A stretch of DNA of 64,000 nucleotides from Rhodospirillaceae bacterium. GTDB taxonomy: Bacteria > Pseudomonadota > Alphaproteobacteria > UBA8366. Within the stretch, counting starts at the first letter, position 1. Each line of letters opens with the position of its first letter. The notes under the pieces were generated by a model. It was given only the letters and a program-made list of their open reading frames with translations. It did no database searches and had not been told where the DNA came from. The stretch is taken from contig PBOR01000016.1 of the NCBI GenBank assembly GCA_002724395.1, positions 32,608 to 96,607 of the forward strand, written 5' to 3'. Of the stretch, positions 1 through 64,000 are shown piece by piece. A program made the translations under genes and the position numbers.

Positions 1-11
1 AATTCAAATAG

Positions 12-1694
12 TCAGACGCTACCGTCGCAAATAACTTCGACCAGGTTTGGTCCCTTCCTATTGGCAAACGCTTTTTCAAGAGTACCGCGCAAACTTGCAG
101 GGTCTTCCACACGCTCGGCTTCAACCCCCATAGATAGCGCTAGGTTCGCAAAATTAACCGCAGGATCCTTGAAATCCATGCCGATAAAATGATCGTTCTT
201 ATGAAAAGCTAGTAACCGCTGCTTAATTATCCGATATCCGCCGTTATTTACGATAATATATGTCATGGGGAGCTTATGATTGGCAGCGCTCCAAAGCGCT
301 TGGATGCTGTACATGGAACTGCCATCGCCAATGATAGCGCAAACGGGACGATTTGGATGAGCCAACTGGGCACCAACAGACGCAGCTATTCCCCAACCGA
401 TGCCACCAGACGCAAGACCATGGTAATCATGGCGATCACGATACGGCCAAAGTTCATTAAAAAATCGTGCCCCCGTCAATCCTTCATTAACGACGATAGC
501 GTTCTCCGGCAACGTTTCAGTGATTTGCAACATTAGCCAATCAGGATTGATCGGCATAACGCTTTTCTCGCTAGAAATTTTTTCTATAAGTTTCAATCGC
601 TTTGCGGACCAATTGGCTTTCGACAAGGCCCTAATGCGCTTTTCTGCTTTTGCGGCTAAGGCCGCGCCTCCTTTCTTTCGTAAAACGGGGGACAGCGCTC
701 GGAGAGTTTCCCGAACGTCGCTGCTAATCGCTAACTCTGTTGGATAGTTCTTCCCCATCTCCCCATCGTTGAGCCCAATCTGTACAATCGGAAGGCCATC
801 CGGCAGCGGATCGACCTCACTCCAAACCGACATACGAAGCACATCAGCGCCTATCACGATCATTAGGTCGAAGGGTTCAAGCACGCCTCGGACTTCCTTC
901 TGGCTGCGTGAGAGCGCACCCATGAAACACGAGTGCTCAGAAAGGAAGTGCGAGCCGTAGGGTACAGTTTGCTGGTAAACCGTGGCGCCCAGCACAGTCG
1001 CGAAATCTGCAGCCTCAGCTAAGGCATCGCTAGTCACTATTTCATTGCCACAGATCATCACTGGGTTCTCAGCACGCAGTAACCGTTCAGCGATAACTTC
1101 CAGTGCTTCGTCCGATGGCCGATTACGCGTATCTACCCTTGTCACCGAGCCAAGATCGATTCCGGCTTTACGATTTAGTATGTCACCAGGCAACGACAAA
1201 AAAACAGGACCAGTAGGTGGCGTCATAGCAATTTTAGCGGCGCGGTGAATAATACGCGGCATGTCTTCAAGGCGCGTGATCTCCGTAGCCCATTTTACTA
1301 AGGGTTCTGCCATTGGCACCAAACTGTCATAAAGCAACGGTTCTGTAAGACCGTGTCCTATTTCCTGCTGCCCTGCCGTAATAATCAACGGTGTGCCCGT
1401 AAATTTACAGTTGTAGAGTGAACCCATTGCGTTACCGAGGCCCGGGGCTACATGCACGTTGCAGGCAACCAGTTCGCCAGTAGCGCGCGAATAGCCGTCG
1501 GCCATCGCCACTACAACAGATTCTTGCATCCCCATTACATAGGTTAGGTCAGTATGCTCTTTAAGGGCATGCATAATTGGTAATTCAGTGGTTCCGGGAT
1601 TCCCAAAAAGATGAGTGATGCCCTGCGCTTTTAGCAAGGCGAGGAACGCCGAACGTCCTGTTATTTGATTCGCAGCCACAGCATACCCTTTCAA
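12..1694 (-). CDS. TPP-dependent decarboxylase/acetolactate-synthase-like enzyme
   Basis: A 560-residue thiamine-diphosphate enzyme with the three-domain layout of the benzoylformate decarboxylase / acetolactate synthase family. The N-terminal domain carries GNPGTTELPI (about 31-40) and the conserved cofactor-activating glutamate in MQESVV (E58). The C-terminal domain has the TPP/Mg motif GDGSS at 456, followed by the NN pair near 484. NPGTTE is more typical of the MdlC-like branch than of biosynthetic IlvB, and no small subunit is nearby, so I infer a catabolic 2-oxoacid decarboxylase or a related carboligase. It is the last gene of the minus-strand run, about 190 bases after the Crp/Fnr gene, so it may be separately transcribed. 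Family is secure; substrate is unknown. Confidence 0.85.
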   Translation of the reverse strand: MKGYAVAANQITGRSAFLALLKAQGITHLFGNPGTTELPIMHALKEHTDLTYVMGMQESVVVAMADGYSRATGELVACNVHVAPGLGNAMGSLYNCKFTGTPLIITAGQQEIGHGLTEPLLYDSLVPMAEPLVKWATEITRLEDMPRIIHRAAKIAMTPPTGPVFLSLPGDILNRKAGIDLGSVTRVDTRNRPSDEALEVIAERLLRAENPVMICGNEIVTSDALAEAADFATVLGATVYQQTVPYGSHFLSEHSCFMGALSRSQKEVRGVLEPFDLMIVIGADVLRMSVWSEVDPLPDGLPIVQIGLNDGEMGKNYPTELAISSDVRETLRALSPVLRKKGGAALAAKAEKRIRALSKANWSAKRLKLIEKISSEKSVMPINPDWLMLQITETLPENAIVVNEGLTGARFFNELWPYRDRHDYHGLASGGIGWGIAASVGAQLAHPNRPVCAIIGDGSSMYSIQALWSAANHKLPMTYIIVNNGGYRIIKQRLLAFHKNDHFIGMDFKDPAVNFANLALSMGVEAERVEDPASLRGTLEKAFANRKGPNLVEVICDGSV

Positions 1695-1887
1695 TTGATT
1701 ATAGAAAAATGGGTGCGCTGCACATTTACCATCGTTAATTTACATTGGGTAGGCGCACTTAGGTTTATACCCTCACTGACACAACCTCATTAAAACCTAT
1801 TCGGATTTACATATCCACTTTGAGATTTTGGCCCTACTGCTAAATCAGTTACCTCACGATGGACCACTTCAATAAGGGGGGAATAAA

Positions 1888-2682
1888 CTACATTCCAGAC
1901 TTTTCTCGAAGCCAATCACTCTTAAGAATTAGTATTTTGCGATCGACATAGCAGATAGCACCCGCAGCCTGAAATTTTTCCAAAGTCGCAGTAACCCATT
2001 GCCGCGTAGAGCCAACCATGTTGGCTAAATCTTCATGGGTTAGATGACGATCAATCAAGACTCCTGCGTCATCTTCTTTCGATCCCGCCTCCGACAGAAG
2101 CAATAAAAGCTGTGCCAGCCTTTCGACCACGGAACGAGTCCCAAGCATTTGAAGCAGCGCTGAGTAGCATTTACCTTTTTGGATAGAACCCTCTAGCAAT
2201 CCCGCTGCGAGAACTGATGACTTCTGAACAAGACGACGCAAGGGTTCGCCGCCGATTTTTAGCAAATGACAATCCTCTGCAGCTACACCTGACCAAATAT
2301 GTTCGCCACCACCATAGATTTCGGGACCGCCAACAAAATGACCGCGGGTCCAATAGGCAAGCGTAATCTCACGGCCAGTCGGACCAACATAGAAAGTTCT
2401 AACGGACCCAGACTCAATTAAAAAAATTCCATCATGACGCTCGCCCTGAAAAAACACTGTCTCGTCAGACCGGACATAAATTTCTGCCCCAATATCCCTA
2501 AGTGCGCAGTATTCCTCCGCACTCATTCGATTTAAAAAAGTCGTCCGCATACCAATTTCTACCGGAGCTTCCGCCAAGAATAATGCCGCCGGAATTTCCT
2601 CAGAAGCCTTACTGTCGCCCACACACGCGCAATCTGCACTGAGGTCTCGCACTGGTGTCTTTGACGGCATAACATTAATCAT
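1888..2682 (-). CDS. Crp/Fnr-family transcriptional regulator
   Basis: A 264-residue regulator with a cyclic-nucleotide-binding-type beta-roll (about residues 50-165) and a C-terminal winged helix whose recognition region reads LTHEDLANMVGSTRQWVTAT (about 208-230). The N-terminus has only Cys18 and Cys20, not the four-cysteine pattern of oxygen-sensing Fnr, so a canonical [4Fe-4S] sensor is unlikely. The start codon overlaps the stop of the cytochrome c gene as ATGA, implying translational coupling. Position at the end of a copper/cytochrome operon suggests it controls that operon or a respiratory regulon; this is inference. The effector cannot be told from sequence. Confidence 0.88.
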   Translation of the reverse strand: MINVMPSKTPVRDLSADCACVGDSKASEEIPAALFLAEAPVEIGMRTTFLNRMSAEEYCALRDIGAEIYVRSDETVFFQGERHDGIFLIESGSVRTFYVGPTGREITLAYWTRGHFVGGPEIYGGGEHIWSGVAAEDCHLLKIGGEPLRRLVQKSSVLAAGLLEGSIQKGKCYSALLQMLGTRSVVERLAQLLLLLSEAGSKEDDAGVLIDRHLTHEDLANMVGSTRQWVTATLEKFQAAGAICYVDRKILILKSDWLREKSGM

Positions 2683-3317
2683 CGCACTTCTTTCTGTCTT
2701 GGTTGCGCTGCCAGATACATCGCAAGATCAACGATCTCCTTGGGACTTAATATTTTAGCTATTTTGCGCATCACTCCACCCGGATCATTTCGCCGTGCGT
2801 TGCCACGAAAGTCCAAAAGTTGCTTTGCTAGGTAGGCCTCATGTTGTGCTTTTAATCGTGGAAATTGAGCCGCAGTGCCATGACAACTGCGACAAGCAGG
2901 TAAATTTCGCCTTGGATCACCATTCTCAAACAATATCTGGGCATTCCGATCAATCGCACTTGGCGAACGTTTAAACGCGGGCGGTGGAGGCAAACGGCTG
3001 TAATATTTGGCGGCTTGCTGCAATGTTTTCATCATTTTCGATCCTGCCATTGCCGTCATAGTACCATTATCGTTGAGGCGACGCTCTAGCTTGAAATCAC
3101 GCAACTGTTTAGTAAGATAGGCTAACGGCTGCCCTGCAAGTTTGGGGAAACGATCCATGTGGCTAACCCCGTCAACGCCGTGGCACATAGCACAAGTTTC
3201 CCATGCTTTCAGCCCACTAGTATCAATCATATCTCCCTGCACGTTACCCATCGCGATCAGTAATGTGAGCATGCCGGACAGTAATGCGTATAGGGAAGCC
3301 AATCCTTGCACATTCAC
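2679..3317 (-). CDS. Diheme cytochrome c (c4/c553-like), periplasmic
   Basis: A 212-residue protein with an N-terminal hydrophobic export segment (about 5-24) and two heme-binding CXXCH motifs, CAMCH at 42-46 and CRSCH at 142-146. The two halves are similar in layout, each having KLAGQ/RLKAQ followed by a YL.KQL.DF segment, the hallmark of duplicated cytochrome c4/c553-type proteins. Met-rich stretches (TAMAGSKMM, GGVMRKI) could supply the sixth heme ligands. It starts 7 bases after the PCuAC gene and its stop overlaps the Crp/Fnr start. It is likely a periplasmic electron shuttle to or from a copper enzyme; the partner is not in this window. Confidence 0.88.
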   Translation of the reverse strand: MNVQGLASLYALLSGMLTLLIAMGNVQGDMIDTSGLKAWETCAMCHGVDGVSHMDRFPKLAGQPLAYLTKQLRDFKLERRLNDNGTMTAMAGSKMMKTLQQAAKYYSRLPPPPAFKRSPSAIDRNAQILFENGDPRRNLPACRSCHGTAAQFPRLKAQHEAYLAKQLLDFRGNARRNDPGGVMRKIAKILSPKEIVDLAMYLAAQPRQKEVR

Positions 3318-3324
3318 ACTTTGC

Positions 3325-3837
3325 CTAATGGCCCATATGATGATGGTGTTTATGCGCCATTCCGGGTGCCTTTTTTACAGGAGCTAAGAAAGTTTTTGAT
3401 GATCCGTCTGCAAACTCCAAAGAAAGTTGAATCTCATCACCCACTTTCAAGGACCGCTTTGGATAAAAGAGCATAAAATGGAAGCTACCAGGCACCATCT
3501 TCACACTACTTTTGGCCGGTATAGATATTTGTTGTTGTTTAACCATTGTCGCGATGCCGTTCGTTACCTTCGAAAGGTGTAATTCAACTTTTTGATAATC
3601 GGAGCTTTTTGCCGATACCAGCACAACGTTTTTAGTCCCTTTATTAATCAACTCCGCGTAGGCAGCATGAATTTTCATTTTAGGCGGCGCCTCTCGCACC
3701 CAAGGCTCTAAGACCAAGAGCTTAGTCTCGGCACGGGCCTGAAAAGCAGTTATCGAAGCCAGTGAAACTAAACTCATTCCTATGAGTAAATGTAGAAGCC
3801 AGAAAACGCCTCCGTCACTTTTCGTGATAGTTTGCAT
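3325..3837 (-). CDS. PCuAC-family periplasmic copper chaperone
   Basis: A 170-residue exported protein with a hydrophobic segment at about 11-33. It matches the known PCuAC copper-site spacing H-X10-M-X21-H-X-M exactly, with His87, Met98, His120 and Met122. In this family these residues bind Cu(I) and pass it to CuA sites or to Sco. The C-terminus adds a His/Met-rich tail (HKHHHHMGH), a second likely copper-binding element seen in some members. It sits 2 bases after the Sco gene and 7 bases before the cytochrome c gene. Confidence in the function is high because the whole metal motif is visible. Confidence 0.94.
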   Translation of the reverse strand: MQTITKSDGGVFWLLHLLIGMSLVSLASITAFQARAETKLLVLEPWVREAPPKMKIHAAYAELINKGTKNVVLVSAKSSDYQKVELHLSKVTNGIATMVKQQQISIPAKSSVKMVPGSFHFMLFYPKRSLKVGDEIQLSLEFADGSSKTFLAPVKKAPGMAHKHHHHMGH

Positions 3838-3839
3838 GC

Positions 3840-4559
3840 TTAACTTGTTCCTTTAAATTCTCGTTTATCTAAATCGGAAACAGAGGAAACAGAATGAGGC
3901 TCGTAAGCCGCCTTTAATGATAAGAAAGCGCTTTTTGCGAGGGCTGGCTCAAGAGGTGGTTTGAGCTTGGCAAATACTCTTCCCGACGGATCAATCACAA
4001 AGATTTCTGCACTATGCACGACGTCATATTCCCCCTCGCCCCGGTTAGCGCCCAACTTGTAGTGACCACCTATTTGATCGACAAATTTATCAATTGCTCG
4101 TTTGTTGCCAGTCGCAGCTTTAAAGGCAGGATTAAAGTGTTGCACATAGTTCCTCAACGTTTCCGGGGTATCACGACCTGGGTCAACCGACAAAAAAATT
4201 ACTTGAGGGATCATATCACGAGATAATTCTTTTGCCATTTTTTGATAAACCACGGCCAAATTGCCGAGAACGAACGGACATACATCGGGGCAATGTGTAA
4301 AACCTAAAATCAAGTAACTCCAGTTGCCCTTAAGAGACGTCAAATCGAATGGTTCGCCGCGGCCGTCCAGAAGGTTAAACGGTTGGAGCGTGCGAGGTTT
4401 ATCAATCAACTCCTCAGGAATATTGCTTAGCATTTGGTTTGCCGGTTTTTCCGTTAGGAATAAATAATGCAGCATGATACCGAGGATTGGTGCTGCACCC
4501 AGCAAACCGAGGCCAAGAGGAGCAGGAATAGGGCCCTTAAATATACGGCGCCAATTCAT
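3840..4559 (-). CDS. Sco1/SenC-family copper chaperone/thiol protein
   Basis: A 239-residue membrane-anchored thioredoxin-fold protein. It has one N-terminal transmembrane segment (about 16-36), the copper/thiol motif CPDVC (Cys90, Cys94) and the conserved downstream histidine in VVHSAEIF (His182), the three Cu ligands of Sco proteins. Family members insert copper into CuA of cytochrome oxidase or nitrous oxide reductase. The start codon overlaps the ATPase stop as ATGA, so Sco is translationally coupled to an ABC transporter. That is an unusual partnership and supports a copper role for the importer. Confidence 0.93.
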   Translation of the reverse strand: MNWRRIFKGPIPAPLGLGLLGAAPILGIMLHYLFLTEKPANQMLSNIPEELIDKPRTLQPFNLLDGRGEPFDLTSLKGNWSYLILGFTHCPDVCPFVLGNLAVVYQKMAKELSRDMIPQVIFLSVDPGRDTPETLRNYVQHFNPAFKAATGNKRAIDKFVDQIGGHYKLGANRGEGEYDVVHSAEIFVIDPSGRVFAKLKPPLEPALAKSAFLSLKAAYEPHSVSSVSDLDKREFKGTS

Positions 4560-5416
4560 CGGTTCGATCCTGGGTTCTGCTGTTCAAAAGCGCGCAAACT
4601 TTCTGCTTTGATAAAGTCGATACATTGTTTTTTGGCACGGATGAATTGATCTTCGGTCGCCATTTCCATTGTCCTAGGTCGGTCGAGAGCAATATCGATA
4701 TCTGCAATTATTCGACCAGGTGATGCACTCATCACCAACACGCGGTCAGCCAGAAAGATAGCCTCATCAATATCGTGAGTGATAAATAATACGGTGATGC
4801 GAAACTCTGACCAAATTTCGAGTAGATTCTCCTGCATCATTAATCGCGTCTGCGCATCCAGTGCACCAAACGGCTCATCCATAAGAAGGACACTAGGATA
4901 ATTCGCCAGGGCTCGCGCAATGCCAACCCGCTGTTTCATGCCACCAGAAAGTTCTGCAGGGAAACGGTCGGCATAGTCATAGAGCCCTACCATTGACAGA
5001 AATGTATTAGCCGTACTTTCTGCCGCCGCCCGTCCCGCGCCCGTCCTCATTGGTCCAAAAGCCACATTCTCACGAATGGTTTTCCAGGGGAAAAGTGAAT
5101 ATTGCTGAAATACCATGCCCCGGTCGGGGCCAGGCTTTTCAATTGCTTCGCGATCGACAGCAACCGTGCCATTGGTTGGCTTGATGAATCCAGCCACCGC
5201 GTTAAGTAAAGTGGACTTCCCACAACCTGAAGGGCCAAGAATGCAAACAAATTCCCCAGGTGTGATATCTGCAGAAACTTTGTCGATAGCGACATTGTCC
5301 ACACCACCGCGTGAGAAGATGACGCTTACATCATCAATTGAAATATGACCATGGTCGATACGGTTTTTCTTCTTTTCTGCATGTTTGGGCATGAGTTCGT
5401 TCACAGCTTGCAACAA
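4556..5416 (-). CDS. ABC transporter ATP-binding protein, NitT/TauT type
   Basis: A 286-residue ATPase of the nitrate/sulfonate/taurine importer family. It shows Walker A GPSGCGKST (61-69), Q-loop VFQQYSLFPW, signature LSGGMKQRV (about 160), Walker B VLLMDEP with FGALD, and the switch histidine in LFITHD. The start is taken as TTG at 5416 because GGAAGG lies a few bases upstream; ATG at 5392 would remove 8 residues but lacks a visible ribosome site. Annotation by family alone would say nitrate/taurine; the neighbours (Sco, PCuAC, CC membrane protein) argue for a metal-related cargo. Confidence 0.93.
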   Translation of the reverse strand: MLQAVNELMPKHAEKKKNRIDHGHISIDDVSVIFSRGGVDNVAIDKVSADITPGEFVCILGPSGCGKSTLLNAVAGFIKPTNGTVAVDREAIEKPGPDRGMVFQQYSLFPWKTIRENVAFGPMRTGAGRAAAESTANTFLSMVGLYDYADRFPAELSGGMKQRVGIARALANYPSVLLMDEPFGALDAQTRLMMQENLLEIWSEFRITVLFITHDIDEAIFLADRVLVMSASPGRIIADIDIALDRPRTMEMATEDQFIRAKKQCIDFIKAESLRAFEQQNPGSNR

Positions 5417-5443
5417 AGCGAACCTTCCTTTCCTTCACTCACG

Positions 5444-6103
5444 CTAAGCGACCATACGGTCGGTGCCTGGCGGATCGCTCGCGAGCAAAACAATTCCGCC
5501 AAATAGGAGAATGAATCCCAGGACAGACAATATTGTCCCTGCTGGCTCGAGCCATAGCGCAAGCGAAGCGCTCATGCCGAGCATGGCCAAGCTAACGACC
5601 CACGTAGAAGCAGCGCAGCACACCACCCAGCTCAATGTTGCGGTCGTGAAGGCGACCAGAAATGCTCCACTGCTCGTAAAAGACATAGCACGCATTTTTG
5701 ATGCAACTGGGCAGGATTGCTTTTTACGTTCGATTATCAGGGTGACTGCAGCTGCGATTAAGAATCCAGCCAGTAGCTGGACAAGAAAATATGAGGGAAT
5801 GACATTCAGGCTCCATTCCGAAACGCCATGGCCATAATCGTAGTTCATAAAACCAATCTCAATTAACCACTCATCGCCAATAACTCTAAAGGCGTCACTG
5901 AGAGCAGGCGTCTCTAAAAAGATAGTCGCAACATTGCCGACATAATCGTAAAACGTCACATAGTTAGGAATATTGCCAAACCGGACAACCATTGCGCCCA
6001 GCAAAAATAAATAATAAACGCTGACAAACCCCAGTGCGCTCCCAAACCAAATCAGCTTATTCTCTCTGATTGCACGAGCTAGGTTATGAAAGCGGCTGCT
6101 CAT
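5444..6103 (-). CDS. Multi-pass membrane protein with MerT-like CC motif
   Basis: A 219-residue protein with about five hydrophobic segments. I place the start at 6103 because ATG there overlaps the permease stop as ATGA, giving MSSRFHNLARA; the longer frame adds eight residues. It lacks the EAA loop of an ABC permease. Near residue 162 it has vicinal cysteines in SWVVCCAASTW, followed by a helix, a short WLEPAG link and another helix. That layout resembles the CC-containing helix of MerT-type mercuric transporters, in which the pair binds metal. I do not recognise a named family. In this operon it is a candidate metal-handling membrane component of the importer. Confidence 0.75.
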   Translation of the reverse strand: MSSRFHNLARAIRENKLIWFGSALGFVSVYYLFLLGAMVVRFGNIPNYVTFYDYVGNVATIFLETPALSDAFRVIGDEWLIEIGFMNYDYGHGVSEWSLNVIPSYFLVQLLAGFLIAAAVTLIIERKKQSCPVASKMRAMSFTSSGAFLVAFTTATLSWVVCCAASTWVVSLAMLGMSASLALWLEPAGTILSVLGFILLFGGIVLLASDPPGTDRMVA

Positions 6104-7008
6104 CGGCCTGCCTCCAACGCCTGCCATCGCATCATAGGACGGGTCAGAAGCCGAATAAGGTATGTGGAGAACGTTCCCAATCCACCAATTATTAACATGC
6201 CCACCACAATGTCGGTGTATTTGATCAAGGAATAAGCATTCCAGGTGAAGTAACCAATTCCATATTGTCCCGAAATTATTTCACCGGCCAACAAAGAGAA
6301 CCAGGACACACCCATACCTATGGCCAATCCCGATGCAATGCTGGGAAGTGCTGAAGGAAAGACCACATGCCAGAAAATTTCTACATTGGTCGCGCCGAGA
6401 GACCGTGCAGCACGGACCAAAATTTCAGGTGTGGCTTCGACGCCTTGCACTGTATTGAGTACGATTGGAAAAAACGCGCCTAAAAAAGTTATAAAAATTA
6501 TACTGGATTCTTCTGTTGGCCATATCAGGATAGCAAGTGGTATCCAAGCGACCGCCGGGATTGGCCTCAAAACTTCAATATAGGGAATACAAATATCTTC
6601 GGCAGTCCGAAATCGACCCATTAATAAGCCTACAATAATACCCAGAACAGTTGCCGCTACATAGCCAATCAAAATGCGCTTCATGCTAACGAGGATATGA
6701 AGATAAAAATCCACCGTTTGAGCGTGTTGAATAAAGTTAACTGCTACCCTCCATGGCTCCGGCACGTTCTCGAAATTGAGAACTCTATTGAAATCTGTTT
6801 CCGTCAAATAATGCCATAAAGCGATGGCCAAACAGATAGCAAAACCCCGCACTGCCCATCGTTTTACGGCGTCGGGAACTTGTATCGATTTTTGCGGAAT
6901 AGTTGTTTCATTATCGCTGTCTTCGGCAGTGGAGAGAGCGGAGACATTTGCTTCAACATTTGATTTTGTAGGCGGTGATATATTAGCCACCAGCTTATTT
7001 GTTGACAT
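6100..7008 (-). CDS. ABC transporter permease, NitT/TauT type
   Basis: A 302-residue inner-membrane permease. After a hydrophilic N-terminus of about 45 residues come roughly six transmembrane helices and the ATPase-contacting EAA loop, ARSLGATNVEIFWHVVFPSA (about 205-224). This is the SsuC/TauC/NrtB-like fold. It follows the binding-protein gene after an 81-base gap holding a strong hairpin, and its stop overlaps the start of the CC membrane protein. Function as a permease is secure; the cargo is not. Confidence 0.93.
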   Translation of the reverse strand: MSTNKLVANISPPTKSNVEANVSALSTAEDSDNETTIPQKSIQVPDAVKRWAVRGFAICLAIALWHYLTETDFNRVLNFENVPEPWRVAVNFIQHAQTVDFYLHILVSMKRILIGYVAATVLGIIVGLLMGRFRTAEDICIPYIEVLRPIPAVAWIPLAILIWPTEESSIIFITFLGAFFPIVLNTVQGVEATPEILVRAARSLGATNVEIFWHVVFPSALPSIASGLAIGMGVSWFSLLAGEIISGQYGIGYFTWNAYSLIKYTDIVVGMLIIGGLGTFSTYLIRLLTRPMMRWQALEAGR

Positions 7009-7038
7009 TTTGATTGTGCCTAATTCGGACTAAGAGAA

Positions 7039-7076
7039 GTCCGGCGCCAACGGGGAAATGAAAGAAGGCGCCGGAC
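7039..7076 (-). terminator. Perfect 10-bp hairpin between binding-protein and permease genes
   Basis: GTCCGGCGCC (7039-7048) and GGCGCCGGAC (7067-7076) are perfect inverted repeats around an 18-base loop. On the minus strand the stem is followed by a short pyrimidine stretch (TTCTCTT), not a true T-run. Such GC-rich stems after binding-protein genes commonly act as leaky terminators or 3' mRNA stabilisers, giving more binding protein than permease. That role is inferred from position. Confidence 0.6.
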
Positions 7077-7089
7077 GAGGGAGGTTCAC

Positions 7090-8451
7090 TTAGCTAGTTG
7101 AAGCCAAAATCGCTTTTTCGAAATCAATCGGTACACTGCCAACTTTCTTCGCATACGATTCTGCATCCTGTTTTCGCAAGAATGCTTTGTATGCATCTTT
7201 CGTCTTAACGTAGTAGGCCATCTTGCCAAAAAGCTTGAGGCCGGTGACGTCATCATAGACATATGTTGCGTTTAGTTTCTGTGCGTTGGCTTGGAACTTT
7301 CCGACGGCTTTAAGGTATGATGCCAAGTCTTTATAATTTTTAATTCCCTCCTTAGCGTGCCAGACTTCCGGACCCAAACCAGCGTGGGCTTTTTGAGGGT
7401 CGTGGATAATGCCCACCTGTTTGTCATAATCCATCGCCATTTCGGAGAATGCCTTCCGGATATACTGGTCTTGAATCCATTCTTTCAAATCAAGTGGCGG
7501 AATTTGTTTCTCCCGCGCCAACACACCATGGTCGAATTTTAATGCTTCGATCCATTTTGCCTTGATAGTCGGCTCGAGGGTCAAGTGGCCGCCCTTGCTA
7601 AAATATAGATACTGAACCTCTTTTTCGATACCAGTCCATTTCTCGAGAGATTCGGCTGCACGTATCGGATCTGCCAAGACCCAATTACCGGCATCAATTA
7701 CTGCTTTTAGGAAGGCGACTACGACTTCCGGATACTCATCTGCCAATTTTTTGCGTACCACCACACCATGGAGGTAGGGAATACCGGCTTCACTCCCATC
7801 AAAAATTTTTCGGCCCGTACCGCGAAATTCCATTAGCTCTGACCAGGGGCAGAAATCAGCGTGTGCATCAATTTTTCCCTTTGCAATATTAGCCGCACCC
7901 ACAGCAGGGCTCTGATTCTTAATAGTTACTTCGGAACTCTTAATTCCCGCATCCTGTAATGCCTTGAGTGTCATACCCCAAGCAGCACTTCCAACTGGGA
8001 CCGAAATTGCCTTACCCTTTAGTTCGGAGAATTTGTGAATTTTAGAAGCGACAGGCACAACGACCGCATTTCCCGAGCCTTTTAGATTATACCCTGTGCC
8101 CGCCACGTAATAAGTTCGTAGACTTTTTGTAGCCTGGAACTTAGCGCCATTAACAATCAGCGGATAATCCCCCATCACACCAATATTGAGTTTACTGGCC
8201 ATCATTTGATTAGTGATTGGGCCTCCTGAGCTGTAATCAGCCCATTTGATTTGATAGTCTGCGTCCTTATATTTCCCAGTTTTGGGCAGGTGCTTTTCAA
8301 GTAATTTTAATTCCTTGACGATGATGCCGGCAGTATATGTATCGGTGCACATACTTTGGTGACCGATCCCTATTTTTATGGTTTTAGCTTCAAGAACGCC
8401 GGCCAAACTTACCGTAGCGGCTAATGAAGCAATAAGCGCAGTCTTTCGCAT
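7090..8451 (-). CDS. NitT/TauT-type substrate-binding protein with NosL-like C-terminal tail
   Basis: A 453-residue exported solute-binding protein. A signal peptide (about 1-22, ending VLEA) precedes a periplasmic-binding-protein type 2 core (IKIGIGHQSM; NIGVMGDYPLIVNG; KAISVPVGSAAWG). It is longer than the roughly 320 residues of usual SsuA/TauA proteins. The last 60 residues do not look like that core: YVYDDVTG, then KMAYYVKTKDAYKAF, then DAESYAKKVGSVPIDFEKA resembles the end of the copper chaperone NosL (YYTG, YYVVG, AF, AEEFAKEHGG, F.E). Cys29-type residues occur in SMCTDTY and HADFCPW. Ligand unknown; copper or a metal complex is my inference from the tail and neighbours. Confidence 0.85.
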   Translation of the reverse strand: MRKTALIASLAATVSLAGVLEAKTIKIGIGHQSMCTDTYTAGIIVKELKLLEKHLPKTGKYKDADYQIKWADYSSGGPITNQMMASKLNIGVMGDYPLIVNGAKFQATKSLRTYYVAGTGYNLKGSGNAVVVPVASKIHKFSELKGKAISVPVGSAAWGMTLKALQDAGIKSSEVTIKNQSPAVGAANIAKGKIDAHADFCPWSELMEFRGTGRKIFDGSEAGIPYLHGVVVRKKLADEYPEVVVAFLKAVIDAGNWVLADPIRAAESLEKWTGIEKEVQYLYFSKGGHLTLEPTIKAKWIEALKFDHGVLAREKQIPPLDLKEWIQDQYIRKAFSEMAMDYDKQVGIIHDPQKAHAGLGPEVWHAKEGIKNYKDLASYLKAVGKFQANAQKLNATYVYDDVTGLKLFGKMAYYVKTKDAYKAFLRKQDAESYAKKVGSVPIDFEKAILASTS

Positions 8452-8466
8452 GAAAATTAGCTCCTT

Positions 8467-8488
8467 GTTGATTTTAAGTTGATTTTAA
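8467..8488 (-). repeat. Perfect 11-bp tandem repeat in the binding-protein leader
   Basis: GTTGATTTTAA occurs twice back to back (8467-8477 and 8478-8488), directly before the GGAG ribosome site (8461-8464) of the binding-protein gene at 8451. On the minus strand it reads TTAAAATCAAC twice. The position fits an operator or leader element, or slippage; no regulator can be assigned. Confidence 0.5.
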
Positions 8489-8641
8489 CCCAACTATGAT
8501 GGTTTCTACCTTCAACACTGCTAATGCCGTGCCAAAAATGGTGTGGCGCACAATAATTTATAAATCTTTGTTTTATATGGTATATTCGGCTTAGAGGCAT
8601 ATAGGCCAAACCAACCGGCTATCTATTCTGCCTACTTTTTA

Positions 8642-8655
8642 ATCTATTAATAGAT
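8642..8655. promoter_or_regulatory. 14-bp perfect palindrome, candidate operator
   Basis: ATCTATTAATAGAT is an exact palindrome in the 298-base gap between the TlpA gene and the binding-protein gene, about 190 bases before the binding-protein start. Dimeric regulators such as GntR or Crp/Fnr proteins, both encoded nearby, bind sites of this kind. It shares the ATTAAT centre with the two palindromes at 13118 and 13487. The rest of this gap is AT-rich with no gene that I can see. Confidence 0.4.
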
Positions 8656-8749
8656 ACTGTGCATTATTTAATCATTTTAAAAATGCGTTTTTAATACAGG
8701 GCTTACCCAATCATTCCGCCGATACCGGCGTCCAGTCAGGTGCCAGTTT

Positions 8750-9271
8750 TTATAGTGGTGCGTCCTGAATAGACAAAATTTGCTGAATCAGGAGATTTTT
8801 GGCCCAATTACGCTCACCTATAGCGCCGAAAAAAATTACCCCATCCTGATTCACCACATACGTGGTCGGCATAGCAGTTACTTGCCACCGTAGGCGACTT
8901 TCTGCGCTAGGATCAGTCAACACGGGAAACGTCAAACTCCGATTGGAAAGAAACCGACGAACATGTTCCCTACCCTCACCGACATTGATAGCCAGTATCA
9001 CAACCCCTTTCGGCCTTAGTTTTTCAAAAGCTTCTTGCAAAGCCTTCAGTTCACGTCGACAAGGTGGACACCATGTTGCCCAAAAATGGACTAAGACAAT
9101 GTTTCCCTTATAATCCTCTAATTTATGCATTTTCCCGGTAAGATCCGCGAGCCCCAACGCAGGCGCTATTGGCTTTTGCGGAAATTCAATTAGGCCAAGT
9201 GATGCGGAATGGGCTTTAGCAAAAACTCCAAGAGAGAACAAAGTTATATATAAAGCCGAGAGTTTCACCAC
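8750..9271 (-). CDS. TlpA/ResA-like membrane-anchored thioredoxin
   Basis: A 173-residue periplasmic thioredoxin-fold protein: an N-terminal signal or anchor (about 3-22), then the redox motif ATWCPPCRRE (Cys68, Cys71), then the cis-proline segment MPTTYVV. TlpA proteins keep periplasmic thiols reduced; in Bradyrhizobium TlpA reduces Sco and CuA-subunit cysteines so that copper can load. Finding it in the same strand run as Sco and PCuAC fits that role. Its start overlaps the GntR stop by 7 bases, so the two are co-transcribed. Confidence 0.9.
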   Translation of the reverse strand: MVKLSALYITLFSLGVFAKAHSASLGLIEFPQKPIAPALGLADLTGKMHKLEDYKGNIVLVHFWATWCPPCRRELKALQEAFEKLRPKGVVILAINVGEGREHVRRFLSNRSLTFPVLTDPSAESRLRWQVTAMPTTYVVNQDGVIFFGAIGERNWAKNLLIQQILSIQDAPL

Positions 9272-10023
9272 CTCGGCACCCGCACATGAAACTGGAAGGC
9301 ATCGCTACGGCCTTTTAATATTTCAAAGTCAACTGGGCTTCCCTGGGCATCCAAAGTCAGCCGTTCTATTTCGACTATAGCCCCACCTATTTCAATTCCG
9401 AGCCTTGCTGCCAACGCTTCATCTGATTTACCTATCTTGATGACTAGATCCGCTGTGCTAAGTTCTATTCCGAGGCGATCTTCAATCAACACAAATACGT
9501 CCTGACGCTCTAAGTCGTATTCACCCAAATAGCTGCCAATACCGACCGGAAAATAACTAGTATCGAAAGAGGCAGGTTGAGAGTTTATAAATCTCAATCG
9601 CTGTAAGCACGTAACGCGGTCATTTATTCCCACGTCAAGTGCATCCGCAACTTCCGGAGATGCAGGCACCTCCTCTAACGCAAATACCTTGGAGGTAACA
9701 ATCATTCCGGCCTGTGATAAGGACTCTCCCAGCCCAAGCAAACGACCTAAATTTTGCACCGCTGTGGGGGAGGATACAAAATGGCCTTTGCCTTTTTTAC
9801 TGTGAACTAAATTTTCCTCTTGCAGCTGCTGCAATGCATGACGCACCGTTACACGGCTAGCGTGATAATTCGCCATCAACCTCCTTTCCGAGGGCAGCCG
9901 TTGGTCCATAGAGTATTCGCCATTACCAATACGGTATTTAATATCATTATAGATAACGCGATAAAGTGGCCCAGTCGAATTTGGGGCGGCCGAGGCTGAT
10001 AATGGTTTCGTGGTTTGCGCCAC
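9265..10023 (-). CDS. GntR-family regulator (HutC/UTRA type)
   Basis: A 252-residue regulator with an N-terminal winged helix (RLPSERRLMANYHASRVTVR, about 43-62) and a C-terminal UTRA ligand domain (about 95-245; FINSQPASFDTSYFPV, DFEILKGRSDAFQF). Start is GTG at 10023, with GGAGA 8 bases upstream. UTRA domains bind small molecules, often substrates or products of the regulated pathway. It lies between the HEAT and TlpA genes, so it probably controls this cluster; the palindromes at 8642, 13118 and 13487 are candidate sites. Confidence 0.9.
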   Translation of the reverse strand: MAQTTKPLSASAAPNSTGPLYRVIYNDIKYRIGNGEYSMDQRLPSERRLMANYHASRVTVRHALQQLQEENLVHSKKGKGHFVSSPTAVQNLGRLLGLGESLSQAGMIVTSKVFALEEVPASPEVADALDVGINDRVTCLQRLRFINSQPASFDTSYFPVGIGSYLGEYDLERQDVFVLIEDRLGIELSTADLVIKIGKSDEALAARLGIEIGGAIVEIERLTLDAQGSPVDFEILKGRSDAFQFHVRVPRW

Positions 10024-10069
10024 GCCGGAATCTCCAGTGGTTTAGTGACCTAAAGCGAAACTCATTGCC

Positions 10070-11032
10070 TTAAGCGGCCTGAATTTGTCCAATAGCCCAG
10101 CGAATATTTTTCCGAACATCAGGGTCTGGATCATCTTCCACACTCTTTAGATATGGGAGCCCATCTGGGTGAGCGATCTCACCAAGCGCTGCAGCCGCCT
10201 CTTTGCGGAGGTTGCTTATATTATGTTGCAGCGACGGTGCTAAAGCAGAAACTGCGGATACGGACTTAAACTGGCCCAAGCTACGAGCTGCTTTTACACG
10301 AACTTGCCAAAAGCTATCCTCCATTGCCCCCATCAACGAAGTAGCCGCCGACACTGCTCCGACACGCCCCAGTGTTTCAGCAGCAATTTCGCGTACCGAC
10401 CACTCATCATCGCCTAACCCCTCAAGAAGCGCATCCACAACCAAATCTTCACCGCAAAACGCTATAGCGCCGAGGGCTGAACGACGCACCTTGGGATCTG
10501 GGTCGTGGGTCGCATGTATGAGTGCAGGCAAAGCATTAATATCTTTTAGGTAACCCAGCACTCCAACAGCTTCCATTCGAACACCTGGGTCAAGGTCGGC
10601 AAGCGCTTTGAGGGCGCTTCCAAGAACCGCTGGATTACGCAGCTCTTTCAGTGCATGCAAAACGGAGGCTCGCACAAATGCGTCTTTGTGCCCAACAACA
10701 TCAAGTAGCGGTACGGCACATTCCGGATTTTTAAATTCTGCCATACTGTATGCGGCCGCCTTTCTAACCGCCTCATCACTATCAGAAAGTACTTCGGCCA
10801 AGCTTGCCGCTGCCTCGGGCACATCGAAAGATTCTAACGAGCGAGCCGCTTCTAGTCGAACCTCCGCCGCATTATCTTTCAGACAATCAATCAGCGTATC
10901 AATTACCGTCGGCTCGGCGCTTTCAGCCAAATCAAGCACAGCAATCCGGCGCACCATGGCATCATCATCCTTAAGTCGCGCATGGATTTCCTCTAGGCCG
11001 TCCTCGTCTTCGAACACTTCAAACACTGGCAT
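10070..11032 (-). CDS. HEAT-repeat protein
   Basis: A 320-residue protein made almost wholly of roughly ten 31-residue HEAT/PBS-lyase-type repeats, each with the pattern DPDP.VR..A...LG (for example DAFVRASVLHALKELRNP and DDEWSVREIAAETLGRVG). No signal peptide, so probably cytoplasmic. These repeats usually form a protein-binding solenoid; the CpcE-like subgroup assists cofactor attachment. It starts 6 bases after the ferredoxin gene, so a role as scaffold or maturation factor for the flavoprotein-ferredoxin pair is reasonable but inferred. Confidence 0.85.
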   Translation of the reverse strand: MPVFEVFEDEDGLEEIHARLKDDDAMVRRIAVLDLAESAEPTVIDTLIDCLKDNAAEVRLEAARSLESFDVPEAAASLAEVLSDSDEAVRKAAAYSMAEFKNPECAVPLLDVVGHKDAFVRASVLHALKELRNPAVLGSALKALADLDPGVRMEAVGVLGYLKDINALPALIHATHDPDPKVRRSALGAIAFCGEDLVVDALLEGLGDDEWSVREIAAETLGRVGAVSAATSLMGAMEDSFWQVRVKAARSLGQFKSVSAVSALAPSLQHNISNLRKEAAAALGEIAHPDGLPYLKSVEDDPDPDVRKNIRWAIGQIQAA

Positions 11033-11038
11033 AACGCA

Positions 11039-11272
11039 TCACCGCAATAAATAAGGAATGCTTACGTTTACTGCGCCCGTCGGGCAGTCCGCTTCGCATG
11101 GCATGCAGTACCAACACTCATCATATTTCATATATGCCTTCTTGGTTTCGTCGTGAATACGAAGAACATCAAGCGGACAAACGTCGACGCAGACCGTACA
11201 ACCCTTGTGGGCAATGCACTTTTCATCATCTACGGTTACAGGCACTGTGGTTGGGGAGTTAGCTAGTGGCAT
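11039..11272 (-). CDS. AprB-like ferredoxin, two [4Fe-4S] clusters
   Basis: A 77-residue ferredoxin with two cluster motifs: Cys19, 25, 28, 32 (CIAHKGCTVCVDVCP) and Cys53, 56, 59, 63 (CWYCMPCEADCP). The spacer KKAYMKYDECWYC and the wide first spacing C-X5-C resemble the beta subunit of adenylylsulfate reductase (AprB) rather than a generic bacterial ferredoxin. It follows the flavoprotein gene by 33 bases. It is the likely electron carrier to or from that subunit; the electron donor is unknown. Confidence 0.88.
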   Translation of the reverse strand: MPLANSPTTVPVTVDDEKCIAHKGCTVCVDVCPLDVLRIHDETKKAYMKYDECWYCMPCEADCPTGAVNVSIPYLLR

Positions 11273-11305
11273 TCTTATTTCTCCTATACCTTTGGAACGA
11301 CTCAG

Positions 11306-13042
11306 CTAAGCCTGGGCTTCGACGCGCTGCTTGTCGTAAAGATCTTTTTCGGAGTCATCGACCGGCACCAGATAAGGGTCTACATCGCGTTTTTTGATGT
11401 CCATTAACCCGTCCCGGTTTTTGAATAACTGGCTAAAGCAAAACCAATTCTCATTATCACGTTCTGGATAGTCAGTCCGGTTGTGATATAGACCCCAGCG
11501 ACTTTCAGTACGAAACAGCGAGGCAAAAGCCGCCATATCCGCACAGTCAATAATCGAATGGACTTCCATAGCTCGCATCAACTCATGGGAATTACGCGCC
11601 ACCATATGATTTAAATCTTCACGTACTTCAGCAAACCGTTCCTGAGCCAATTGCATTTTCTTAGTCACTTTCGGTGGCTGAAGATAATCATTAACTAGCC
11701 TCCGGATCTTATACTCAACCTGATTAGGAGGAATGCCGTCATCCAACTTAGTTGGCGCTAATACGCGTTCCTTCTCGAGAGCGACCTGATCTTCGTCAAT
11801 CTCGGCAAACTCCACTTCACCAGCATATTCCACGGCATCTTCTCCGGCAAAACGTCCGTTTGTGAATGCTCCCAACATATAGTTATGAGGCACATTGGCC
11901 ATGTCGCCGGCAGCATAGAGGCCATCCACCGTGGTCCGCGCATTTTCATCCACAAAAACACCTGAAGCGCTATGACCGGAACAAAATCCAATCTCTGAAA
12001 TATGCATTTCTATCATTTCTTGGCGATAATTGATGTTCCTGCCATGCTGAAACCGTCCACGCGTTGGCCGTTCGACGTTATGAAGCGTACTTTCGATTTC
12101 CTCGATGGTTTTGTCGTGGAGATGATCCAGCTTCAGGAATACGGGTCCTTTGCCACTTTGCAGTTCGTTGTAGAACTCCTGCATCATCTGTCCGCTCCAA
12201 TAGTCACACTCAATGAACCGCATACCCTCATTGTTAGCGGTGTATCCACCGAAGGGCCCAGCCACATAGGCGCAGGCGGGACCGTTATAATCTTTGATCA
12301 AAGGATTAATTTGATAACATTCTAGATTGGAAAGCTCGGCGCCTGCGTGGTAGGCCATCGCATACCCGTCACCGCTGTTCGCAGCATTTTCGTAAGTGCC
12401 AAAAAGATATCCCGATGTCGGGAGACCGAGACGTCCAGCAGCACCCATACAAAGGATTACCGATTTCGCCCTAACAACTAGAAATGTTGCATCGCGTGTG
12501 TTGACTGCAATTGCCCCAGCAATTCTGCCGTCTTTGGCTGTCAGAAGACGGGTCGCCATATATCGGTTAGTAATCAGCAACCTCGCGCGCCGAAGTTGGC
12601 GATAAAGCGCTTTTTTTACCGTATCTCCGTTTGGCATTGGCAATACATAAGTACCAAGGTGATGCACCTTTTTGACGTCATAATCGCCAGTTTCATCCTT
12701 CAAAAAACGAATCCCGAAAGAATCTAATTCCTGAATTATGTCGAAACAATTTTCTGCGTATTTATACACGGCCCCTTGATTGACAATGCCGTCATTCGCA
12801 ATTGTTATTTCTTTTGTATATTGCTCCGGTGTCGCGTGACCTGGGATTACGGTATTATTGAGGCCGTCCATACCCATCGAAATCGCACCACTACGTTTAA
12901 CATTAGCTTTTTCCAACAAAACTACCGTCGCGTCCGGGTTTTTTTTCTTAGCCTTGTAGGCCGCCATCGGGCCAGCCGTGCCGCCGCCAATGACAAGTAC
13001 ATCGCAGTCAAAGGTTTCCGTACCATTTGCGATTTCGTCCAT
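11306..13042 (-). CDS. AprA/fumarate-reductase-like FAD flavoprotein subunit
   Basis: A 578-residue flavoprotein of the succinate dehydrogenase / fumarate reductase / AprA superfamily. It has the dinucleotide motif LVIGGGTAGPMAA (about 16-28), VVLLEKANVKRSG, and the late FAD motif VDGLYAAGDMANVPH. With the adjacent AprB-like ferredoxin it forms an AprBA-like pair. I recall close relatives in rhizobia sitting with ferredoxin, HEAT and NitT-type transporter genes, but know of no assigned reaction. No ATP sulfurylase or dissimilatory sulfite genes occur here, so true APS reductase activity is doubtful. Start ATG has AAGGA upstream. Confidence 0.88.
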   Translation of the reverse strand: MDEIANGTETFDCDVLVIGGGTAGPMAAYKAKKKNPDATVVLLEKANVKRSGAISMGMDGLNNTVIPGHATPEQYTKEITIANDGIVNQGAVYKYAENCFDIIQELDSFGIRFLKDETGDYDVKKVHHLGTYVLPMPNGDTVKKALYRQLRRARLLITNRYMATRLLTAKDGRIAGAIAVNTRDATFLVVRAKSVILCMGAAGRLGLPTSGYLFGTYENAANSGDGYAMAYHAGAELSNLECYQINPLIKDYNGPACAYVAGPFGGYTANNEGMRFIECDYWSGQMMQEFYNELQSGKGPVFLKLDHLHDKTIEEIESTLHNVERPTRGRFQHGRNINYRQEMIEMHISEIGFCSGHSASGVFVDENARTTVDGLYAAGDMANVPHNYMLGAFTNGRFAGEDAVEYAGEVEFAEIDEDQVALEKERVLAPTKLDDGIPPNQVEYKIRRLVNDYLQPPKVTKKMQLAQERFAEVREDLNHMVARNSHELMRAMEVHSIIDCADMAAFASLFRTESRWGLYHNRTDYPERDNENWFCFSQLFKNRDGLMDIKKRDVDPYLVPVDDSEKDLYDKQRVEAQA

Positions 13043-13117
13043 TTTTTATCCTTTTTGGCTAATCGAGTTTTACGAATGCTTCGATAATATTATTGAGATT
13101 GATCATCATTCTGTTGA

Positions 13118-13129
13118 GCAATTAATTGC
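13118..13129. promoter_or_regulatory. 12-bp palindrome GCAATTAATTGC, copy 1
   Basis: This perfect palindrome overlaps the DUF971 stop codon and lies 75 bases before the start of the flavoprotein gene. An identical copy, including the following C, lies at 13487. Similar placement before two successive genes suggests operators for one dimeric regulator. Confidence 0.5.
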
Positions 13130-13421
13130 CAATTGCCGACTTTTCCCCAAGATCACGTAAGTATGCCCAAGGATAGATCCCCCGATCATGACCATCGGAA
13201 AAAACTAGATTCACAGCGTAACGCCCAATCGCGCGGATATCATTAATTGTCAATTCCGGCATTAGTATCGTATCGATTTCATCGAGGCGCGCGCGTTTCG
13301 CACTAGCAGAATTACAATGTTGACGAAGGTATGACGCGGAGATCGCTGTCGCTTTGCCATCGGGCCACCGCACGGTCAGACTTTTTTTATCTTTTGAGAG
13401 ATCGAGTTCAGTCGGCATCAT
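13122..13421 (-). CDS. DUF971-domain protein
   Basis: A 99-residue protein matching DUF971 (the gamma-butyrobetaine-hydroxylase N-terminal-like domain). Visible are LTVRWPDGKATAISASYLRQ (about 15-34) and IGRYAVNLVFSDGHDRGIYP (about 65-84). The usual CXXC after LR.HC is replaced by CNSASAKRA, so the zinc-binding pair of some members is missing. DUF971 occurs alone or fused to Mrp/ApbC Fe-S carriers and 2-oxoglutarate oxygenases. As first gene of the minus run, 80 bases before the flavoprotein, it may help cofactor loading; function is unproven. Confidence 0.85.
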   Translation of the reverse strand: MMPTELDLSKDKKSLTVRWPDGKATAISASYLRQHCNSASAKRARLDEIDTILMPELTINDIRAIGRYAVNLVFSDGHDRGIYPWAYLRDLGEKSAIGN

Positions 13422-13486
13422 GTGCAGTGCTCCGGATATCTAAAATCTAGATACGATGGGTCGCACAAATGGACAGGCATGGGTAA

Positions 13487-13498
13487 GCAATTAATTGC
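13487..13498. promoter_or_regulatory. 12-bp palindrome GCAATTAATTGC, copy 2
   Basis: Identical to the palindrome at 13118, here 65 bases before the DUF971 start. It is directly followed by a small hairpin, GCCG-AAA-CGGC. It probably marks the promoter region of the DUF971-flavoprotein-ferredoxin-HEAT genes. Confidence 0.5.
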
Positions 13499-13868
13499 CG
13501 AAACGGCATGCCGGAGAAATCTTCAATTATTATTTTCTCGAAAAATAAGTTTTGACCTATGACCGTCTATTTCCGAATTTTATTGCTCACAAATCAAAGC
13601 CGAATTCCCTATTTTAACGCTTTATCAGCAATGATATCAGCAAGCACTTATCTAAAGCGTCTAGCCTATGAGATGTTCCTGGCTTTGACGACACTTGCTT
13701 CAGCATCATCTCTTTTGCTGCGGGAATTCCTTTGACAGCATGCCCATCTTCGCGACTGGCGACCATTAGTGCGGCGACGTTTAGTTGCTCACCTTTTACA
13801 AGATAATGTTACCAGACAGAGACTTCCGATTAATTTCAAAGGTAAATATTTTTAAAAATTTGACTTGC
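13499..13868. other. Gene-free stretch between MaoC and DUF971 genes
   Basis: AT-rich DNA without a convincing gene. On the minus strand an open stretch at about 13620-13800 reads like coding sequence (KGEQLNVAALMVASREDGH) but has no start with a ribosome site and resembles no family I recognise. It must contain the promoter of the DUF971 operon. Confidence 0.4.
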
Positions 13869-14297
13869 CTATTTCGTCCGTGCAACCAAACCGCTGCACT
13901 GGCCAACCATTACCTTTTCACCCTTGTCGGTCTCCACCCATACCTCGCATTCAACACGGAGCTTTTCGTCTCCTTCAGGCACCTTACTTATAACGATGCC
14001 TTTCGCCGTCACCAAATCATCGACACCAGCTGACCGACGCGTCGTAACAGAGCCTTTACCACCCACAACCCACCCGTCATCAAAGCAGAGCATCATCATG
14101 CGCGGAATGACACCAAATATACGAGAACCCACCGCAATGGGTTTATTGAGACCTTCACGAGCAGCGGCGTCCGGGTCTGTATGGATGGTGTCTATTTTAC
14201 CGTCATCGGTTTTAACTTGATTCAGACCCACATCGAGTTTCCGTGAAATTGCCGGCAGCGTATAACCGATCGGTGTGTCTTCTGTAATAATAGCCAT
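13869..14297 (-). CDS. MaoC-like hot-dog (de)hydratase
   Basis: A 142-residue single hot-dog domain with the MaoC hydratase signature region: IHTDPDAAAREGLNKPIAVG (about 40-59) corresponds to the N.IH.D...A...G....IA.G motif holding the catalytic Asp/His. Such enzymes hydrate enoyl-CoA thioesters. It is the last gene of a four-gene minus operon (oxidoreductase, CoA-transferase, two hot-dog proteins), 9 bases after its partner. Two short hot-dog proteins in tandem suggest a heteromeric hydratase. Confidence 0.85.
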   Translation of the reverse strand: MAIITEDTPIGYTLPAISRKLDVGLNQVKTDDGKIDTIHTDPDAAAREGLNKPIAVGSRIFGVIPRMMMLCFDDGWVVGGKGSVTTRRSAGVDDLVTAKGIVISKVPEGDEKLRVECEVWVETDKGEKVMVGQCSGLVARTK

Positions 14298-14306
14298 TGG
14301 ATTCCT

Positions 14307-14819
14307 CTAAATCCTTTCTGGCTTTGGGCCGCCATCTACACCAACGCCTTCACGCGGGGCGTCGCGCTCGATGATATCCATGCACTGAACCCGAGACGCG
14401 GAAAACACCAACTCGCCGTCTTCATCATGAGCGAAAGTATCCCAGCGCATAAATTCTCGATTGCGCTTAACATATTTGTCGGAGATTTTACCCGAGATAG
14501 TGAGCGTCTGACCTGCCTTGATAGCTTTCAAATATTCAAAATCATGCTTGTAGCTGACACCACGAATATTATAAGTGCGGCCTAATAGCCAGCGCGGCGG
14601 ACGAGACTGTATTTGCGGCGGAGCTACCGCTCCACCCCATGGTGAATCACTGACAAACCACTCATGCCAATGCTCATCCAACAAACATTGCCGCTCAATA
14701 TCCGCCTCGGTGACCGTCCATTCAAAAGAGCCTAAATCTTTACCTACTTCAATTTCTTCGTAGGTAGTACGCTTGCCAGTAGCATCTTCCGCCATACGGA
14801 CTTTACTAGGTTTTGTCAT
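14307..14819 (-). CDS. FAS1/MaoC-N-type dehydratase domain protein
   Basis: A 170-residue hot-dog protein of the MaoC N-terminal (FAS1-type dehydratase) kind: TYEEIEVGKDLGSFEWTVTE near residue 19, a central PPQIQSRPPRWLLG, and DFEYLKAIKAGQTLTISGKI (about 93-112). Members usually pair with a second MaoC domain that carries the catalytic residues, and here that gene follows directly. It starts 11 bases after the CoA-transferase gene, so the product probably acts on a CoA thioester made by that enzyme. Confidence 0.82.
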   Translation of the reverse strand: MTKPSKVRMAEDATGKRTTYEEIEVGKDLGSFEWTVTEADIERQCLLDEHWHEWFVSDSPWGGAVAPPQIQSRPPRWLLGRTYNIRGVSYKHDFEYLKAIKAGQTLTISGKISDKYVKRNREFMRWDTFAHDEDGELVFSASRVQCMDIIERDAPREGVGVDGGPKPERI

Positions 14820-14830
14820 AGTGATCTCTT

Positions 14831-16030
14831 CTATCCGTTTTGTTTTTTCAGCATATCCTTGCTCTTCGTTTCATCCCATCCAAGCCAATCTTGCAATACA
14901 TTAGCGGTGTTTTCCCCCAACGTCGGTGGCCGCGTGACCGCTTCATTATAGGCAGGGTCCATTAACGGTACTCCGACCGTCCATACCTCACCGTCTAAAG
15001 GATGGTCTCGTGATGTCAACTGTGACCGATACCGTACCTGCTCGTGATCTAACGCCTCTTGATAGTCATGTACATGAATGCAGGTGGTATCTTCATCATC
15101 GAAACGTGGCATCCAGTCCGCCTGATCGCGCTCGGCAAATCGGGCCGCCACCATCGCATGAAGTTCTTGTCTGTGTTCCTGACGTTTCTGCATCGTGTCG
15201 TATTTCGGGTTCTCTGCCCATTCGGGAACTTCCAAAGCACGGCATAAAGCTTCCCAACGCTTGTTGTTGCTGCAGTGGAGGATAGTCGGTCTCTTATCTT
15301 TAGAGAGAAAAACTTCTGACGGAACGCGGAAAGGATTTTGATTGCCGACACGTTCAGTGACAATTCCAGCTTGCAAAGTTTCCGCCATTCGGCAACCCAA
15401 CACATAGAGCATGGCACCCTGCATACTCACATCCAGGTGTTCACCGACCCCACTCTCGCGCGCCTTCAGCAGGGCAGTTACCACCGCAAAAGCACCATAC
15501 ATGCCAGCCACCGTATCAGTAAGAGGATAGCCCGCCATCATAGGTGGACCGTCTTGCTCACCGGTCACACTCATCACACCGGAGACTGCTTGAATAATAG
15601 GATCGATAGCGGGCCGCTGAGCGTAGGGGCCGGTTTGCCCAAAACCAGAAATGGAGCAATAAATTAGCTTGAGGTTGACCTTTTTCATCGCCTCGTAGCC
15701 GAGGCCTATCCGGTCCGCTGTTCCGGGCTTAAAATTTTCTACTACCACATCCGCATTACGGATGAGATCGACGACAGCCGCATGATGATCCGGATTTTTA
15801 AGGTCCAACGCGACACTCCGCTTGGTATTGTTGACTGAATTAAAATAATCCGGATGTCCCTCCCGACCTTCATAGCCCGGTATATTGCGAAGTGAATCTC
15901 CCACATCAGGCCGCTCCACCTTCACTACGTCTGCGCCCATATGCGCTAACATCATTGTGCAAAAAGGCCCGGATATTACGTGAGTGAAATCAACAACGCG
16001 GACACCCGAAAGTGACAGATTATTATCCAT
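14831..16030 (-). CDS. CaiB/BaiF family III CoA-transferase
   Basis: A 399-residue class III CoA-transferase. It begins with the typical LSGVRVVDFTHVISGPFCTM, then VKVERPDVGD, ENFKPGTADRIGLGYE and SISGFGQTGPY. The catalytic aspartate that forms the acyl intermediate is Asp172 in YPLTDTVAG. The length is normal for the family. It activates a carboxylic acid by moving CoA from a donor such as succinyl-CoA. With the two hydratases downstream it makes an activation-hydration module; the acid is unknown. Confidence 0.93.
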   Translation of the reverse strand: MDNNLSLSGVRVVDFTHVISGPFCTMMLAHMGADVVKVERPDVGDSLRNIPGYEGREGHPDYFNSVNNTKRSVALDLKNPDHHAAVVDLIRNADVVVENFKPGTADRIGLGYEAMKKVNLKLIYCSISGFGQTGPYAQRPAIDPIIQAVSGVMSVTGEQDGPPMMAGYPLTDTVAGMYGAFAVVTALLKARESGVGEHLDVSMQGAMLYVLGCRMAETLQAGIVTERVGNQNPFRVPSEVFLSKDKRPTILHCSNNKRWEALCRALEVPEWAENPKYDTMQKRQEHRQELHAMVAARFAERDQADWMPRFDDEDTTCIHVHDYQEALDHEQVRYRSQLTSRDHPLDGEVWTVGVPLMDPAYNEAVTRPPTLGENTANVLQDWLGWDETKSKDMLKKQNG

Positions 16031-16062
16031 GACATCCTCCGGTCTTTAAATCGATCTTTTGC

Positions 16063-17130
16063 TTAGTCCCGATCGGCCAGCGGCAAATAAATCTTCTTGC
16101 CGCGCCGCATAGAAAGTGTGACCGCGTCGGTCCATTCCATATATTTGGTCGCCGTAGTGAAGTCGGTGAGCTTGACCTCCTCCTTGCCACGGATAGCGTT
16201 GATGAACTCTTCTTCTACACGCCAAATGCCTTGCTTCGATTTCGGAATATTAACCCGTTTAACGCCTTTATCATTGCGCTTCCCCGCATAAACCTCCAGC
16301 TTACCGCCATGCTTCTCCAGCACGGAAATAGTACCTTCAGTTCCGAAAATATGACATTCGATACTCATTGGTGAATGGCCGAGCACAGAGGAGATGCTGT
16401 AGCGCATAGTGCCACCCTGCTCCATTTCACAGATACAATCGACATGGTCAGGAATTGTCATTTGCACGCGACTCTTGTCTGCCCCGACGCGATGCTTAAT
16501 CACCGATTGGCCAAGCGCCTGAACTGATTTCGCCGTGCCCACCCAACGCATCATGGCTTCATAGAGAATACCCATAGCCATTATATTATTGCCAGAAAAC
16601 TCCCGCTCATAGCGCCAATGCATGGGCGCGCCATTTTTAGGGAAAGTGCTGCCCGTATTGACCCGGGCATCGACCGAAATCAGATCACCAATATAGCTCT
16701 TGCCCATCATATCCATGATCGTACGATCAATAGCAAAAGTCCGCGGCGACGGCACGACTTGCGCTACCTGGCGCGGATAATCCATGGATACCTTTAACAT
16801 GCGATGTGCTTCAGCGGAGTTCATTGCCATTCGCGCTTCGCACAATACGTGTTTCCCATTGTCAAGCGCGGCCACCGTCAATGTCTCATGCATATAAGGC
16901 CAAGTGCCGATACACACCGCATCAATTGTCTCGTCTTCAATAATCTCTAACCAGTCCTTACAAACTTTCTCTACTCCAAAAGCATTAGCAATCTTTCGGC
17001 CCGATGCGACCGAGCGGTTCGCCACGGCAGCCAATTCAACACTCTTTATTTTTTTGAACCCCGGAATATGACGGTTCCGCATATTACCGCCGGCGCCGAT
17101 GAGACCGACACGAATCGGTTTAATAGCCAT
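16063..17130 (-). CDS. Gfo/Idh/MocA-family oxidoreductase
   Basis: A 355-residue NAD(P)-dependent dehydrogenase with an N-terminal Rossmann fold (RVGLIGAGGNMRNRHIPGF, about 7-25; IDAVCIGTWPYMHE) and the family's CEARMAMNSAEAH in place of the usual CEKP. The EKP lysine is therefore replaced by Arg-Met. This lysine is catalytic in many members, so the reaction may differ or be lost. First gene of the minus operon, divergent from the epimerase gene across 118 bases. Substrates in the family include sugars, inositols and, in LigC, ring-cleavage semialdehydes. Confidence 0.88.
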   Translation of the reverse strand: MAIKPIRVGLIGAGGNMRNRHIPGFKKIKSVELAAVANRSVASGRKIANAFGVEKVCKDWLEIIEDETIDAVCIGTWPYMHETLTVAALDNGKHVLCEARMAMNSAEAHRMLKVSMDYPRQVAQVVPSPRTFAIDRTIMDMMGKSYIGDLISVDARVNTGSTFPKNGAPMHWRYEREFSGNNIMAMGILYEAMMRWVGTAKSVQALGQSVIKHRVGADKSRVQMTIPDHVDCICEMEQGGTMRYSISSVLGHSPMSIECHIFGTEGTISVLEKHGGKLEVYAGKRNDKGVKRVNIPKSKQGIWRVEEEFINAIRGKEEVKLTDFTTATKYMEWTDAVTLSMRRGKKIYLPLADRD

Positions 17131-17248
17131 TACGCAATCCTCTCTTGGAAGTTTTATTTAGCTCGATTATAGGCTTCTCAGCGCCTTTGGGAATGGGTAA
17201 TGGGAGCACTAATGACAAATGTATGACTTCAGGTAGACTGCACCAATC

Positions 17249-18175
17249 ATGACCATACTTATCTTTGGTGGCACGGGATTAATTGGCACGAGCACGGTCG
17301 CGCAGCTTTGCGCAGATGGGGAAATCGTGGCCGTTGTTGCGCGCCGAAAGCCGGATGACGGTGAATTATTAGAATTGGCAGGCCAATACACATTCCACGA
17401 AGGGGATATTACTAATACCGATTTTGTATCTAGTGTCGTTAACGAAACCAAACCAACTGGCATCATCCATTTGGCTGCTATGTTAATCGGCGGGTGTGAA
17501 AAAGATCCGGCGGCAGCCCACGAAGTCAATGTGAACGGTACGATGCACATTCTGCGCGCAGCAGCAAAAGCTAAAGTCAAACGCTTCATATTCGCCAGCA
17601 CTATCGCCGTCTATGGCGGCGGCGATGGACCTTTCGAAGAAAGTATGGACCCAAGCACACGCTCGGTCTATGGCGCCAGTAAGTTCTATTCAGAAATTTC
17701 CGGACGTCGCTTTGCCAGGCAGCACGACATTTCTTATACAGCACTCCGTTATTCAGGCGTTATCGGGCCTGCATCAGTAAAAGGAGAAGGCATGGCAGCA
17801 ACTCGAGACAAAATTAAAGGCACCGTTGACGGTAATGATGTTGAAATTTCGATGGTCTCTGGCGATGAGCGCACCCAATATACTTATATATCGGAAGCGG
17901 TTGACGCGACACTAGCTGCACTCCGCCATCCCAACCCTAAATATCCTGTCTATAACGTCGCCGGCCCGGACGAGAATTGCGTGAGCTTCAAAGAATACTA
18001 TGCCCTTATTAAAAGATTAGTGCCTAATGCCGGTAAAGTGCAATTTACTGGTCGTTGCATGCGCGGCGGCGGACGGATGGCCACCAACCGTATGCGAGAA
18101 GATTTAAATGTGACACCTACCATTACTGTCGAACAAGGGTTACGTGAAGAATTGAGCAAAAAGGGATTACTGTGA
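17249..18175 (+). CDS. NAD-dependent epimerase/dehydratase (extended SDR)
   Basis: A 308-residue extended short-chain dehydrogenase: the nucleotide motif ILIFGGTGLIGTS (about 3-15), GDITNTDF, a catalytic Ser/Thr in FASTIAVYGG, and the Tyr-X3-Lys pair in YGASKFYSE (about 140-148). Relatives act on nucleotide sugars or sugar-acid lactones. It is divergent from the Gfo/Idh/MocA gene, sharing a 118-base promoter region, and its stop overlaps the next start as GTGA. A catabolic role is inferred from context. Confidence 0.88.
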   Translation: MTILIFGGTGLIGTSTVAQLCADGEIVAVVARRKPDDGELLELAGQYTFHEGDITNTDFVSSVVNETKPTGIIHLAAMLIGGCEKDPAAAHEVNVNGTMHILRAAAKAKVKRFIFASTIAVYGGGDGPFEESMDPSTRSVYGASKFYSEISGRRFARQHDISYTALRYSGVIGPASVKGEGMAATRDKIKGTVDGNDVEISMVSGDERTQYTYISEAVDATLAALRHPNPKYPVYNVAGPDENCVSFKEYYALIKRLVPNAGKVQFTGRCMRGGGRMATNRMREDLNVTPTITVEQGLREELSKKGLL

Positions 18176-19038
18176 GCGAGCCAGACTTCATGACTGATAA
18201 AGGCCGAAAGCCAAAACTGATCGCTCCGCCAAAATCTTGCGACACCCATTCCCATATATATGGGCCATTAGATCAGTTTCCCCGGGCCAACAGCAGTACT
18301 CGCTTAGCCACACTAGAAGCCTATCGCAGCATGTTAACCCGGCTCGGCATAGAACGCTGCGTCGTTGTCCATTCTTCCGCATACGGTTTTGATAATTCCG
18401 TCACCTTGGATGCGATTGCTCAAATCGGCCAAGACCGGGCGCGCGGCATGGCAGTTATTCCATCAGATATCAGTAAAGAAGAGCTACAGATTCTGCATGC
18501 GGGTGGCATGCGAGGTGTCCGAGTATCAGGGCACAGCACTGACCTTTCTGCCTTCGACGCCGATAAGATTGCTGCTCAAATCGCAGATCTCGGTTGGGCG
18601 TTACAATTGCAGGAACCAACCCCCGGATGGGTACAAAAGATATCCCCAATGGTGAAAAATTTACCAATCCCGACCATTTTTGATCACCTCGGCACATCTC
18701 CAATAAATGAAAATACCACCGGGAAAGAATTCCGCGCACTTGTGAAGTTGTTGGAAGACAATGACCATGTTTGGGTAAAAATTGCGGCCATTTATTCCAA
18801 CTCGAACACCGGACCACCAGACTACGTAGATGTCGGTGATAGGGTGCGTGTATTAACCCAAACGCGACCCAACCGCATCATTTGGGGTGTCAACTGGCCT
18901 CATCCGCATTTTAAGTTCAATGGTGTTGCAGAAAGTGCCGATGTATTGGACCCTTTACTCGACTGGATACCAGAAGAAACGACGCGCAAGTTGGTGTTGG
19001 CAGATAATCCAGGCAGGCTCTATGGCTTTGACCCATAA
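18172..19038 (+). CDS. Amidohydrolase, 2-pyrone-4,6-dicarboxylate-lactonase-like
   Basis: A 288-residue TIM-barrel amidohydrolase of COG3618, the group holding LigI (2-pyrone-4,6-dicarboxylate lactonase) and sugar lactonases. It shows the metal-site HXH in SCDTHSHIYGP (about 22-32), RGVRVSG, TIFDHLGT and late NPGRLYGF. Start is GTG at 18172, overlapping the SDR stop. LigI-like enzymes open a carboxylated lactone ring. With a PrpF-type isomerase and a Gfo/Idh/MocA dehydrogenase nearby, the toolkit resembles the protocatechuate 4,5-cleavage route in folds, though the dioxygenase is absent here. Confidence 0.88.
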   Translation: MSEPDFMTDKGRKPKLIAPPKSCDTHSHIYGPLDQFPRANSSTRLATLEAYRSMLTRLGIERCVVVHSSAYGFDNSVTLDAIAQIGQDRARGMAVIPSDISKEELQILHAGGMRGVRVSGHSTDLSAFDADKIAAQIADLGWALQLQEPTPGWVQKISPMVKNLPIPTIFDHLGTSPINENTTGKEFRALVKLLEDNDHVWVKIAAIYSNSNTGPPDYVDVGDRVRVLTQTRPNRIIWGVNWPHPHFKFNGVAESADVLDPLLDWIPEETTRKLVLADNPGRLYGFDP

Positions 19039-19354
19039 AACTTAATCTTTTCTGATCAAATACAATTTTGATCGTCCTAAAGCGGCAAAATGCTAGGGTG
19101 TAGAGAATAATAAAACTACGGGGAAGCATAAGCTAGCAGAGAGCAAAAATTTATCTGGCGAAAAGCGACACCACCCAATATCTCAATCTGAGCACACACA
19201 ATTGACCCAGCCTGGCCGCGGGAGCGGCAAAGACCATCAGGACAGTGACATGCACAGTTTAGGCGAAGGCTATCAGCTAGGGTGAGGAGGATTGGTTTAG
19301 AGCCCGCCAGGTGTATTGTTATGCTAAATAAGAGAAAAATCGAAAGGGAAAAAC
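19039..19354. other. Gene-free stretch before the GST gene
   Basis: 316 bases after the amidohydrolase stop with no credible ORF on either strand. The end carries the GST ribosome site (AAAGGGAAAAAC before ATG). I see no repeat or clear terminator. Confidence 0.5.
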
Positions 19355-19960
19355 ATGAAACTTTATATCACGCCCACATCGCCCTATAGCCGCCGAGCAC
19401 GTATTGCCGTTTTTGAAGCGGGGTACGCAGACCAATGCGAGGAAATCGATGTTGGGCCGATCGCCGATAATCTCGACATGCTGTTGGCAGCTCACCCCTC
19501 TGGCAAAGCGCCAACATTGGTTTTGGATGATGGCATCGGACTTTCAGAGTGTATGTTAATCGCGCATTATATGGACGATATATCAGACGGAAAACTCTAC
19601 CCCACCGACCCGGGTGCTCGACTGACTTGTTACAGACTTGAAGCATTAGGGGCAGTATTAATGGATTCAATGTTTACGCGAAGCGGCCAAAATCGACTTG
19701 ATCCATCGGAACAATCCCCGACTATCTTGAAAAAGGAAATTATCCGTTCCAATCGCTGTTACGACGCGCTCGAGGCACTCGTCAGCGATCTGGAAGGGCA
19801 AACCCATATGGGCGCACTCACCGTCGCATCCTCGCTATCCTATGCAGATTGGCGGGGTGCGGAAGATAAATGGCGTGATAGTCATCCGAGACTTGATACG
19901 TGGATGACAAAGATAGAACGTCACCCGTCCATGGCCGCAACGGCCCGCCCCGACAGCTAA
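19355..19960 (+). CDS. Glutathione S-transferase family protein
   Basis: A 201-residue protein with a thioredoxin-like N-terminal glutathione-site domain (MKLYITPTSPYSRRARIAV, then SGKAPTLVLDDG with the conserved cis-proline, then LSECMLIAHYMDD) and an all-helical C-terminal domain. The S-P-Y-S-R-R segment replaces the CPYC of glutaredoxins. Members conjugate glutathione or act as isomerases or reductive lyases in ring-cleavage and lignin pathways, which may explain its place in this catabolic cluster. Specific activity is unknown. Confidence 0.88.
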   Translation: MKLYITPTSPYSRRARIAVFEAGYADQCEEIDVGPIADNLDMLLAAHPSGKAPTLVLDDGIGLSECMLIAHYMDDISDGKLYPTDPGARLTCYRLEALGAVLMDSMFTRSGQNRLDPSEQSPTILKKEIIRSNRCYDALEALVSDLEGQTHMGALTVASSLSYADWRGAEDKWRDSHPRLDTWMTKIERHPSMAATARPDS

Positions 19961-20031
19961 TCGATTACGTGGTCGAGAGGTTAATAAGGTAGTTTTCAGA
20001 CCCTATTTAAATAACAATTAACGACGGTAAA

Positions 20032-20988
20032 ATGGATTACACTACTCTTGGCAAAACCGGCTTAGAGGTCAGCGTCGCCGGTCTCGGAACCGGCGGGAAC
20101 AGCCGTTTGGGCCGCAAAACTGGGCGAAGTACTAAAGAATCCGTTGCGATCATTCATGCTGCAGTCGATCTTGGCATAAATTTCATCGACACGGCGGAAA
20201 ATTATGGCACAGAGCCGTTCGTCGGCGAAGCCTTGAAGTCAATTCCGCGCGACAGCGTTATCGTCTCTACCAAATCCCACATCAGCGATAAAGAGCGACT
20301 GTGGTCCGGGAAAGAGGTGGTAAAGCATCTCGAAGCCTCCCTGCAACGCTTAGGTACGGACTATGTCGATGTCTTCAACCTGCACGGCGTGAAACCACTC
20401 GAATATGACCATGCGATGCAAGAAATCGTGCCTATTCTCCTGCGCGAAAAAGAAAAAGGTAAATTTCTTCACCTCGGCGTTACCGAAGCTGCAGCCTCCG
20501 ACGCCGAACATGCTATGCTCCATCGGGCCGTGCAGGACGAGAATTGGGAAGTGTGTATGGTTGCCTTCCATATGATGTGTCAGAACGCCCGTGCGCAGGT
20601 GTTTCCGTTCACACAGAATGGCGGGGCTGGCACCCTGTTGATGTATGCAGTACGAAGCATATTCAGTGACCCAACTTATTTGGCCGAAACACTGGAAGCA
20701 CTTGCCAAAGCAGGCGAAATTCCAACGGAACTAACTGATGGTGATCCACTAAGCTTTCTAATGGAAGAAGGCGGAGCAAAAAGCATAATCGATGCCGCTT
20801 ACCGTTTCGTCCGCCATGAGCCTGGTGTGGATGTGTTGCTGTTCGGTACCGGCAATTTAGATCATTTGGAAAGTAATTTGACTTCAATATTATCGCCGCC
20901 CCTGCCCGAGCAAACTGTTCAAAGGCTATATAATCTTTTCGGCTCTTTAAAAGGCGTTGGATTAGACTTGCCAATCTTCAAGCAGTAA
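20032..20988 (+). CDS. Aldo/keto reductase
   Basis: A 318-residue (beta/alpha)8 aldo/keto reductase with the full catalytic tetrad visible: Asp and Tyr in FIDTAENYG (about 52-60), Lys in VSTKSH (about 84) and His in VFNLHGVKPL (about 117). It uses NADPH to reduce aldehydes or ketones, or the reverse. It follows the GST gene by 71 bases and precedes the PrpF gene by 28, so it is probably part of the same transcript. The substrate cannot be told. Confidence 0.88.
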   Translation: MDYTTLGKTGLEVSVAGLGTGGNSRLGRKTGRSTKESVAIIHAAVDLGINFIDTAENYGTEPFVGEALKSIPRDSVIVSTKSHISDKERLWSGKEVVKHLEASLQRLGTDYVDVFNLHGVKPLEYDHAMQEIVPILLREKEKGKFLHLGVTEAAASDAEHAMLHRAVQDENWEVCMVAFHMMCQNARAQVFPFTQNGGAGTLLMYAVRSIFSDPTYLAETLEALAKAGEIPTELTDGDPLSFLMEEGGAKSIIDAAYRFVRHEPGVDVLLFGTGNLDHLESNLTSILSPPLPEQTVQRLYNLFGSLKGVGLDLPIFKQ

Positions 20989-21016
20989 GGCCGCACGAAA
21001 ACTTGAGGAGTTTGAT

Positions 21017-22276
21017 ATGCCCACAACTAACAGCAATATCCATTTTCTTGGCCTGGCACCGCGTTTCTTAAACGGCGTTTTGGAAGTACCAGTCTATCAT
21101 ATGCGTGGCGGCACTTCGACGGGCATCGTCTTGTTCGACGATCATTTACCCACCGACCGCAAGCTGCGCGAAGAAGTTATCAAGCGCATTATGGGTGTTC
21201 CACTAGAAGGTGAAGTGAACTCAAACCGACAAATTACCGGTCTCGGGCGCGGCATTCCTCAGAGCTGCAAAGTCTTTATTGTTGCTCCCTCGGATCGCGA
21301 AGACGCTGACATAGACAGTACTCTGGCCCAACTCGCTCCCACAAAAGCGGCAATCGATTGGAGTGTTAATTGCGGCAACATGTCTGCGACCCTGCCCATC
21401 TTCGCTAACGAAATTGGTTTGCTGCCGTTGGAGCCAGGTCGCTCACGGGTCCGAATCCACAATACCAATACAGGCATCGTCGCTCATGCGCTTGTCGATA
21501 TACCCGATGCGGGAAGCCCCATGGAAGCTAAGACCGAGATCCCAGGCGTTCTCGGAACGTGGCCAGGGGTACAGCTAGCATTACTGGAGCCAGTAGGTTC
21601 TAAAACAGGCAAGCTGCTTCCAACCGGAAATTTAGTCGATGTGCTGGATGGCATCGAGGTATCCTGTGTGGACCTAGCGGTCCCCATGGTCATAATTCGT
21701 GCTATTGACCTCGGAAAAACAGCGGCGGAAGCGCCAGAGGACCTAAATGCAGATACCGGCTTTAAGACCAAGATTCAAAGAATTTGGATTGAAGCGGGCC
21801 TAAAAATGGGACTCAAGGGAGCAGACGGCACCCCCTTTACACCGGAACAATTAGCCGTCAGTGAAACCATACCAAAAGCCTGTATCATCGCGCGCCCTTC
21901 GAATGAGGAAAAGGCCCGTGGTGCAAACATCCGAGTTCGTTACTTTACCCCGCAAGACGCCCATAAATCATTAGCTGTTACAGGTGGTGCCTGTCTTGCC
22001 GCCGGTTGTCTGACTGCCGGTACGGTCGCCCATGAATTAGCTGAAGACATTTCTGAATTAGGTCCGAATCTTAAGGAGCATGAAGTGAAAATGGCGAATC
22101 CCGCTGGCATTTTGAAAGCAACAATTGAAGGCGCACAAGATAAGTCCGGAAACATAATCATGCCGAGCGCAGCATATGAACGCTCTACACAGGTTCTCCT
22201 GCGCGGGCATACGCCTATTTACAACGCATCACCTGAACTGATGAACTTCTACAGAGAAGCCGAACAGGCAGCCTAA
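21017..22276 (+). CDS. PrpF-family isomerase (4-oxalomesaconate-tautomerase-like)
   Basis: A 419-residue protein of the PrpF/LigU/GalD family (diaminopimelate-epimerase-like double hot-dog fold): VPVYHMRGGTSTGIVLFD (about 24-41), SVNCGNMSA (about 116-124) and GGACLAAGCLTAG late in the chain. Members move double bonds in tri- and dicarboxylates: aconitate for PrpF, oxalomesaconate for LigU and GalD. No prpC/acnD neighbours are present, so a PrpF role in the methylcitrate cycle is unlikely. The amidohydrolase upstream makes a ring-cleavage or galloyl-type acid more likely. A strong GAGGAG site precedes ATG. Confidence 0.88.
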   Translation: MPTTNSNIHFLGLAPRFLNGVLEVPVYHMRGGTSTGIVLFDDHLPTDRKLREEVIKRIMGVPLEGEVNSNRQITGLGRGIPQSCKVFIVAPSDREDADIDSTLAQLAPTKAAIDWSVNCGNMSATLPIFANEIGLLPLEPGRSRVRIHNTNTGIVAHALVDIPDAGSPMEAKTEIPGVLGTWPGVQLALLEPVGSKTGKLLPTGNLVDVLDGIEVSCVDLAVPMVIIRAIDLGKTAAEAPEDLNADTGFKTKIQRIWIEAGLKMGLKGADGTPFTPEQLAVSETIPKACIIARPSNEEKARGANIRVRYFTPQDAHKSLAVTGGACLAAGCLTAGTVAHELAEDISELGPNLKEHEVKMANPAGILKATIEGAQDKSGNIIMPSAAYERSTQVLLRGHTPIYNASPELMNFYREAEQAA

Positions 22277-22610
22277 AAACCCTTATTCCGCTCACGTCAA
22301 AACTGAATTCTTCTACCTGCAACAACCGTGTAGGGTTATTGTACAAGGGAAAACCGAACCGCTTAGCATCCATGAAGTCCTCGATTATCACGATGATAAA
22401 TCTTTTTCCAACGCAGCGCTTCTCTTAACCCTCCGGACACACCGTGCAAAATTTACATTGACCGGTGTGATCACCTGGAAGCTAATCCTCCTGGGGATAG
22501 TTGGAATGGTGTATAGATTTTGACATCCAAGTAACAGGAAAAGGCTGTTCAAGCGTGCGAATCACGGTAAAACGGAAGTAGATAACCGACTATAAAAAGG
22601 AAAGGAAACT
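22277..22610. other. Gene-free stretch before pyrE
   Basis: 334 bases with no credible ORF on either strand. It ends in the pyrE ribosome site (AAAGGAAAGGAAACT before ATG). I looked for a pyrE-type attenuator and see no clear hairpin with a T-run. Confidence 0.5.
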
Positions 22611-23156
22611 ATGTCATCCGACGGTGTCGCGCGCGAAAGATTACGCTCAATTATTGCAGATAGATCGCTCTTAAAAGATGGTGAATTTACCCTGGCGTCG
22701 GGTGCGAAGAGCTCGATGTTCTTCGATATGAAAAAAACCATGCTTGACCCGGAAGGCGCGTCTCTGCTGACCAATGCTCTATGGGAATTGCTCATAGATC
22801 GCCCTGCAGATTGCATTGGGGGGCTCGAGATGGGCGCTGTACCGATCGTATCTCAGCTCAGTATGCGAAGTTTCCCTGAGAAACCTATTCCGAGCTTTTT
22901 TGTCCGAAAGCAAACAAAAGGCCATGGTACGGACAAGAAAATCGATGGTTACCTGCTAAAAGGAAAGACTGCGATCATATTTGAAGATGTCACCACAACC
23001 GGTGGTTCGGCGATGCAGGCGGTAGAAGCAGTGCGCACCGCTGGTTTGGTTGTCAACACTGTCATCACCGTGGTCGACCGCATGGAGGGTGCAAAAGAAA
23101 CCTTTACTAAAGGCAAAGTCAACCTCGTATCGTTATTCACCAGAGACGATTTCTAA
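22611..23156 (+). CDS. pyrE: Orotate phosphoribosyltransferase
   Basis: A 181-residue PRPP-dependent transferase converting orotate to OMP in pyrimidine synthesis. The PRPP loop is IIFEDVTTTGGSAMQAVEAV (about 122-141), and the flexible-loop segment FVRKQTKGHGTDKKIDG (about 98-114) carries the catalytic lysine. FTLASGAKSSMFFDMKKTM near the N-terminus matches the orotate-site region. Length is normal. It stands alone before the thiamine operon, from which it is separated by the riboswitch region. Confidence 0.93.
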   Translation: MSSDGVARERLRSIIADRSLLKDGEFTLASGAKSSMFFDMKKTMLDPEGASLLTNALWELLIDRPADCIGGLEMGAVPIVSQLSMRSFPEKPIPSFFVRKQTKGHGTDKKIDGYLLKGKTAIIFEDVTTTGGSAMQAVEAVRTAGLVVNTVITVVDRMEGAKETFTKGKVNLVSLFTRDDF

Positions 23157-23226
23157 TTTTCGAATAGGCTGTTGATCACTTGAAATTAAGTAGTGCAAAA
23201 CGGTACTCTCAACCAATAGCAATTTT

Positions 23227-23303
23227 AGCTGGGGTGCCGACCCTTCACTGGCCGGCTGAGAATACACCCATGGAACCTGATCTGGGTTATGCCAGCGCAG
23301 GGA
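23227..23303 (+). promoter_or_regulatory. TPP (thi-box) riboswitch
   Basis: The 5' arm GGGGTGCC, the conserved CTGAGA (23265-23270), ACCTGATCTGGGTTATGCCA and the closing GCGCAGGGA match the thi-box aptamer that binds thiamine pyrophosphate. It sits just before a thiazole-synthesis operon. Its 3' end (GCAGGGAG) is also the ribosome site for thiO, so TPP binding should hide the site and block translation. Confidence 0.95.
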
Positions 23304-23309
23304 GTCAAT

Positions 23310-24515
23310 ATGTCGATAAGTCTTTCTAAACTGAACGCGTCAGAACCAACCGTCGCCATTATCGGAGCGGGTGTGTCAGGGCTCAGTATTGGCTGGCGTT
23401 TGGCTCAAGCCGGCGCGCAGGTAGAAATATTTGAACGAAGCGATCCCGGGCGTGGAGCTAGTTGGGCGGCCGCTGGCATGCTAGCCGCCCGCTCGGAGGC
23501 TGAGCCAGGGGAAGAAACGCTACTCCAACTGAATCTCAAATCTCAGAAAATGTGGCCATCTTTCAAGGACGAGGTCGAAGCAGCCGCACATATGCCTATC
23601 GATTACCGGGACGAAGGGACATTGACAGTCGCCCTCGACCAAGATGATGCAGAAGCTCTTCTTTTCAACTACAAGTTCCAATCCAAGCTTGGCTTAGAGG
23701 TAGAATGGCTGAGTGGTCGGGAAGCACGAAAGCGGGAATCTTTCCTCTCCCCCAATGTCACCGGCGCAGTATATAGCTCTCTAGACCACCAAGTGGAAAA
23801 CAGATTGTTGGTGGATGCTCTACGCATTGCTTTCACAGCGGCCGGTGGAATGGTCCATAATTATACGGAAATCACCGCTATAGAGATCAAAGGCGATACC
23901 GTTACCGGCGTACGCTGCGGAGAAAAGTACCGGGAATTTGATGTGGTTGTCCTCGCAGCAGGGGCTTGGTCACGGACAATCAAGGGTCTGCCAAAAGAAC
24001 TCATGCCGCCTGTGCGACCACTAAAAGGCCAAATGCTTGCACTTCGCATGGATTTAAATGAGCCCTTGTTGCGACATGTGTTGTGGGCACCAAAGGGTAT
24101 TTACATGGTCCCACGTACGGATGGACGGATACTCATCGGTGCCACTGTAGAGGAAAAAGATTTTGATGCTGACTTAACGGCAGGCGGCGTTTTGCATTTG
24201 CTTCGGGAAAGTTGGGAGGCATTGCCGGGCATAGAAGAATTACCCATCGACGAAATGTGGGTTGGCCATCGACCTACCAGCCGCGACGATGCACCTATTT
24301 TAGGGCCAACAGATTTGAAAGGGTTGGTGATGGCGACAGGCCACCACCGAAACGGGATTTTACTGACTCCAGTGACTGCCGATGCCATAAGTCGTTATAT
24401 TATCGATGGTATCGTGCCCGCAGAAATTGCTCCGTTCGGCCTAGATCGGTTCCAAAAGAAACAATCGCATAATAAAACTGCGGAGAATATCGAGTTTCAG
24501 AAGGGAGCAGCATGA
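23310..24515 (+). CDS. thiO: Glycine oxidase ThiO
   Basis: A 401-residue FAD-dependent amine oxidase that makes iminoglycine (dehydroglycine) for the thiazole moiety of thiamine. Seen: FAD motif VAIIGAGVSGLSIGWRLAQA, FERSDPGRGASWAAAGMLA, and the C-terminal GHHRNGILLTPVTA typical of ThiO. I start at ATG 23310, because the upstream in-frame ATG at 23289 lies inside the riboswitch and the AGGGAG site fits 23310. Its stop is directly followed by thiS. Control is by the TPP riboswitch. Confidence 0.94.
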   Translation: MSISLSKLNASEPTVAIIGAGVSGLSIGWRLAQAGAQVEIFERSDPGRGASWAAAGMLAARSEAEPGEETLLQLNLKSQKMWPSFKDEVEAAAHMPIDYRDEGTLTVALDQDDAEALLFNYKFQSKLGLEVEWLSGREARKRESFLSPNVTGAVYSSLDHQVENRLLVDALRIAFTAAGGMVHNYTEITAIEIKGDTVTGVRCGEKYREFDVVVLAAGAWSRTIKGLPKELMPPVRPLKGQMLALRMDLNEPLLRHVLWAPKGIYMVPRTDGRILIGATVEEKDFDADLTAGGVLHLLRESWEALPGIEELPIDEMWVGHRPTSRDDAPILGPTDLKGLVMATGHHRNGILLTPVTADAISRYIIDGIVPAEIAPFGLDRFQKKQSHNKTAENIEFQKGAA

Positions 24516-24725
24516 ATGAACAGCACCATTAAGATAAATGGTAAGAAAAGAATGACCGCCGCCTCAACTGTGGTCGAACTTCTCAAAGCCGAAAAAATTG
24601 ATGTCGAAGCAAAATTCGTTGCAATCGCGATAAATGGTAGTGTTGTGTCACGCCGAAATTGGCCTAACGCCGAGATAAAACCAGGAGATGATGTCGAAAT
24701 CGTAAGTCCCGCCCCAGGCGGTTGA
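24516..24725 (+). CDS. thiS: Sulfur carrier protein ThiS
   Basis: A 69-residue ubiquitin-like protein ending in the essential Gly-Gly (SPAPGG). The C-terminus is adenylated and then thiocarboxylated to deliver sulfur to ThiG. Only 0 bases separate it from the thiO stop and 18 from thiG. Length is typical. No thiF-type adenylyltransferase gene is in this window, so activation must be encoded elsewhere. Confidence 0.95.
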   Translation: MNSTIKINGKKRMTAASTVVELLKAEKIDVEAKFVAIAINGSVVSRRNWPNAEIKPGDDVEIVSPAPGG

Positions 24726-24743
24726 TTTAAAAGCGAGAACAGA

Positions 24744-25526
24744 ATGACAAACCCTTTAGACGATCCGCTCACGATCGCTGAGCAAAACTTTGCTTCACGC
24801 CTGTTGATCGGCAGCTCAAGCTTTCCCAACAACCAAGTAATGCTGGATTCCATTGAAGCCAGCAGCGCACAGATTGTAACAGTCGCTATTCGCCGGGTCG
24901 ATTTAGGCGGCGCCGGCGAGAATATTCTCGACCTACTGGAGGACAATTACTTTATTCTACCAAATACGGCCGGATGTTTTACTGCAAAGGATGCCATACT
25001 GACGGCTAAGCTTGCTCGTGAAGCCCTAGAAACCGACTGGGTTAAGCTTGAGGTTATAGGCGACCGAGATACACTTTATCCAGATGTGGAACAGTTATTG
25101 AGAGCTGCTGAAGAGCTCGTTGATTCTGGCTTTAAGGTCATGCCCTATTGCACAGATGATCCGATTACCTGCCGAAAACTAGCCGATCTCGGTTGTGTAG
25201 CAGTAATGCCTCTTGGTGCACCCATTGGATCAGGAATGGGAGTCCTTAACCCCTACAATATCGAAATAATTCGGCGCATCATCAACATACCGGTTATCGT
25301 AGACGCGGGTATTGGCACAGCTTCGGATGCCGCACTAGCCATGGAGCTTGGCTGTGATGGCGTCCTGCTTGCCTCGGCCGTCTCCCGCGCCCATAATCCT
25401 GTCATGATGGCTCGCGCCATGAAAAGCGCTGTCACTGCAGGTCGACTAGCTCACCGCGCAGGGCGCATTCCCAGAAAGCGCTTTGCCCAAGCATCTAGTC
25501 CGGAATCGGGCATTATCGGCACGTGA
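24744..25526 (+). CDS. thiG: Thiazole synthase ThiG
   Basis: A 260-residue TIM-barrel enzyme joining deoxyxylulose phosphate, dehydroglycine and ThiS sulfur into the thiazole phosphate. The Schiff-base lysine is Lys101 in WVKLEVIGD. Phosphate-binding glycine loops [12 protein letters not shown] and [11 protein letters not shown] are present. It overlaps thiE by GTGA. Third gene of the riboswitch-controlled operon. Confidence 0.95.
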
Positions 25527-26146
25527 ATCTACCTGAACCGCCGCTCCTCCTGATAACCGATCGCAAGCAAGCGATCCATCCTCTAATAGAAATCATTTCA
25601 TCGGCACTGGATGGTGGCTGTAGATGGATCATGCTACGTGAGAAAGACTTGACCACAGATGAACGTATCGCGCTTTTATTCGAGCTAACGGAAATCGCCA
25701 CCCCCTACGATGCTTCTATTCTAGTTAACGAAGACCTAACTGCCGCGACCGCGGCTGGCGTCCATGGCCTGCATCTACCACAAAATAGTCACAGCCCAGC
25801 AAAAGCGCGAGCTCAACTTGGGCCCGATGCAGTCATCGGTGTATCAGCTCATACCCTAAAGGAGGCAAACGCCGCTGCAAACGCCGGGGCCGATTATATA
25901 ACCCTTAGTCCGTTCTTCATCAGCCCAAGCAAACCGAATTATGGCCCAGCCCTAATGCCGCGCGGTTTTAGCGCTATCGCAAAGCATGTGACTATCCCGG
26001 TTCTCGCCCTAGGCGGGATTGATCACATTAACACAAAAGAGGTTTTAGCCGCCGGAGCCAACGGTATCGCTATTATGGGATCAATTATGCGATCAGAAGA
26101 CCCAGCCTCGGATATTAAATATTTTTTAGACTTAATTCATGAATAG
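25523..26146 (+). CDS. thiE: Thiamine-phosphate synthase ThiE
   Basis: A 207-residue TIM-barrel enzyme coupling thiazole phosphate and HMP pyrophosphate into thiamine phosphate. Seen are [38 protein letters not shown] and ALGGID.INT. Start is GTG overlapping the thiG stop. It has the basic LREK motif, but the later TPSKP pyrophosphate region reads [14 protein letters not shown], which fits. A TenI-like regulator is the alternative but less likely given the operon. Confidence 0.9.
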
Positions 26147-26237
26147 GTCTGTATTGCCGTTCCGTGGCGACGGGGTTAGAACTCAGAGTAACAAAAACTC
26201 TATCCGAAAATACGAATGACATTGGGGAGCGCTTTTA

Positions 26238-27620
26238 TTGCTCAATTGTTTCACAACCGAAGCCGGTGAAGACGCCACCACCATCACTGTGGTGACTAAG
26301 AGTTCTTTTGCCAATTGGTTAAAATCTCAGCCTAATTCAATACAATCTTGGATCAAAGCATCTGGCTATTTAGGGAAGGCTGGTAAAACTCTACTCTTGC
26401 CGCCAGTGGAAGAGGGCGGTTCCATAAGCGTGCTCCTTGGTGTGGAAGACAACCGCGATATTTGGTCTTGGGGTGCAGCTGCTACTGAATTAGCAAGTGG
26501 CACTTATTCGATTGTAGGCAATATTGACCAAGAAACTGCAGAAAATGCTGCTTTAGGCTGGGCGCTCGGAAGTTATCGTTTTACGCGATATAAAAATCCA
26601 AACAAAAACCCACCAAAACTACTAATCCCAGAAGCGGCCGCCTTGCCCAGTGTCTTAAATTTAGTAGAGGCGGTTTACTTTGCCCGCGACCTTATCAATA
26701 CCCCGTCATCTGAAATGGGACCTGGTGAACTAGCCGCAGCTGCCAATGATATGGCTGGACGTTTCGATGCTGACTGCAGTGTAGTATTAGGTGATGATTT
26801 ACTCCGCGACGACTACCCCATGATCCACGCGGTTGGCCGCGCCTCTGTCCGGAAGCCGCGATTAATTGACATCACCTGGGGTAAACCCAAATCCCCTAAA
26901 ATTACCCTCGTCGGCAAAGGTGTTTGTTTCGACACGGGCGGGCTGGACCTCAAGCCCTCCAGCGGTATGTTGATGATGAAAAAGGATATGGGAGGAGCCG
27001 CCCATGTGCTCGCTTTAGGTCAATTAATAATGGCTAATCGGCTGGATATTCGACTGCGAATTCTAGTTCCCGCTGTCGAAAATAGCGTTTCCGGTGATGC
27101 CTTTCGGCCAATGGATGTACTTAAAACACGTGCCGGCTTCTCAGTGGAGGTTGGGAATACAGATGCCGAGGGACGACTAGTACTTGGCGATGCTTTGACA
27201 GAAGCCGTCTCCGAAAACCCAGATATGATCATGGACTTTGCGACGTTGACAGGGGCAGCCCGTGTCGCCCTCGGACCGGATATGGCGGCCTTATTCTCGA
27301 ACAATGACCAACTTGCAGCAAACATTGAAGCTGCAGCCGAGGACTGTGCGGACCCGGTATGGCGTCTGCCCTTATGGCAGCCTTACCGACGGTTCTTAGA
27401 CAGTGATGTGGCAGACATTAATAATGCCGGCCAGAGCCGATTTGCTGGCGCTATTACCGCAGCATTGTTCTTAAAGGAGTTTGTAAGCGATCACATCCCG
27501 TGGGCCCATTTTGATATTTATGGTTGGAACCCCGCAAAACGACCCGGCCGTCCAGTTGGTGGCGAGGCCATGGGACTCCGCGCAGTCTATGCAATGCTTG
27601 CCAAAAAATACAAAGGTTAA
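26238..27620 (+). CDS. Leucyl aminopeptidase family M17
   Basis: A 460-residue cytosolic metallo-aminopeptidase. The C-terminal catalytic domain has the metal and active-site motifs LVGKGVCFDTGGLDLKPS (about 226-243), MKKDMGGAAHV and the M17 signature NTDAEGRLVLGDAL (about 308-321). The N-terminal domain is divergent. Start is TTG at 26238 with GGGGAG 9 bases upstream. It cleaves N-terminal amino acids from peptides; being next to a peptide importer locus (yej) on the opposite strand may be chance. PepA and PepB relatives cannot be separated here. Confidence 0.9.
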   Translation: MLNCFTTEAGEDATTITVVTKSSFANWLKSQPNSIQSWIKASGYLGKAGKTLLLPPVEEGGSISVLLGVEDNRDIWSWGAAATELASGTYSIVGNIDQETAENAALGWALGSYRFTRYKNPNKNPPKLLIPEAAALPSVLNLVEAVYFARDLINTPSSEMGPGELAAAANDMAGRFDADCSVVLGDDLLRDDYPMIHAVGRASVRKPRLIDITWGKPKSPKITLVGKGVCFDTGGLDLKPSSGMLMMKKDMGGAAHVLALGQLIMANRLDIRLRILVPAVENSVSGDAFRPMDVLKTRAGFSVEVGNTDAEGRLVLGDALTEAVSENPDMIMDFATLTGAARVALGPDMAALFSNNDQLAANIEAAAEDCADPVWRLPLWQPYRRFLDSDVADINNAGQSRFAGAITAALFLKEFVSDHIPWAHFDIYGWNPAKRPGRPVGGEAMGLRAVYAMLAKKYKG

Positions 27621-27640
27621 GCCCTATCCCGATACGGCGA

Positions 27641-28585
27641 CTAGTACCCTGCTTTAAGATTCACCTCATTAAGAGGCGTCTTTCCGGAGGCAAGTCGGCG
27701 GATATTTTCAGCCACCATCTTCGTCGCCGACTGTGCAGCGGTAACCGCCGCGTTATGCGGTGTTATAGTTACCCTTGGATGTTTCCAGAACGCATGGTCT
27801 GGGGGTAAAGGTTCTTCTTGGAAAACATCCAACGTCACATAAGCGAGCTGTCCAGATTCTAAAGCATCTAATATATCTTCCTCTACCTGCTGACCACCAC
27901 GACCCGCGTTGATCAAACATGACTTTTTGGGCATTTGGGAAAAGAGTTCGGAATTAAGAATACTTTCTGTTTCCTCGGTAAGTGGCAACAAGCAAACAAG
28001 AATTTCGACATCTTCCAGAAAATGCGGTAGGCTATTCGGCCCATGGTAACATTGGACGCCTGATATGTTCCGCGGGCCACGCGACCATCCCGACACGCGG
28101 AAGCCTAAATTCGCAAGCGCTTCAGCAACCGCTCCACCAATCACACCGAGCCCCATCACGCCAACCCGGCGCTCACTTGCAAGCGGCGAGGCAAATGCAT
28201 CCCAAGTACCAGCTCGCTTCAACTCATCCAAAAATGGCTGCTCTCGGTGATGGCGAAGCACGTGGAGCACTGAATATTCTATCATGCCTTGAGTTAGCGA
28301 TTCATCTACCATTCGACAGACAGGCACGTCCTTGGGTAGTTCTGGGTCGCTCAAAAGAGCGTCCACCCCCGCGCCCATTGAAAAAATCGCTTTAAGCCTG
28401 GCGAACTTTTTCAAGATGCCGCTTGGCGGTTTCCAGAGTAATGCATATTCAATCTCATCTAGGTCGCCGGGGGCATCCCAAGGCCGAATCTCAAGGTCCG
28501 GTAATTCTTGCTTTAAAGCCTGACTCCATAATTCGAACCGATCAAGATCGTCTTTCGAGTAAAAAATCAGCGCCATATCATTCAA
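27641..28585 (-). CDS. D-2-hydroxyacid dehydrogenase (glyoxylate/hydroxypyruvate reductase A-like)
   Basis: A 314-residue NAD(P)-dependent dehydrogenase with Rossmann motif VGVMGLGVIGGAVAEALANL (about 138-157), INAGRGGQQVEEDIL, the catalytic Glu region DVFQEEPLPPDH and His in ITPHNAA. The sequence style (FSMGAGVDALL, PVCRMVD) resembles GhrA. It reduces glyoxylate or hydroxypyruvate. It starts 17 bases after yejF and probably rides on the yej transcript. It is convergent with the aminopeptidase gene, with 20 bases between. Confidence 0.9.
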   Translation of the reverse strand: MNDMALIFYSKDDLDRFELWSQALKQELPDLEIRPWDAPGDLDEIEYALLWKPPSGILKKFARLKAIFSMGAGVDALLSDPELPKDVPVCRMVDESLTQGMIEYSVLHVLRHHREQPFLDELKRAGTWDAFASPLASERRVGVMGLGVIGGAVAEALANLGFRVSGWSRGPRNISGVQCYHGPNSLPHFLEDVEILVCLLPLTEETESILNSELFSQMPKKSCLINAGRGGQQVEEDILDALESGQLAYVTLDVFQEEPLPPDHAFWKHPRVTITPHNAAVTAAQSATKMVAENIRRLASGKTPLNEVNLKAGY

Positions 28586-28602
28586 CCCGCATTTAAGTCA
28601 GC

Positions 28603-30225
28603 CTAGATTGTCGCATCTGTAGTCTCGATATCCAACGCAGCCGCCATCAGCGCTCGTGTGTAAGGTTCTTTTGGCGCATCAAAGATTGTCTGAACAGACC
28701 CCTCTTCAACCACCTTTCCAGCGCGCATGACGATGACATGGTCTGATAACGCGCGCACTACTTTCAAATCGTGGCTGATAAATAGATAGGCGAGCTTGTG
28801 GCGCGTTTGCAGTTGGCGCAATAAATCGACAATTTGTGCCTGCACCGACCTGTCAAGCGCAGAAGTGGGCTCGTCCAACACAACAAAACGCGGCCTTAGC
28901 ACCATTGCGCGGGCGATTGCAATGCGCTGACGTTGCCCGCCAGAAAACTCATGTGGATAACGGTTGAGCGAGTCAGGATCTAAGTCGACCTCCTCAAGAA
29001 CGTCTATTACCAATTGTTCACGTTCTCGGGAACCATCACCAATTCCATGAACCAGTAGGCCTTCTTCAATGATTTGCCCCACCGACATGCGCGGACTCAA
29101 GCTACCAAAAGGGTCTTGAAACACAACCTGCATTTCCCGTCGCAAAGGCCGTATTTCTTTATTCTTCAGGCCCTGAAGGTCACGACCGAAAAATTGAATA
29201 GCCCCTTCGCTTGATTGTAAACGCAGTAGTGCCATGCCCAAAGTGGTTTTCCCCGATCCCGACTCTCCAACAACACCGACAGTTTCTCCTTCACGGATTT
29301 TAAGGGAAATCCCATCAACGGCTCGAACATGGTCCACGGTTCGACGCATAACTCCTTTTTTAATGGGAAACCATACCTTTATGCCATCGCCTTCCAAAAC
29401 AACGGGAGCGCCTTTTTTCGTTGGGGTTTTAATGCCCTTCGGCTCCGCATCCAAAAGTTTCTTTGTGTAAGTATGCTTTGGTTTTTTAAATAATGATTTT
29501 ATTTTTCCGGTCTCAACAATTTTCCCTTCATTCATAACGCAAACGCGATCAGCTATCTTCTCCACAACGGCTAAATCATGAGTGATGAATAGTACCGCCA
29601 TGCCTAATTTCCTTTGTAATTTGGCTAGCAGCTCGAGAATCTGCGCTTGTAGTGTTACATCGAGGGCCGTGGTCGGCTCATCCGCAATAAGAAGATCTGG
29701 CTCATTGGCAAGGGCCATGGCAATCATCACCCGCTGGCGTTGTCCACCAGACAATTCATGCGGATAGGCGCTCATCCGTTGCGCAGCATTATGAACACCA
29801 ACCAAATCCAACAAATCTAGAACACGATCGCGGCAGGCTTTTGCGGCAAGGCCTTTATGCAAAATCAAAGCCTCGCCGATTTGCTTCTCAATCGAATGTA
29901 ACGGATTGAGCGATGTCATCGGTTCCTGGAAAATCATCGCAATCTGGCCTCCACGAACACGTTGCAACCTGTCCCCATTCGCGCCAATAAGTTCTTCATC
30001 TTTAAAGATGATCGAACCACTCGGATGAAAAGCCACAGGGTAAGGTAATAATTGTAAGATAGAGAGTGCCGTAACTGATTTTCCCGATCCTGATTCCCCC
30101 ACCAAAGCTACGGTCTCGCCTGCAGCAATATCAAAGGACACTCCCCTAACCGCATCAATATCATCCCCCGGCACCTGAAAGGTTACCGAAAGATCTTTGA
30201 TGGAAAGGAGGGGCTCAACTGACAT
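28603..30225 (-). CDS. yejF: Peptide/microcin C ABC transporter ATPase (YejF)
   Basis: A 540-residue fused ATPase with two complete nucleotide-binding domains. Each has Walker A ([10 protein letters not shown] and [10 protein letters not shown]), the signature LSGGQRQRV / FSGGQRQRI, and Walker B (LLIADEP / VVLDEP). The start is set at ATG 30225, 4 bases after the yejE stop; the longer frame would run into yejE. YejABEF imports short peptides and microcin C in enterobacteria. The order yejA-B-E-F here is complete. Confidence 0.92.
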
Positions 30226-30229
30226 ATGG

Positions 30230-31249
30230 TTAATTCTTTCGTGGGTCAAAGGCGTCGCGCACAGCTTCTCCAATGAATACAAGCAAAGATAACATTACTG
30301 AGATAACAATAAAGGCGCTAATGCCGAGCCACGGGGCCGCAAGATTATCTTTACCCTGTTTAAGTAGTTCACCAAGGGACGGAGATCCCGGTGGCAAACC
30401 AAACCCCAGAAAATCGAGCGAGGTAAGTGTCACCACCGATCCGGACGTAATGAAGGGTAGGAAAGTAAGCGTTGCGACCATCGCATTTGGTAAAACGTGA
30501 CGATACATAATTACACTGTTTGGCTGCCCAAGAGCACGAGCTGCTTTTACATATTCGAAATTACGGCCACGCAAAAATTCTGCCCTGACAACCCCCACCA
30601 ATGCGGGCCAGCTGAATAAAAGCATCAATCCCAGCAACCACCAGAAATTCGGTTGGACTACGCTCGCCAAGATTATCAGCATATAAAGCGCCGGTAGGCC
30701 GGCCCATATCTCTATGAATCGCTGGCCCAACAAATCTGTTAAACCACCGAAATACCCTTGGATTGAGCCAACAATAATACCAATAACAGAACTAACCAAT
30801 GTTAGAACTAAGCCGAACAATACAGAAATACGAAAACCGTAAATAATACGCGCAAGGACGTCGCGTGCTTGATCGTCCGTGCCAAGCCAATTTTGCTTTG
30901 ATGGCGGAGCCGGCGCGCGCACTGGTAAGTCAGTTATGTGGGTATCGAAACCGTAGCGAATAGGCGGCCAAAGCATCCAACCTTTGGCTTCTATTAGAGC
31001 CACCACATGGGGATCCTTATAATCAGCCTCAGTTTCAAAATCACCACCAAAATCTGTTTCCGAATAGAACGTAAGAACCGGTGTGTAGAGTCCCCCATCG
31101 AAGTAAATTACGATCGGCTTGTCGTTTGCTATAAACTCTGCAAAGAGAGACAAAATAAATAACAGAAGAAAAATCCAGAGTGACCAAAATCCACGTTTAT
31201 TTTTTTTAAAATTTCCGAGCCGTCGGCTGGTAATCGGGGTAACCTTCAT
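30230..31249 (-). CDS. yejE: Peptide ABC transporter permease YejE
   Basis: A 339-residue inner-membrane permease of the DppC type. An N-terminal membrane helix follows the conserved ITSRRLGNFKKNKRGFWSLW opening, then a long periplasmic loop, five more helices and the EAA loop ARALGQPNSVIMYRHVLPNA (about 225-244). I use ATG at 31249 because it gives the family's usual N-terminus and has AGGAGC upstream; ATG 31285 would add 12 residues. It follows yejB closely. Confidence 0.92.
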   Translation of the reverse strand: MKVTPITSRRLGNFKKNKRGFWSLWIFLLLFILSLFAEFIANDKPIVIYFDGGLYTPVLTFYSETDFGGDFETEADYKDPHVVALIEAKGWMLWPPIRYGFDTHITDLPVRAPAPPSKQNWLGTDDQARDVLARIIYGFRISVLFGLVLTLVSSVIGIIVGSIQGYFGGLTDLLGQRFIEIWAGLPALYMLIILASVVQPNFWWLLGLMLLFSWPALVGVVRAEFLRGRNFEYVKAARALGQPNSVIMYRHVLPNAMVATLTFLPFITSGSVVTLTSLDFLGFGLPPGSPSLGELLKQGKDNLAAPWLGISAFIVISVMLSLLVFIGEAVRDAFDPRKN

Positions 31250-31288
31250 GCCCCAAAAACGCTCCTGTGCAAAATTCACATCCACAGA

Positions 31289-32407
31289 TCAAACTTCCCG
31301 GCTTTCGAAGTCGATGCGTGGGTCGACGAGAGTATAAACCAGATCACTGATCAATTGCAGAACGAGGCCAATCAGCGTAAAGAAGAAAAGTGTCCCGAAA
31401 AGAACCGGATAATCTCGGTTTATGGCTGCTTCAAAACCAAGCAGACCCAATCCATCTAGAGAAAATATAACCTCAATCAACAGCGATCCGGTAAACAGCA
31501 ATCCAATAAATGCGCTTGGAAAACCTGCTATAACGATCAACATCGCATTACGAAATACATGACCATATAGTACAGCCCGTTCCGTTAACCCTTTCGCACG
31601 AGCCGTCACTACATATTGCTGATTAATTTGATCTAAAAATGAATTTTTAGTCAGCATCGTTAACCCGGCGAACCCGCCAATTACGAGGGAGATAATGGGT
31701 AATGCCATATGCCAGAAATAGTCACCTATAAGCGCAAATGTCGATAATTCACGCCAATTAGATGACAGAATACCCCTCAACGGAAACCAATCGAAATAGC
31801 GACCACCAGCGAATAAAACTACTAGCAAAATAGCGAATAGAAAGCCTGGCACCGCGTTACCAACAATAATCGCGGCGCTGGTTGAAACATCGAATCGACT
31901 CCCATCCCGCACTGCTTTTGCTATCCCGAGCGGTATCGAAATCATATAAATGAGAATCAAACTCCAAAGACCGAGTGATATAGAAACCGGCATTTTCTCA
32001 ATGACTAGGCTGGCAACGCTTTTATCTAGAAAGTAACTCTTCCCAAAATCGAAAGTTAGATAATTACCCATCAGCAAGAAAAACCGCTCATGGCTCGGCT
32101 TATCAAAGCCGAATTGCTTTTCAATCTGCTTGACAAATTCCGGATCGAGTCCTTGGGCTCCACGATACTTACTTTGAACGGAACCTGCGCCTTGTCCCAT
32201 AGTTTGATTTTGCTGTTGGCCGCTAACTTCAGAGCCTTCGTCACCTGAAAATCGTCCCGTCGCAGATACGGCCGTGCCTTTAATTTCGGCGATCATCTGT
32301 TCTACTGGACCGCCTGGTGCCACGTGAACAATGGCAAAATTAATTACCATTATCCCGAACAATGTCGGGATAATCAGTAAAATTCTGCGAATGATATAAG
32401 CCAGCAT
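31289..32407 (-). CDS. yejB: Peptide ABC transporter permease YejB
   Basis: A 372-residue DppB-type permease: an N-terminal helix [20 protein letters not shown], a large periplasmic insert (about 40-125) typical of YejB, then the EAA loop [20 protein letters not shown]. It pairs with YejE to form the channel of the peptide importer. A Gln/Ser-rich low-complexity part in the insert ([20 protein letters not shown]) is a normal variable zone. Confidence 0.92.
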
Positions 32408-32432
32408 GAATTAAGACCCGGCCGCAATTAGT

Positions 32433-34283
32433 TTACTTGCGCCCGCCATTCGCGCGACGCTCAGCGAGTTTAGCGGCTTTTTTCTGATCAACCCACCAAG
32501 AGGAAAAGGAAATACCGTTTTTAGGCAGCGTCGTAGGCATACCGAACTTGTTCCAATACACGGTGCGATCAGTGCCGGCATGCCAATGCGGTATCACCAA
32601 GTGATGCCAGAGCAACACGCGATCTAACGCTCGTGTGTGATTAACCAAGCTTTTACGAGAGGGAGCTGCAATCAACTTTTCAACCAGCGCATCAATCACC
32701 TTATTTTTGAGGCCCGCCAAATTTCGACTACCTTCGCGGTCCGCAGCAAGAGAAGACCAGTATAAGCGTTGCTCATTGCCGGGAGAAGAAGATTGTCCCC
32801 AAGAAGTCACAACCATATCAAAATCAAAGCTTTGAATTCTTTTTTGATACTGGGCAGAATCAACAGTCCGCACGTGTAGCAAGACACCCAATCTTTCGAG
32901 ATTTTTTTTAAATGGAAGCACCACGCGTTCAAACAGCGGGCTAACTAGTAGCACTTCAAACGCTAATGCTCTGCCACTCTTTGTGTCAACCAGCTGTCGC
33001 TTCTTGCGGTCAAATTTCCACCCCGCCTCGGCGAGTAATTTACGAGCTTTGCGCAAGTTGCTACGACTTTTCCCCGACCCGTCAGTTCTAGGAACATCAA
33101 AGGTTTTCGAAAACACTTCTTTCGGCAAATCTTTTCGGTATGGCTCCAAAATTGCCAACTCCTCTTTAGTCGGCAGCCCTTCGGACGCAAGCTCCGAGTT
33201 GGCAAAATAGCTTCGTGTTCGCCTATATTGACCATAAAACAAGGTCTCGTTTGACCATTCGAAATCAAACGCATAGCCAAGTGCTTCACGAACCTTAGCG
33301 TCTTTAAAAATGTCTCGGCGTAGGTTAAAGACAAATCCTTGCATGCCCTGGGTACGTTCATGCCCGAAAGCATTCTTAATCAAAAATCCTTTCTTTACCT
33401 CCGGAATATCATATGCGGTTGCCCAGGCTTTGGACGAGTTTTCATGGCGATAATCAAACCGGCCAGCCTTAAAGGCCTCCAGTGCAACCGTCCCATCGCG
33501 GAAATATTCGTAGATTATTTTGTCAAAATTATTGCGCCCGCGTTTAATCGGCAAGTCTCTCGCCCAGTAATCCTTAACTCTCTCGAAGGTGACGCTGCGA
33601 TTAGCTTCAAAGGATGCTACCCGATAGGGGCCGCTACCCAAAGGTGGGACCAGGGGAGTGGATTTTGTTGGATCATGCGTTTCCCAATAGTGCTTTGGAA
33701 GCACTTGTAATTGGCCAAGAATCAATGGCAGCTCGCGGTTCTCTTTCGACTTGAAAGTAAACTTGACACTTCGAGAACCAACCTTCGATACGGTGTCAAC
33801 ACTGCCATAGTAGAACCGATAATAAGGATGCCCTTTTTCCAACAAGAAATTAAACGTCCAAATAAGGTCTTCAGCAGTAACTGGCTTGCCATCATGCCAG
33901 CGCGCGTTCTCGCGCAGTTTAAAGGTTACTGACGACCTATCTTTGGGCACCTCGACGGTTTCTGCCAACAGCCCATACATAGAAAATGGTTCATCATTGG
34001 AGCTTTCCATCAAGGTGTCGTAGATGCGATTCAGCCCCACCGCCTTGCGGCCCTTCACGATGAAGGTATTGAAAGTATCATAACCACCAATCGCACTAAG
34101 CCGAACGGTGCCGCCTTTCGGCGCATTTGGGTTTACGTAGTCAAAATGCTGGTAGTTAGGCGTGTATTTTAGGGTCCCATGCATGGCCAAGCCGTGACCA
34201 CGATATACAGGTTCAGCTGATAAAGGCGCTACAGTAAATGCCATCAGGCAACCAGCAATCGTTAAAAGCAGTATTTTGTGCAT
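32433..34283 (-). CDS. yejA: Peptide ABC transporter substrate-binding protein YejA
   Basis: A 616-residue periplasmic extracellular-solute-binding protein family 5 member, with a signal peptide (about 1-23, ending LSAEP). The opening HGLAMHGTLKYTPNYQHFDY and PNAPKGGTVRLSA are the YejA hallmark, followed by KDRSSVTFKLRENARWHDGK. It captures peptides for YejBEF. It starts the transporter operon 82 bases downstream of the phosphatase gene. Confidence 0.92.
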   Translation of the reverse strand: MHKILLLTIAGCLMAFTVAPLSAEPVYRGHGLAMHGTLKYTPNYQHFDYVNPNAPKGGTVRLSAIGGYDTFNTFIVKGRKAVGLNRIYDTLMESSNDEPFSMYGLLAETVEVPKDRSSVTFKLRENARWHDGKPVTAEDLIWTFNFLLEKGHPYYRFYYGSVDTVSKVGSRSVKFTFKSKENRELPLILGQLQVLPKHYWETHDPTKSTPLVPPLGSGPYRVASFEANRSVTFERVKDYWARDLPIKRGRNNFDKIIYEYFRDGTVALEAFKAGRFDYRHENSSKAWATAYDIPEVKKGFLIKNAFGHERTQGMQGFVFNLRRDIFKDAKVREALGYAFDFEWSNETLFYGQYRRTRSYFANSELASEGLPTKEELAILEPYRKDLPKEVFSKTFDVPRTDGSGKSRSNLRKARKLLAEAGWKFDRKKRQLVDTKSGRALAFEVLLVSPLFERVVLPFKKNLERLGVLLHVRTVDSAQYQKRIQSFDFDMVVTSWGQSSSPGNEQRLYWSSLAADREGSRNLAGLKNKVIDALVEKLIAAPSRKSLVNHTRALDRVLLWHHLVIPHWHAGTDRTVYWNKFGMPTTLPKNGISFSSWWVDQKKAAKLAERRANGGRK

Positions 34284-34365
34284 CTGAGCCTTTGCGCCTT
34301 CCCAACAAATTCCATGAGATTCACTTAAGAGTAACGCTTCGCTAGTTCAAGCTAGGTTATAAATT

Positions 34366-35145
34366 TTATGCACGCAGGTAATTGAGCGCCAAATCCCATA
34401 ATTTCTCATTCGCCGCTGCCAACACATGTCCATCGGAACCTCGCCCTAAGGAATTGCCTTGCCAGTCTGAGATCACTCCTCCAGCCCCCTCTACTACCGG
34501 AATCAGCGCCATAAAATCGTAGAACTGCAGTTTTGCCTCAACGACAAGATCAATATGCCCAGAAGCGAGCAACCCGTAGGTATAACAATCACCGCCAAAA
34601 CGCGCCTGCCCTACAATCTTAGCTAGACCATCAAATTTATCTTCATCAACACCTTGATCAAACATGTTAGGATGAGTCGCATACAGAGCAGCATCAGCCA
34701 ACTGCCGGCAATCACGGGTCTGAATGGGTTTTTCATTAAATTGTGCGCCGTATCCCTTTACGCCAACCCATCTTTCACCCAAAACAGGTTGGTCAATAAC
34801 CCCGACTACAGGTTGGCCGTCAATAGCAAGAGCAATCAATGTGCCAAAAATAGGTAGGCCGCTGATAAAGGCTTTGGTTCCATCAATTGGGTCTAGCACC
34901 CAAATATGCGAAGCATCCTCGCGTACGGGGCCATATTCCTCGCCAATAATACCGTGATGTGGGAAAGTTTCTTCGATACGTTTTCGAAGTGCCACTTCGA
35001 CGTTACGGTCGACGATGGTAACCGGACTAAGGTCTGATTTGGAATGAACATTCAATCGTGTCCGAAAATGCTCACACACGATGGGCCCGCTGATGTCTGC
35101 CAGCGTTGCAGCAAAATTAGACATTTTTTCGAGTTCAGCCGTCAT
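34366..35145 (-). CDS. hisN: Inositol-monophosphatase-family phosphatase, HisN-like
   Basis: A 259-residue Mg-dependent phosphatase with the family's metal site GEEYGP (about 67-72), WVLDPIDGTKAFISGLPIFG (about 81-100) and the late VEGAGGVISDWQG. The DPIDGTKAFI.G.P.FGTLIAL wording is that of HisN-type histidinol-phosphatases, the alphaproteobacterial last-but-one histidine step. SuhB or CysQ roles are less likely. It starts 43 bases after cycM. Confidence 0.8.
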   Translation of the reverse strand: MTAELEKMSNFAATLADISGPIVCEHFRTRLNVHSKSDLSPVTIVDRNVEVALRKRIEETFPHHGIIGEEYGPVREDASHIWVLDPIDGTKAFISGLPIFGTLIALAIDGQPVVGVIDQPVLGERWVGVKGYGAQFNEKPIQTRDCRQLADAALYATHPNMFDQGVDEDKFDGLAKIVGQARFGGDCYTYGLLASGHIDLVVEAKLQFYDFMALIPVVEGAGGVISDWQGNSLGRGSDGHVLAAANEKLWDLALNYLRA

Positions 35146-35188
35146 CGCCCTTCATCATAGAGCATACAGATCAGCCATAAACCATATA

Positions 35189-35737
35189 TCAGGGAAGAGC
35201 TTTGGGATTGTCGCTCAAAGAGCGCAAATACACAATCATCGAAGCTCGATCATCGGCCTTTTTTAGCCCCACAAAGCTCATTTTAGTACCCTTCACATAG
35301 ATCTTTGGCTTATAGAGGAACTTATTAAGGTCCTCATAACTCCACAAACCGCCCAGTTTTTTGAAGGCACCAGAATATTTATACCCAGCGACACCACCTT
35401 GCTTGGCATCAACTATATTCCAAAGGTTAGGCCCAATGCGGTTTTTGCGGCCCTTACTAAAAGTGTGGCATGCCGTACATTTTTTAGCGACCTTCTTACC
35501 AGCAGCAGAATCGGCCTTAGCTAGCATAGGAGCGATCGGCTCAGGACCAATTTTTTTAGGAGCAGAAGTACTGGACGAGCTAGCGACAACTGTACCTCCG
35601 TCAATTGAGTAGACGTTCTTGTCCAACATCTTCGGCTTATACACAAAGCTCGTAATAAATGCGGCCGTCATGCCCAAAAGCAATGCGCCGATTACTGCTG
35701 CTGCTATCTTGTTGAACAATAACGGATCATTCCCCAT
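35189..35737 (-). CDS. cycM: Membrane-anchored cytochrome c (CycM/c552 type)
   Basis: A 182-residue protein: an uncleaved N-terminal helix (about 11-33), a linker rich in Ser/Pro, then a class I cytochrome c domain with CTACH (87-91) and the axial Met in KGTKMSFVGL. CycM carries electrons from the bc1 complex to aa3 oxidase in alphaproteobacteria. The start is ATG at 35737 with TTGAGGAC upstream; the longer frame begins at TTG and is unlikely. Divergent from kdsB. Confidence 0.92.
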   Translation of the reverse strand: MGNDPLLFNKIAAAVIGALLLGMTAAFITSFVYKPKMLDKNVYSIDGGTVVASSSSTSAPKKIGPEPIAPMLAKADSAAGKKVAKKCTACHTFSKGRKNRIGPNLWNIVDAKQGGVAGYKYSGAFKKLGGLWSYEDLNKFLYKPKIYVKGTKMSFVGLKKADDRASMIVYLRSLSDNPKALP

Positions 35738-35967
35738 TTTCGTCCTCAAAACCTATGTTTAACTACGGCCGCCAGATCTATCTCTAAATCCAGTCTAACT
35801 TTCAGCGGAAAAATATTTCCCACACTACTAGCGTAGCCTATACCAATGAGGTCTAATGCCAAAGTTCGTGGCGTCGTAGAATGGAGCGGCATAATGCCGC
35901 AGAAATTTTATATCGCATCACGTTATCGATTTGTCTCATCGAATTTTTTTATGTTTCTTGGCACATT

Positions 35968-36705
35968 ATGATTAAACCTCTGAAACCAGTCGTCGTCATT
36001 CCAGCGCGCTTAGCAGCCACCCGCTTTCCCGACAAGCCTTTAGCCCTAATCCATGGCGAGCCAATGATTGTGCATGTCTGGCGCCGTGCAATGGAAGCTA
36101 AGGTTGGGCCTGTACTGGTTGCCGCCGGGGATAAAGCGATTTTGGATGCCATAAAAAAAATCGGTGGTGACGCGGTTCTTACAAACCCTGATCTGCCATC
36201 AGGCTCTGATCGGATTCACGCGGCATTAGAATCTTACGATCCTGACCAAAAGTTCGATGCGATCATAAATTTGCAAGGCGATTTACCAACCATTGAGCCG
36301 GCATCAGTGCGCGCCTGCCTGGAACCATTGGCGCATCCAAATGTAGATATTGCGACCATCGGCGTAAAAATTACCCGCGACAAAGAGCGTACCGACCCAA
36401 ACGTGGTCAAGGCAGTCGCCTCAATCGGAGCTAACTCGAAGGTTGGCCGATGTATTTATTTTACCCGCGCAACAGCGCCTTTTGGAGATGGCCCCTATTA
36501 TCACCACATCGGGCTCTATGCTTATCGTCGCGCCGCGCTAGATCGTTTTGTTTTGTTGGCGCCAACCATATTAGAGAAGCGCGAAAGGTTAGAACAATTG
36601 CGGGCCCTTGAAGCAGGCATGCGAATTGATATTGCACTCGTTGACACCGTCCCATTGGGTGTCGATACTCCCTACGATCTTGAACGTGCCCAAACCATGC
36701 TTTAG
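35968..36705 (+). CDS. kdsB: 3-deoxy-manno-octulosonate cytidylyltransferase
   Basis: A 245-residue CMP-Kdo synthetase that activates Kdo for lipopolysaccharide. Seen: VVVIPARLAATRFPDKPL (about 8-25), NLQGDLPTIEP (about 98-108), YHHIGLYAYRRAAL, and late VPLGVDTPYDLERA. The true start is ATG at 35968, which gives the usual length; an upstream frame to 35881 would add 29 hydrophobic residues not seen in the family. It implies an outer membrane with Kdo. Confidence 0.94.
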   Translation: MIKPLKPVVVIPARLAATRFPDKPLALIHGEPMIVHVWRRAMEAKVGPVLVAAGDKAILDAIKKIGGDAVLTNPDLPSGSDRIHAALESYDPDQKFDAIINLQGDLPTIEPASVRACLEPLAHPNVDIATIGVKITRDKERTDPNVVKAVASIGANSKVGRCIYFTRATAPFGDGPYYHHIGLYAYRRAALDRFVLLAPTILEKRERLEQLRALEAGMRIDIALVDTVPLGVDTPYDLERAQTML

Positions 36706-36734
36706 CCTTACTCGCCTGAATCGGTCCCAACATT

Positions 36735-37592
36735 ATGGTAAATGAAAACAAAATAGCTTTCCAAGGCCTGCCTGGTGCATTCTCTGACATGTCATGTCGA
36801 ATAGCTTGCCCAGACATGGCACCTTTACCGTGTGCGACCTTCGAGGACACCTTTCAAGCGGTCCATGATGGGAAAGCCACAAGGGCGATGATTCCTATCG
36901 AAAACACAGTGGCCGGGCGAGTAGCGGATATTCATCAAATAATGCCAAATTCCGGTCTCCATATCATTGGAGAGAATTTTCAACGGGTGCAGCATCAGCT
37001 TTTGGGACGCAAAGGCACGACCCTGGACCAACTAGAAACAGTTCACAGCCACGTACACGCACTTTCCCAATGCCGGAAAACCATCAGGGAATTAGGGCTC
37101 CGAGCTATTGTCCATGCGGACACTGCAGGTGCCGCGATGGATTTAGCAACATCAGGCAAAGAAAGTATGGCCGCGATTGCTTCTGCTCTTGCAGCCGAAA
37201 CCTACGGACTTGATATTCTACGAGAGAACATCGAAGACGAAGACCACAACACCACACGCTTTGTTATCATGGCCAAAGAGCCAATCGACCCTGATCCAAA
37301 TGATAGTATTATTGTGACTTCATTCGTCTTTCGGGTCCGAAATGTTCCTGCAGCGCTTTATAAGGCGCTTGGGGGATTTGCTACGAATGGCGTCAATATG
37401 ACAAAACTTGAGTCTTATATGTTGCGCGGCGAGTTTACCGCAACGCAGTTTTACGTTGATATCGAAGGTCATCCAGGTGACGAATTGGTTCGCCTTGCTT
37501 TGGATGAATTGAGTTTTTTCAGTCGTGAAGTGAAAGTTTTAGGGGTTTATCCCGGCGCGCAATTCCGCATGGAACAACGCAAAAACGGCTAA
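36735..37592 (+). CDS. pheA: Prephenate dehydratase
   Basis: A 285-residue enzyme converting prephenate to phenylpyruvate in phenylalanine synthesis. The N-terminal catalytic domain opens with IAFQGLPGAFSDM and has MIPIENTVAGRV and the essential TTRF motif in EDHNTTRFVIM (about 170-180). The C-terminal ACT domain (about 195-280) has KLESYMLRGEFTATQFYVDI for phenylalanine feedback. There is no chorismate mutase domain. It lies 29 bases after kdsB, an order common in alphaproteobacteria. Confidence 0.94.
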   Translation: MVNENKIAFQGLPGAFSDMSCRIACPDMAPLPCATFEDTFQAVHDGKATRAMIPIENTVAGRVADIHQIMPNSGLHIIGENFQRVQHQLLGRKGTTLDQLETVHSHVHALSQCRKTIRELGLRAIVHADTAGAAMDLATSGKESMAAIASALAAETYGLDILRENIEDEDHNTTRFVIMAKEPIDPDPNDSIIVTSFVFRVRNVPAALYKALGGFATNGVNMTKLESYMLRGEFTATQFYVDIEGHPGDELVRLALDELSFFSREVKVLGVYPGAQFRMEQRKNG

Positions 37593-37797
37593 GAGCCGGC
37601 TGCTAAACCGACACTGTCCAAACCAATCAGTTGGCTCATCACCCGCATCTTTTCAGCTAAAATAAACTCTACCCAGCAAACGGCACATATCTTGACCCTA
37701 TTTCCCATAACCCCAATCACCAATATAAGAGCTCTTTGCTGCTGTTTTAGAAATCAAAGCTTAGTACTAAGCCGACAAAGCAAGGTTAGGATGCGGT

Positions 37798-38739
37798 TTA
37801 GCTATCGATCCATTCATTCATCAACCGCCTAGAAATAGAGTCCCGACGTGGCAACCTAAAAGTATCATTTTCCGGCGAATTTTTTAGAAAATCTCTCGAA
37901 AACCATTGTGCTCCACCTTCTAACTCGTTGTAATCAACAGTGAGGTCAAATGTGGTCGCGCGTGCCGTAAAGCCGAGCATGATATTTGCTGGAAAGGGCC
38001 AAGGCTGCGACGAATGATACTCGATATCAGTAATCTCGAGACCAACTTCCTCAAAGATTTCACGGGCCACCGCGTTTTCCAAACTTTCGCCGGGTTCGAC
38101 AAATCCCGCCAAAATTGAATGTTGTCCCGGCTGCATCGTTTTTTTTCGTCCCAAAACGACCCGATCCTTGCCGTCGTGAATTAACATAATGACTGCTGGG
38201 TCAATACGCGGAAAACAATGTGAATTGCAATTCTCATTCTTACAAACCCTAACATGGCCGCCTTCACGACTTTCGGTTGCTGAACCACATACACCGCAAA
38301 AAAGATGCCGTTTATGCCAGGTCATATGCGCCCGCGCGAATGCCATAAGCGACCCTTCGTCTCGGGGAAGTAGAGGGCCAATTCGCCTTAAATCCTCAAA
38401 AGACCCAAATTCCTTCAGCGGCGGCTCAGATTCTGCGGACAGGTCGATTGCAAAATGTGCCACTTCATTAATTAGACCCAGAAAAACCAGTACAGGGCTT
38501 CTTTCCAACAAACTCGTATCCATCGAAATTGTCGTAAGGGTAGGTTGCTGTGCATCTGCAACCAAATTACGGCTCCGCCATATCGGTACAAGTTGGCTTT
38601 TCTTATCAGCGATACGCTCAAGCAGCCACCCTTGCTCCCGGCGCAAATGGCCGGCACGGTCAAATCCCGGACGGTCATAAAAATTTTGACTTTTCATACG
38701 CCCAAATTGGCATGGTAGAAAAAACGTTGCAACTTTCAC
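37798..38739 (-). CDS. nudC: NAD(H) pyrophosphatase / deNADding Nudix hydrolase
   Basis: A 313-residue NudC-type enzyme: an N-terminal domain, a four-cysteine zinc ribbon (CGVCGSA and CKNENCNSH, about 148-170), then the Nudix box GFVEPGESLENAVAREIFEE (about 211-230) ending in VGL, and the NudC-specific SQPWPFP. It cleaves NADH and NAD-capped RNA. Single gene on the minus strand, divergent from ffs. The 205 bases downstream, before pheA, hold nothing I can name. Confidence 0.92.
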   Translation of the reverse strand: MKVATFFLPCQFGRMKSQNFYDRPGFDRAGHLRREQGWLLERIADKKSQLVPIWRSRNLVADAQQPTLTTISMDTSLLERSPVLVFLGLINEVAHFAIDLSAESEPPLKEFGSFEDLRRIGPLLPRDEGSLMAFARAHMTWHKRHLFCGVCGSATESREGGHVRVCKNENCNSHCFPRIDPAVIMLIHDGKDRVVLGRKKTMQPGQHSILAGFVEPGESLENAVAREIFEEVGLEITDIEYHSSQPWPFPANIMLGFTARATTFDLTVDYNELEGGAQWFSRDFLKNSPENDTFRLPRRDSISRRLMNEWIDS

Positions 38740-38747
38740 ACAGAGGC

Positions 38748-38778
38748 TTGTCCAAAACCCGTCTCATACTGGTATAGT
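38748..38778 (+). promoter_or_regulatory. Candidate promoter of the 4.5S RNA gene
   Basis: TTGTCC (38748-38753) and TATAGT (38773-38778) resemble -35 and -10 boxes with a 19-base gap. The -10 box ends 6 bases before the RNA 5' end, as expected. The long gap makes the -35 uncertain. Confidence 0.4.
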
Positions 38779-38784
38779 AACTGC

Positions 38785-38883
38785 GGGCGGCCGGCCAATG
38801 GACGGATCTCTCGCTAACCCGGTCAGGTCCGGAAGGAAGCAGCCGTAACGAGTTCGAGCCGGGTCACTGGTTCGGTCACCCAC
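38785..38883 (+). ncRNA. ffs: Signal recognition particle 4.5S RNA
   Basis: The universal SRP domain IV signature GGTCAGGTCCGGAAGGAAGC (38821-38840) is followed by AGCCGTAACGA, with the long flanking arms GGGCGGCCGGCCA and TGGTTCGGTCACCC able to pair end to end. The small bacterial form of about 99 bases guides ribosomes to the membrane with Ffh. Placement just before dnaX is common in alphaproteobacteria. Ends are accurate to a few bases. Confidence 0.95.
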
Positions 38884-38911
38884 CTGAAAATTTAATATAA
38901 TCTGATAGTCA

Positions 38912-40672
38912 ATGTCCCATACTGAAGACCAAGCCGTTTACCGCGTCCTCGCCCGAAAATATCGGCCAACCAATTTTGCCGAACTCATAGGCCAGGATGC
39001 CTTAGTACGCACTCTCTCCAATGCCATCAAAACCGGCCGTGTAGCTCATGCCTTCATGCTTACAGGGGTACGGGGGGTAGGCAAAACCACCACGGCTCGA
39101 ATTATGGCCAAAGCTTTGAATTGCATTGGTCCCGACGGCCAAAGCGAATCTATGACCGAACCTTGCGGCGTCTGCGAGAATTGTATTGCTATCACCGAGG
39201 ACCGCCACGTAGATGTTATAGAGATGGATGCCGCGAGTCGTACCGGAGTAGATGATATTCGCGAATTGATCGAAAGTGTCCGTTATCGACCAGCTTCCGC
39301 ACGATATAAAGTCTACATCATTGATGAAGTTCATATGCTCTCAAAGAATGCTTTCAATGCATTGCTCAAGACATTGGAAGAACCGCCGGAACATGTGAAG
39401 TTTGTCTTTGCGACTACGGAAATTCGAAAAGTACCGGTGACCGTATTATCACGTTGCCAGCGTTTCGATCTGCGTCGCGTCGATATAGGAGTCCTTAATG
39501 GCTACTTTAAGTCGATTGCGGAACAAGAACAGGTCGATATCACGGACGACGCTTTACAACTTATTTCTCGGGCCGCTGACGGTTCGGTACGAGATGGCCT
39601 TTCGTTGGTAGACCAAGCGATTGCGCTCAGTAGCGAGTCGGTGTCTGCCGAACTAGTTCAATCAATGCTAGGGCTAGCAGATCGCGCTGCCATATTCGAC
39701 CTATTCGATTTAATCATGTCAGCCAATACAAAATTGGCGCTAGAACAATTATCTACGATGTATGCCAAAGGCGCCGACCCCGCAGCGGTAGTTCAAGATT
39801 TACTAGACGTCGTCTACTGGGCCACAAGAATCAAGATAGCACCGGAAATTGCCCAGGCGAACTACACACCTGAAATCGAGCGTGTTCGCGGCAGCAGCTT
39901 TGCCGAAAAGCTTGCCATGCCAGATTTAACTCGTGCTTGGCAATTACTGCTTAAAGGCCTAGCAGAAGTGCAATCGGCGCCCTCGCCTTTGCAAGCAACG
40001 GAAATGTTGTTAGTCCGCATTGCCTATGCAGCAACCCTCCCACCAACCGGAGATTTGATCAAGAACATACAGGAGACTGTTTCCACCCCCAAGCAAGCGA
40101 CTACTGATATTACAAAACTACCGCTACCAGTTGCACCGCCATCGGCAGAAGACAGCCCTCGGAATTCCGCACCACCAGATACAATTAGCGCAGCCACAGC
40201 GCCGCAGCTTCAACCCACACCACAGGTAGACCCTGTTTCCAAAGCCCAAACAAAAGCGGTGCCGGGAACATTTCGCGAAGTTATCGACCTATTCGCCAAA
40301 CACCGCGAAGCGGCACTTTGCACTAGCCTGCGGAATAATGTCCATTTGGTTGCCTTTGAGCCCGGGCGGATCGAACTTCGGCCCGGCCCACACGCACCCC
40401 GGGACCTAGCCAGTCGAACCTCAACACGATTGACGGATTGGACAGGGGAACGCTGGGTTGTCGCCATTTCAGGAGAGGAGGGCGCGCCGACCCTAGTTCA
40501 GCAAGACGAAGCGAGCGAGCAGGCAGCCAAAAATGCTGTTGAAGCTCTTCCGTTGGTTCAATCGATCAAGAAAGCCTTTCCAGGGGCTACGGTTTCTAAA
40601 GTTAACCCCAAGTTATTATTGGCCGATGAAGACATGCTGCTAGTCGATGATGAATTAGAAGAAGAGGATTAA
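38912..40672 (+). CDS. dnaX: DNA polymerase III subunits gamma/tau
   Basis: A 586-residue clamp-loader ATPase. It opens with YRVLARKYRPTNFAELIGQD, then Walker A GVRGVGKTTTA (about 50-60), a zinc module with Cys in LNCIGP and EPCGVCENC, Walker B IIDEVHML, and sensor 1 FATTEIRKVP. The C-terminal third is Pro/Ala-rich and then the tau-like part. I see no obvious slippery A-run for a gamma frameshift. Start of a dnaX-ybaB-recR operon. Confidence 0.94.
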   Translation: MSHTEDQAVYRVLARKYRPTNFAELIGQDALVRTLSNAIKTGRVAHAFMLTGVRGVGKTTTARIMAKALNCIGPDGQSESMTEPCGVCENCIAITEDRHVDVIEMDAASRTGVDDIRELIESVRYRPASARYKVYIIDEVHMLSKNAFNALLKTLEEPPEHVKFVFATTEIRKVPVTVLSRCQRFDLRRVDIGVLNGYFKSIAEQEQVDITDDALQLISRAADGSVRDGLSLVDQAIALSSESVSAELVQSMLGLADRAAIFDLFDLIMSANTKLALEQLSTMYAKGADPAAVVQDLLDVVYWATRIKIAPEIAQANYTPEIERVRGSSFAEKLAMPDLTRAWQLLLKGLAEVQSAPSPLQATEMLLVRIAYAATLPPTGDLIKNIQETVSTPKQATTDITKLPLPVAPPSAEDSPRNSAPPDTISAATAPQLQPTPQVDPVSKAQTKAVPGTFREVIDLFAKHREAALCTSLRNNVHLVAFEPGRIELRPGPHAPRDLASRTSTRLTDWTGERWVVAISGEEGAPTLVQQDEASEQAAKNAVEALPLVQSIKKAFPGATVSKVNPKLLLADEDMLLVDDELEEED

Positions 40673-40675
40673 AGC

Positions 40676-40999
40676 ATGAAGAATTTAAGTCAGCTCATGA
40701 AACAGGCTCAGGAAATGCAGGCCAAGATGGGCGAATTCCAGGAAAATCTATCGTCACTGGAGGTAAGTGGCAGTTCGGGTGGCGGCTTGATCACAGTTAC
40801 ATTGAATGGTAAGGGCGAGATGCGCAGCGTCAACATTGACCCTTCCCTATTAAAGCCGGACGAAGCAGAAATTCTCGAAGACCTTTTAACGGCGGCACAT
40901 AATGATGCTAAATCAAAACTCGAGGAAAAAGTTCAGGAAAAAACATCCGATATGATGGGTGGCCTCCAATTGCCACCTGGCATGAAACTACCTTTCTAG
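40676..40999 (+). CDS. YbaB/EbfC nucleoid-associated protein
   Basis: A 107-residue DNA-binding protein: an N-terminal helix rich in Gln/Met (LMKQAQEMQAKMGEFQENL), a core GGLITVTLNGKGEMRSVNID, and a tail helix ending in LPPGMKLPF. It sits 3 bases after dnaX and 13 before recR, the near-universal order. It is a tweezer-like dimer linked to nucleoid structure and repair. Confidence 0.93.
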   Translation: MKNLSQLMKQAQEMQAKMGEFQENLSSLEVSGSSGGGLITVTLNGKGEMRSVNIDPSLLKPDEAEILEDLLTAAHNDAKSKLEEKVQEKTSDMMGGLQLPPGMKLPF

Positions 41000-41012
41000 A
41001 ACCTAAACACAC

Positions 41013-41615
41013 GTGAACTCAATTGACCAACTTATTCTGTTTTTAGCTCGATTACCGGGCCTAGGACCTCGTTCAGCACGGCGTGTTGCTTTATTTCTCA
41101 TTAAGAAACGCGAAAGCCTACTTTTACCGTTAATTAAGGCCTTTAAAGATGTGGCTGAAAATATTCAAAATTGCGTGATTTGCGGCAACCTTGATACACT
41201 TAGCCCTTGCGCCATTTGCCGCGATGAGAAACGCGACCCAACAGTACTTTGTGTTTTAGAGGAAGTGGCGGATTTATGGGCTCTGGAAAGGACAGCCTCC
41301 TTTAAAGGACGCTATCATGTTTTAGGTGGATGCTTATCTGCACTCGACGGTATCGGCCCCGAGGATCTCAACATTAATTCTTTGGTGGAGCGGGTTAGGC
41401 AGGATTCTATTAGCGAAATTATCCTAGCGACAAATCTTACAGTGGATGGTGAGACTACCGCCCATTACGTTGCCGAACGCTTAGCGCCAACGGGCGTTAA
41501 GGTCACGCGGCTCGCGCATGGTGTGCCTGTTGGCGGCGAGCTTGACTATTTAGATGACGGCACTTTAACTGCCGCACTCCACGCAAGACGTTCAGTCGGC
41601 AACAAATCAGCATAA
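41013..41615 (+). CDS. recR: Recombination protein RecR
   Basis: A 200-residue protein of the RecFOR gap-repair path. A helix-hairpin-helix ([20 protein letters not shown]), a C4 zinc finger with Cys54, 57, 66, 69 ([16 protein letters not shown]), and a Toprim domain ([15 protein letters not shown], about 79-93) are visible, ending in ARGxPxGxELDY-type [13 protein letters not shown]. Start is GTG. It ends the dnaX operon and is convergent with rmuC. Confidence 0.94.
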
Positions 41616-41624
41616 ATACCACCG

Positions 41625-42740
41625 TCATAATTCCTCGGTCTCTCGCAAGTCAGGTACCGGTGGCGTGTCTTGGTCCTCTAACTCGACTTCGGCCACTCGT
41701 ATGGCGCGTTTTTGAACCTTCTCTGTAGAAATGCGAATTTGGCGGATATCCTCTTCCGCCTGACCGAAGTGGCTCTGCAGATTAGCGACACGTTTATCCA
41801 ACCGGACAACATCATCATTCATCGCCATTACTTCTTTCTGTATCAAGCTGGCTTGTTCGCGCATTTGCGCATCTTTCAAAACCGCTCGAATTGTATTTAG
41901 CGTCGCCATCAATGTCGTCGGAGAGACAATATATACTCGTACCCGATGAGATTTCTCGACAACTTCGGGCAATGACGAATGGAGTTCAGCATAGACTGCC
42001 TCGGCTGGCAGAAACATCAATGCACTGTCCGAAGTTTCGCCGGGGATAATATATTTCTTCGCAATGTCTTTAACGTGCTTCATAACATCGCCAGCGAATT
42101 GCCGACGCGCCGCTCGTTTTTCCCCTTCACCTTCAGCTGCGTGAAAGCGGTTAAAACTTTCCAAAGGAAATTTCGCGTCTACTGATATGGATCCTGGCGG
42201 ATTTGGTAACTTTAACAAACAGTCAACCCGATACCCGTTAGATAGTTTCTCCTGAAAACTATAAGCTGATGGTGGCAGAACGTTCTTGACTTGGTCAGCC
42301 AATTGCGTCTCACCAAAAGCACCACGAGTTTGCTTGTTTGATAAAACTTGCTGAAGATTCACTACATCGGTCGATAATTGAGTAATATTTTCTTGAGCTT
42401 TACCGATAAGAGCAAGCCTCTCACGAAGTTCGGTCAAGGTGTTAGTGTTTTCTGTAGCCTGCTTAACTAACGACTCGCCGACCCGCTGACTTACCTTATC
42501 CAACCGTTCGTCTAATGATTTTGTTAACGCCCTTTCTTGTGCCTGCAAACGTTCTGTGATTTGGTTTTGGGCGAACGCTTGTTGCTCTACTAAAATGCTG
42601 ATTTTATTAGATAATTCCATTGGATTGGCGCGCTGGCGTTTTCCCAGGACAAAGCAAATAAACAGCAATACTAAAAATAGAACACCAAACACAATAAGAA
42701 TTAGGGGATTATCAAGAAAGGACTCTAATGAGAATTGCAT
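41625..42740 (-). CDS. rmuC: DNA recombination protein RmuC homologue
   Basis: A 371-residue protein with an N-terminal membrane helix (about 12-32), a coiled-coil region (about 40-130; KISILVEQQAFAQNQITERL) and the RmuC nuclease-like domain: NKQTRGAFGETQLADQVKNV, YRVDCLLKLPN, SVDAKFPLESF, and SPTTLMATLNTI. RmuC limits DNA inversions; the endonuclease fold is predicted. It lies alone on the minus strand between recR and def. Confidence 0.92.
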   Translation of the reverse strand: MQFSLESFLDNPLILIVFGVLFLVLLFICFVLGKRQRANPMELSNKISILVEQQAFAQNQITERLQAQERALTKSLDERLDKVSQRVGESLVKQATENTNTLTELRERLALIGKAQENITQLSTDVVNLQQVLSNKQTRGAFGETQLADQVKNVLPPSAYSFQEKLSNGYRVDCLLKLPNPPGSISVDAKFPLESFNRFHAAEGEGEKRAARRQFAGDVMKHVKDIAKKYIIPGETSDSALMFLPAEAVYAELHSSLPEVVEKSHRVRVYIVSPTTLMATLNTIRAVLKDAQMREQASLIQKEVMAMNDDVVRLDKRVANLQSHFGQAEEDIRQIRISTEKVQKRAIRVAEVELEDQDTPPVPDLRETEEL

Positions 42741-42847
42741 AACAATTTAGTATAACACAAGATTCTCGCAATCACATCTCCGCACTTGATTTCCTCAGAA
42801 GGTACCAATAGGAAGCTGTTAGAACTCACCTTTTTAGGGAATAGATT

Positions 42848-43363
42848 ATGGCTATACTGCCGATCATCATCGCCCCAGATCCTAAGTTAAGGAAGAAGGC
42901 CGAAGCTGTGACAGCTGTCGACCCCGAAATTGTTGAGTTGATGGAAAACATGCTGGAAACTATGTACTTGGCTCCTGGCATCGGTTTAGCAGCGCCACAA
43001 ATTGGTGTATCAAAGCGCGTTATCGTTTTGGACATCTCTAAAGGCGAAGGGTCGCCCGATCCCATTTGCATGGCTAATCCTAAAATTACTTGGTGTTCGG
43101 ACGAGACTGTGACCTATGAAGAGGGCTGCCTTTCACTTCCGAAACAATACGACCAGGTCACTAGACCTGCCAAAATTCGTGTGAGCTTTCTCAACAAAAA
43201 AAACGTACAGGAAGAGTGTGAAGCTAACGGGTTATTGGCTACCTGTATCCGGCATGAAATGGATCATCTCACAGGTACATTATTCGTCGACCATCTTTCC
43301 CATTTGAAACGCACTATGATCCTGCGCAAGCTCAAAAAACTGAAGAAGCTAAATGCATCTTAA
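42848..43363 (+). CDS. def: Peptide deformylase
   Basis: A 171-residue Fe/Zn enzyme removing the formyl group from new proteins. All three family motifs are visible: GIGLAAPQ (44-51), EGCLSLP (92-98, with the metal Cys) and HEMDH (136-140). Length is normal. It precedes fmt by 48 bases, the usual pairing of the formylation and deformylation steps. Confidence 0.95.
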   Translation: MAILPIIIAPDPKLRKKAEAVTAVDPEIVELMENMLETMYLAPGIGLAAPQIGVSKRVIVLDISKGEGSPDPICMANPKITWCSDETVTYEEGCLSLPKQYDQVTRPAKIRVSFLNKKNVQEECEANGLLATCIRHEMDHLTGTLFVDHLSHLKRTMILRKLKKLKKLNAS

Positions 43364-43411
43364 TCAAAAAGTAGCCTATCCTTTGCCCCAACCCATTTTG
43401 GGAGAAAACTG

Positions 43412-44332
43412 ATGGCCTTAAGTATTGCATTTATGGGGTCACCGGACTTCTCAGTACCAGCCTTAACAGCATTACATAACGCCGGGCATAAAATTTCTGC
43501 GGTTTATTGCCAACCTCCTCGCCCGGCGGGCAGAGGCCAAAAAGAACGGCCTTGCCCCATCGATCGGATCGCCCGCCAATTCGGCTTTCCCGTTTTTACT
43601 CCATCGACACTTAATGACCACTCGACTTGCCAAGAATTTACAGACCTAAATCTAGACGTTGCCGTTGTCGCGGCATACGGGCTCATCGTACCAAAAGCAA
43701 TTCTCCAAGCACCACGACTTGGCTGCATTAATATTCATGCCTCTTTACTGCCACGCTGGCGTGGGGCGGCCCCAATTCAACGGGCCATTCTAGCAAACGA
43801 CTCCGAAAGTGGCATTACCATCATGCAGATGGATGAGGGGCTCGACACGGGGCCTACGCTTTTATCCGACAAGGTGCCAATCATGCCAGCTACTACCGGA
43901 GAAACCCTTCATGATACATTATCTGTGTTGGGCTCTTCACTCATCGTAGATGCGCTAGCTGGGTTACAAGAGAAGACCATAACTGCAACCCCACAGCCTA
44001 ATGAAGGCATTACCTATGCCAAAAAGTTAGATCAAACAGAATCCTTACTGGATTGGCAGAAGTCAGCAAAAAATCTCGAATCTCAAATACGTGCATTTAT
44101 CCCCTGGCCCGGTAGCTGGTTTCAATATAATGGTGAACGTATTAAGGTGCTTGCCGCATCACAGGCGGAAAATACGGGATCACCAGGTACCGTAGTTGAT
44201 AACCAGCTCACTATTGCATGCGGCGATGGCAGCCTCAGGCCCCTCAAACTGCAACGGCCCGGCAAACGCGCCATGACTACCAAGGACTTTTTGCACGGCT
44301 GTCCTATCCCAGCAGGTACTAAATTACCGTGA
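43412..44332 (+). CDS. fmt: Methionyl-tRNA formyltransferase
   Basis: A 306-residue enzyme formylating initiator Met-tRNA. It opens with [17 protein letters not shown], has the folate/catalytic site [20 protein letters not shown] (about 110-129) and [15 protein letters not shown], then the C-terminal tRNA-binding domain (about 205-305). Its stop overlaps the truA GTG start. Confidence 0.95.
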
Positions 44333-45066
44333 CCCGGTGGAAAATTACGATTGAATATGACGGAGGGCCTTTTGTCGGCTGGCAGCGGCAAGCTGAAGGC
44401 TTATCAGTTCAAGGCTCAGTAGAGGCCGCTATCGAGAAATTTTCCCAAGAGAAGGCCACCCTATATGGCGCCGGACGAACAGATTCCGGCGTACATGCCC
44501 TGGCTCAAGTCGCCCACTTCGAGATCGTCAAAGAAGTTGGTGCAGATACGGTACGAGATGCTTTAAATTTTCACTTAAAACCAGCTCCTATCGCCATACT
44601 TTCTGCAGAGGTAGTGGACAAATCATTTAACGCCCGCGTATCGGCAATCTCACGCCATTATCGATATAGAATATTGAATCGACGCTCACCAGCAGCACTG
44701 TTAACTGGACGGGTTTGGCATTTGCCACAGACCCTTAATGTGGAAGCTATGCACGAAGCGGCACAGTTTCTAGTTGGTCACCATGACTTTACCAGCTTCC
44801 GGGCTACCAACTGTCAATCTAAATCGCCATTCAAGACTTTAGACCGATTAACAGTTAACCGTGACGCAGACGAAATCATAATAGACGCCAGCGCCCGCTC
44901 TTTCCTGCACCATCAAATTCGAAATTTTGTCGGTACGCTCAAATTGGTGGGGGATGGCAAATGGTCGACTCAGGACGTAAAAGAGGCGTTGAATGCGAAA
45001 CGCCGGTCAGCTGCAGGCCCAACCGCACCGTCAGATGGACTATATTTGCTGCGCGTAGATTATTAA
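44329..45066 (+). CDS. truA: tRNA pseudouridine(38-40) synthase
   Basis: A 245-residue TruA that modifies the anticodon arm of tRNA. The catalytic Asp52 lies in [11 protein letters not shown]; other landmarks are [22 protein letters not shown] and [16 protein letters not shown] start coupled to fmt. It is the last gene of the def-fmt-truA block and is convergent with dapE. Confidence 0.95.
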
Positions 45067-45593
45067 AACCCCACTCGACCGAGGTGAAGTAACGCCATGC
45101 CCGGCGCAACCTTCAAAATACACCTCGAAGGCCAGTATAATCGGCACCAGCATCTGCAAACCGATATATTTTCTAAAATAACTATTTAAAAGGCCGTGGT
45201 AATTGCAAAGCTACTTATGGCGAACGCTACTTTATTGCTCGATCTAAAATCATTTATGCTGATAAATTAACCAACGCCGAATAACGTCACTACACGCAAC
45301 AGAACAGACACCAAGTGGGTGACTCAATTTAAGCGTCCATCTGCTATGCCTTTCGCAAGACATAGTCGCATTTGCGGCGATCTTAAAACGTATGGGGCTA
45401 GAATCTAGGGTACCAAACCAAACGAGGGACCATTAGAAATTAGTATGCAATAAATACCGTAAATGAGAAATGCTATTGGCCGCAAATCAAAGGAAAGTAG
45501 GCAACTTAACCAACGATTGTATTGTAATCTGATCGCGCAACTCATATCGCTAAACTATAATTGACAAGCGGAATGTTCACCTCCCTACGATGA
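45067..45593. other. Long gene-free stretch between truA and dapE
   Basis: 527 bases between two convergent gene ends. The only short frames are a 30-codon one from ATG 45096 with a weak GAGGTGAAG before it, and scraps. No family resemblance, no clear terminator hairpin with T-run. The length is unusual for convergent housekeeping genes, so decayed sequence is possible. Confidence 0.4.
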
Positions 45594-46745
45594 TTAGCTC
45601 TTACGAAAGTAGTCCTGCAATATAGCCTGATAAATGCCTACCAACGCCTCGATGTCTTCCAAGCGACATCTTTCGTCCACCTTATGCATAGTTTGCCCGA
45701 CCAAACCGAACTCGCATACGGGACAATGGTCTTTGATAAACCGCGCATCTGAAGTGCCACCAGTTGTGCTCATTTCTGGCCGCTCCCCTGTCACACGTTC
45801 AACACAATCAGCAACTAAATTACTGAGTGGACCAGGCGGAAAAACAAACGATTCGCCACTCACCCGGACCGTAATTTCGTAATTTTCAGCACCGCCTGCA
45901 GAGGCGTCCAATTTCATTTTGATCCACTTTTTCAGCGATTCGGAACTGTGCATGTCGTTAAAGCGGATATTGAACCGAGCCTCAGCTGTTCCAGGAATAA
46001 CATTCTCTGTGAGGTTGGCAATATCGATAGACGTAATTTGCAGACTCGAGGCTTGGAAGTGATCGTTGCCATCATCAAGCGGTTCCGCCAGTAAAGAATC
46101 CATCATTCGCACTAGCCGATGCGATGCACTATCGGCCAAATGTGGATACGCAACATGGCCCTGCTGGCCCAACACCTTAACAATAGAGTTCATCGACCCC
46201 CGGCGACCGATTTTCATCATTTCGCCAAGTCGAGTTGGATTGGTAGGCTCCCCTACAACGCAAACGTCTATTGTCTCATTTTCCTGCTCTAGCCAACTTA
46301 ATACCTTTCGCGTGCCGTTGATCGCAGGCCCTTCTTCATCACCTGTAATAAGAAAACTAATCGACCCTGTGAAGCTACTATTAGAAATCAATGCCTCCGC
46401 CGCGCTAGCAAAAGATGCGATGGCCGTTTTCATATCAACGGCGCCGCGCCCATATAAAATTCCGTCCCGAATTTCCGCAGCGAATGGATCGAAAGTCCAC
46501 GCGCTCAAATCACCAGGCGGCACTACATCTGTATGACCCGCAAAACAGAAATTCGGCGCACTATTACCAAACCGAGCATAAAGATTATCCACATCTGCAG
46601 TGCCTTCTTCGGAGAAGACAAGCCGATAACAGCAAAACCCAATTTCTTCCAAGGTTTCCTGTAAAAGGTCAAGCGCACCCCCCTCGGCTGGGGTGATACT
46701 AGGACAACGAATAAGCCGCTGAGAGAATTCAATGGCGTCAATCAT
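45594..46745 (-). CDS. dapE: Succinyl-diaminopimelate desuccinylase
   Basis: A 383-residue M20 metallopeptidase-fold enzyme of lysine and diaminopimelate synthesis. Metal motifs AGHTDVVPPGD (about 69-79), GRGAVDMK (about 99-106), GDEEGPAINGT with the catalytic Glu, and the C-terminal GLVGQTMHKVDE are present, as is the dimerisation domain. It follows dapD by 6 bases. Confidence 0.94.
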   Translation of the reverse strand: MIDAIEFSQRLIRCPSITPAEGGALDLLQETLEEIGFCCYRLVFSEEGTADVDNLYARFGNSAPNFCFAGHTDVVPPGDLSAWTFDPFAAEIRDGILYGRGAVDMKTAIASFASAAEALISNSSFTGSISFLITGDEEGPAINGTRKVLSWLEQENETIDVCVVGEPTNPTRLGEMMKIGRRGSMNSIVKVLGQQGHVAYPHLADSASHRLVRMMDSLLAEPLDDGNDHFQASSLQITSIDIANLTENVIPGTAEARFNIRFNDMHSSESLKKWIKMKLDASAGGAENYEITVRVSGESFVFPPGPLSNLVADCVERVTGERPEMSTTGGTSDARFIKDHCPVCEFGLVGQTMHKVDERCRLEDIEALVGIYQAILQDYFRKS

Positions 46746-46751
46746 TGCTGA

Positions 46752-47594
46752 CTAATCACGCAGTAATTCATTGATTGAGGTTTTAGACCGAGTACCTTCA
46801 TCAACGGTTTTTAGAATGACGGCACAATAAAGGTTGGGCCCGGACGTGCCGTCCGGTAACGGGTCACCAGCGTGAGAGCCCGGCACGACGACAGAATACG
46901 CTGGAACTCGGCCGCGAGTAATTTCGCCTGTCTCACGATTAATAATCTTAGTCGATTGACCAATAAACACTCCCATGGAAAGTACCGAGCCTTCTTCAAC
47001 AATAACTCCTTCTACCACCTCCGAACGAGCGCCGATGAAACAATTATCTTCAATAATCACCGGGTCCGCCTGCAGAGGTTCAAGCACACCTCCAATCCCA
47101 GCACCGCCAGAGATATGAACATTTTTACCAACCTGCGCACACGAACCTACCGTAGCCCATGTATCTACCATAGTGCCTGAATCGACATACGCGCCCAGAT
47201 TGACAAAGGACGGCATCAGCACCACACCAGGCGCAATATAAGCTGACCGACGAACAACGGCGTTCGGCACGCTTCGAAAGCCCGCCTTTTCGAAATCTGC
47301 TGTTGTCCAGTTTTTAGTCTTAGCCGGAACCTTGTCCCACCATGCTGCTCCATCTGGGCCACCCTCAATAGCCCACATATCATAAATTCGGAAAGACAAC
47401 AAAACCGCCTTTTTTAACCACTGGTTCACCTGCCAACCATCACTGCCTTTCTCGGCAACACGTGTTTGCCCTGAATCCATTAACTCGAGAGCACTCTCAA
47501 TAGCATCGCGCACTTCACCTTTAGTCGCGGGCGTGATCGAATCCTTATCTTCCCAAGCGGCGTCTACCGCCTTTTGTAAATCTGCATGTCCCAT
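46752..47594 (-). CDS. dapD: Tetrahydrodipicolinate N-succinyltransferase
   Basis: A 280-residue left-handed beta-helix acyltransferase. Hexapeptide-repeat coils run through the middle ([40 protein letters not shown]), and it has [20 protein letters not shown]. It makes N-succinyl-2-amino-6-oxopimelate, the substrate pathway of DapE downstream. Length is normal. Confidence 0.95.
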
Positions 47595-47656
47595 GAATTT
47601 TTCCTGTCGCTAATACCTTCAGAGCGCGAAGATCCTCTTTAAGTTAAGCGTTCAAG

Positions 47657-48340
47657 TCAAGCGATGCCGTCACTTTTCTCTTCCACCAACTCACTTAACC
47701 AAACTGTCAAATCATCAATACGGTGGTCGACATAGTCCACACCGTCCGCATCCTCGGACCAACGATGCCCTGTATGGATAAGCACCGTAGCCATGCCGAG
47801 TTTTTTAGCGGGCTCTAAATTTTGCGCAACGTCTTCCACCATGACTGTTTCTAACGGATCGATGTGATACTTTGAAAGTAGAGAATGGTATGCACTTTCA
47901 TCAGGTTTAGGCCGAAAATCCGCGGCGATAATGTCAAAAATATTATCGAAATGGTCACGTATACCCAATCGGTTAGTAATACGTTCAGCATGGTCGAATG
48001 ACCCATTGGTATAAATTATTTTTTTCCCTGGCAGTTTCGCGAGTGCTCGGTCCAGTACTGGGGAGGGTTCAATGACAGACACGTCTATATCATGAACGTA
48101 ATTAAGAAAGGGTTCAGGTTTCATGCCGTGAACTTGCATAAGACCATTCAGTGTCGTCCCGTATTCGCGAAAATATCGCTTTTGGAGCTTGAACGCCTCA
48201 TCCAACTCAATATCGAAATGCTTAGCAATGAATTCCCGCATTCGCACATCAACTTGATAAAACAAATTACACCCAGGCGGATATAGCGTGTTATCAAGGT
48301 CGAAAACCCAGTGTTTCGCGTTGGCTAGAGTTGACTGCAT
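47657..48340 (-). CDS. HAD-family pyrimidine 5'-nucleotidase
   Basis: A 227-residue haloacid-dehalogenase-like phosphatase. Motif I is WVFDLDNTLYPPGCNLF (about 12-28), motif II IYTNGSFDHA (about 109-118), motif III lysine in DFRPKPDESAYH, and motif IV MVEDVAQNLEPA. The LDNTLYP form is that of the SDT1/pyrimidine 5'-nucleotidase group. In alphaproteobacteria it often lies between argB and dapD as here; exact substrate unknown. Confidence 0.88.
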   Translation of the reverse strand: MQSTLANAKHWVFDLDNTLYPPGCNLFYQVDVRMREFIAKHFDIELDEAFKLQKRYFREYGTTLNGLMQVHGMKPEPFLNYVHDIDVSVIEPSPVLDRALAKLPGKKIIYTNGSFDHAERITNRLGIRDHFDNIFDIIAADFRPKPDESAYHSLLSKYHIDPLETVMVEDVAQNLEPAKKLGMATVLIHTGHRWSEDADGVDYVDHRIDDLTVWLSELVEEKSDGIA

Positions 48341-48763
48341 AACGTCTCATTCTTGATTCTGCATACAAAAACACTACCACGAACTCACGTCCTATCAGCG
48401 CAGAAAATCGTACATTTTCGATAAAATGCTTTAACCCTTTTTACATACGGCATTTTCCGCAGCCAGGATCAGACTCAAAATTAAGAATTAATTAGTTCGA
48501 CAAACCAATAGGAGCTAAAGAAGCTTTGTGCGTACCTTAGACAAGCGCAGTATAAAACACCGAAAATCAGTTCCAATCGCAAATTTACCGAAGCAACGGA
48601 CCCGAAACCCCACTAAGCAGAAATTTTATAATTTCGCCAATTATGACTCAGATGGCCCCGCACTCACAAAAAACTTGCTATGTAAATTCCGTCGAGGGCC
48701 ATCTATGACACAAGGATAGAATGACAACTATAATTCCTATTAGGCGGCTAGCGCTTTCAGTTT
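48341..48763. other. Gene-free stretch with inverted repeats
   Basis: 423 bases between argB and the HAD gene. It holds a perfect 9-bp inverted repeat (48650-48704) and a shorter GAAATT-TTAT-AATTTC stem near 48620, but no credible ORF; a 63-codon plus-strand frame at 48528 has poor composition and no homology that I recognise. Confidence 0.45.
48650..48704. repeat. 9-bp inverted repeat with 37-base loop
   Basis: AGATGGCCC (48650-48658) and GGGCCATCT (48696-48704) are exact inverted copies. It lies about 60 bases beyond the argB stop, so it could be a long-loop 3' structure of the argB mRNA, but there is no following T-run. Confidence 0.4.
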
Positions 48764-49657
48764 CTACTTTCTAATTAAAGTACCCGACCCGTGCTCCGTG
48801 AAAATTTCAAGCAGCACACTATGGGGCACCCGTCCGTCTATGATAACAGCCGCTTCAGCACCATCTTCGACTGCTCGAATGCACGTTTCTAGTTTGGGGA
48901 TCATACCGCCAGAAATAGTACCATCACCTATCAACACTGCCGCCTCATCAACTGTCATTTCTGGAATCAGATTACCTTTTTTATCTAAAACACCCTCAAC
49001 ATCAGTGAGCAACAATAAACGCGTCGCATCGACACCCCCAGCCACAGCCCCAGCAACCGTGTCCGCGTTGATGTTAAATGTTTGTCCCGACTCATCTAGC
49101 CCCAACGGCGCAATAACGGGGATGATCTCAGTTTCATGCAAAGCATCCAGAATATAGGGATCAATTTCTTTTGGTTCTCCAACAAACCCTAAATCGATCT
49201 CTTTTTCGTTTTTGGATTTTGGCAAATGGGTCGCCTTCCGAACTTTAATCAACCCACCATCTTTGCCCGATAGGCCGATAGCTGTTCCGCCGGCAGCATT
49301 TATATCTGCAACAATTTTCTTATTAATCTGGCCCGATAGAACCATTTCGACGATCTCTACCGTAGCCGAATCGGTTACACGCAGGCCATCGATAAACTCG
49401 CTTTTTATTTTTAATCGTTCCAGCATGGCCCCAATTTGCGGCCCCCCGCCATGCACCACTACTGGATACACGCCTACCTGCTGTAGCAACACAATATCAT
49501 TAGCGAAACTCGCCGCGAGAGACGCATCCCCCATAGCGTGCCCACCATATTTAATAACGAATGCCTTGCCCGCATAGCGGCGCATATAAGGCAAGGCTTC
49601 TGTTAGAATTCCTGCTTTCTCGAGCCATTCAGATCGGCGTTTTGATTTATACGACAT
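48764..49657 (-). CDS. argB: Acetylglutamate kinase
   Basis: A 297-residue amino-acid kinase of arginine synthesis. The phosphate-binding [12 protein letters not shown] (about 32-43), [14 protein letters not shown] (about 65-78), [15 protein letters not shown] and the late [15 protein letters not shown] (the arginine-sensitive-type region) are visible. It follows engB by 37 bases in the conserved alphaproteobacterial order. Confidence 0.95.
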
Positions 49658-49694
49658 GTCGTATTTCCGTTACTTGACACTCTCGCAACGAACT

Positions 49695-50369
49695 TTACCT
49701 CAAAGGTTTGTTTGTCGCCAGTTGTACAAGGTCAGCTCGTAATTGCTCAATACCGAGTTTCTTAAAAGAGCTAGTAACATGAACGTCAGGCATGGCAGCG
49801 GGGTGTTTCTTCAGCTCCGCAGTAATGGCTGCCACAGTCTTTTCCAGTTCAACCACTTTTGGTTTATCTGATTTAGTCAGCACAATTTGAAAAACAACGG
49901 CATCGTGGTCAAGCTCTGTCATCAAGGCTCGGTCGTTGTCTTTAAGACCGTGGCGGCTATCTATCAACAAACAGATGCGCCGTAAATTAACCCGCCCCTT
50001 TAGGTAAAGGTGAATGAGGTGCGTCCATTCGGCAATACTTTTTTTCGAAGCACGTGCATAACCGTAACCCGGCAAGTCAACCAACATGAGCCGCTGACCA
50101 AGATCAAAAAAATTTATCTGCTGCGTACGACCAGGCGTATTAGAAATCCGCGCCAATGTTTTTTGCCCTGTCAGCGCGTTTACCAAACTCGACTTCCCAA
50201 CGTTGGATCGTCCGGCAAACGCCAGTTCCGGTAATACCGGCGCCGGCAGCTGATCAAACTGCATAGCACCATGGATAAAGTTGCAATCTTGGGCAAAAAG
50301 ATTGCGCCCGCGCTCTAAAAGCGCTGCGTCCATGGTTTCAGAAGCTGGGCATTTTCTTTTCCCGGACAT
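49695..50369 (-). CDS. engB: Ribosome biogenesis GTPase EngB (YihA/YsxC)
   Basis: A 224-residue small GTPase. G1 GRSNVGKS (53-60), G2 threonine in ISNTPGRTQ, G3 DLPGYGYA, G4 TKSDK and the G5 SSFKK are present. It helps 50S subunit assembly. It starts 3 bases after the yidC stop. The N-terminal extension of about 30 residues before the core is variable among relatives. Confidence 0.94.
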   Translation of the reverse strand: MSGKRKCPASETMDAALLERGRNLFAQDCNFIHGAMQFDQLPAPVLPELAFAGRSNVGKSSLVNALTGQKTLARISNTPGRTQQINFFDLGQRLMLVDLPGYGYARASKKSIAEWTHLIHLYLKGRVNLRRICLLIDSRHGLKDNDRALMTELDHDAVVFQIVLTKSDKPKVVELEKTVAAITAELKKHPAAMPDVHVTSSFKKLGIEQLRADLVQLATNKPLR

Positions 50370-50372
50370 AGC

Positions 50373-52187
50373 TCAGCTAATTTTCACGCCCATTCGCCTC
50401 ATGATCACCCATTGCTGTGCAATAGACAAAATATTGTTCCAGGCCCAGTAGATAACCAATCCGGCTGGGAACGGCGCCAGAATGAATGTAAAAATAAATG
50501 GCATAAACATAAAGATTTTTGCCTGTATGGGGTCTGTTGGCGTCGGGTTAAGCTTTTGCTGCAGAAACATCGTAGCGCCCATAATAATCGGCCAAATTCC
50601 AATATTCACTAGCGCCAAAGTCTCCGGGACATCCCAGGGTATCAGACCAAATGCGGTGAAAATTCCCAACGGGTCCGGAGCGGATAAATCGTGAATCCAG
50701 CCAAAAAACGGCGCGTGGCGCATTTCGATGGAAACAAACAAAACTTTATAGAGTGCAAAGAAAACCGGAATCTGAATAATAATCGGAAAACAACCCGCAG
50801 CGGGATTTACCTTTTCTGTCTTATAAAGGTTCATCAACTCCGTATTCATGCGTTGACGGTCTTCACCAAAACGTTCCTTCAACTCCTCCATTTTCGGCTG
50901 CAAGGCTTTCATCTTGCTCATAGCGCGGTAGGATTTATTAGCCAAAGGGAAGAAAATTAATTTGATGATGACGGTCAAAATTAAAATGGCAATGCCGTAA
51001 TTACCAAACATACCATTGAAGTAACTTAGTGCTTCGGCAAACGGCTTGGTGAAAAACCAAAACCATCCAAAATCAATTGCCAAGTCAAACTTATCAATAT
51101 TCAAGCTTTTATTATAACTATCCAATAATTTCTTTTCTTTAGCACCAGCAAAGAAATGGCTTCTAGTTTCGATCGTGCCGCCGGGATTAACGGTCAAAGC
51201 CGGGCTAAGAAAATCCGCTTGATAGGCTTGGTGATTACCACGCGTGTGACTAACAAAGCTCGTTTTTACCATTTTCTCTTGATCAGGGATGAGCGCAGCA
51301 AGCCAGTATTTATCAGTTATCCCCAGCCAGCCACCTGTAGTTTCGAAACGTTTTGGACCACTTTCCTCGAAGTCATCGTAATCAACTTCTTGTAGTGCCC
51401 CTTCCAATACACCGATAAGGCCTTCATGAAGGATATAAAAGCCGAGAATGCTCGGCGTGCCTGTTCGCGACACCAGTCCATAGGGCGCTAAAGAATAAGA
51501 GTTCTTGGTTACGTTTCTTACCCGTTGGATAATTTCGAAGACATAGTCTTTATCCAAAGAGATTTCTCTCTCAAAGACCATCCCTTGGCCGTTATTCCAG
51601 CTCAACGTTACAGGTTTGTCCGGGCTTAATTTCGAGCTAGAGGTCTGCCAAACCGTCTTACTGTTTGGCGTTTTCACGCCATTTCCAAGCCAGCCAAATT
51701 CCGCGTAATAGGGGCGGTCAGAACCAACGGGCAACAAGAGAACAATCTCATCACTAGTCGGGTCAAGTGTCTCGCGATAGTTCCTCAGCACCAAGTCATC
51801 AATTCTACCACCCGTTAAATTTATAGAACCGCTCAGACGAGACGAAGTAATTTGGACACGTGGACCTTTTTTTAACGCCGCCCCACGACTCATCGCGGTA
51901 TTTTCGGCACTTGTGGGTGCTGCCTTCGGCATCACATCACTTACGTCTGAACCCAGTTTAGGCCCGTCATCCAAAAATTTAGCTTTATTAGATGTTTCTT
52001 GTTGGGCAATTTTATTATCGCCTTGTGAACCGGCTGATGGTGCCACTTTTGGGTCCGCCGCCTGTTCTGACTTTTCAACTTCTCCAGGAACTGGCGGTGG
52101 CGGAAAGATGATATTGAAACCAACAACGATGACTAACGATGCCGCAATCGCGAGCAGAAGATTTTTTTGTTGGTCGGGTATCATCAT
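50373..52187 (-). CDS. yidC: Membrane protein insertase YidC
   Basis: A 604-residue Gram-negative-type YidC: an N-terminal helix (LLLAIAASLVIVVGFNIIF), a periplasmic domain (about 90-350), and a five-helix insertase core with YFNGMFGNYGIAILILTVII, FPLANKSYRAMSKMKALQPK and CFPIIIQIPVFFALYKVL. A Lys/Pro/Ser-rich linker follows the first helix. It inserts inner-membrane proteins, next to rnpA-yidD as usual. Confidence 0.95.
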   Translation of the reverse strand: MMIPDQQKNLLLAIAASLVIVVGFNIIFPPPPVPGEVEKSEQAADPKVAPSAGSQGDNKIAQQETSNKAKFLDDGPKLGSDVSDVMPKAAPTSAENTAMSRGAALKKGPRVQITSSRLSGSINLTGGRIDDLVLRNYRETLDPTSDEIVLLLPVGSDRPYYAEFGWLGNGVKTPNSKTVWQTSSSKLSPDKPVTLSWNNGQGMVFEREISLDKDYVFEIIQRVRNVTKNSYSLAPYGLVSRTGTPSILGFYILHEGLIGVLEGALQEVDYDDFEESGPKRFETTGGWLGITDKYWLAALIPDQEKMVKTSFVSHTRGNHQAYQADFLSPALTVNPGGTIETRSHFFAGAKEKKLLDSYNKSLNIDKFDLAIDFGWFWFFTKPFAEALSYFNGMFGNYGIAILILTVIIKLIFFPLANKSYRAMSKMKALQPKMEELKERFGEDRQRMNTELMNLYKTEKVNPAAGCFPIIIQIPVFFALYKVLFVSIEMRHAPFFGWIHDLSAPDPLGIFTAFGLIPWDVPETLALVNIGIWPIIMGATMFLQQKLNPTPTDPIQAKIFMFMPFIFTFILAPFPAGLVIYWAWNNILSIAQQWVIMRRMGVKIS

Positions 52188-52199
52188 TCTTATCCAAAG

Positions 52200-52436
52200 T
52201 TATCGAGAATGTGGAACAGGAGGAACCGGGTCATTACCCGTGCTGCCCCAGGGGTTGCATCGGATGATACGGCATACACCAAGCCAAGTGCCCCTTAAGG
52301 GACCATGTTTACCAATTGCTTCGATAGCATAGGCTGAACACGAGGGGTGGAACCGGCAACTGGCGCCCAAAAGCGGAGATAAAACCAGTTGGTAAGCACG
52401 AATACAGCTTTGTAGCGACTTGCCAATTACATTCAT
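52200..52436 (-). CDS. yidD: Membrane protein insertion efficiency factor YidD
   Basis: A 78-residue protein with the family core YQLVLSPLLGASCRFHPSCS (about 16-35), AYAIEAIGKHGPLRGTWLG, the paired Cys in CRFHPSC, and RIIRCNPWGSTGNDPVP. It lies 12 bases before yidC and 45 after rnpA, the standard order. Helps YidC-dependent insertion. Confidence 0.94.
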   Translation of the reverse strand: MNVIGKSLQSCIRAYQLVLSPLLGASCRFHPSCSAYAIEAIGKHGPLRGTWLGVCRIIRCNPWGSTGNDPVPPVPHSR

Positions 52437-52471
52437 GAAACCCCCCTCCCCAAAAAATGCTAGACTACTTC

Positions 52472-52493
52472 TAGTCGCCGGTTAGTCGCCGGT
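52472..52493. repeat. 11-bp tandem duplication at the rnpA stop
   Basis: TAGTCGCCGGT occurs twice in a row (52472-52482 and 52483-52493), covering the last codons and the stop of rnpA. The stop is kept with or without the second copy, so it looks like a harmless slippage duplication. Confidence 0.6.
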
Positions 52494-52841
52494 TTTCCGC
52501 CAAGCCTTTAGATTCTTCATTGCCGTCACTAAGTCCCTATGCAACGCAAGAAAAGAGCGCGCTACCGTTGCCCGCCGCGCGATTAATACATAATCATACC
52601 CGGCTATAGCGTGAAGAGGCATAACCTCACTGACCACTGCACGCAAGCGCCGCTTTGCACGATTCCGTGCAACCGCATTACCCACCTTGCGGCTTGCCGT
52701 GTAGCCAACACGCACAGATAGAGGGTCTGCTTCACGCTCAGACGCCTGAAGAAGCAATCCAGGCATAACACATTTACGCCGAGAGGCTGCAACGCGCAGA
52801 AATTCCGCACGCCGCTTCAACGGCTCAACGCCGACCGGCAT
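52482..52841 (-). CDS. rnpA: Ribonuclease P protein component
   Basis: A 119-residue basic protein that binds the RNase P RNA. The RNR signature is GNAVARNRAKRRLRAVV (about 51-67), with RRAEFLRVAA near the start and YDYVLIARRATVA later. It lies 2 bases downstream of rpmH on the same strand, as in most bacteria. Confidence 0.95.
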   Translation of the reverse strand: MPVGVEPLKRRAEFLRVAASRRKCVMPGLLLQASEREADPLSVRVGYTASRKVGNAVARNRAKRRLRAVVSEVMPLHAIAGYDYVLIARRATVARSFLALHRDLVTAMKNLKAWRKTGD

Positions 52842-52843
52842 AC

Positions 52844-52978
52844 TTATGCGGAGAGGGTTTTGCGACCCCGCGCACGGCGGCGGGAAAGCACTTGACGACC
52901 TGATTTCGTGGCCATTCGCGAGCGAAAGCCATGACGGCGTTTGCGAACCAAATTACTTGGTTGAAATGTACGTTTCAC
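52844..52978 (-). CDS. rpmH: 50S ribosomal protein L34
   Basis: A 44-residue, highly basic protein beginning [20 protein letters not shown] and ending [12 protein letters not shown], the complete L34 sequence. The start is GTG at 52978 with GGAGG 7 bases before it; an ATG two bases upstream is out of frame and hits a stop at once. It is too short for ordinary ORF calling and precedes rnpA by 2 bases. Confidence 0.97.
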
Positions 52979-53245
52979 ATTAGGCCTCCGATACCCAGAA
53001 CTTAGTGGCTCGGTATATAGAAGTTGATGAATACGAAGTCAACGATTGCGCATACTCACTTCTCAGTAACCTCTTGGTATAACCACAACCCACCTTGCGA
53101 ATCTGCATTTTATTAATAAAACACCTAGCGTGCCAGTGCAGTTAATAGTTTAAATAAACTGACGCAAAGGTGTGGTATAGCGGATAAAAGTCTGAATCAA
53201 ACGTCCGAGGAAAATGAAATATTCTCTTTTAAACGATTAATTCCA

Positions 53246-53932
53246 TTGATCATTTTGGGTATCGGTTTAGCCCTGTTCTTTATTTTCGACTTGGACGCGT
53301 ATATATCACCAAACACATTGCGTAATAATCGCGAGTGGATACTCACACAGGTTTCTGAACATGCAGTTTTGGCCGCACTAGTTTTTATGGCGGTCTATGC
53401 AACAGCTGTTATATTTTCATTACCCACTGGCGCCATCTTGACCATCACCGGCGGTTTTGCTTTCGGCCAAATTCTCGGCACATTGTATGCGGTCACCTCT
53501 GCAACTATTGGAGCTACCTGCCTGTTTCTAATCGCCCAGACTTCATTCGGAGATTTTTTGCGCTCTAAAGCGGGGCCAACCATCAAATCAATGCAAAAGA
53601 AATTCCAATCGAATGAGCTGAATTATCTTCTCATGCTGCGGTTGATTCCGATTTTTCCGTTTTTCATGGTCAACGTGGTGCCAGCGTTCTTAGGAGTGAG
53701 CCTCCGAAGCTATATAATCGGCACATTTTTCGGCATCATACCCGGATCGTTTCTTTATGTGACAATTGGCGCCGGGGTCGGGTCCATTTTCGATCAAGGC
53801 AAGTCCATGGAACTCAAAAACTTACTTGCCGAGGAAATTATAGCCGCATTGATTGGCCTATTAGTACTAGTGTCGATGCCTGTATTTTACAGAAAGGTCA
53901 AAAACCATAAGGGCACAATAGAAAACGAATAA
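53246..53932 (+). CDS. TVP38/TMEM64-family (DedA-like) membrane protein
   Basis: A membrane protein of the SNARE-associated/TVP38 family: VFSLPTGAILTITGGFAFG-like core (VIFSLPTGAILTITGGFAFG), then the RLIPIFPFFMVNVVPAFLGV signature (about 131-150 from the TTG start). Relatives move lipids or help ion or envelope homeostasis. The listed TTG start falls inside the first helix; the same frame continues upstream as ENEIFSFKRLIPLIILG without an ATG, GTG or TTG. So the true N-terminus is longer and the start is unresolved. Confidence 0.8.
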   Translation: MIILGIGLALFFIFDLDAYISPNTLRNNREWILTQVSEHAVLAALVFMAVYATAVIFSLPTGAILTITGGFAFGQILGTLYAVTSATIGATCLFLIAQTSFGDFLRSKAGPTIKSMQKKFQSNELNYLLMLRLIPIFPFFMVNVVPAFLGVSLRSYIIGTFFGIIPGSFLYVTIGAGVGSIFDQGKSMELKNLLAEEIIAALIGLLVLVSMPVFYRKVKNHKGTIENE

Positions 53933-54419
53933 TTAACTTCAAAAAAAATCTTCACATGCGAAGCCTGAGGCCATATTAGACCGAGATTTTTCATACCATG
54001 GACTCAGAAACATCGTGCGAAATGCCGCAAATACAAACGCAATGAAATAGGCTTCCCCGTCTACACTACATATGGATAAACCGTGATCGACGTCGTTGAT
54101 GACGACCTCGACAATATAGAGCGAGCAAAGGGAAATCTAATCATACCTTCCCGGGGTTTAACCGCATCGACAATAAGAAGTTCAGGCTATCAATTACCGA
54201 AGACGTACCAATTTACATGGTTACTACCCTGCTCTCATGCTCCACAGCCGGAAAAGCAATATGGTTCCATTTAAGCTTACCAACCAAACATGACCGTAGA
54301 AAAGGGGTACTAAATCTCTTCCAAAACCCTTGCCGCTGCGTAACAGTTATGAGATGAACCTTGTCCTAACAAATGACCCGATACTAACTAGCGTTGTGAA
54401 TTAGGAGATTTTCGGATAA
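53933..54419. other. Gene-free stretch before panB
   Basis: 487 bases without a credible gene. A 63-codon frame at 54083 (VVDDDLDNIERAKG) lacks a ribosome site and family resemblance. The panB promoter must lie here; TTAGGAGATTTTC just before ATG is its ribosome site. Confidence 0.45.
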
Positions 54420-55256
54420 ATGGCGCGTAAAAAACCAATTAAGCGCATCACCGTTCCTGAGATTAGGGAACGAAAAGGCGCTCAACCAATCGTCTGTCTT
54501 ACTTCCTATACGGCGCCTGTCGCTGAAATGGTGGATCCACATGTTGATTTAATCCTTGTTGGTGACTCCGTCGCGATGGTTCTTTATGGCATGGAATCGA
54601 CGCTTGGTATCTCTTTGGAGACCATGATCGGACATGGACGCGCCGTCGTACGGGCATCCCAAAAAGCCCTTGTGGCGGTCGATATGCCCTTTGGGAGCTA
54701 TCAGGAGAGCAAAGAACAGGCTTTCCGCAATGCTTCACAAATAATGTGCGAAACCGGCTGCCAAGCCGTAAAATTAGAAGGTGGAATAGAATTGGCAGAG
54801 ACAGTGCGCTTTTTATCCGAAAGGGGTGTGCCGGTCTTCGGGCATGTGGGTTTACGACCACAAAATATGCACACTGCCGGTGGCTTTAGGAGTCATGGCA
54901 AAGAACATGACGAAGCATTACAAATCGTGAACGATGCAAAAGCAATCGCCGACGCGGGCGCATTTGCTATCGTCGTGGAGGGTACCGTTGAGCCTGTAGC
55001 GGCGCGAGTCACTGAAGAAACGCCCATACCGGTAATAGGTATCGGCGCATCTCCTCGGTGCGATGGCCAAGTATTAGTTACTGAAGACCTAGCCGGCATG
55101 TTCAACACCTTTCGCCCTAAATTCGTCAAACGGTATGCGGAAATAGGGGACCAGCTATCTAAAGCGGTACAATCTTTCGCAGACGATGTGCGTCACCGCC
55201 GATTTCCTGAATCGGAGCATTGCTTCAGAGCGGAACCACGCAAAATTTCCGGCTGA
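54420..55256 (+). CDS. panB: 3-methyl-2-oxobutanoate hydroxymethyltransferase
   Basis: A 278-residue TIM-barrel enzyme, first committed step of pantothenate synthesis. Seen are [36 protein letters not shown] (metal Asp), [11 protein letters not shown]-type [26 protein letters not shown] and VVEGTVEP. The next gene is panC, 14 bases on. Confidence 0.95.
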
Positions 55257-55270
55257 GCGGGCCAAGCGTA

Positions 55271-56140
55271 ATGGGCTCATCACCCGGCAGTATATACACT
55301 CTTACTGAGCTACGCGAAAATGTTGTTACATGGCGCGCCAACGGAGAACAAATTGGATTGGTCCCGACAATGGGCGCGTTGCATGATGGTCATTTGTCTC
55401 TTGTGCAAAGGGCTATATCTGAATGCGATCGGGTAGTTGTCACAATTTTTGTTAATCCTAAACAGTTCGGGCCGACGGAAGACCTGGAAACTTATCCAAG
55501 AGATAATAAGAGTGACCTGCAAAAACTGGCAGCCTTCGATACTGCACTCGCCTATATTCCAGATGCTACAAAAATGTACGGGCCGGGGTTCTCGACCCGC
55601 GTTGAAGTCGACGGCTTAACGGAACACCTATGCGGAAAATTGCGTCCAAATTTCTTTAGCGGTGTCGCAACCATTGTCACAAAACTACTTATCCAATCGC
55701 TACCAGACCGAGCCTATTTCGGCGATAAAGACTTTCAGCAATTGTTGGTTATACGCCGATTGGCCACAGATTTAGACATCTCGGTAGATATCATCGGTTG
55801 CCCGGTAATCAGGGAACCAGACGGTTTGGCCTTCTCCTCAAGAAATGCTTATTTATCGACGAGGGACCGGATAACCGCACCGGCCCTATTCAAAATACTT
55901 CAGCAAACAGCTGAACGCGCCAAAGCAGGCGAGCCTTGCCGGGCCGCAGAAGCCTGGGCAAAGAATGAACTAATCCAACGCGGTTTCACCAAAGTTGAAT
56001 ACGTAGATATCCGAAGAGAAGAAACGTTAGAATCTCTCGACATGATAAATGAGAGATCACCGCGAGCACGTGTATTTGGTGCTGCATACCTCGGCACAAC
56101 TCGCTTGATTGACAACGTCACGGCTACGTCGCATGGCTAG
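55271..56140 (+). CDS. panC: Pantoate-beta-alanine ligase
   Basis: A 289-residue ATP-dependent ligase that makes pantothenate. The HIGH-like site is in LVPTMGALHDGHLSLVQRA (about 31-49), and FVNPKQFGPTEDLETYPRD, FFSGVATIVTKL, YFGDKDFQQL and GLAFSSRNAYLS follow. I start at ATG 55271, 14 bases after the panB stop; the frame is open to 55220 inside panB but lacks family-like sequence there. Confidence 0.94.
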   Translation: MGSSPGSIYTLTELRENVVTWRANGEQIGLVPTMGALHDGHLSLVQRAISECDRVVVTIFVNPKQFGPTEDLETYPRDNKSDLQKLAAFDTALAYIPDATKMYGPGFSTRVEVDGLTEHLCGKLRPNFFSGVATIVTKLLIQSLPDRAYFGDKDFQQLLVIRRLATDLDISVDIIGCPVIREPDGLAFSSRNAYLSTRDRITAPALFKILQQTAERAKAGEPCRAAEAWAKNELIQRGFTKVEYVDIRREETLESLDMINERSPRARVFGAAYLGTTRLIDNVTATSHG

Positions 56141-56425
56141 CCAACGCCGGAAGAAGCGCAATCCGATTAATCCCAGAGAAAATAACACCCAATCATCCGG
56201 CTTGACCAAAGTCAAAACAAACTGGCCATTACGCTCACTCAAATCTAAAAAACGGTTAAGTTGATCGTTTTGGACAATAATGGCCGCAACAGGGAATCGA
56301 GTTTGGCCAATACTTATATTTACCATCACAAGCGCTGACAGAAAAATCATAGGCCGTTGATAATTTAATTGCTCAAAGGAGATCTTCTCGAAGCTAAAAT
56401 CAATAAAATCGTTCGGCCTTGTCAA
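56057..56425 (-). CDS. Doubtful small membrane protein overlapping panC end
   Basis: A 122-codon frame starting at TTG, 30 bases after the lipoprotein gene on the same strand, and running 84 bases into the opposite strand of panC. It has two hydrophobic parts (MIFLSALVMVNISIG and WVLFSLGLIGLRFF followed by RRW..MRRS). The tail looks slightly like a PEP-CTERM-type anchor with a basic end. No ribosome site is clear. I cannot assign a family, and the panC overlap weakens it. If not a gene, the 315 bases between panC and the lipoprotein gene hold nothing else that I see. Confidence 0.25.
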   Translation of the reverse strand: MTRPNDFIDFSFEKISFEQLNYQRPMIFLSALVMVNISIGQTRFPVAAIIVQNDQLNRFLDLSERNGQFVLTLVKPDDWVLFSLGLIGLRFFRRWLAMRRSRDVVNQASCAEVCSTKYTCSR

Positions 56426-56455
56426 AACGCCGATTTCACAATTTTCGCCGCAAAC

Positions 56456-57634
56456 CTATCGGACGTAAACGCGAACCTCGCTCGCCTGTGCAGTCGCACT
56501 GTTGGTTGCGGTCAAATTAACCCGGGATGATGGTAGCCCCATATCAGTTAGGGTGCGCAAAACGCCTTCGGAATTACGCTTAGCGGCAGTGGTGTTCAGA
56601 ATGCGCGCTGAGGGTGAGCCAACCTTGGGGCTAACCGCCACAAGATCAAAGACCGCATCAGGCTTTCGTTCTACAGCACGGCTCACCGCATTATAAAGTG
56701 CTTGCTTATACGCCACGTTTTGCCGATCAAATCTGATAACCACTAAAGGACGACTCGAGGCGCGGCGTTTGCCAGAGCGAGCTGCCGTCCGGGCCTTAAT
56801 TTCAGCTTGCGCAAAAGCGCGATTCATCAAGCTCGCGCCGTAACGCTCACCATTTTTAATAGCTATAGACATGGTTGTGAGATTTCGCCGTTCATTAGCG
56901 AGATAACTAGATTGCCGGTTAATATCATTACTAAGCTCGTTCAACAGGCGGTTTATAACCACAACTGTACGATTGGCCTCATCTTCAACACCACGAAGAT
57001 GCACATGATCTTCATCGACAGCACCGCTCAAAGTGTATGTGGCACGAACGCTATCCAACAAATAACCAGCGACTGTCGCCTCCGAACCAGAATCGTTCGA
57101 TAGTCCGTTCATTTTAGAGATATTATCTTCAATTTTTTCAAGCTGCTGCTGCGCCTCATTCCATTGCTTAACCAAAACAGGATTACCCGGAGTAGTACCA
57201 GCCTGCAACTTGGCATTCATAGCCGCCACGATACCGTGATAACGTTGAGTCGAAGACTCATTTTCGGTCCTTAATTTATTCATGCGAACATTGAGACGCT
57301 TTACCGCGCCTCTTAATTTTTCTAAATCACCGCGCATTGAAACAATTTTCTTGCCAACAAACGTGCCTGTGGGTTTCAGTGCGGGACCGGCAGCAACGCG
57401 AGTGGCTGAAGAGGTTGCTGCAGTCGCTGTGGGTGGCTTGTAAGCGCTAAAAGCTGATGTTCCAGCTGATGGTGTCGGTGCTTTCAACACTAACGAACTG
57501 GCAGTTTGCTTAGTTTGAGCCGAAGCTGGATTCGGATTTTCGCCTGACAATGACGGCCACATACTATTCGACTCGCAACCTGCGAGGAGTAAGCCGCTCG
57601 AAATTAAAACGAACGTTGTTCGTGAAAATGTCAT
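56456..57634 (-). CDS. Large coiled-coil lipoprotein with OmpA-like C-terminal domain
   Basis: A 392-residue envelope protein. The lipobox is LLLAGC (Cys19), so it is lipid-anchored. An Ala/Ser/Thr-rich linker (about 30-90) is followed by a long coiled coil (about 95-170; LEKLRGAVKRLNVRMNKLRT) and a second helical part. The C-terminus has RPLVVIRFDRQNVAYKQALY, AVFDLVAVSP and SSRVNLTATNSAT..EVRVYVR, an OmpA/peptidoglycan-binding-like arrangement that I know from other Rhodospirillales proteins. It probably links outer membrane and cell wall; function is not established. Confidence 0.8.
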   Translation of the reverse strand: MTFSRTTFVLISSGLLLAGCESNSMWPSLSGENPNPASAQTKQTASSLVLKAPTPSAGTSAFSAYKPPTATAATSSATRVAAGPALKPTGTFVGKKIVSMRGDLEKLRGAVKRLNVRMNKLRTENESSTQRYHGIVAAMNAKLQAGTTPGNPVLVKQWNEAQQQLEKIEDNISKMNGLSNDSGSEATVAGYLLDSVRATYTLSGAVDEDHVHLRGVEDEANRTVVVINRLLNELSNDINRQSSYLANERRNLTTMSIAIKNGERYGASLMNRAFAQAEIKARTAARSGKRRASSRPLVVIRFDRQNVAYKQALYNAVSRAVERKPDAVFDLVAVSPKVGSPSARILNTTAAKRNSEGVLRTLTDMGLPSSRVNLTATNSATAQASEVRVYVR

Positions 57635-57994
57635 CTTTACAAAACCACCTTGCGATTTACGAACTCATCAAACCCCATACTATATTATCACCGCTCTGAG
57701 CCTAAGGTTATAAATAACTCGGGTTCCGCGTAAGTATTTTTTACCTTCACAGCAACCACAATGATTCTACCGGAGCGAATATGGCTAAACAAGCAACAAA
57801 TCGCAACAAATATCATATGGAAATTCTGCGTTAAATTGGGCCACAGTAATTACCTTTAGAACCCCATAAATCATGAGGTTTCAATCAAACAAACCATTAT
57901 TGGCGCCAACCGGCTAGTCGCGCTAAAAAATCTTTCTCAAACTGCCTTCTCAAAAAAATTCGCAGTACTGCCTCATATTATCACTTGGTTCACC
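57635..57994. other. Gene-free stretch after the lipoprotein gene start
   Basis: 360 bases of AT-rich DNA between the lipoprotein start and the small membrane protein stop. No credible ORF. It must hold the lipoprotein promoter. No clear terminator seen. Confidence 0.45.
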
Positions 57995-58243
57995 CTACCA
58001 CTCAAGCCTAGCCTTTAAGGCATAAATTAGAGCTATCAGAATCGAGATCCCGATCAAGTTCGCGGCGTCAACTTTACCCGTTACTGTGAAAATATTTTCC
58101 ATAACTGACATTATAAAGGCACCAGATTGCTGGCCGAGCACCAAAAATATCAAAATACAAACTAATACAAGCAGTAACCCAAATTCCGCAAACATCCACA
58201 GGGCTTGGTTTAATTTCCCAAATTTTTTCAACATCTGTGACAT
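57995..58243 (-). CDS. Small two-helix membrane protein
   Basis: An 82-residue protein starting at ATG 58243 with AAGGGG seven bases before it (the longer frame to 58333 has no such site and runs through hairpins). Two hydrophobic helices, FAEFGLLLVLVCILIFLVLG and AANLIGISILIALIYAL, flank a short polar part (NIFTVTGKVD). There is a basic N-terminus and a basic end (KARLEW). No family recognised. It has the same two-helix plan as the next gene upstream, so the two may be distant paralogues or partners. Confidence 0.6.
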   Translation of the reverse strand: MSQMLKKFGKLNQALWMFAEFGLLLVLVCILIFLVLGQQSGAFIMSVMENIFTVTGKVDAANLIGISILIALIYALKARLEW

Positions 58244-58283
58244 TTTATGCCCCTTGAAGTCTAAAACCATATACCAAATAGTC

Positions 58284-58382
58284 AGGTGGGAGCGTAAACG
58301 CCCCCACCTATCGCGTAAGCGAATCTTGTCCAATCAAATTGGACACTAACTATTTAGAATAGCATCCGATCACACGGATGCT
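58284..58382. repeat. Three consecutive hairpins between two small membrane-protein genes
   Basis: Three stems lie in about 100 bases. 58284-58309 is an 11-bp stem with one mismatch and a TAAA loop (AGGTGGGAGCG / CGCCCCCACCT). 58328-58344 is GTCCAAT-CAA-ATTGGAC. 58361-58382 is AGCATCCG-ATCACA-CGGATGCT, a perfect stem 12 bases after the stop of the upstream gene. They may process, stabilise or attenuate the mRNA. Confidence 0.6.
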
Positions 58383-58394
58383 TCTGCTCTAAAG

Positions 58395-58622
58395 CTATTT
58401 TCTAGAAAACAACCAAAGAATGATACCGATACCGATCAAGCCAGCTAAGCCACCCTTAGCGAGCCCATCAACAAGGCTTATAATATTTCCAACGACAGAG
58501 CCCATGGGGCCAACATTGCCGGCACCAATCAACAGCGCGACGACGATAAATAACGCGAGCAAGCAAAGACCAATATCTGTAAGATCGGTTACAACACCTT
58601 TAATCTTCGAAATCATATCCAA
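58395..58622 (-). CDS. Small two-helix membrane protein
   Basis: A 75-residue protein with a strong GGGGAAT ribosome region before ATG 58622. Helix 1 is DIGLCLLALFIVVALLIGAG, followed by a Gly-rich turn (NVGPMGSVVGNIISLVDGLA), and helix 2 GLAGLIGIGIILWLF ends in SRK. No family recognised. The size, Gly-rich helices and short basic end recall holin-like, pilin-like or bacteriocin-like peptides, but nothing confirms any of these. It is followed by three hairpins and a second small membrane gene. Confidence 0.65.
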   Translation of the reverse strand: MDMISKIKGVVTDLTDIGLCLLALFIVVALLIGAGNVGPMGSVVGNIISLVDGLAKGGLAGLIGIGIILWLFSRK

Positions 58623-59184
58623 AATTCCCCTTAGATTTTAAGTAAGACACAACACTAATCCTAGATATGGTGCCACCTTTTGACTCAGAACACAATATCG
58701 TGATGAGAAGATTTTTTTTGTGCAGCGTACTCAATTATTGACTCAACATATCCTTTTGGCAAAAAAAGAAAAATCCAGCCTTAGGAGTAGTTTATTTTGC
58801 AACGCACCATGGGCATCTGCCGTTTTACTAATAAAATATGAACGCCACGATCAGCGAATCCTGTGGTAAAAGACCGTTTTAGCCAAACTCAACCCGAGGG
58901 GATTTTGCCAATCACCGATTAGCAATGACCTTTGGTTCTTATTTTGCCTGCAGTAGAGAAAACAGTGCTCCCTTAGAGTTTAGTTCATTGATTTGATAAT
59001 GAAATCGAAAATCCACTTATCAACACACCAGTCAGAAATACCGATAGGTGAAAACTTCTGGGTGACAATCCGATAGTGCTAGGCTAATTAGAGCGCCGCT
59101 GTTGTACTGTATTTTGCTAGAAATTTTCGCCTTAAAGTTATTTTTTGGTGGATTATAGTTGTATCGGCTACAGTCCAATGCGGG
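58623..59184. other. Long gene-free stretch before tRNA-Arg
   Basis: 562 AT-rich bases with no credible ORF on either strand. It should contain the promoters of the small membrane protein gene (minus) and of the tRNA (plus), but I cannot point to clear boxes. Confidence 0.45.
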
Positions 59185-59261
59185 GCGCCCGTAGCTCAAC
59201 TGGATAGAGTACCTGACTACGGATCAGGGGGTTGGGGGTTCGAATCCTCCCGGGCGCGCCA
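59185..59261 (+). tRNA. tRNA-Arg (anticodon ACG)
   Basis: A complete 77-base cloverleaf including an encoded CCA: acceptor stem GCGCCCG with CGGGCGC, D arm GCTC...GAGT, anticodon arm CCTGA-CTACGGA-TCAGG with ACG in the loop, and T arm GGGGG-TTCGAAT-CCTCC with one G-T pair. The A at position 34 is expected to be edited to inosine by TadA to read CGU, CGC and CGA codons. Confidence 0.96.
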
Positions 59262-59348
59262 TCCCTCTTGAGACAAAACTAGCAACCTCGAAAATATGTT
59301 CGATACAACCTCTATTGCTAGCAGGTGCTCCAGAGCTTCGTCAGGTTT

Positions 59349-59396
59349 AAACCCAGCATTGCCAATACCAAATAATTTTAAAAGCTGGGTTTTTCT
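59349..59396 (+). terminator. Possible terminator after tRNA-Arg
   Basis: AAACCCAGC (59349-59357) pairs with GCTGGGTTT (59384-59392), followed by TT. The 26-base loop is long for an intrinsic terminator, so this is tentative. It is the only such structure downstream of the tRNA. Confidence 0.35.
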
Positions 59397-59499
59397 TGCG
59401 TAAGGCTCTACGTTTTCCCATTCACGTTACGGCTTCTTTTGCTGATTTTTTGTACGATCCTCTTTTTTGGCCTCCCGATTTTTCTCAGGTGGCTTGGCC

Positions 59500-60054
59500 T
59501 TAACAGCTCACTTTCTTTTTGTGACGAAATTGCTGATTATTTTTTTGCCTCTTTGATGTCTTAGGCTCCTTGTGACTTTTTTTCTTGGATATTATCTCTC
59601 CAACCCAGAGCCCACGGTTCGACTGTCTCGCATCATCTTCATCAACTTTGTAACGATCCGTTTGCTCAACATATGCCTTTGCCCAGCCTGATCTCACATG
59701 CTCCTCTGCGATATCATGCTCACCGGCATAGCAAGTTGCATAAATAATCCCCGCCGTTTTCGAGGTGACTTTTTCAATGTCGCAAGATAGGAATACCCCA
59801 TCCGCAATTTTGATCAGCGCAGCCCAGGAAACGATGCCACACCTCATTATCGCTGCATTGACAAGGCAGCTTTGGGTCTTTGACGGTGCCACAACACCAA
59901 AAAGTCGGATTTTCTGCTTGCCAACTGACAAGAGATCACCTGACAAAACCGTCGCGACGCCACTAATTTCCTTCGCGCGCGCTTCAAAAGACAAAAACAG
60001 CACAGATAATGCCATGGTGACCGCTATCCAAGCCCACTTTTTAGCTTCAGACAT
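59500..60054 (-). CDS. SNase-like (thermonuclease-fold) protein, probably inactive
   Basis: A 184-residue exported protein: a signal segment (about 7-27, ending EARA), an OB-fold of the staphylococcal-nuclease type (GVATVLSGDLLSVGKQKIRL, about 32-51; then ATCYAGEHDIAEEHVRSGWA and DDARQSNRGLW), and a very basic Lys-rich tail. Against staphylococcal nuclease, the Arg35 position is kept (Arg50), but Asp40 and Glu43 appear as Val55 and Ser58. So the calcium/catalytic site is broken. It may bind nucleic acid or another ligand. It overlaps the zinc-ribbon gene by 8 bases. Confidence 0.75.
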   Translation of the reverse strand: MSEAKKWAWIAVTMALSVLFLSFEARAKEISGVATVLSGDLLSVGKQKIRLFGVVAPSKTQSCLVNAAIMRCGIVSWAALIKIADGVFLSCDIEKVTSKTAGIIYATCYAGEHDIAEEHVRSGWAKAYVEQTDRYKVDEDDARQSNRGLWVGEIISKKKSHKEPKTSKRQKNNQQFRHKKKVSC

Positions 60055-60247
60055 CCAGCGTTTCTTTTGCGCTGAAATTCACGCCTTTTCTATTTTGAGT
60101 ATGTTCTCCAATAGCTTCGCAGCTAGCACCATCACAACAAGGCGCTATATTTGTTTTGCAAATAATGCATTGTGCATGGCCGTGGACATAATCCAAGGGG
60201 GTTATATGGCCACAAAAAGGGCAACAAATGGTCGATGTGGCGGACAT
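60047..60247 (-). CDS. Small zinc-ribbon-like protein
   Basis: A 66-residue cysteine-rich protein with CCPFCGH near residue 9 and CIICKTNIAPCC about 17 residues later, a CXXC-X17-CXXC layout that should bind zinc. I start at ATG 60247; a GTG at 60265 would add six residues. Its stop overlaps the SNase-like start, so the two are probably co-translated. Family not recognised; a similar pairing elsewhere would support a joint role. Confidence 0.6.
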   Translation of the reverse strand: MSATSTICCPFCGHITPLDYVHGHAQCIICKTNIAPCCDGASCEAIGEHTQNRKGVNFSAKETLDV

Positions 60248-60335
60248 ACGAGTAGAATACCACACATATGAATACCGACAAAATTCACACGCGTGAAATT
60301 CTAATTGCCACTAGAAGCCAGCCTCCGAGTCGGCG

Positions 60336-61436
60336 CTAAGTCGTTAAGGACCCCACCTGCTCGAGACTTTCGGGCATCCGGGCATCATATTGGCTGGCTA
60401 ATGGCAAAATCATGCGCTCTACAGCTTCCCGGCCTAACGTATCCATCAACGCACAAGGTGGCTTACCAAATTTAAGCGCCAGTGCAGCCCCTAAGTCGAT
60501 ATCTGCTGGAATGGCGACTTCTTCATCTATTTCTTGAAGAACCGGCAGAAATATAGCACCCATCAATCGGTCAGCAATTTCTTGGTCACGTATTTCATCC
60601 GGTCCCGAATTAAGCGGATCAATAGACCAGGCTTCGGCATGCTTGCCTTTATTCACAAGCGAAGTGGCTGGGGCATAGAAAGCACCAAGTTCAGTCAAAT
60701 TATCCTGAGCGTGCAACATCACCTGCATTCCCACCAAATTCATAACCACGAATGGACCTGCAGCGGCTCCTAAAACATGGGTAGCCACGCGGTCAATTTC
60801 CGCGGTGCTACCAAGTCCTTCATCGAAAAGACGAGCGGCTTCGTTGGCATAGGGACAAAAAAATCGGTTGAGCGCAAACCCACTACTATCCCGGCATAAC
60901 ACGGGCCTTTTGTGGGTTTCACGGCAAAAATATAATACCTCCTGGACAACGCTATCATCAGTTTTTTTCCCTCTTACCACCTCAACAATGGGGCTAACCG
61001 CCGGCGGATTAAAATAATGAATTCCTAAAAAGCGTGCAGGATTGTGCACTTTCTCCCCCAACGCGCTCACTTTCAAGCAACTAGTATTCGTTCCAAGAAT
61101 CACATCATCTTTAAGCAAGCCCCTAAGATTACTGTAGACCTCGGCTTTTAAATCGAAGCGCTCAAATACAGCCTCAATCACTAAATCACAGTTCCCCAGA
61201 GCATCCAGCTTGCCCCCCACGCTCAAACGCTCCAGTGCTGCCGCAGCAGCCGTCTGGCTCATCCGTTCCTTATCGACATTGCGCGCGTAAAATTTTCGGG
61301 CTCGTTCAAGTGCGCTATCAAGTTTTTCCTGAGAAAGGTCGATAAGACTAACCTCCATACCGTTTTCCGCAATATTGGTTGCGATGCCAGAACCCATGGT
61401 GCCGGCGCCGATAATGCCTACCCGCTCAATCGTCAT
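60336..61436 (-). CDS. 3-hydroxyacyl-CoA dehydrogenase
   Basis: A 366-residue NAD-dependent dehydrogenase of fatty-acid or butanoate metabolism. The Rossmann motif VGIIGAGTMGSGIATNIAEN (about 6-25), the catalytic His in FLGIHYFNPPAVSPIVEVV and Asn/Ser in NTSC, and the helical C-terminal domain (NRFFCPYANEAARLFDEG) are visible. It is about 80 residues longer than plain PaaH/Hbd, having two C-terminal domain copies as in some members. Single gene, divergent from the ABC-2 locus. Confidence 0.9.
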   Translation of the reverse strand: MTIERVGIIGAGTMGSGIATNIAENGMEVSLIDLSQEKLDSALERARKFYARNVDKERMSQTAAAAALERLSVGGKLDALGNCDLVIEAVFERFDLKAEVYSNLRGLLKDDVILGTNTSCLKVSALGEKVHNPARFLGIHYFNPPAVSPIVEVVRGKKTDDSVVQEVLYFCRETHKRPVLCRDSSGFALNRFFCPYANEAARLFDEGLGSTAEIDRVATHVLGAAAGPFVVMNLVGMQVMLHAQDNLTELGAFYAPATSLVNKGKHAEAWSIDPLNSGPDEIRDQEIADRLMGAIFLPVLQEIDEEVAIPADIDLGAALALKFGKPPCALMDTLGREAVERMILPLASQYDARMPESLEQVGSLTT

Positions 61437-61731
61437 TTAATTGCTCCAAGAAAAAATCCCCGTCGTTAGTTGCCACATGCTAGACTGCTTGAATCACTGC
61501 CGCAACGACTTTGCTGCGGTGCAGCGTAAAATTCAACTAGGCCTCAATATAAGACAAACACCGCTCCCCTTCCATTTCACGCACGTAAACCAATTCCATT
61601 GCGCACAAGGCTGGAATTGCGTAAACCCCTTGCAATCTTCCGAATAATTCTTACTTCGGTTTGAAAGGCTTACTACTAATTTCTGCCGCAACCGCAAAGT
61701 TGGCGGGCAAAATTATGGGAGGGAGAAAAGA

Positions 61732-62649
61732 ATGATTGAAGTCGAGGGGCTTTGTAAGAAATTTGGGCCAAATCTCGCCGTCGATAACATTTCCTTTAAT
61801 CTCCAAAAAGGTGAAGTGCTTGGTTTCTTGGGCCCAAACGGTGCCGGCAAATCAACCACGATGAAAATGATCACAGGTTTTCTGCCGCCCAGCGGCGGCA
61901 CGGCACGGATAAATGGATATGACGTCCAAGAAAATCCAATTGAAGTAAAAAAATCGATTGGATACTTGCCGGAAGGCGCCCCCATGTGGACTGATATGAA
62001 CGTGGCGAGTTTTTTGAGTTTCATCGCCAATGTTCGGGGCTTTAAGGGTGTGAAGGCGGACGCAAAAGTCGAAGACGCCGTAGACCAAACCCATTTAAAA
62101 GACGTTCTCTTCCAACCCATCGAAACTTTATCAAAAGGCTTTAAGCGCCGCGTTGGCCTCGCGCAAGCTTTGTTACACGATCCAGAAATTTTAATCTTAG
62201 ACGAGCCTACCGATGGCTTAGACCCCAACCAAAAACACGAAGTTCGCCGCCTCATTCAGAAGATGGCCGGGGAAAAGGCAATAATCATATCCACTCACAT
62301 TCTCGAAGAAGTAGAAGCTGTTTGCACTCGCGCAATCATTATTGCTAAAGGAAAGTTGCTCGCCGATGCCACACCTAATGAGCTACTTAAGCGCTCTGAT
62401 CACTATAATAGTGTCTCTGTTTCTGTTTCTAATACAGAGAAAGCAAAGAAAGTATTAGAAGCTCTTGATCCTGTTCGAAGTGTCGATATTACCAACAAAG
62501 ACTGGCTTTTGGCTTATCCAAAAGGTGAAAATCCTATTAACGAGGATGTTGCCCAGGCGTTGCGCTCTGCACGGCTCAAAGTGAATGAAATTCGTTTAGA
62601 GGCCGGTCGCCTTGATGATGTGTTCCGAACAATTACGACGAAAAGCTGA
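61732..62649 (+). CDS. ABC-2 type transporter ATPase (GldA-like)
   Basis: A 305-residue ATPase: Walker A GPNGAGKSTT (about 37-46), signature LSKGFKRRV, Walker B LILDEPTDGLDP, switch His in STHILEE, and a C-terminal regulatory part. The sequence style (LPEGAPMWTDMNV) is that of GldA and related exporters. It begins a three-gene locus with a permease 8 bases on and an auxiliary protein after it. Role and cargo are not known outside gliding bacteria. Confidence 0.9.
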   Translation: MIEVEGLCKKFGPNLAVDNISFNLQKGEVLGFLGPNGAGKSTTMKMITGFLPPSGGTARINGYDVQENPIEVKKSIGYLPEGAPMWTDMNVASFLSFIANVRGFKGVKADAKVEDAVDQTHLKDVLFQPIETLSKGFKRRVGLAQALLHDPEILILDEPTDGLDPNQKHEVRRLIQKMAGEKAIIISTHILEEVEAVCTRAIIIAKGKLLADATPNELLKRSDHYNSVSVSVSNTEKAKKVLEALDPVRSVDITNKDWLLAYPKGENPINEDVAQALRSARLKVNEIRLEAGRLDDVFRTITTKS

Positions 62650-62657
62650 GCTGAACT

Positions 62658-63392
62658 ATGCGCAATATATTGATTATTTTTCGCCGCGAAATGGCTAGCT
62701 ATTTTGCTACCCCACTAGCATACATTTTCATTATTATTTTTCTCGTTATGGCCGGTGTGTTGACGATCTTCATCGGTAATTTCGTTGGGCAAGGTCAAGC
62801 AGATTTGCAGTCTTTTTTCGGACTTCATCCGTGGTTTTATTTATTTCTGATCCCCGCTCTTTCGATGAGGTTATGGGCCGAAGAAAGAAAAACCGGTACC
62901 ATTGAACTCACCATGACGTTACCACTAAAGCTTGGTGAAACCGTGATTGGTAAGTTTATGGCGGCTTGGGTGTTCGCCGGTATTGCTCTGGCGTTAACTT
63001 TCCCGTTCTGGATTACAGTTAACTACCTTGGTAACCCAGATAACGGAGTCATCTTAACAAGTTATTTAGGCAGTTGGCTTATGGCAGGCAGTTACCTCGC
63101 CATCGGCGGATTTTTTTCAGCGCTCACTCGCAATCAGGTAATCGCCTTCGTTGTGACAGTCACGGCTTGCTTCTTTTTCGTGGCCTTGGGGTCAGCGATT
63201 GTAATCGATTTCCTTGATGGCTGGCTTGCTGATAGCATTCTGGAATTTATTCGATATTTAAGTTTCCTAAATCATTTTGTCGGCATCTCCAAAGGTGTTC
63301 TTGATCTTCGAAGTATTGTTTTCTTCGTTAGTATAATCGGTCTATTTCTAACCTTGAATGCGATCGTGATTGATCGCGTCCGATCAAGTTAA
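62658..63392 (+). CDS. ABC-2 type permease (GldF-like)
   Basis: A 244-residue membrane protein with six hydrophobic segments. It opens with ILIIFRREMASYFATPLAYI and has the ABC-2 core MRLWAEERKTGTIELTMTLP followed by GETVIGKF. This is the GldF/NosY-like permease family, one of whose members (NosY) works with copper enzymes, but the next gene is of GldG type, so a GldFG-like exporter is the better call. Confidence 0.88.
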   Translation: MRNILIIFRREMASYFATPLAYIFIIIFLVMAGVLTIFIGNFVGQGQADLQSFFGLHPWFYLFLIPALSMRLWAEERKTGTIELTMTLPLKLGETVIGKFMAAWVFAGIALALTFPFWITVNYLGNPDNGVILTSYLGSWLMAGSYLAIGGFFSALTRNQVIAFVVTVTACFFFVALGSAIVIDFLDGWLADSILEFIRYLSFLNHFVGISKGVLDLRSIVFFVSIIGLFLTLNAIVIDRVRSS

Positions 63393-63405
63393 AGGAGGGA
63401 TCGGC

Positions 63406-64000
63406 ATGCGGAAACTACTTAACAATCCCATTGGCTGGCTGATCGCTATCGGCGGTGTACTAGCCCTATTTATCATCTCAAACGCGATCGTTGCGCCTAT
63501 TTCAAATGCGCGTCTGGACTTGACCGAAGAAAAGTTACATACCCTTTCCAATGGCACCCGCAACATGCTGAGTAAGCTTAAAAAGCCAGTCACATTAAAC
63601 TTTTATTTTTCTAAGAAGTTGGGTACCAGTGCACCGTCATTCGGCAGCTATGCAAAACGAGTGCGCGATATGTTGCGCGAAATGGAGCTCTCCGCGCAGG
63701 GCAAGATAATTATTAACGAGGAAGATCCAGTTGCATTTTCGGAGACCGAAGACCAAGCGGTAGAAGCTGGTCTTCAAGGTGCACCATTCGACCAATCCGG
63801 AGATCAAGTCTATTTTGGTCTACAAGCCCAATCCGGCGAGGAAAGCCAAGTCATACCCTTTTTCCAGACTCAACGAGAGAACTTTCTAGAGTATGATTTG
63901 GCTCGTATGATCCATTCGGTCGATAACGCGAAAAAACCTATAGTAGCGGTTTATACGGGGCGTCCCTTGTTCGGAGACATGAGACGAATGATGGCCGGCA
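63406..64000 (+). CDS. ABC-2 auxiliary protein, GldG-like (cut by window end)
   Basis: The first 198 residues of a longer gene. ATG at 63406 has AAAGGAGGGA before it. An N-terminal helix (WLIAIGGVLALFIISNAIV) is followed by the family phrase RLDLTEEKLHTLSNGTRNML and a periplasmic domain like GldG (KKPVTLNFYFSKKL, then VIPFFQTQRENFLEYDLARM). It runs off the right edge, so the frame cannot be completed here. With the two genes before it, a GldAFG-like operon is clear. Confidence 0.88.
   Translation, partial: MRKLLNNPIGWLIAIGGVLALFIISNAIVAPISNARLDLTEEKLHTLSNGTRNMLSKLKKPVTLNFYFSKKLGTSAPSFGSYAKRVRDMLREMELSAQGKIIINEEDPVAFSETEDQAVEAGLQGAPFDQSGDQVYFGLQAQSGEESQVIPFFQTQRENFLEYDLARMIHSVDNAKKPIVAVYTGRPLFGDMRRMMAG

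Follow-up and report, generated by a model that had tools for sequence, protein, structure and literature searches.

A NosL-superfamily domain lacking the NosL copper ligands at the C-terminus of a family of NitT/TauT-type substrate-binding proteins

NosL, which chaperones copper for nitrous oxide reductase, consists of two homologous beta-beta-alpha-beta domains (PMC7558416; PMC6530538), and the Cys and Met of its conserved CXM motif have been proposed as likely copper ligands, together with one further absolutely conserved Met (PMC6530538). In PDB entries that bear the title ABC transporter complex NosDFYL, NosL is bound to an ABC complex, and PMC7558416 cites a 2006 structural study in which NosL had been likened to the organomercurial lyase MerB. 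The binding protein described here ends in a domain that resembles NosL (PF05573) in its two beta-beta-alpha-beta halves, in profile and structure matches that span about 95 residues, in its periplasmic location and in its association with an ABC transporter; it differs in being fused to a binding protein, and in lacking a lipoprotein anchor, the Cys and Met of CXM, and the GxMG loop. Its core shares fold and sequence with the SsuA/TauA type (SsuA_fam TIGR01728, NMT1), as well as an operon with one permease and an ATPase, but the protein carries about 120 extra C-terminal residues and its neighbours are an APS/PAPS-reductase-like pair, a HEAT-repeat protein and a DUF971 protein. With the NrtA/CmpA type it has in common a length of more than 320 residues and a structural similarity that involves the whole model.

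The gene lies in the window, i.e. the entire 64,000-nucleotide stretch of Rhodospirillaceae bacterium contig PBOR01000016.1 that was analysed, and the tail residues quoted in the original prediction (YVYDDVTG and AESYAKKVG) are found as described in the 453-residue ORF at 8451-7090 (Table 1). NMT1 and NMT1_2 score above cut-off on the protein in a profile search, and its full AlphaFold2 model has a pLDDT of 92.7 and a pTM of 0.90. The family profile aligns with TauA (6ssy) over residues 66-330 and with SsuA (3uif) over residues 67-340, in both cases nearly to the end of the chain; because the known fold stops near residue 330-340, the last 120 residues or so are an addition to it. A two-lobed exported core with permease and ATPase adjoining identifies the protein as a member of the NitT/TauT (SsuA/TauA) group, and it stays below the curated cut-offs for the SsuA family (E 3.4e-34, 118 bits against 163.5) and for taurine binding (90 bits against 304). 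The core has two cysteines, Cys35 (GHQSMCTDT), kept in 62 of 107 homologues, and Cys201 (HADFCPW), kept in 86 of the 107; judged by their positions, both may face the ligand cleft, an odd feature if the protein simply bound sulfonates.

Modelled alone (AlphaFold2), the tail reaches a pLDDT of 95.6 and has a beta-beta-alpha-beta unit followed by a second strand set, a helix and a final helix, and thus shows the two halves of the NosL fold. The NosL-like stretch had been placed at 7090-7278; an extra NosL-like domain is real, but that interval covers its second half only, with the start near residue 356 (window position 7386). A Foldseek search of the tail model returned NosL at ranks 1-6 and no other match with good probability. 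For 7og7, VIA gave a Z of 10.6 with 94 residues aligned at 2.5 Å; other NosL structures came next, and then MerB (Z up to 8.3), which is the next fold after NosL; with MerB there is no sequence match. NrtA/CmpA proteins are not among the matches listed by either program for the tail alone, which by itself proves nothing.

It is important to point out that the homology of tail and NosL is visible only through relatives and structure. The check that had been proposed, a NosL profile score for the window protein itself, came out negative: PF05573 does not match the protein at E<=1 and a home-made NosL HMM yields 3.0 bits; direct Pfam and NCBIfam searches of the tail likewise gave no NosL match. 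PF05573 does match 22 of 38 and 26 of 60 sampled homologues, the set of 60 having been collected irrespective of NosL, with a best E of 2e-8 and 35 bits against a Pfam cut-off of 24. When 299 proteobacterial genomes were scanned for NosL, long frames came up, and the five that were fetched are homologous to the window protein (34-42% identity) and set in similar operons. In profile-profile comparison (hhalign), 60 tails, none of them chosen by NosL score, align with NosL at 97.3% (E 2.3e-11, score 70.9), compared with 19.9 for the best of 100 column shuffles and 10.0 for the reversed profile. A profile built from 18 close relatives alone reaches 92.5% and a more diverse tail set 98.1% (score 84), and core segments of the binding protein give no signal against NosL. 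Run against all PDB sequences, the tail profile has four matches, each weak (E 0.05 to 1), all NosL, and nothing else. Fold, profile-profile and PDB comparisons agree that the tail is almost certainly a NosL-superfamily domain; what they leave standing of the proposal of a fused copper chaperone is the NosL fold and ancestry, and the copper-chaperone reading is not supported, the CXM Cys and Met and the GxMG Met being absent.

The loss of the NosL copper residues is evident from a joint alignment, in which the window tail has no Cys anywhere and lacks the Met of CXM, and none of the aligned tails has the GxMG loop with the second conserved Met. Nor is there an anchor Cys within the N-terminal 25 residues of the binding protein (MRKTALIASLAATVSLAGVLEAKTI). 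A Cys at the CXM column occurs in 10 of 107 tails, all from distant relatives, and in nine of the ten another Cys follows at a distance of about 30 alignment columns (loci L010, L011, L097, L100, L135 and L153-L156; L016 has the first alone), which suggests a disulfide or a metal pair in those nine. The tail of L097 even reads Cys-Glu-Met, a complete CXM. In a FastTree phylogeny built on the core and rooted only by midpoint, the members with a Cys-bearing tail are found on deep branches, a position that fits an ancestral tail Cys that was later lost. Metal binding is probably absent in the window protein; an alternative metal site on the domain is conceivable, as distant relatives keep Cys.

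Table 1. Features of the window around the binding-protein gene
Feature	Position	Strand	Basis
DUF971-like protein	13122..13421	-	homologues so annotated in L010, L014
APS/PAPS-reductase-alpha-like flavoprotein (PRK08275)	11306..13042	-	profile match
77-aa ferredoxin, two 4Fe-4S-type Cys motifs	11039..11272	-	translation
HEAT-repeat protein	10070..11032	-	profile match
GntR-type regulator	9265..10023	-	homologues so annotated in L011, L016
TlpA/ResA-like thioredoxin	8750..9271	-	profile match
Exported NitT/TauT/SsuA-type substrate-binding protein with a C-terminal NosL-like domain	7090..8451	-	453 aa; ORF
Binding-protein core, about residues 24-330	7462..8382	-	TauA 6ssy and SsuA 3uif profile matches; Foldseek SsuA/TauA
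NosL-superfamily domain (two beta-beta-alpha-beta halves; residues ~356-453; NosL copper ligands absent)	7093..7386	-	profile and structure comparison
ABC permease (BPD_transp_1)	6100..7008	-	profile match
Unclassified membrane protein, conserved WVVCCA...W.V.L..LG motif; one clade of loci	5444..6127	-	alignment
ABC ATPase (SaoA/NtrCD/TauB type)	4556..5416	-	profile match
SCO1/SenC copper chaperone	3840..4559	-	profile match; alignment
PCu(A)C copper chaperone	3325..3837	-	profile match; alignment
Exported diheme cytochrome c, two CxxCH motifs	2679..3317	-	ORF, profile, alignment
Crp/Fnr-type regulator	1888..2682	-	homologues so annotated in L010, L017

The fusion is lineage-wide. It had been regarded as unusual, yet it turns out to be the standard architecture of one binding-protein family: every intact homologue examined carries the tail, so that the fusion is not peculiar to the window gene. 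Tailed homologues are found in Alpha-, Beta- and Gammaproteobacteria, Acidithiobacillia, Cyanobacteria, Actinomycetota, Nitrospinia and Rokuibacteriota, and in 15 of 299 proteobacterial genomes that sample the phylum evenly; the carriers that can be cultured include Roseibium and Stutzerimonas. The tail motif, an invariant Trp together with YVYD..TGLKLFG, is strongly conserved; Trp364, Asp400 and Lys406 are among the invariant positions. In the two close pairs usable for dN/dS estimates (others were saturated at synonymous sites or otherwise unusable) the ratio is 0.16 and 0.08 for the tail compared with 0.02 and 0.03 for the core; the tail is thus under purifying selection, less tightly than the core. 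A chance fusion or an assembly artefact was considered and rejected, as about 100 loci share the architecture and purifying selection acts on it. The sole tail-less copy encountered is on plasmid pLAtc3 of Acidithiobacillus caldus (L012, 8986-9984); it stops about where the tail would be expected to start, with an ISL3 transposase gene adjoining.

The genes from 13421 down to 1888 are all on one strand, several of them overlapping by a few bases, and the neighbourhood is conserved. Among 92 loci compared, some of them short so that all counts are lower bounds, the permease is present in at least 89, the ATPase in at least 84, the HEAT-repeat protein in at least 74, the flavoprotein in at least 72 and the DUF971 protein in at least 56. 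The flavoprotein matches an APS/PAPS reductase alpha subunit over its whole length: its closest solved structure, 8a8o_A, aligns with residues 13-557 of 578 (E 9e-67). That structure is the PAPS reductase alpha subunit of M. thermolithotrophicus, an enzyme that resembles dissimilatory APS reductases (PMC10322725). In database annotation the flavoprotein and the ferredoxin (11039-13042, minus strand) appear as fumarate reductase/succinate dehydrogenase. Arylsulfatase genes lie near two homologous transporters, in Paraburkholderia (L011) and in Gordonia (L016); the Paraburkholderia locus also has a formylglycine-generating enzyme and a SulP transporter. The APS/PAPS-reductase-like flavoprotein and the arylsulfatase neighbours favour a sulfur compound as the cargo, and the substrate of the binding protein would accordingly be a sulfur compound.

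Copper enters the picture elsewhere in the gene run. In SCO1 the CxxxC and His are conserved in all 40 aligned sequences, and in PCu(A)C His87, Met98, His120 and Met122 are conserved in 29 of 29; the heme ligands of the diheme cytochrome are conserved too. The same 92 loci contain at least 39 SCO1, at least 28 PCu(A)C, at least 38 diheme cytochrome c and at least 45 membrane-protein genes, and it is almost exclusively in the clade of the window protein (node support 0.75) that these lie after the ABC genes. Copper or redox chemistry could therefore be of importance to this clade, and copper handling there would, as far as sequence tells, be the business of separate proteins and not of the NosL-like tail. 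The tail had also been taken to point to copper as the cargo; the neighbours point to sulfur chemistry instead, and the only link to copper runs through the separate SCO1 and PCu(A)C. A profile search of the genome found no NosL, and for NosZ a 16-bit fragment only, far below cut-off. Nitrous oxide reductase was accordingly dropped as a target of the tail, the genome having neither NosL nor a NosZ over cut-off.

An explanation that accommodates the computed NosL fold and ancestry, the lineage-wide fusion, the loss of copper residues and the conserved neighbourhood could run as follows. A NosL-superfamily domain would have been joined, probably once, to a binding protein of the sulfonate/taurine type and then kept family-wide. 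In the periplasm the core would bind a small solute, probably one that contains sulfur, and deliver it to the ABC permease encoded by the adjoining gene, and the imported solute might then pass to the co-encoded APS/PAPS-reductase-like flavoprotein and ferredoxin. Most likely the tail would work without metal, as a rigid module for docking or gating that places the binding protein on the transporter or on periplasmic partners, and in the window's clade copper would be handled by the separate SCO1 and PCu(A)C. Docking on a transporter is plausible as an old property of the fold, because NosL itself binds an ABC complex; we infer the docking or gating role of the tail in this sense. As a whole, the metal-free docking or gating module on a sulfur-compound importer has, in our estimation, an even chance of being right. 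An extended form, in which a metal-free NosL fold was exapted on a sulfur-compound binder and one clade then gained SCO1, PCu(A)C, the diheme cytochrome and the CC-motif membrane protein, so that the importer links the uptake of organosulfur compounds to copper or redox handling in the periplasm, is conceivable but rather unlikely.

Other readings of the tail have to be weighed against the docking module. It could be an accessory ligand-binding domain, putatively MerB-like, that holds or caps the solute beside the core cleft. MerB is the second-best fold after NosL, and the strongly conserved motif with its invariant Trp would suit such a cap; however, MerB works through Cys and the window tail has none, and we regard a cap as unlikely, if worth keeping in mind. 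That the tail is a working Cu(I)-binding domain, which through ligands other than those of NosL exchanges copper with the SCO1 and PCu(A)C encoded downstream, would agree with a fold that is a copper-chaperone fold and with a gene run in which both chaperones retain all their copper ligands and recur in the window's clade. The absence from the window tail of any Cys, of the CXM Cys and Met and of the GxMG Met speaks against it, as does the fact that the members that keep Cys are different from those that carry SCO1 and PCu(A)C, which makes a copper-exchanging tail improbable.

Alternatively, the ancestral tail could have been a thiol-disulfide module built on the Cys pair, which has decayed in the window's clade to leave a merely stabilising tail. 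The second Cys in nine of the ten Cys-bearing members, the deep branches on which these lie and the faster evolution of the tail than of the core are compatible with decay, but purifying selection persists on the tail and invariant residues are kept, and we hold this history to be quite improbable. Least credible is that the tail amounts to ordinary C-terminal helices of a binding protein, even though long binding proteins of the NrtA/CmpA type, of about 400 aa, do exist: known structures of binding proteins stop near residue 330-340, the tail alone folds as two beta-beta-alpha-beta units for which NosL is the only strong match, and core segments yield no NosL score. Ordinary helices have hardly any probability left.

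The tail extends the NosL fold beyond nitrous oxide reductase assembly, to a form without the NosL copper ligands that is carried by a multi-phylum family of binding proteins. For annotators, a NosL match on such a binding protein should not imply copper or denitrification. The conserved operon (NosL-tailed binding protein, APS/PAPS-reductase-like flavoprotein, HEAT-repeat protein and DUF971 protein) appears to be new to the searchable literature, i.e. the openly licensed part, in which no relevant report of a NosL fusion to a binding protein or of the operon was found.

One further gene of the run deserves mention. The membrane protein between the permease and the ATPase belongs to no Pfam family; an RF...PNY loop is conserved in it, as is the motif WVVCCA...LG...LEP, in which two Cys are adjacent, and it co-occurs with SCO1 in one clade. 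Its profile has a weak resemblance to MerT over 48 columns, with a score of 31.7 compared with 16.9 for shuffles.
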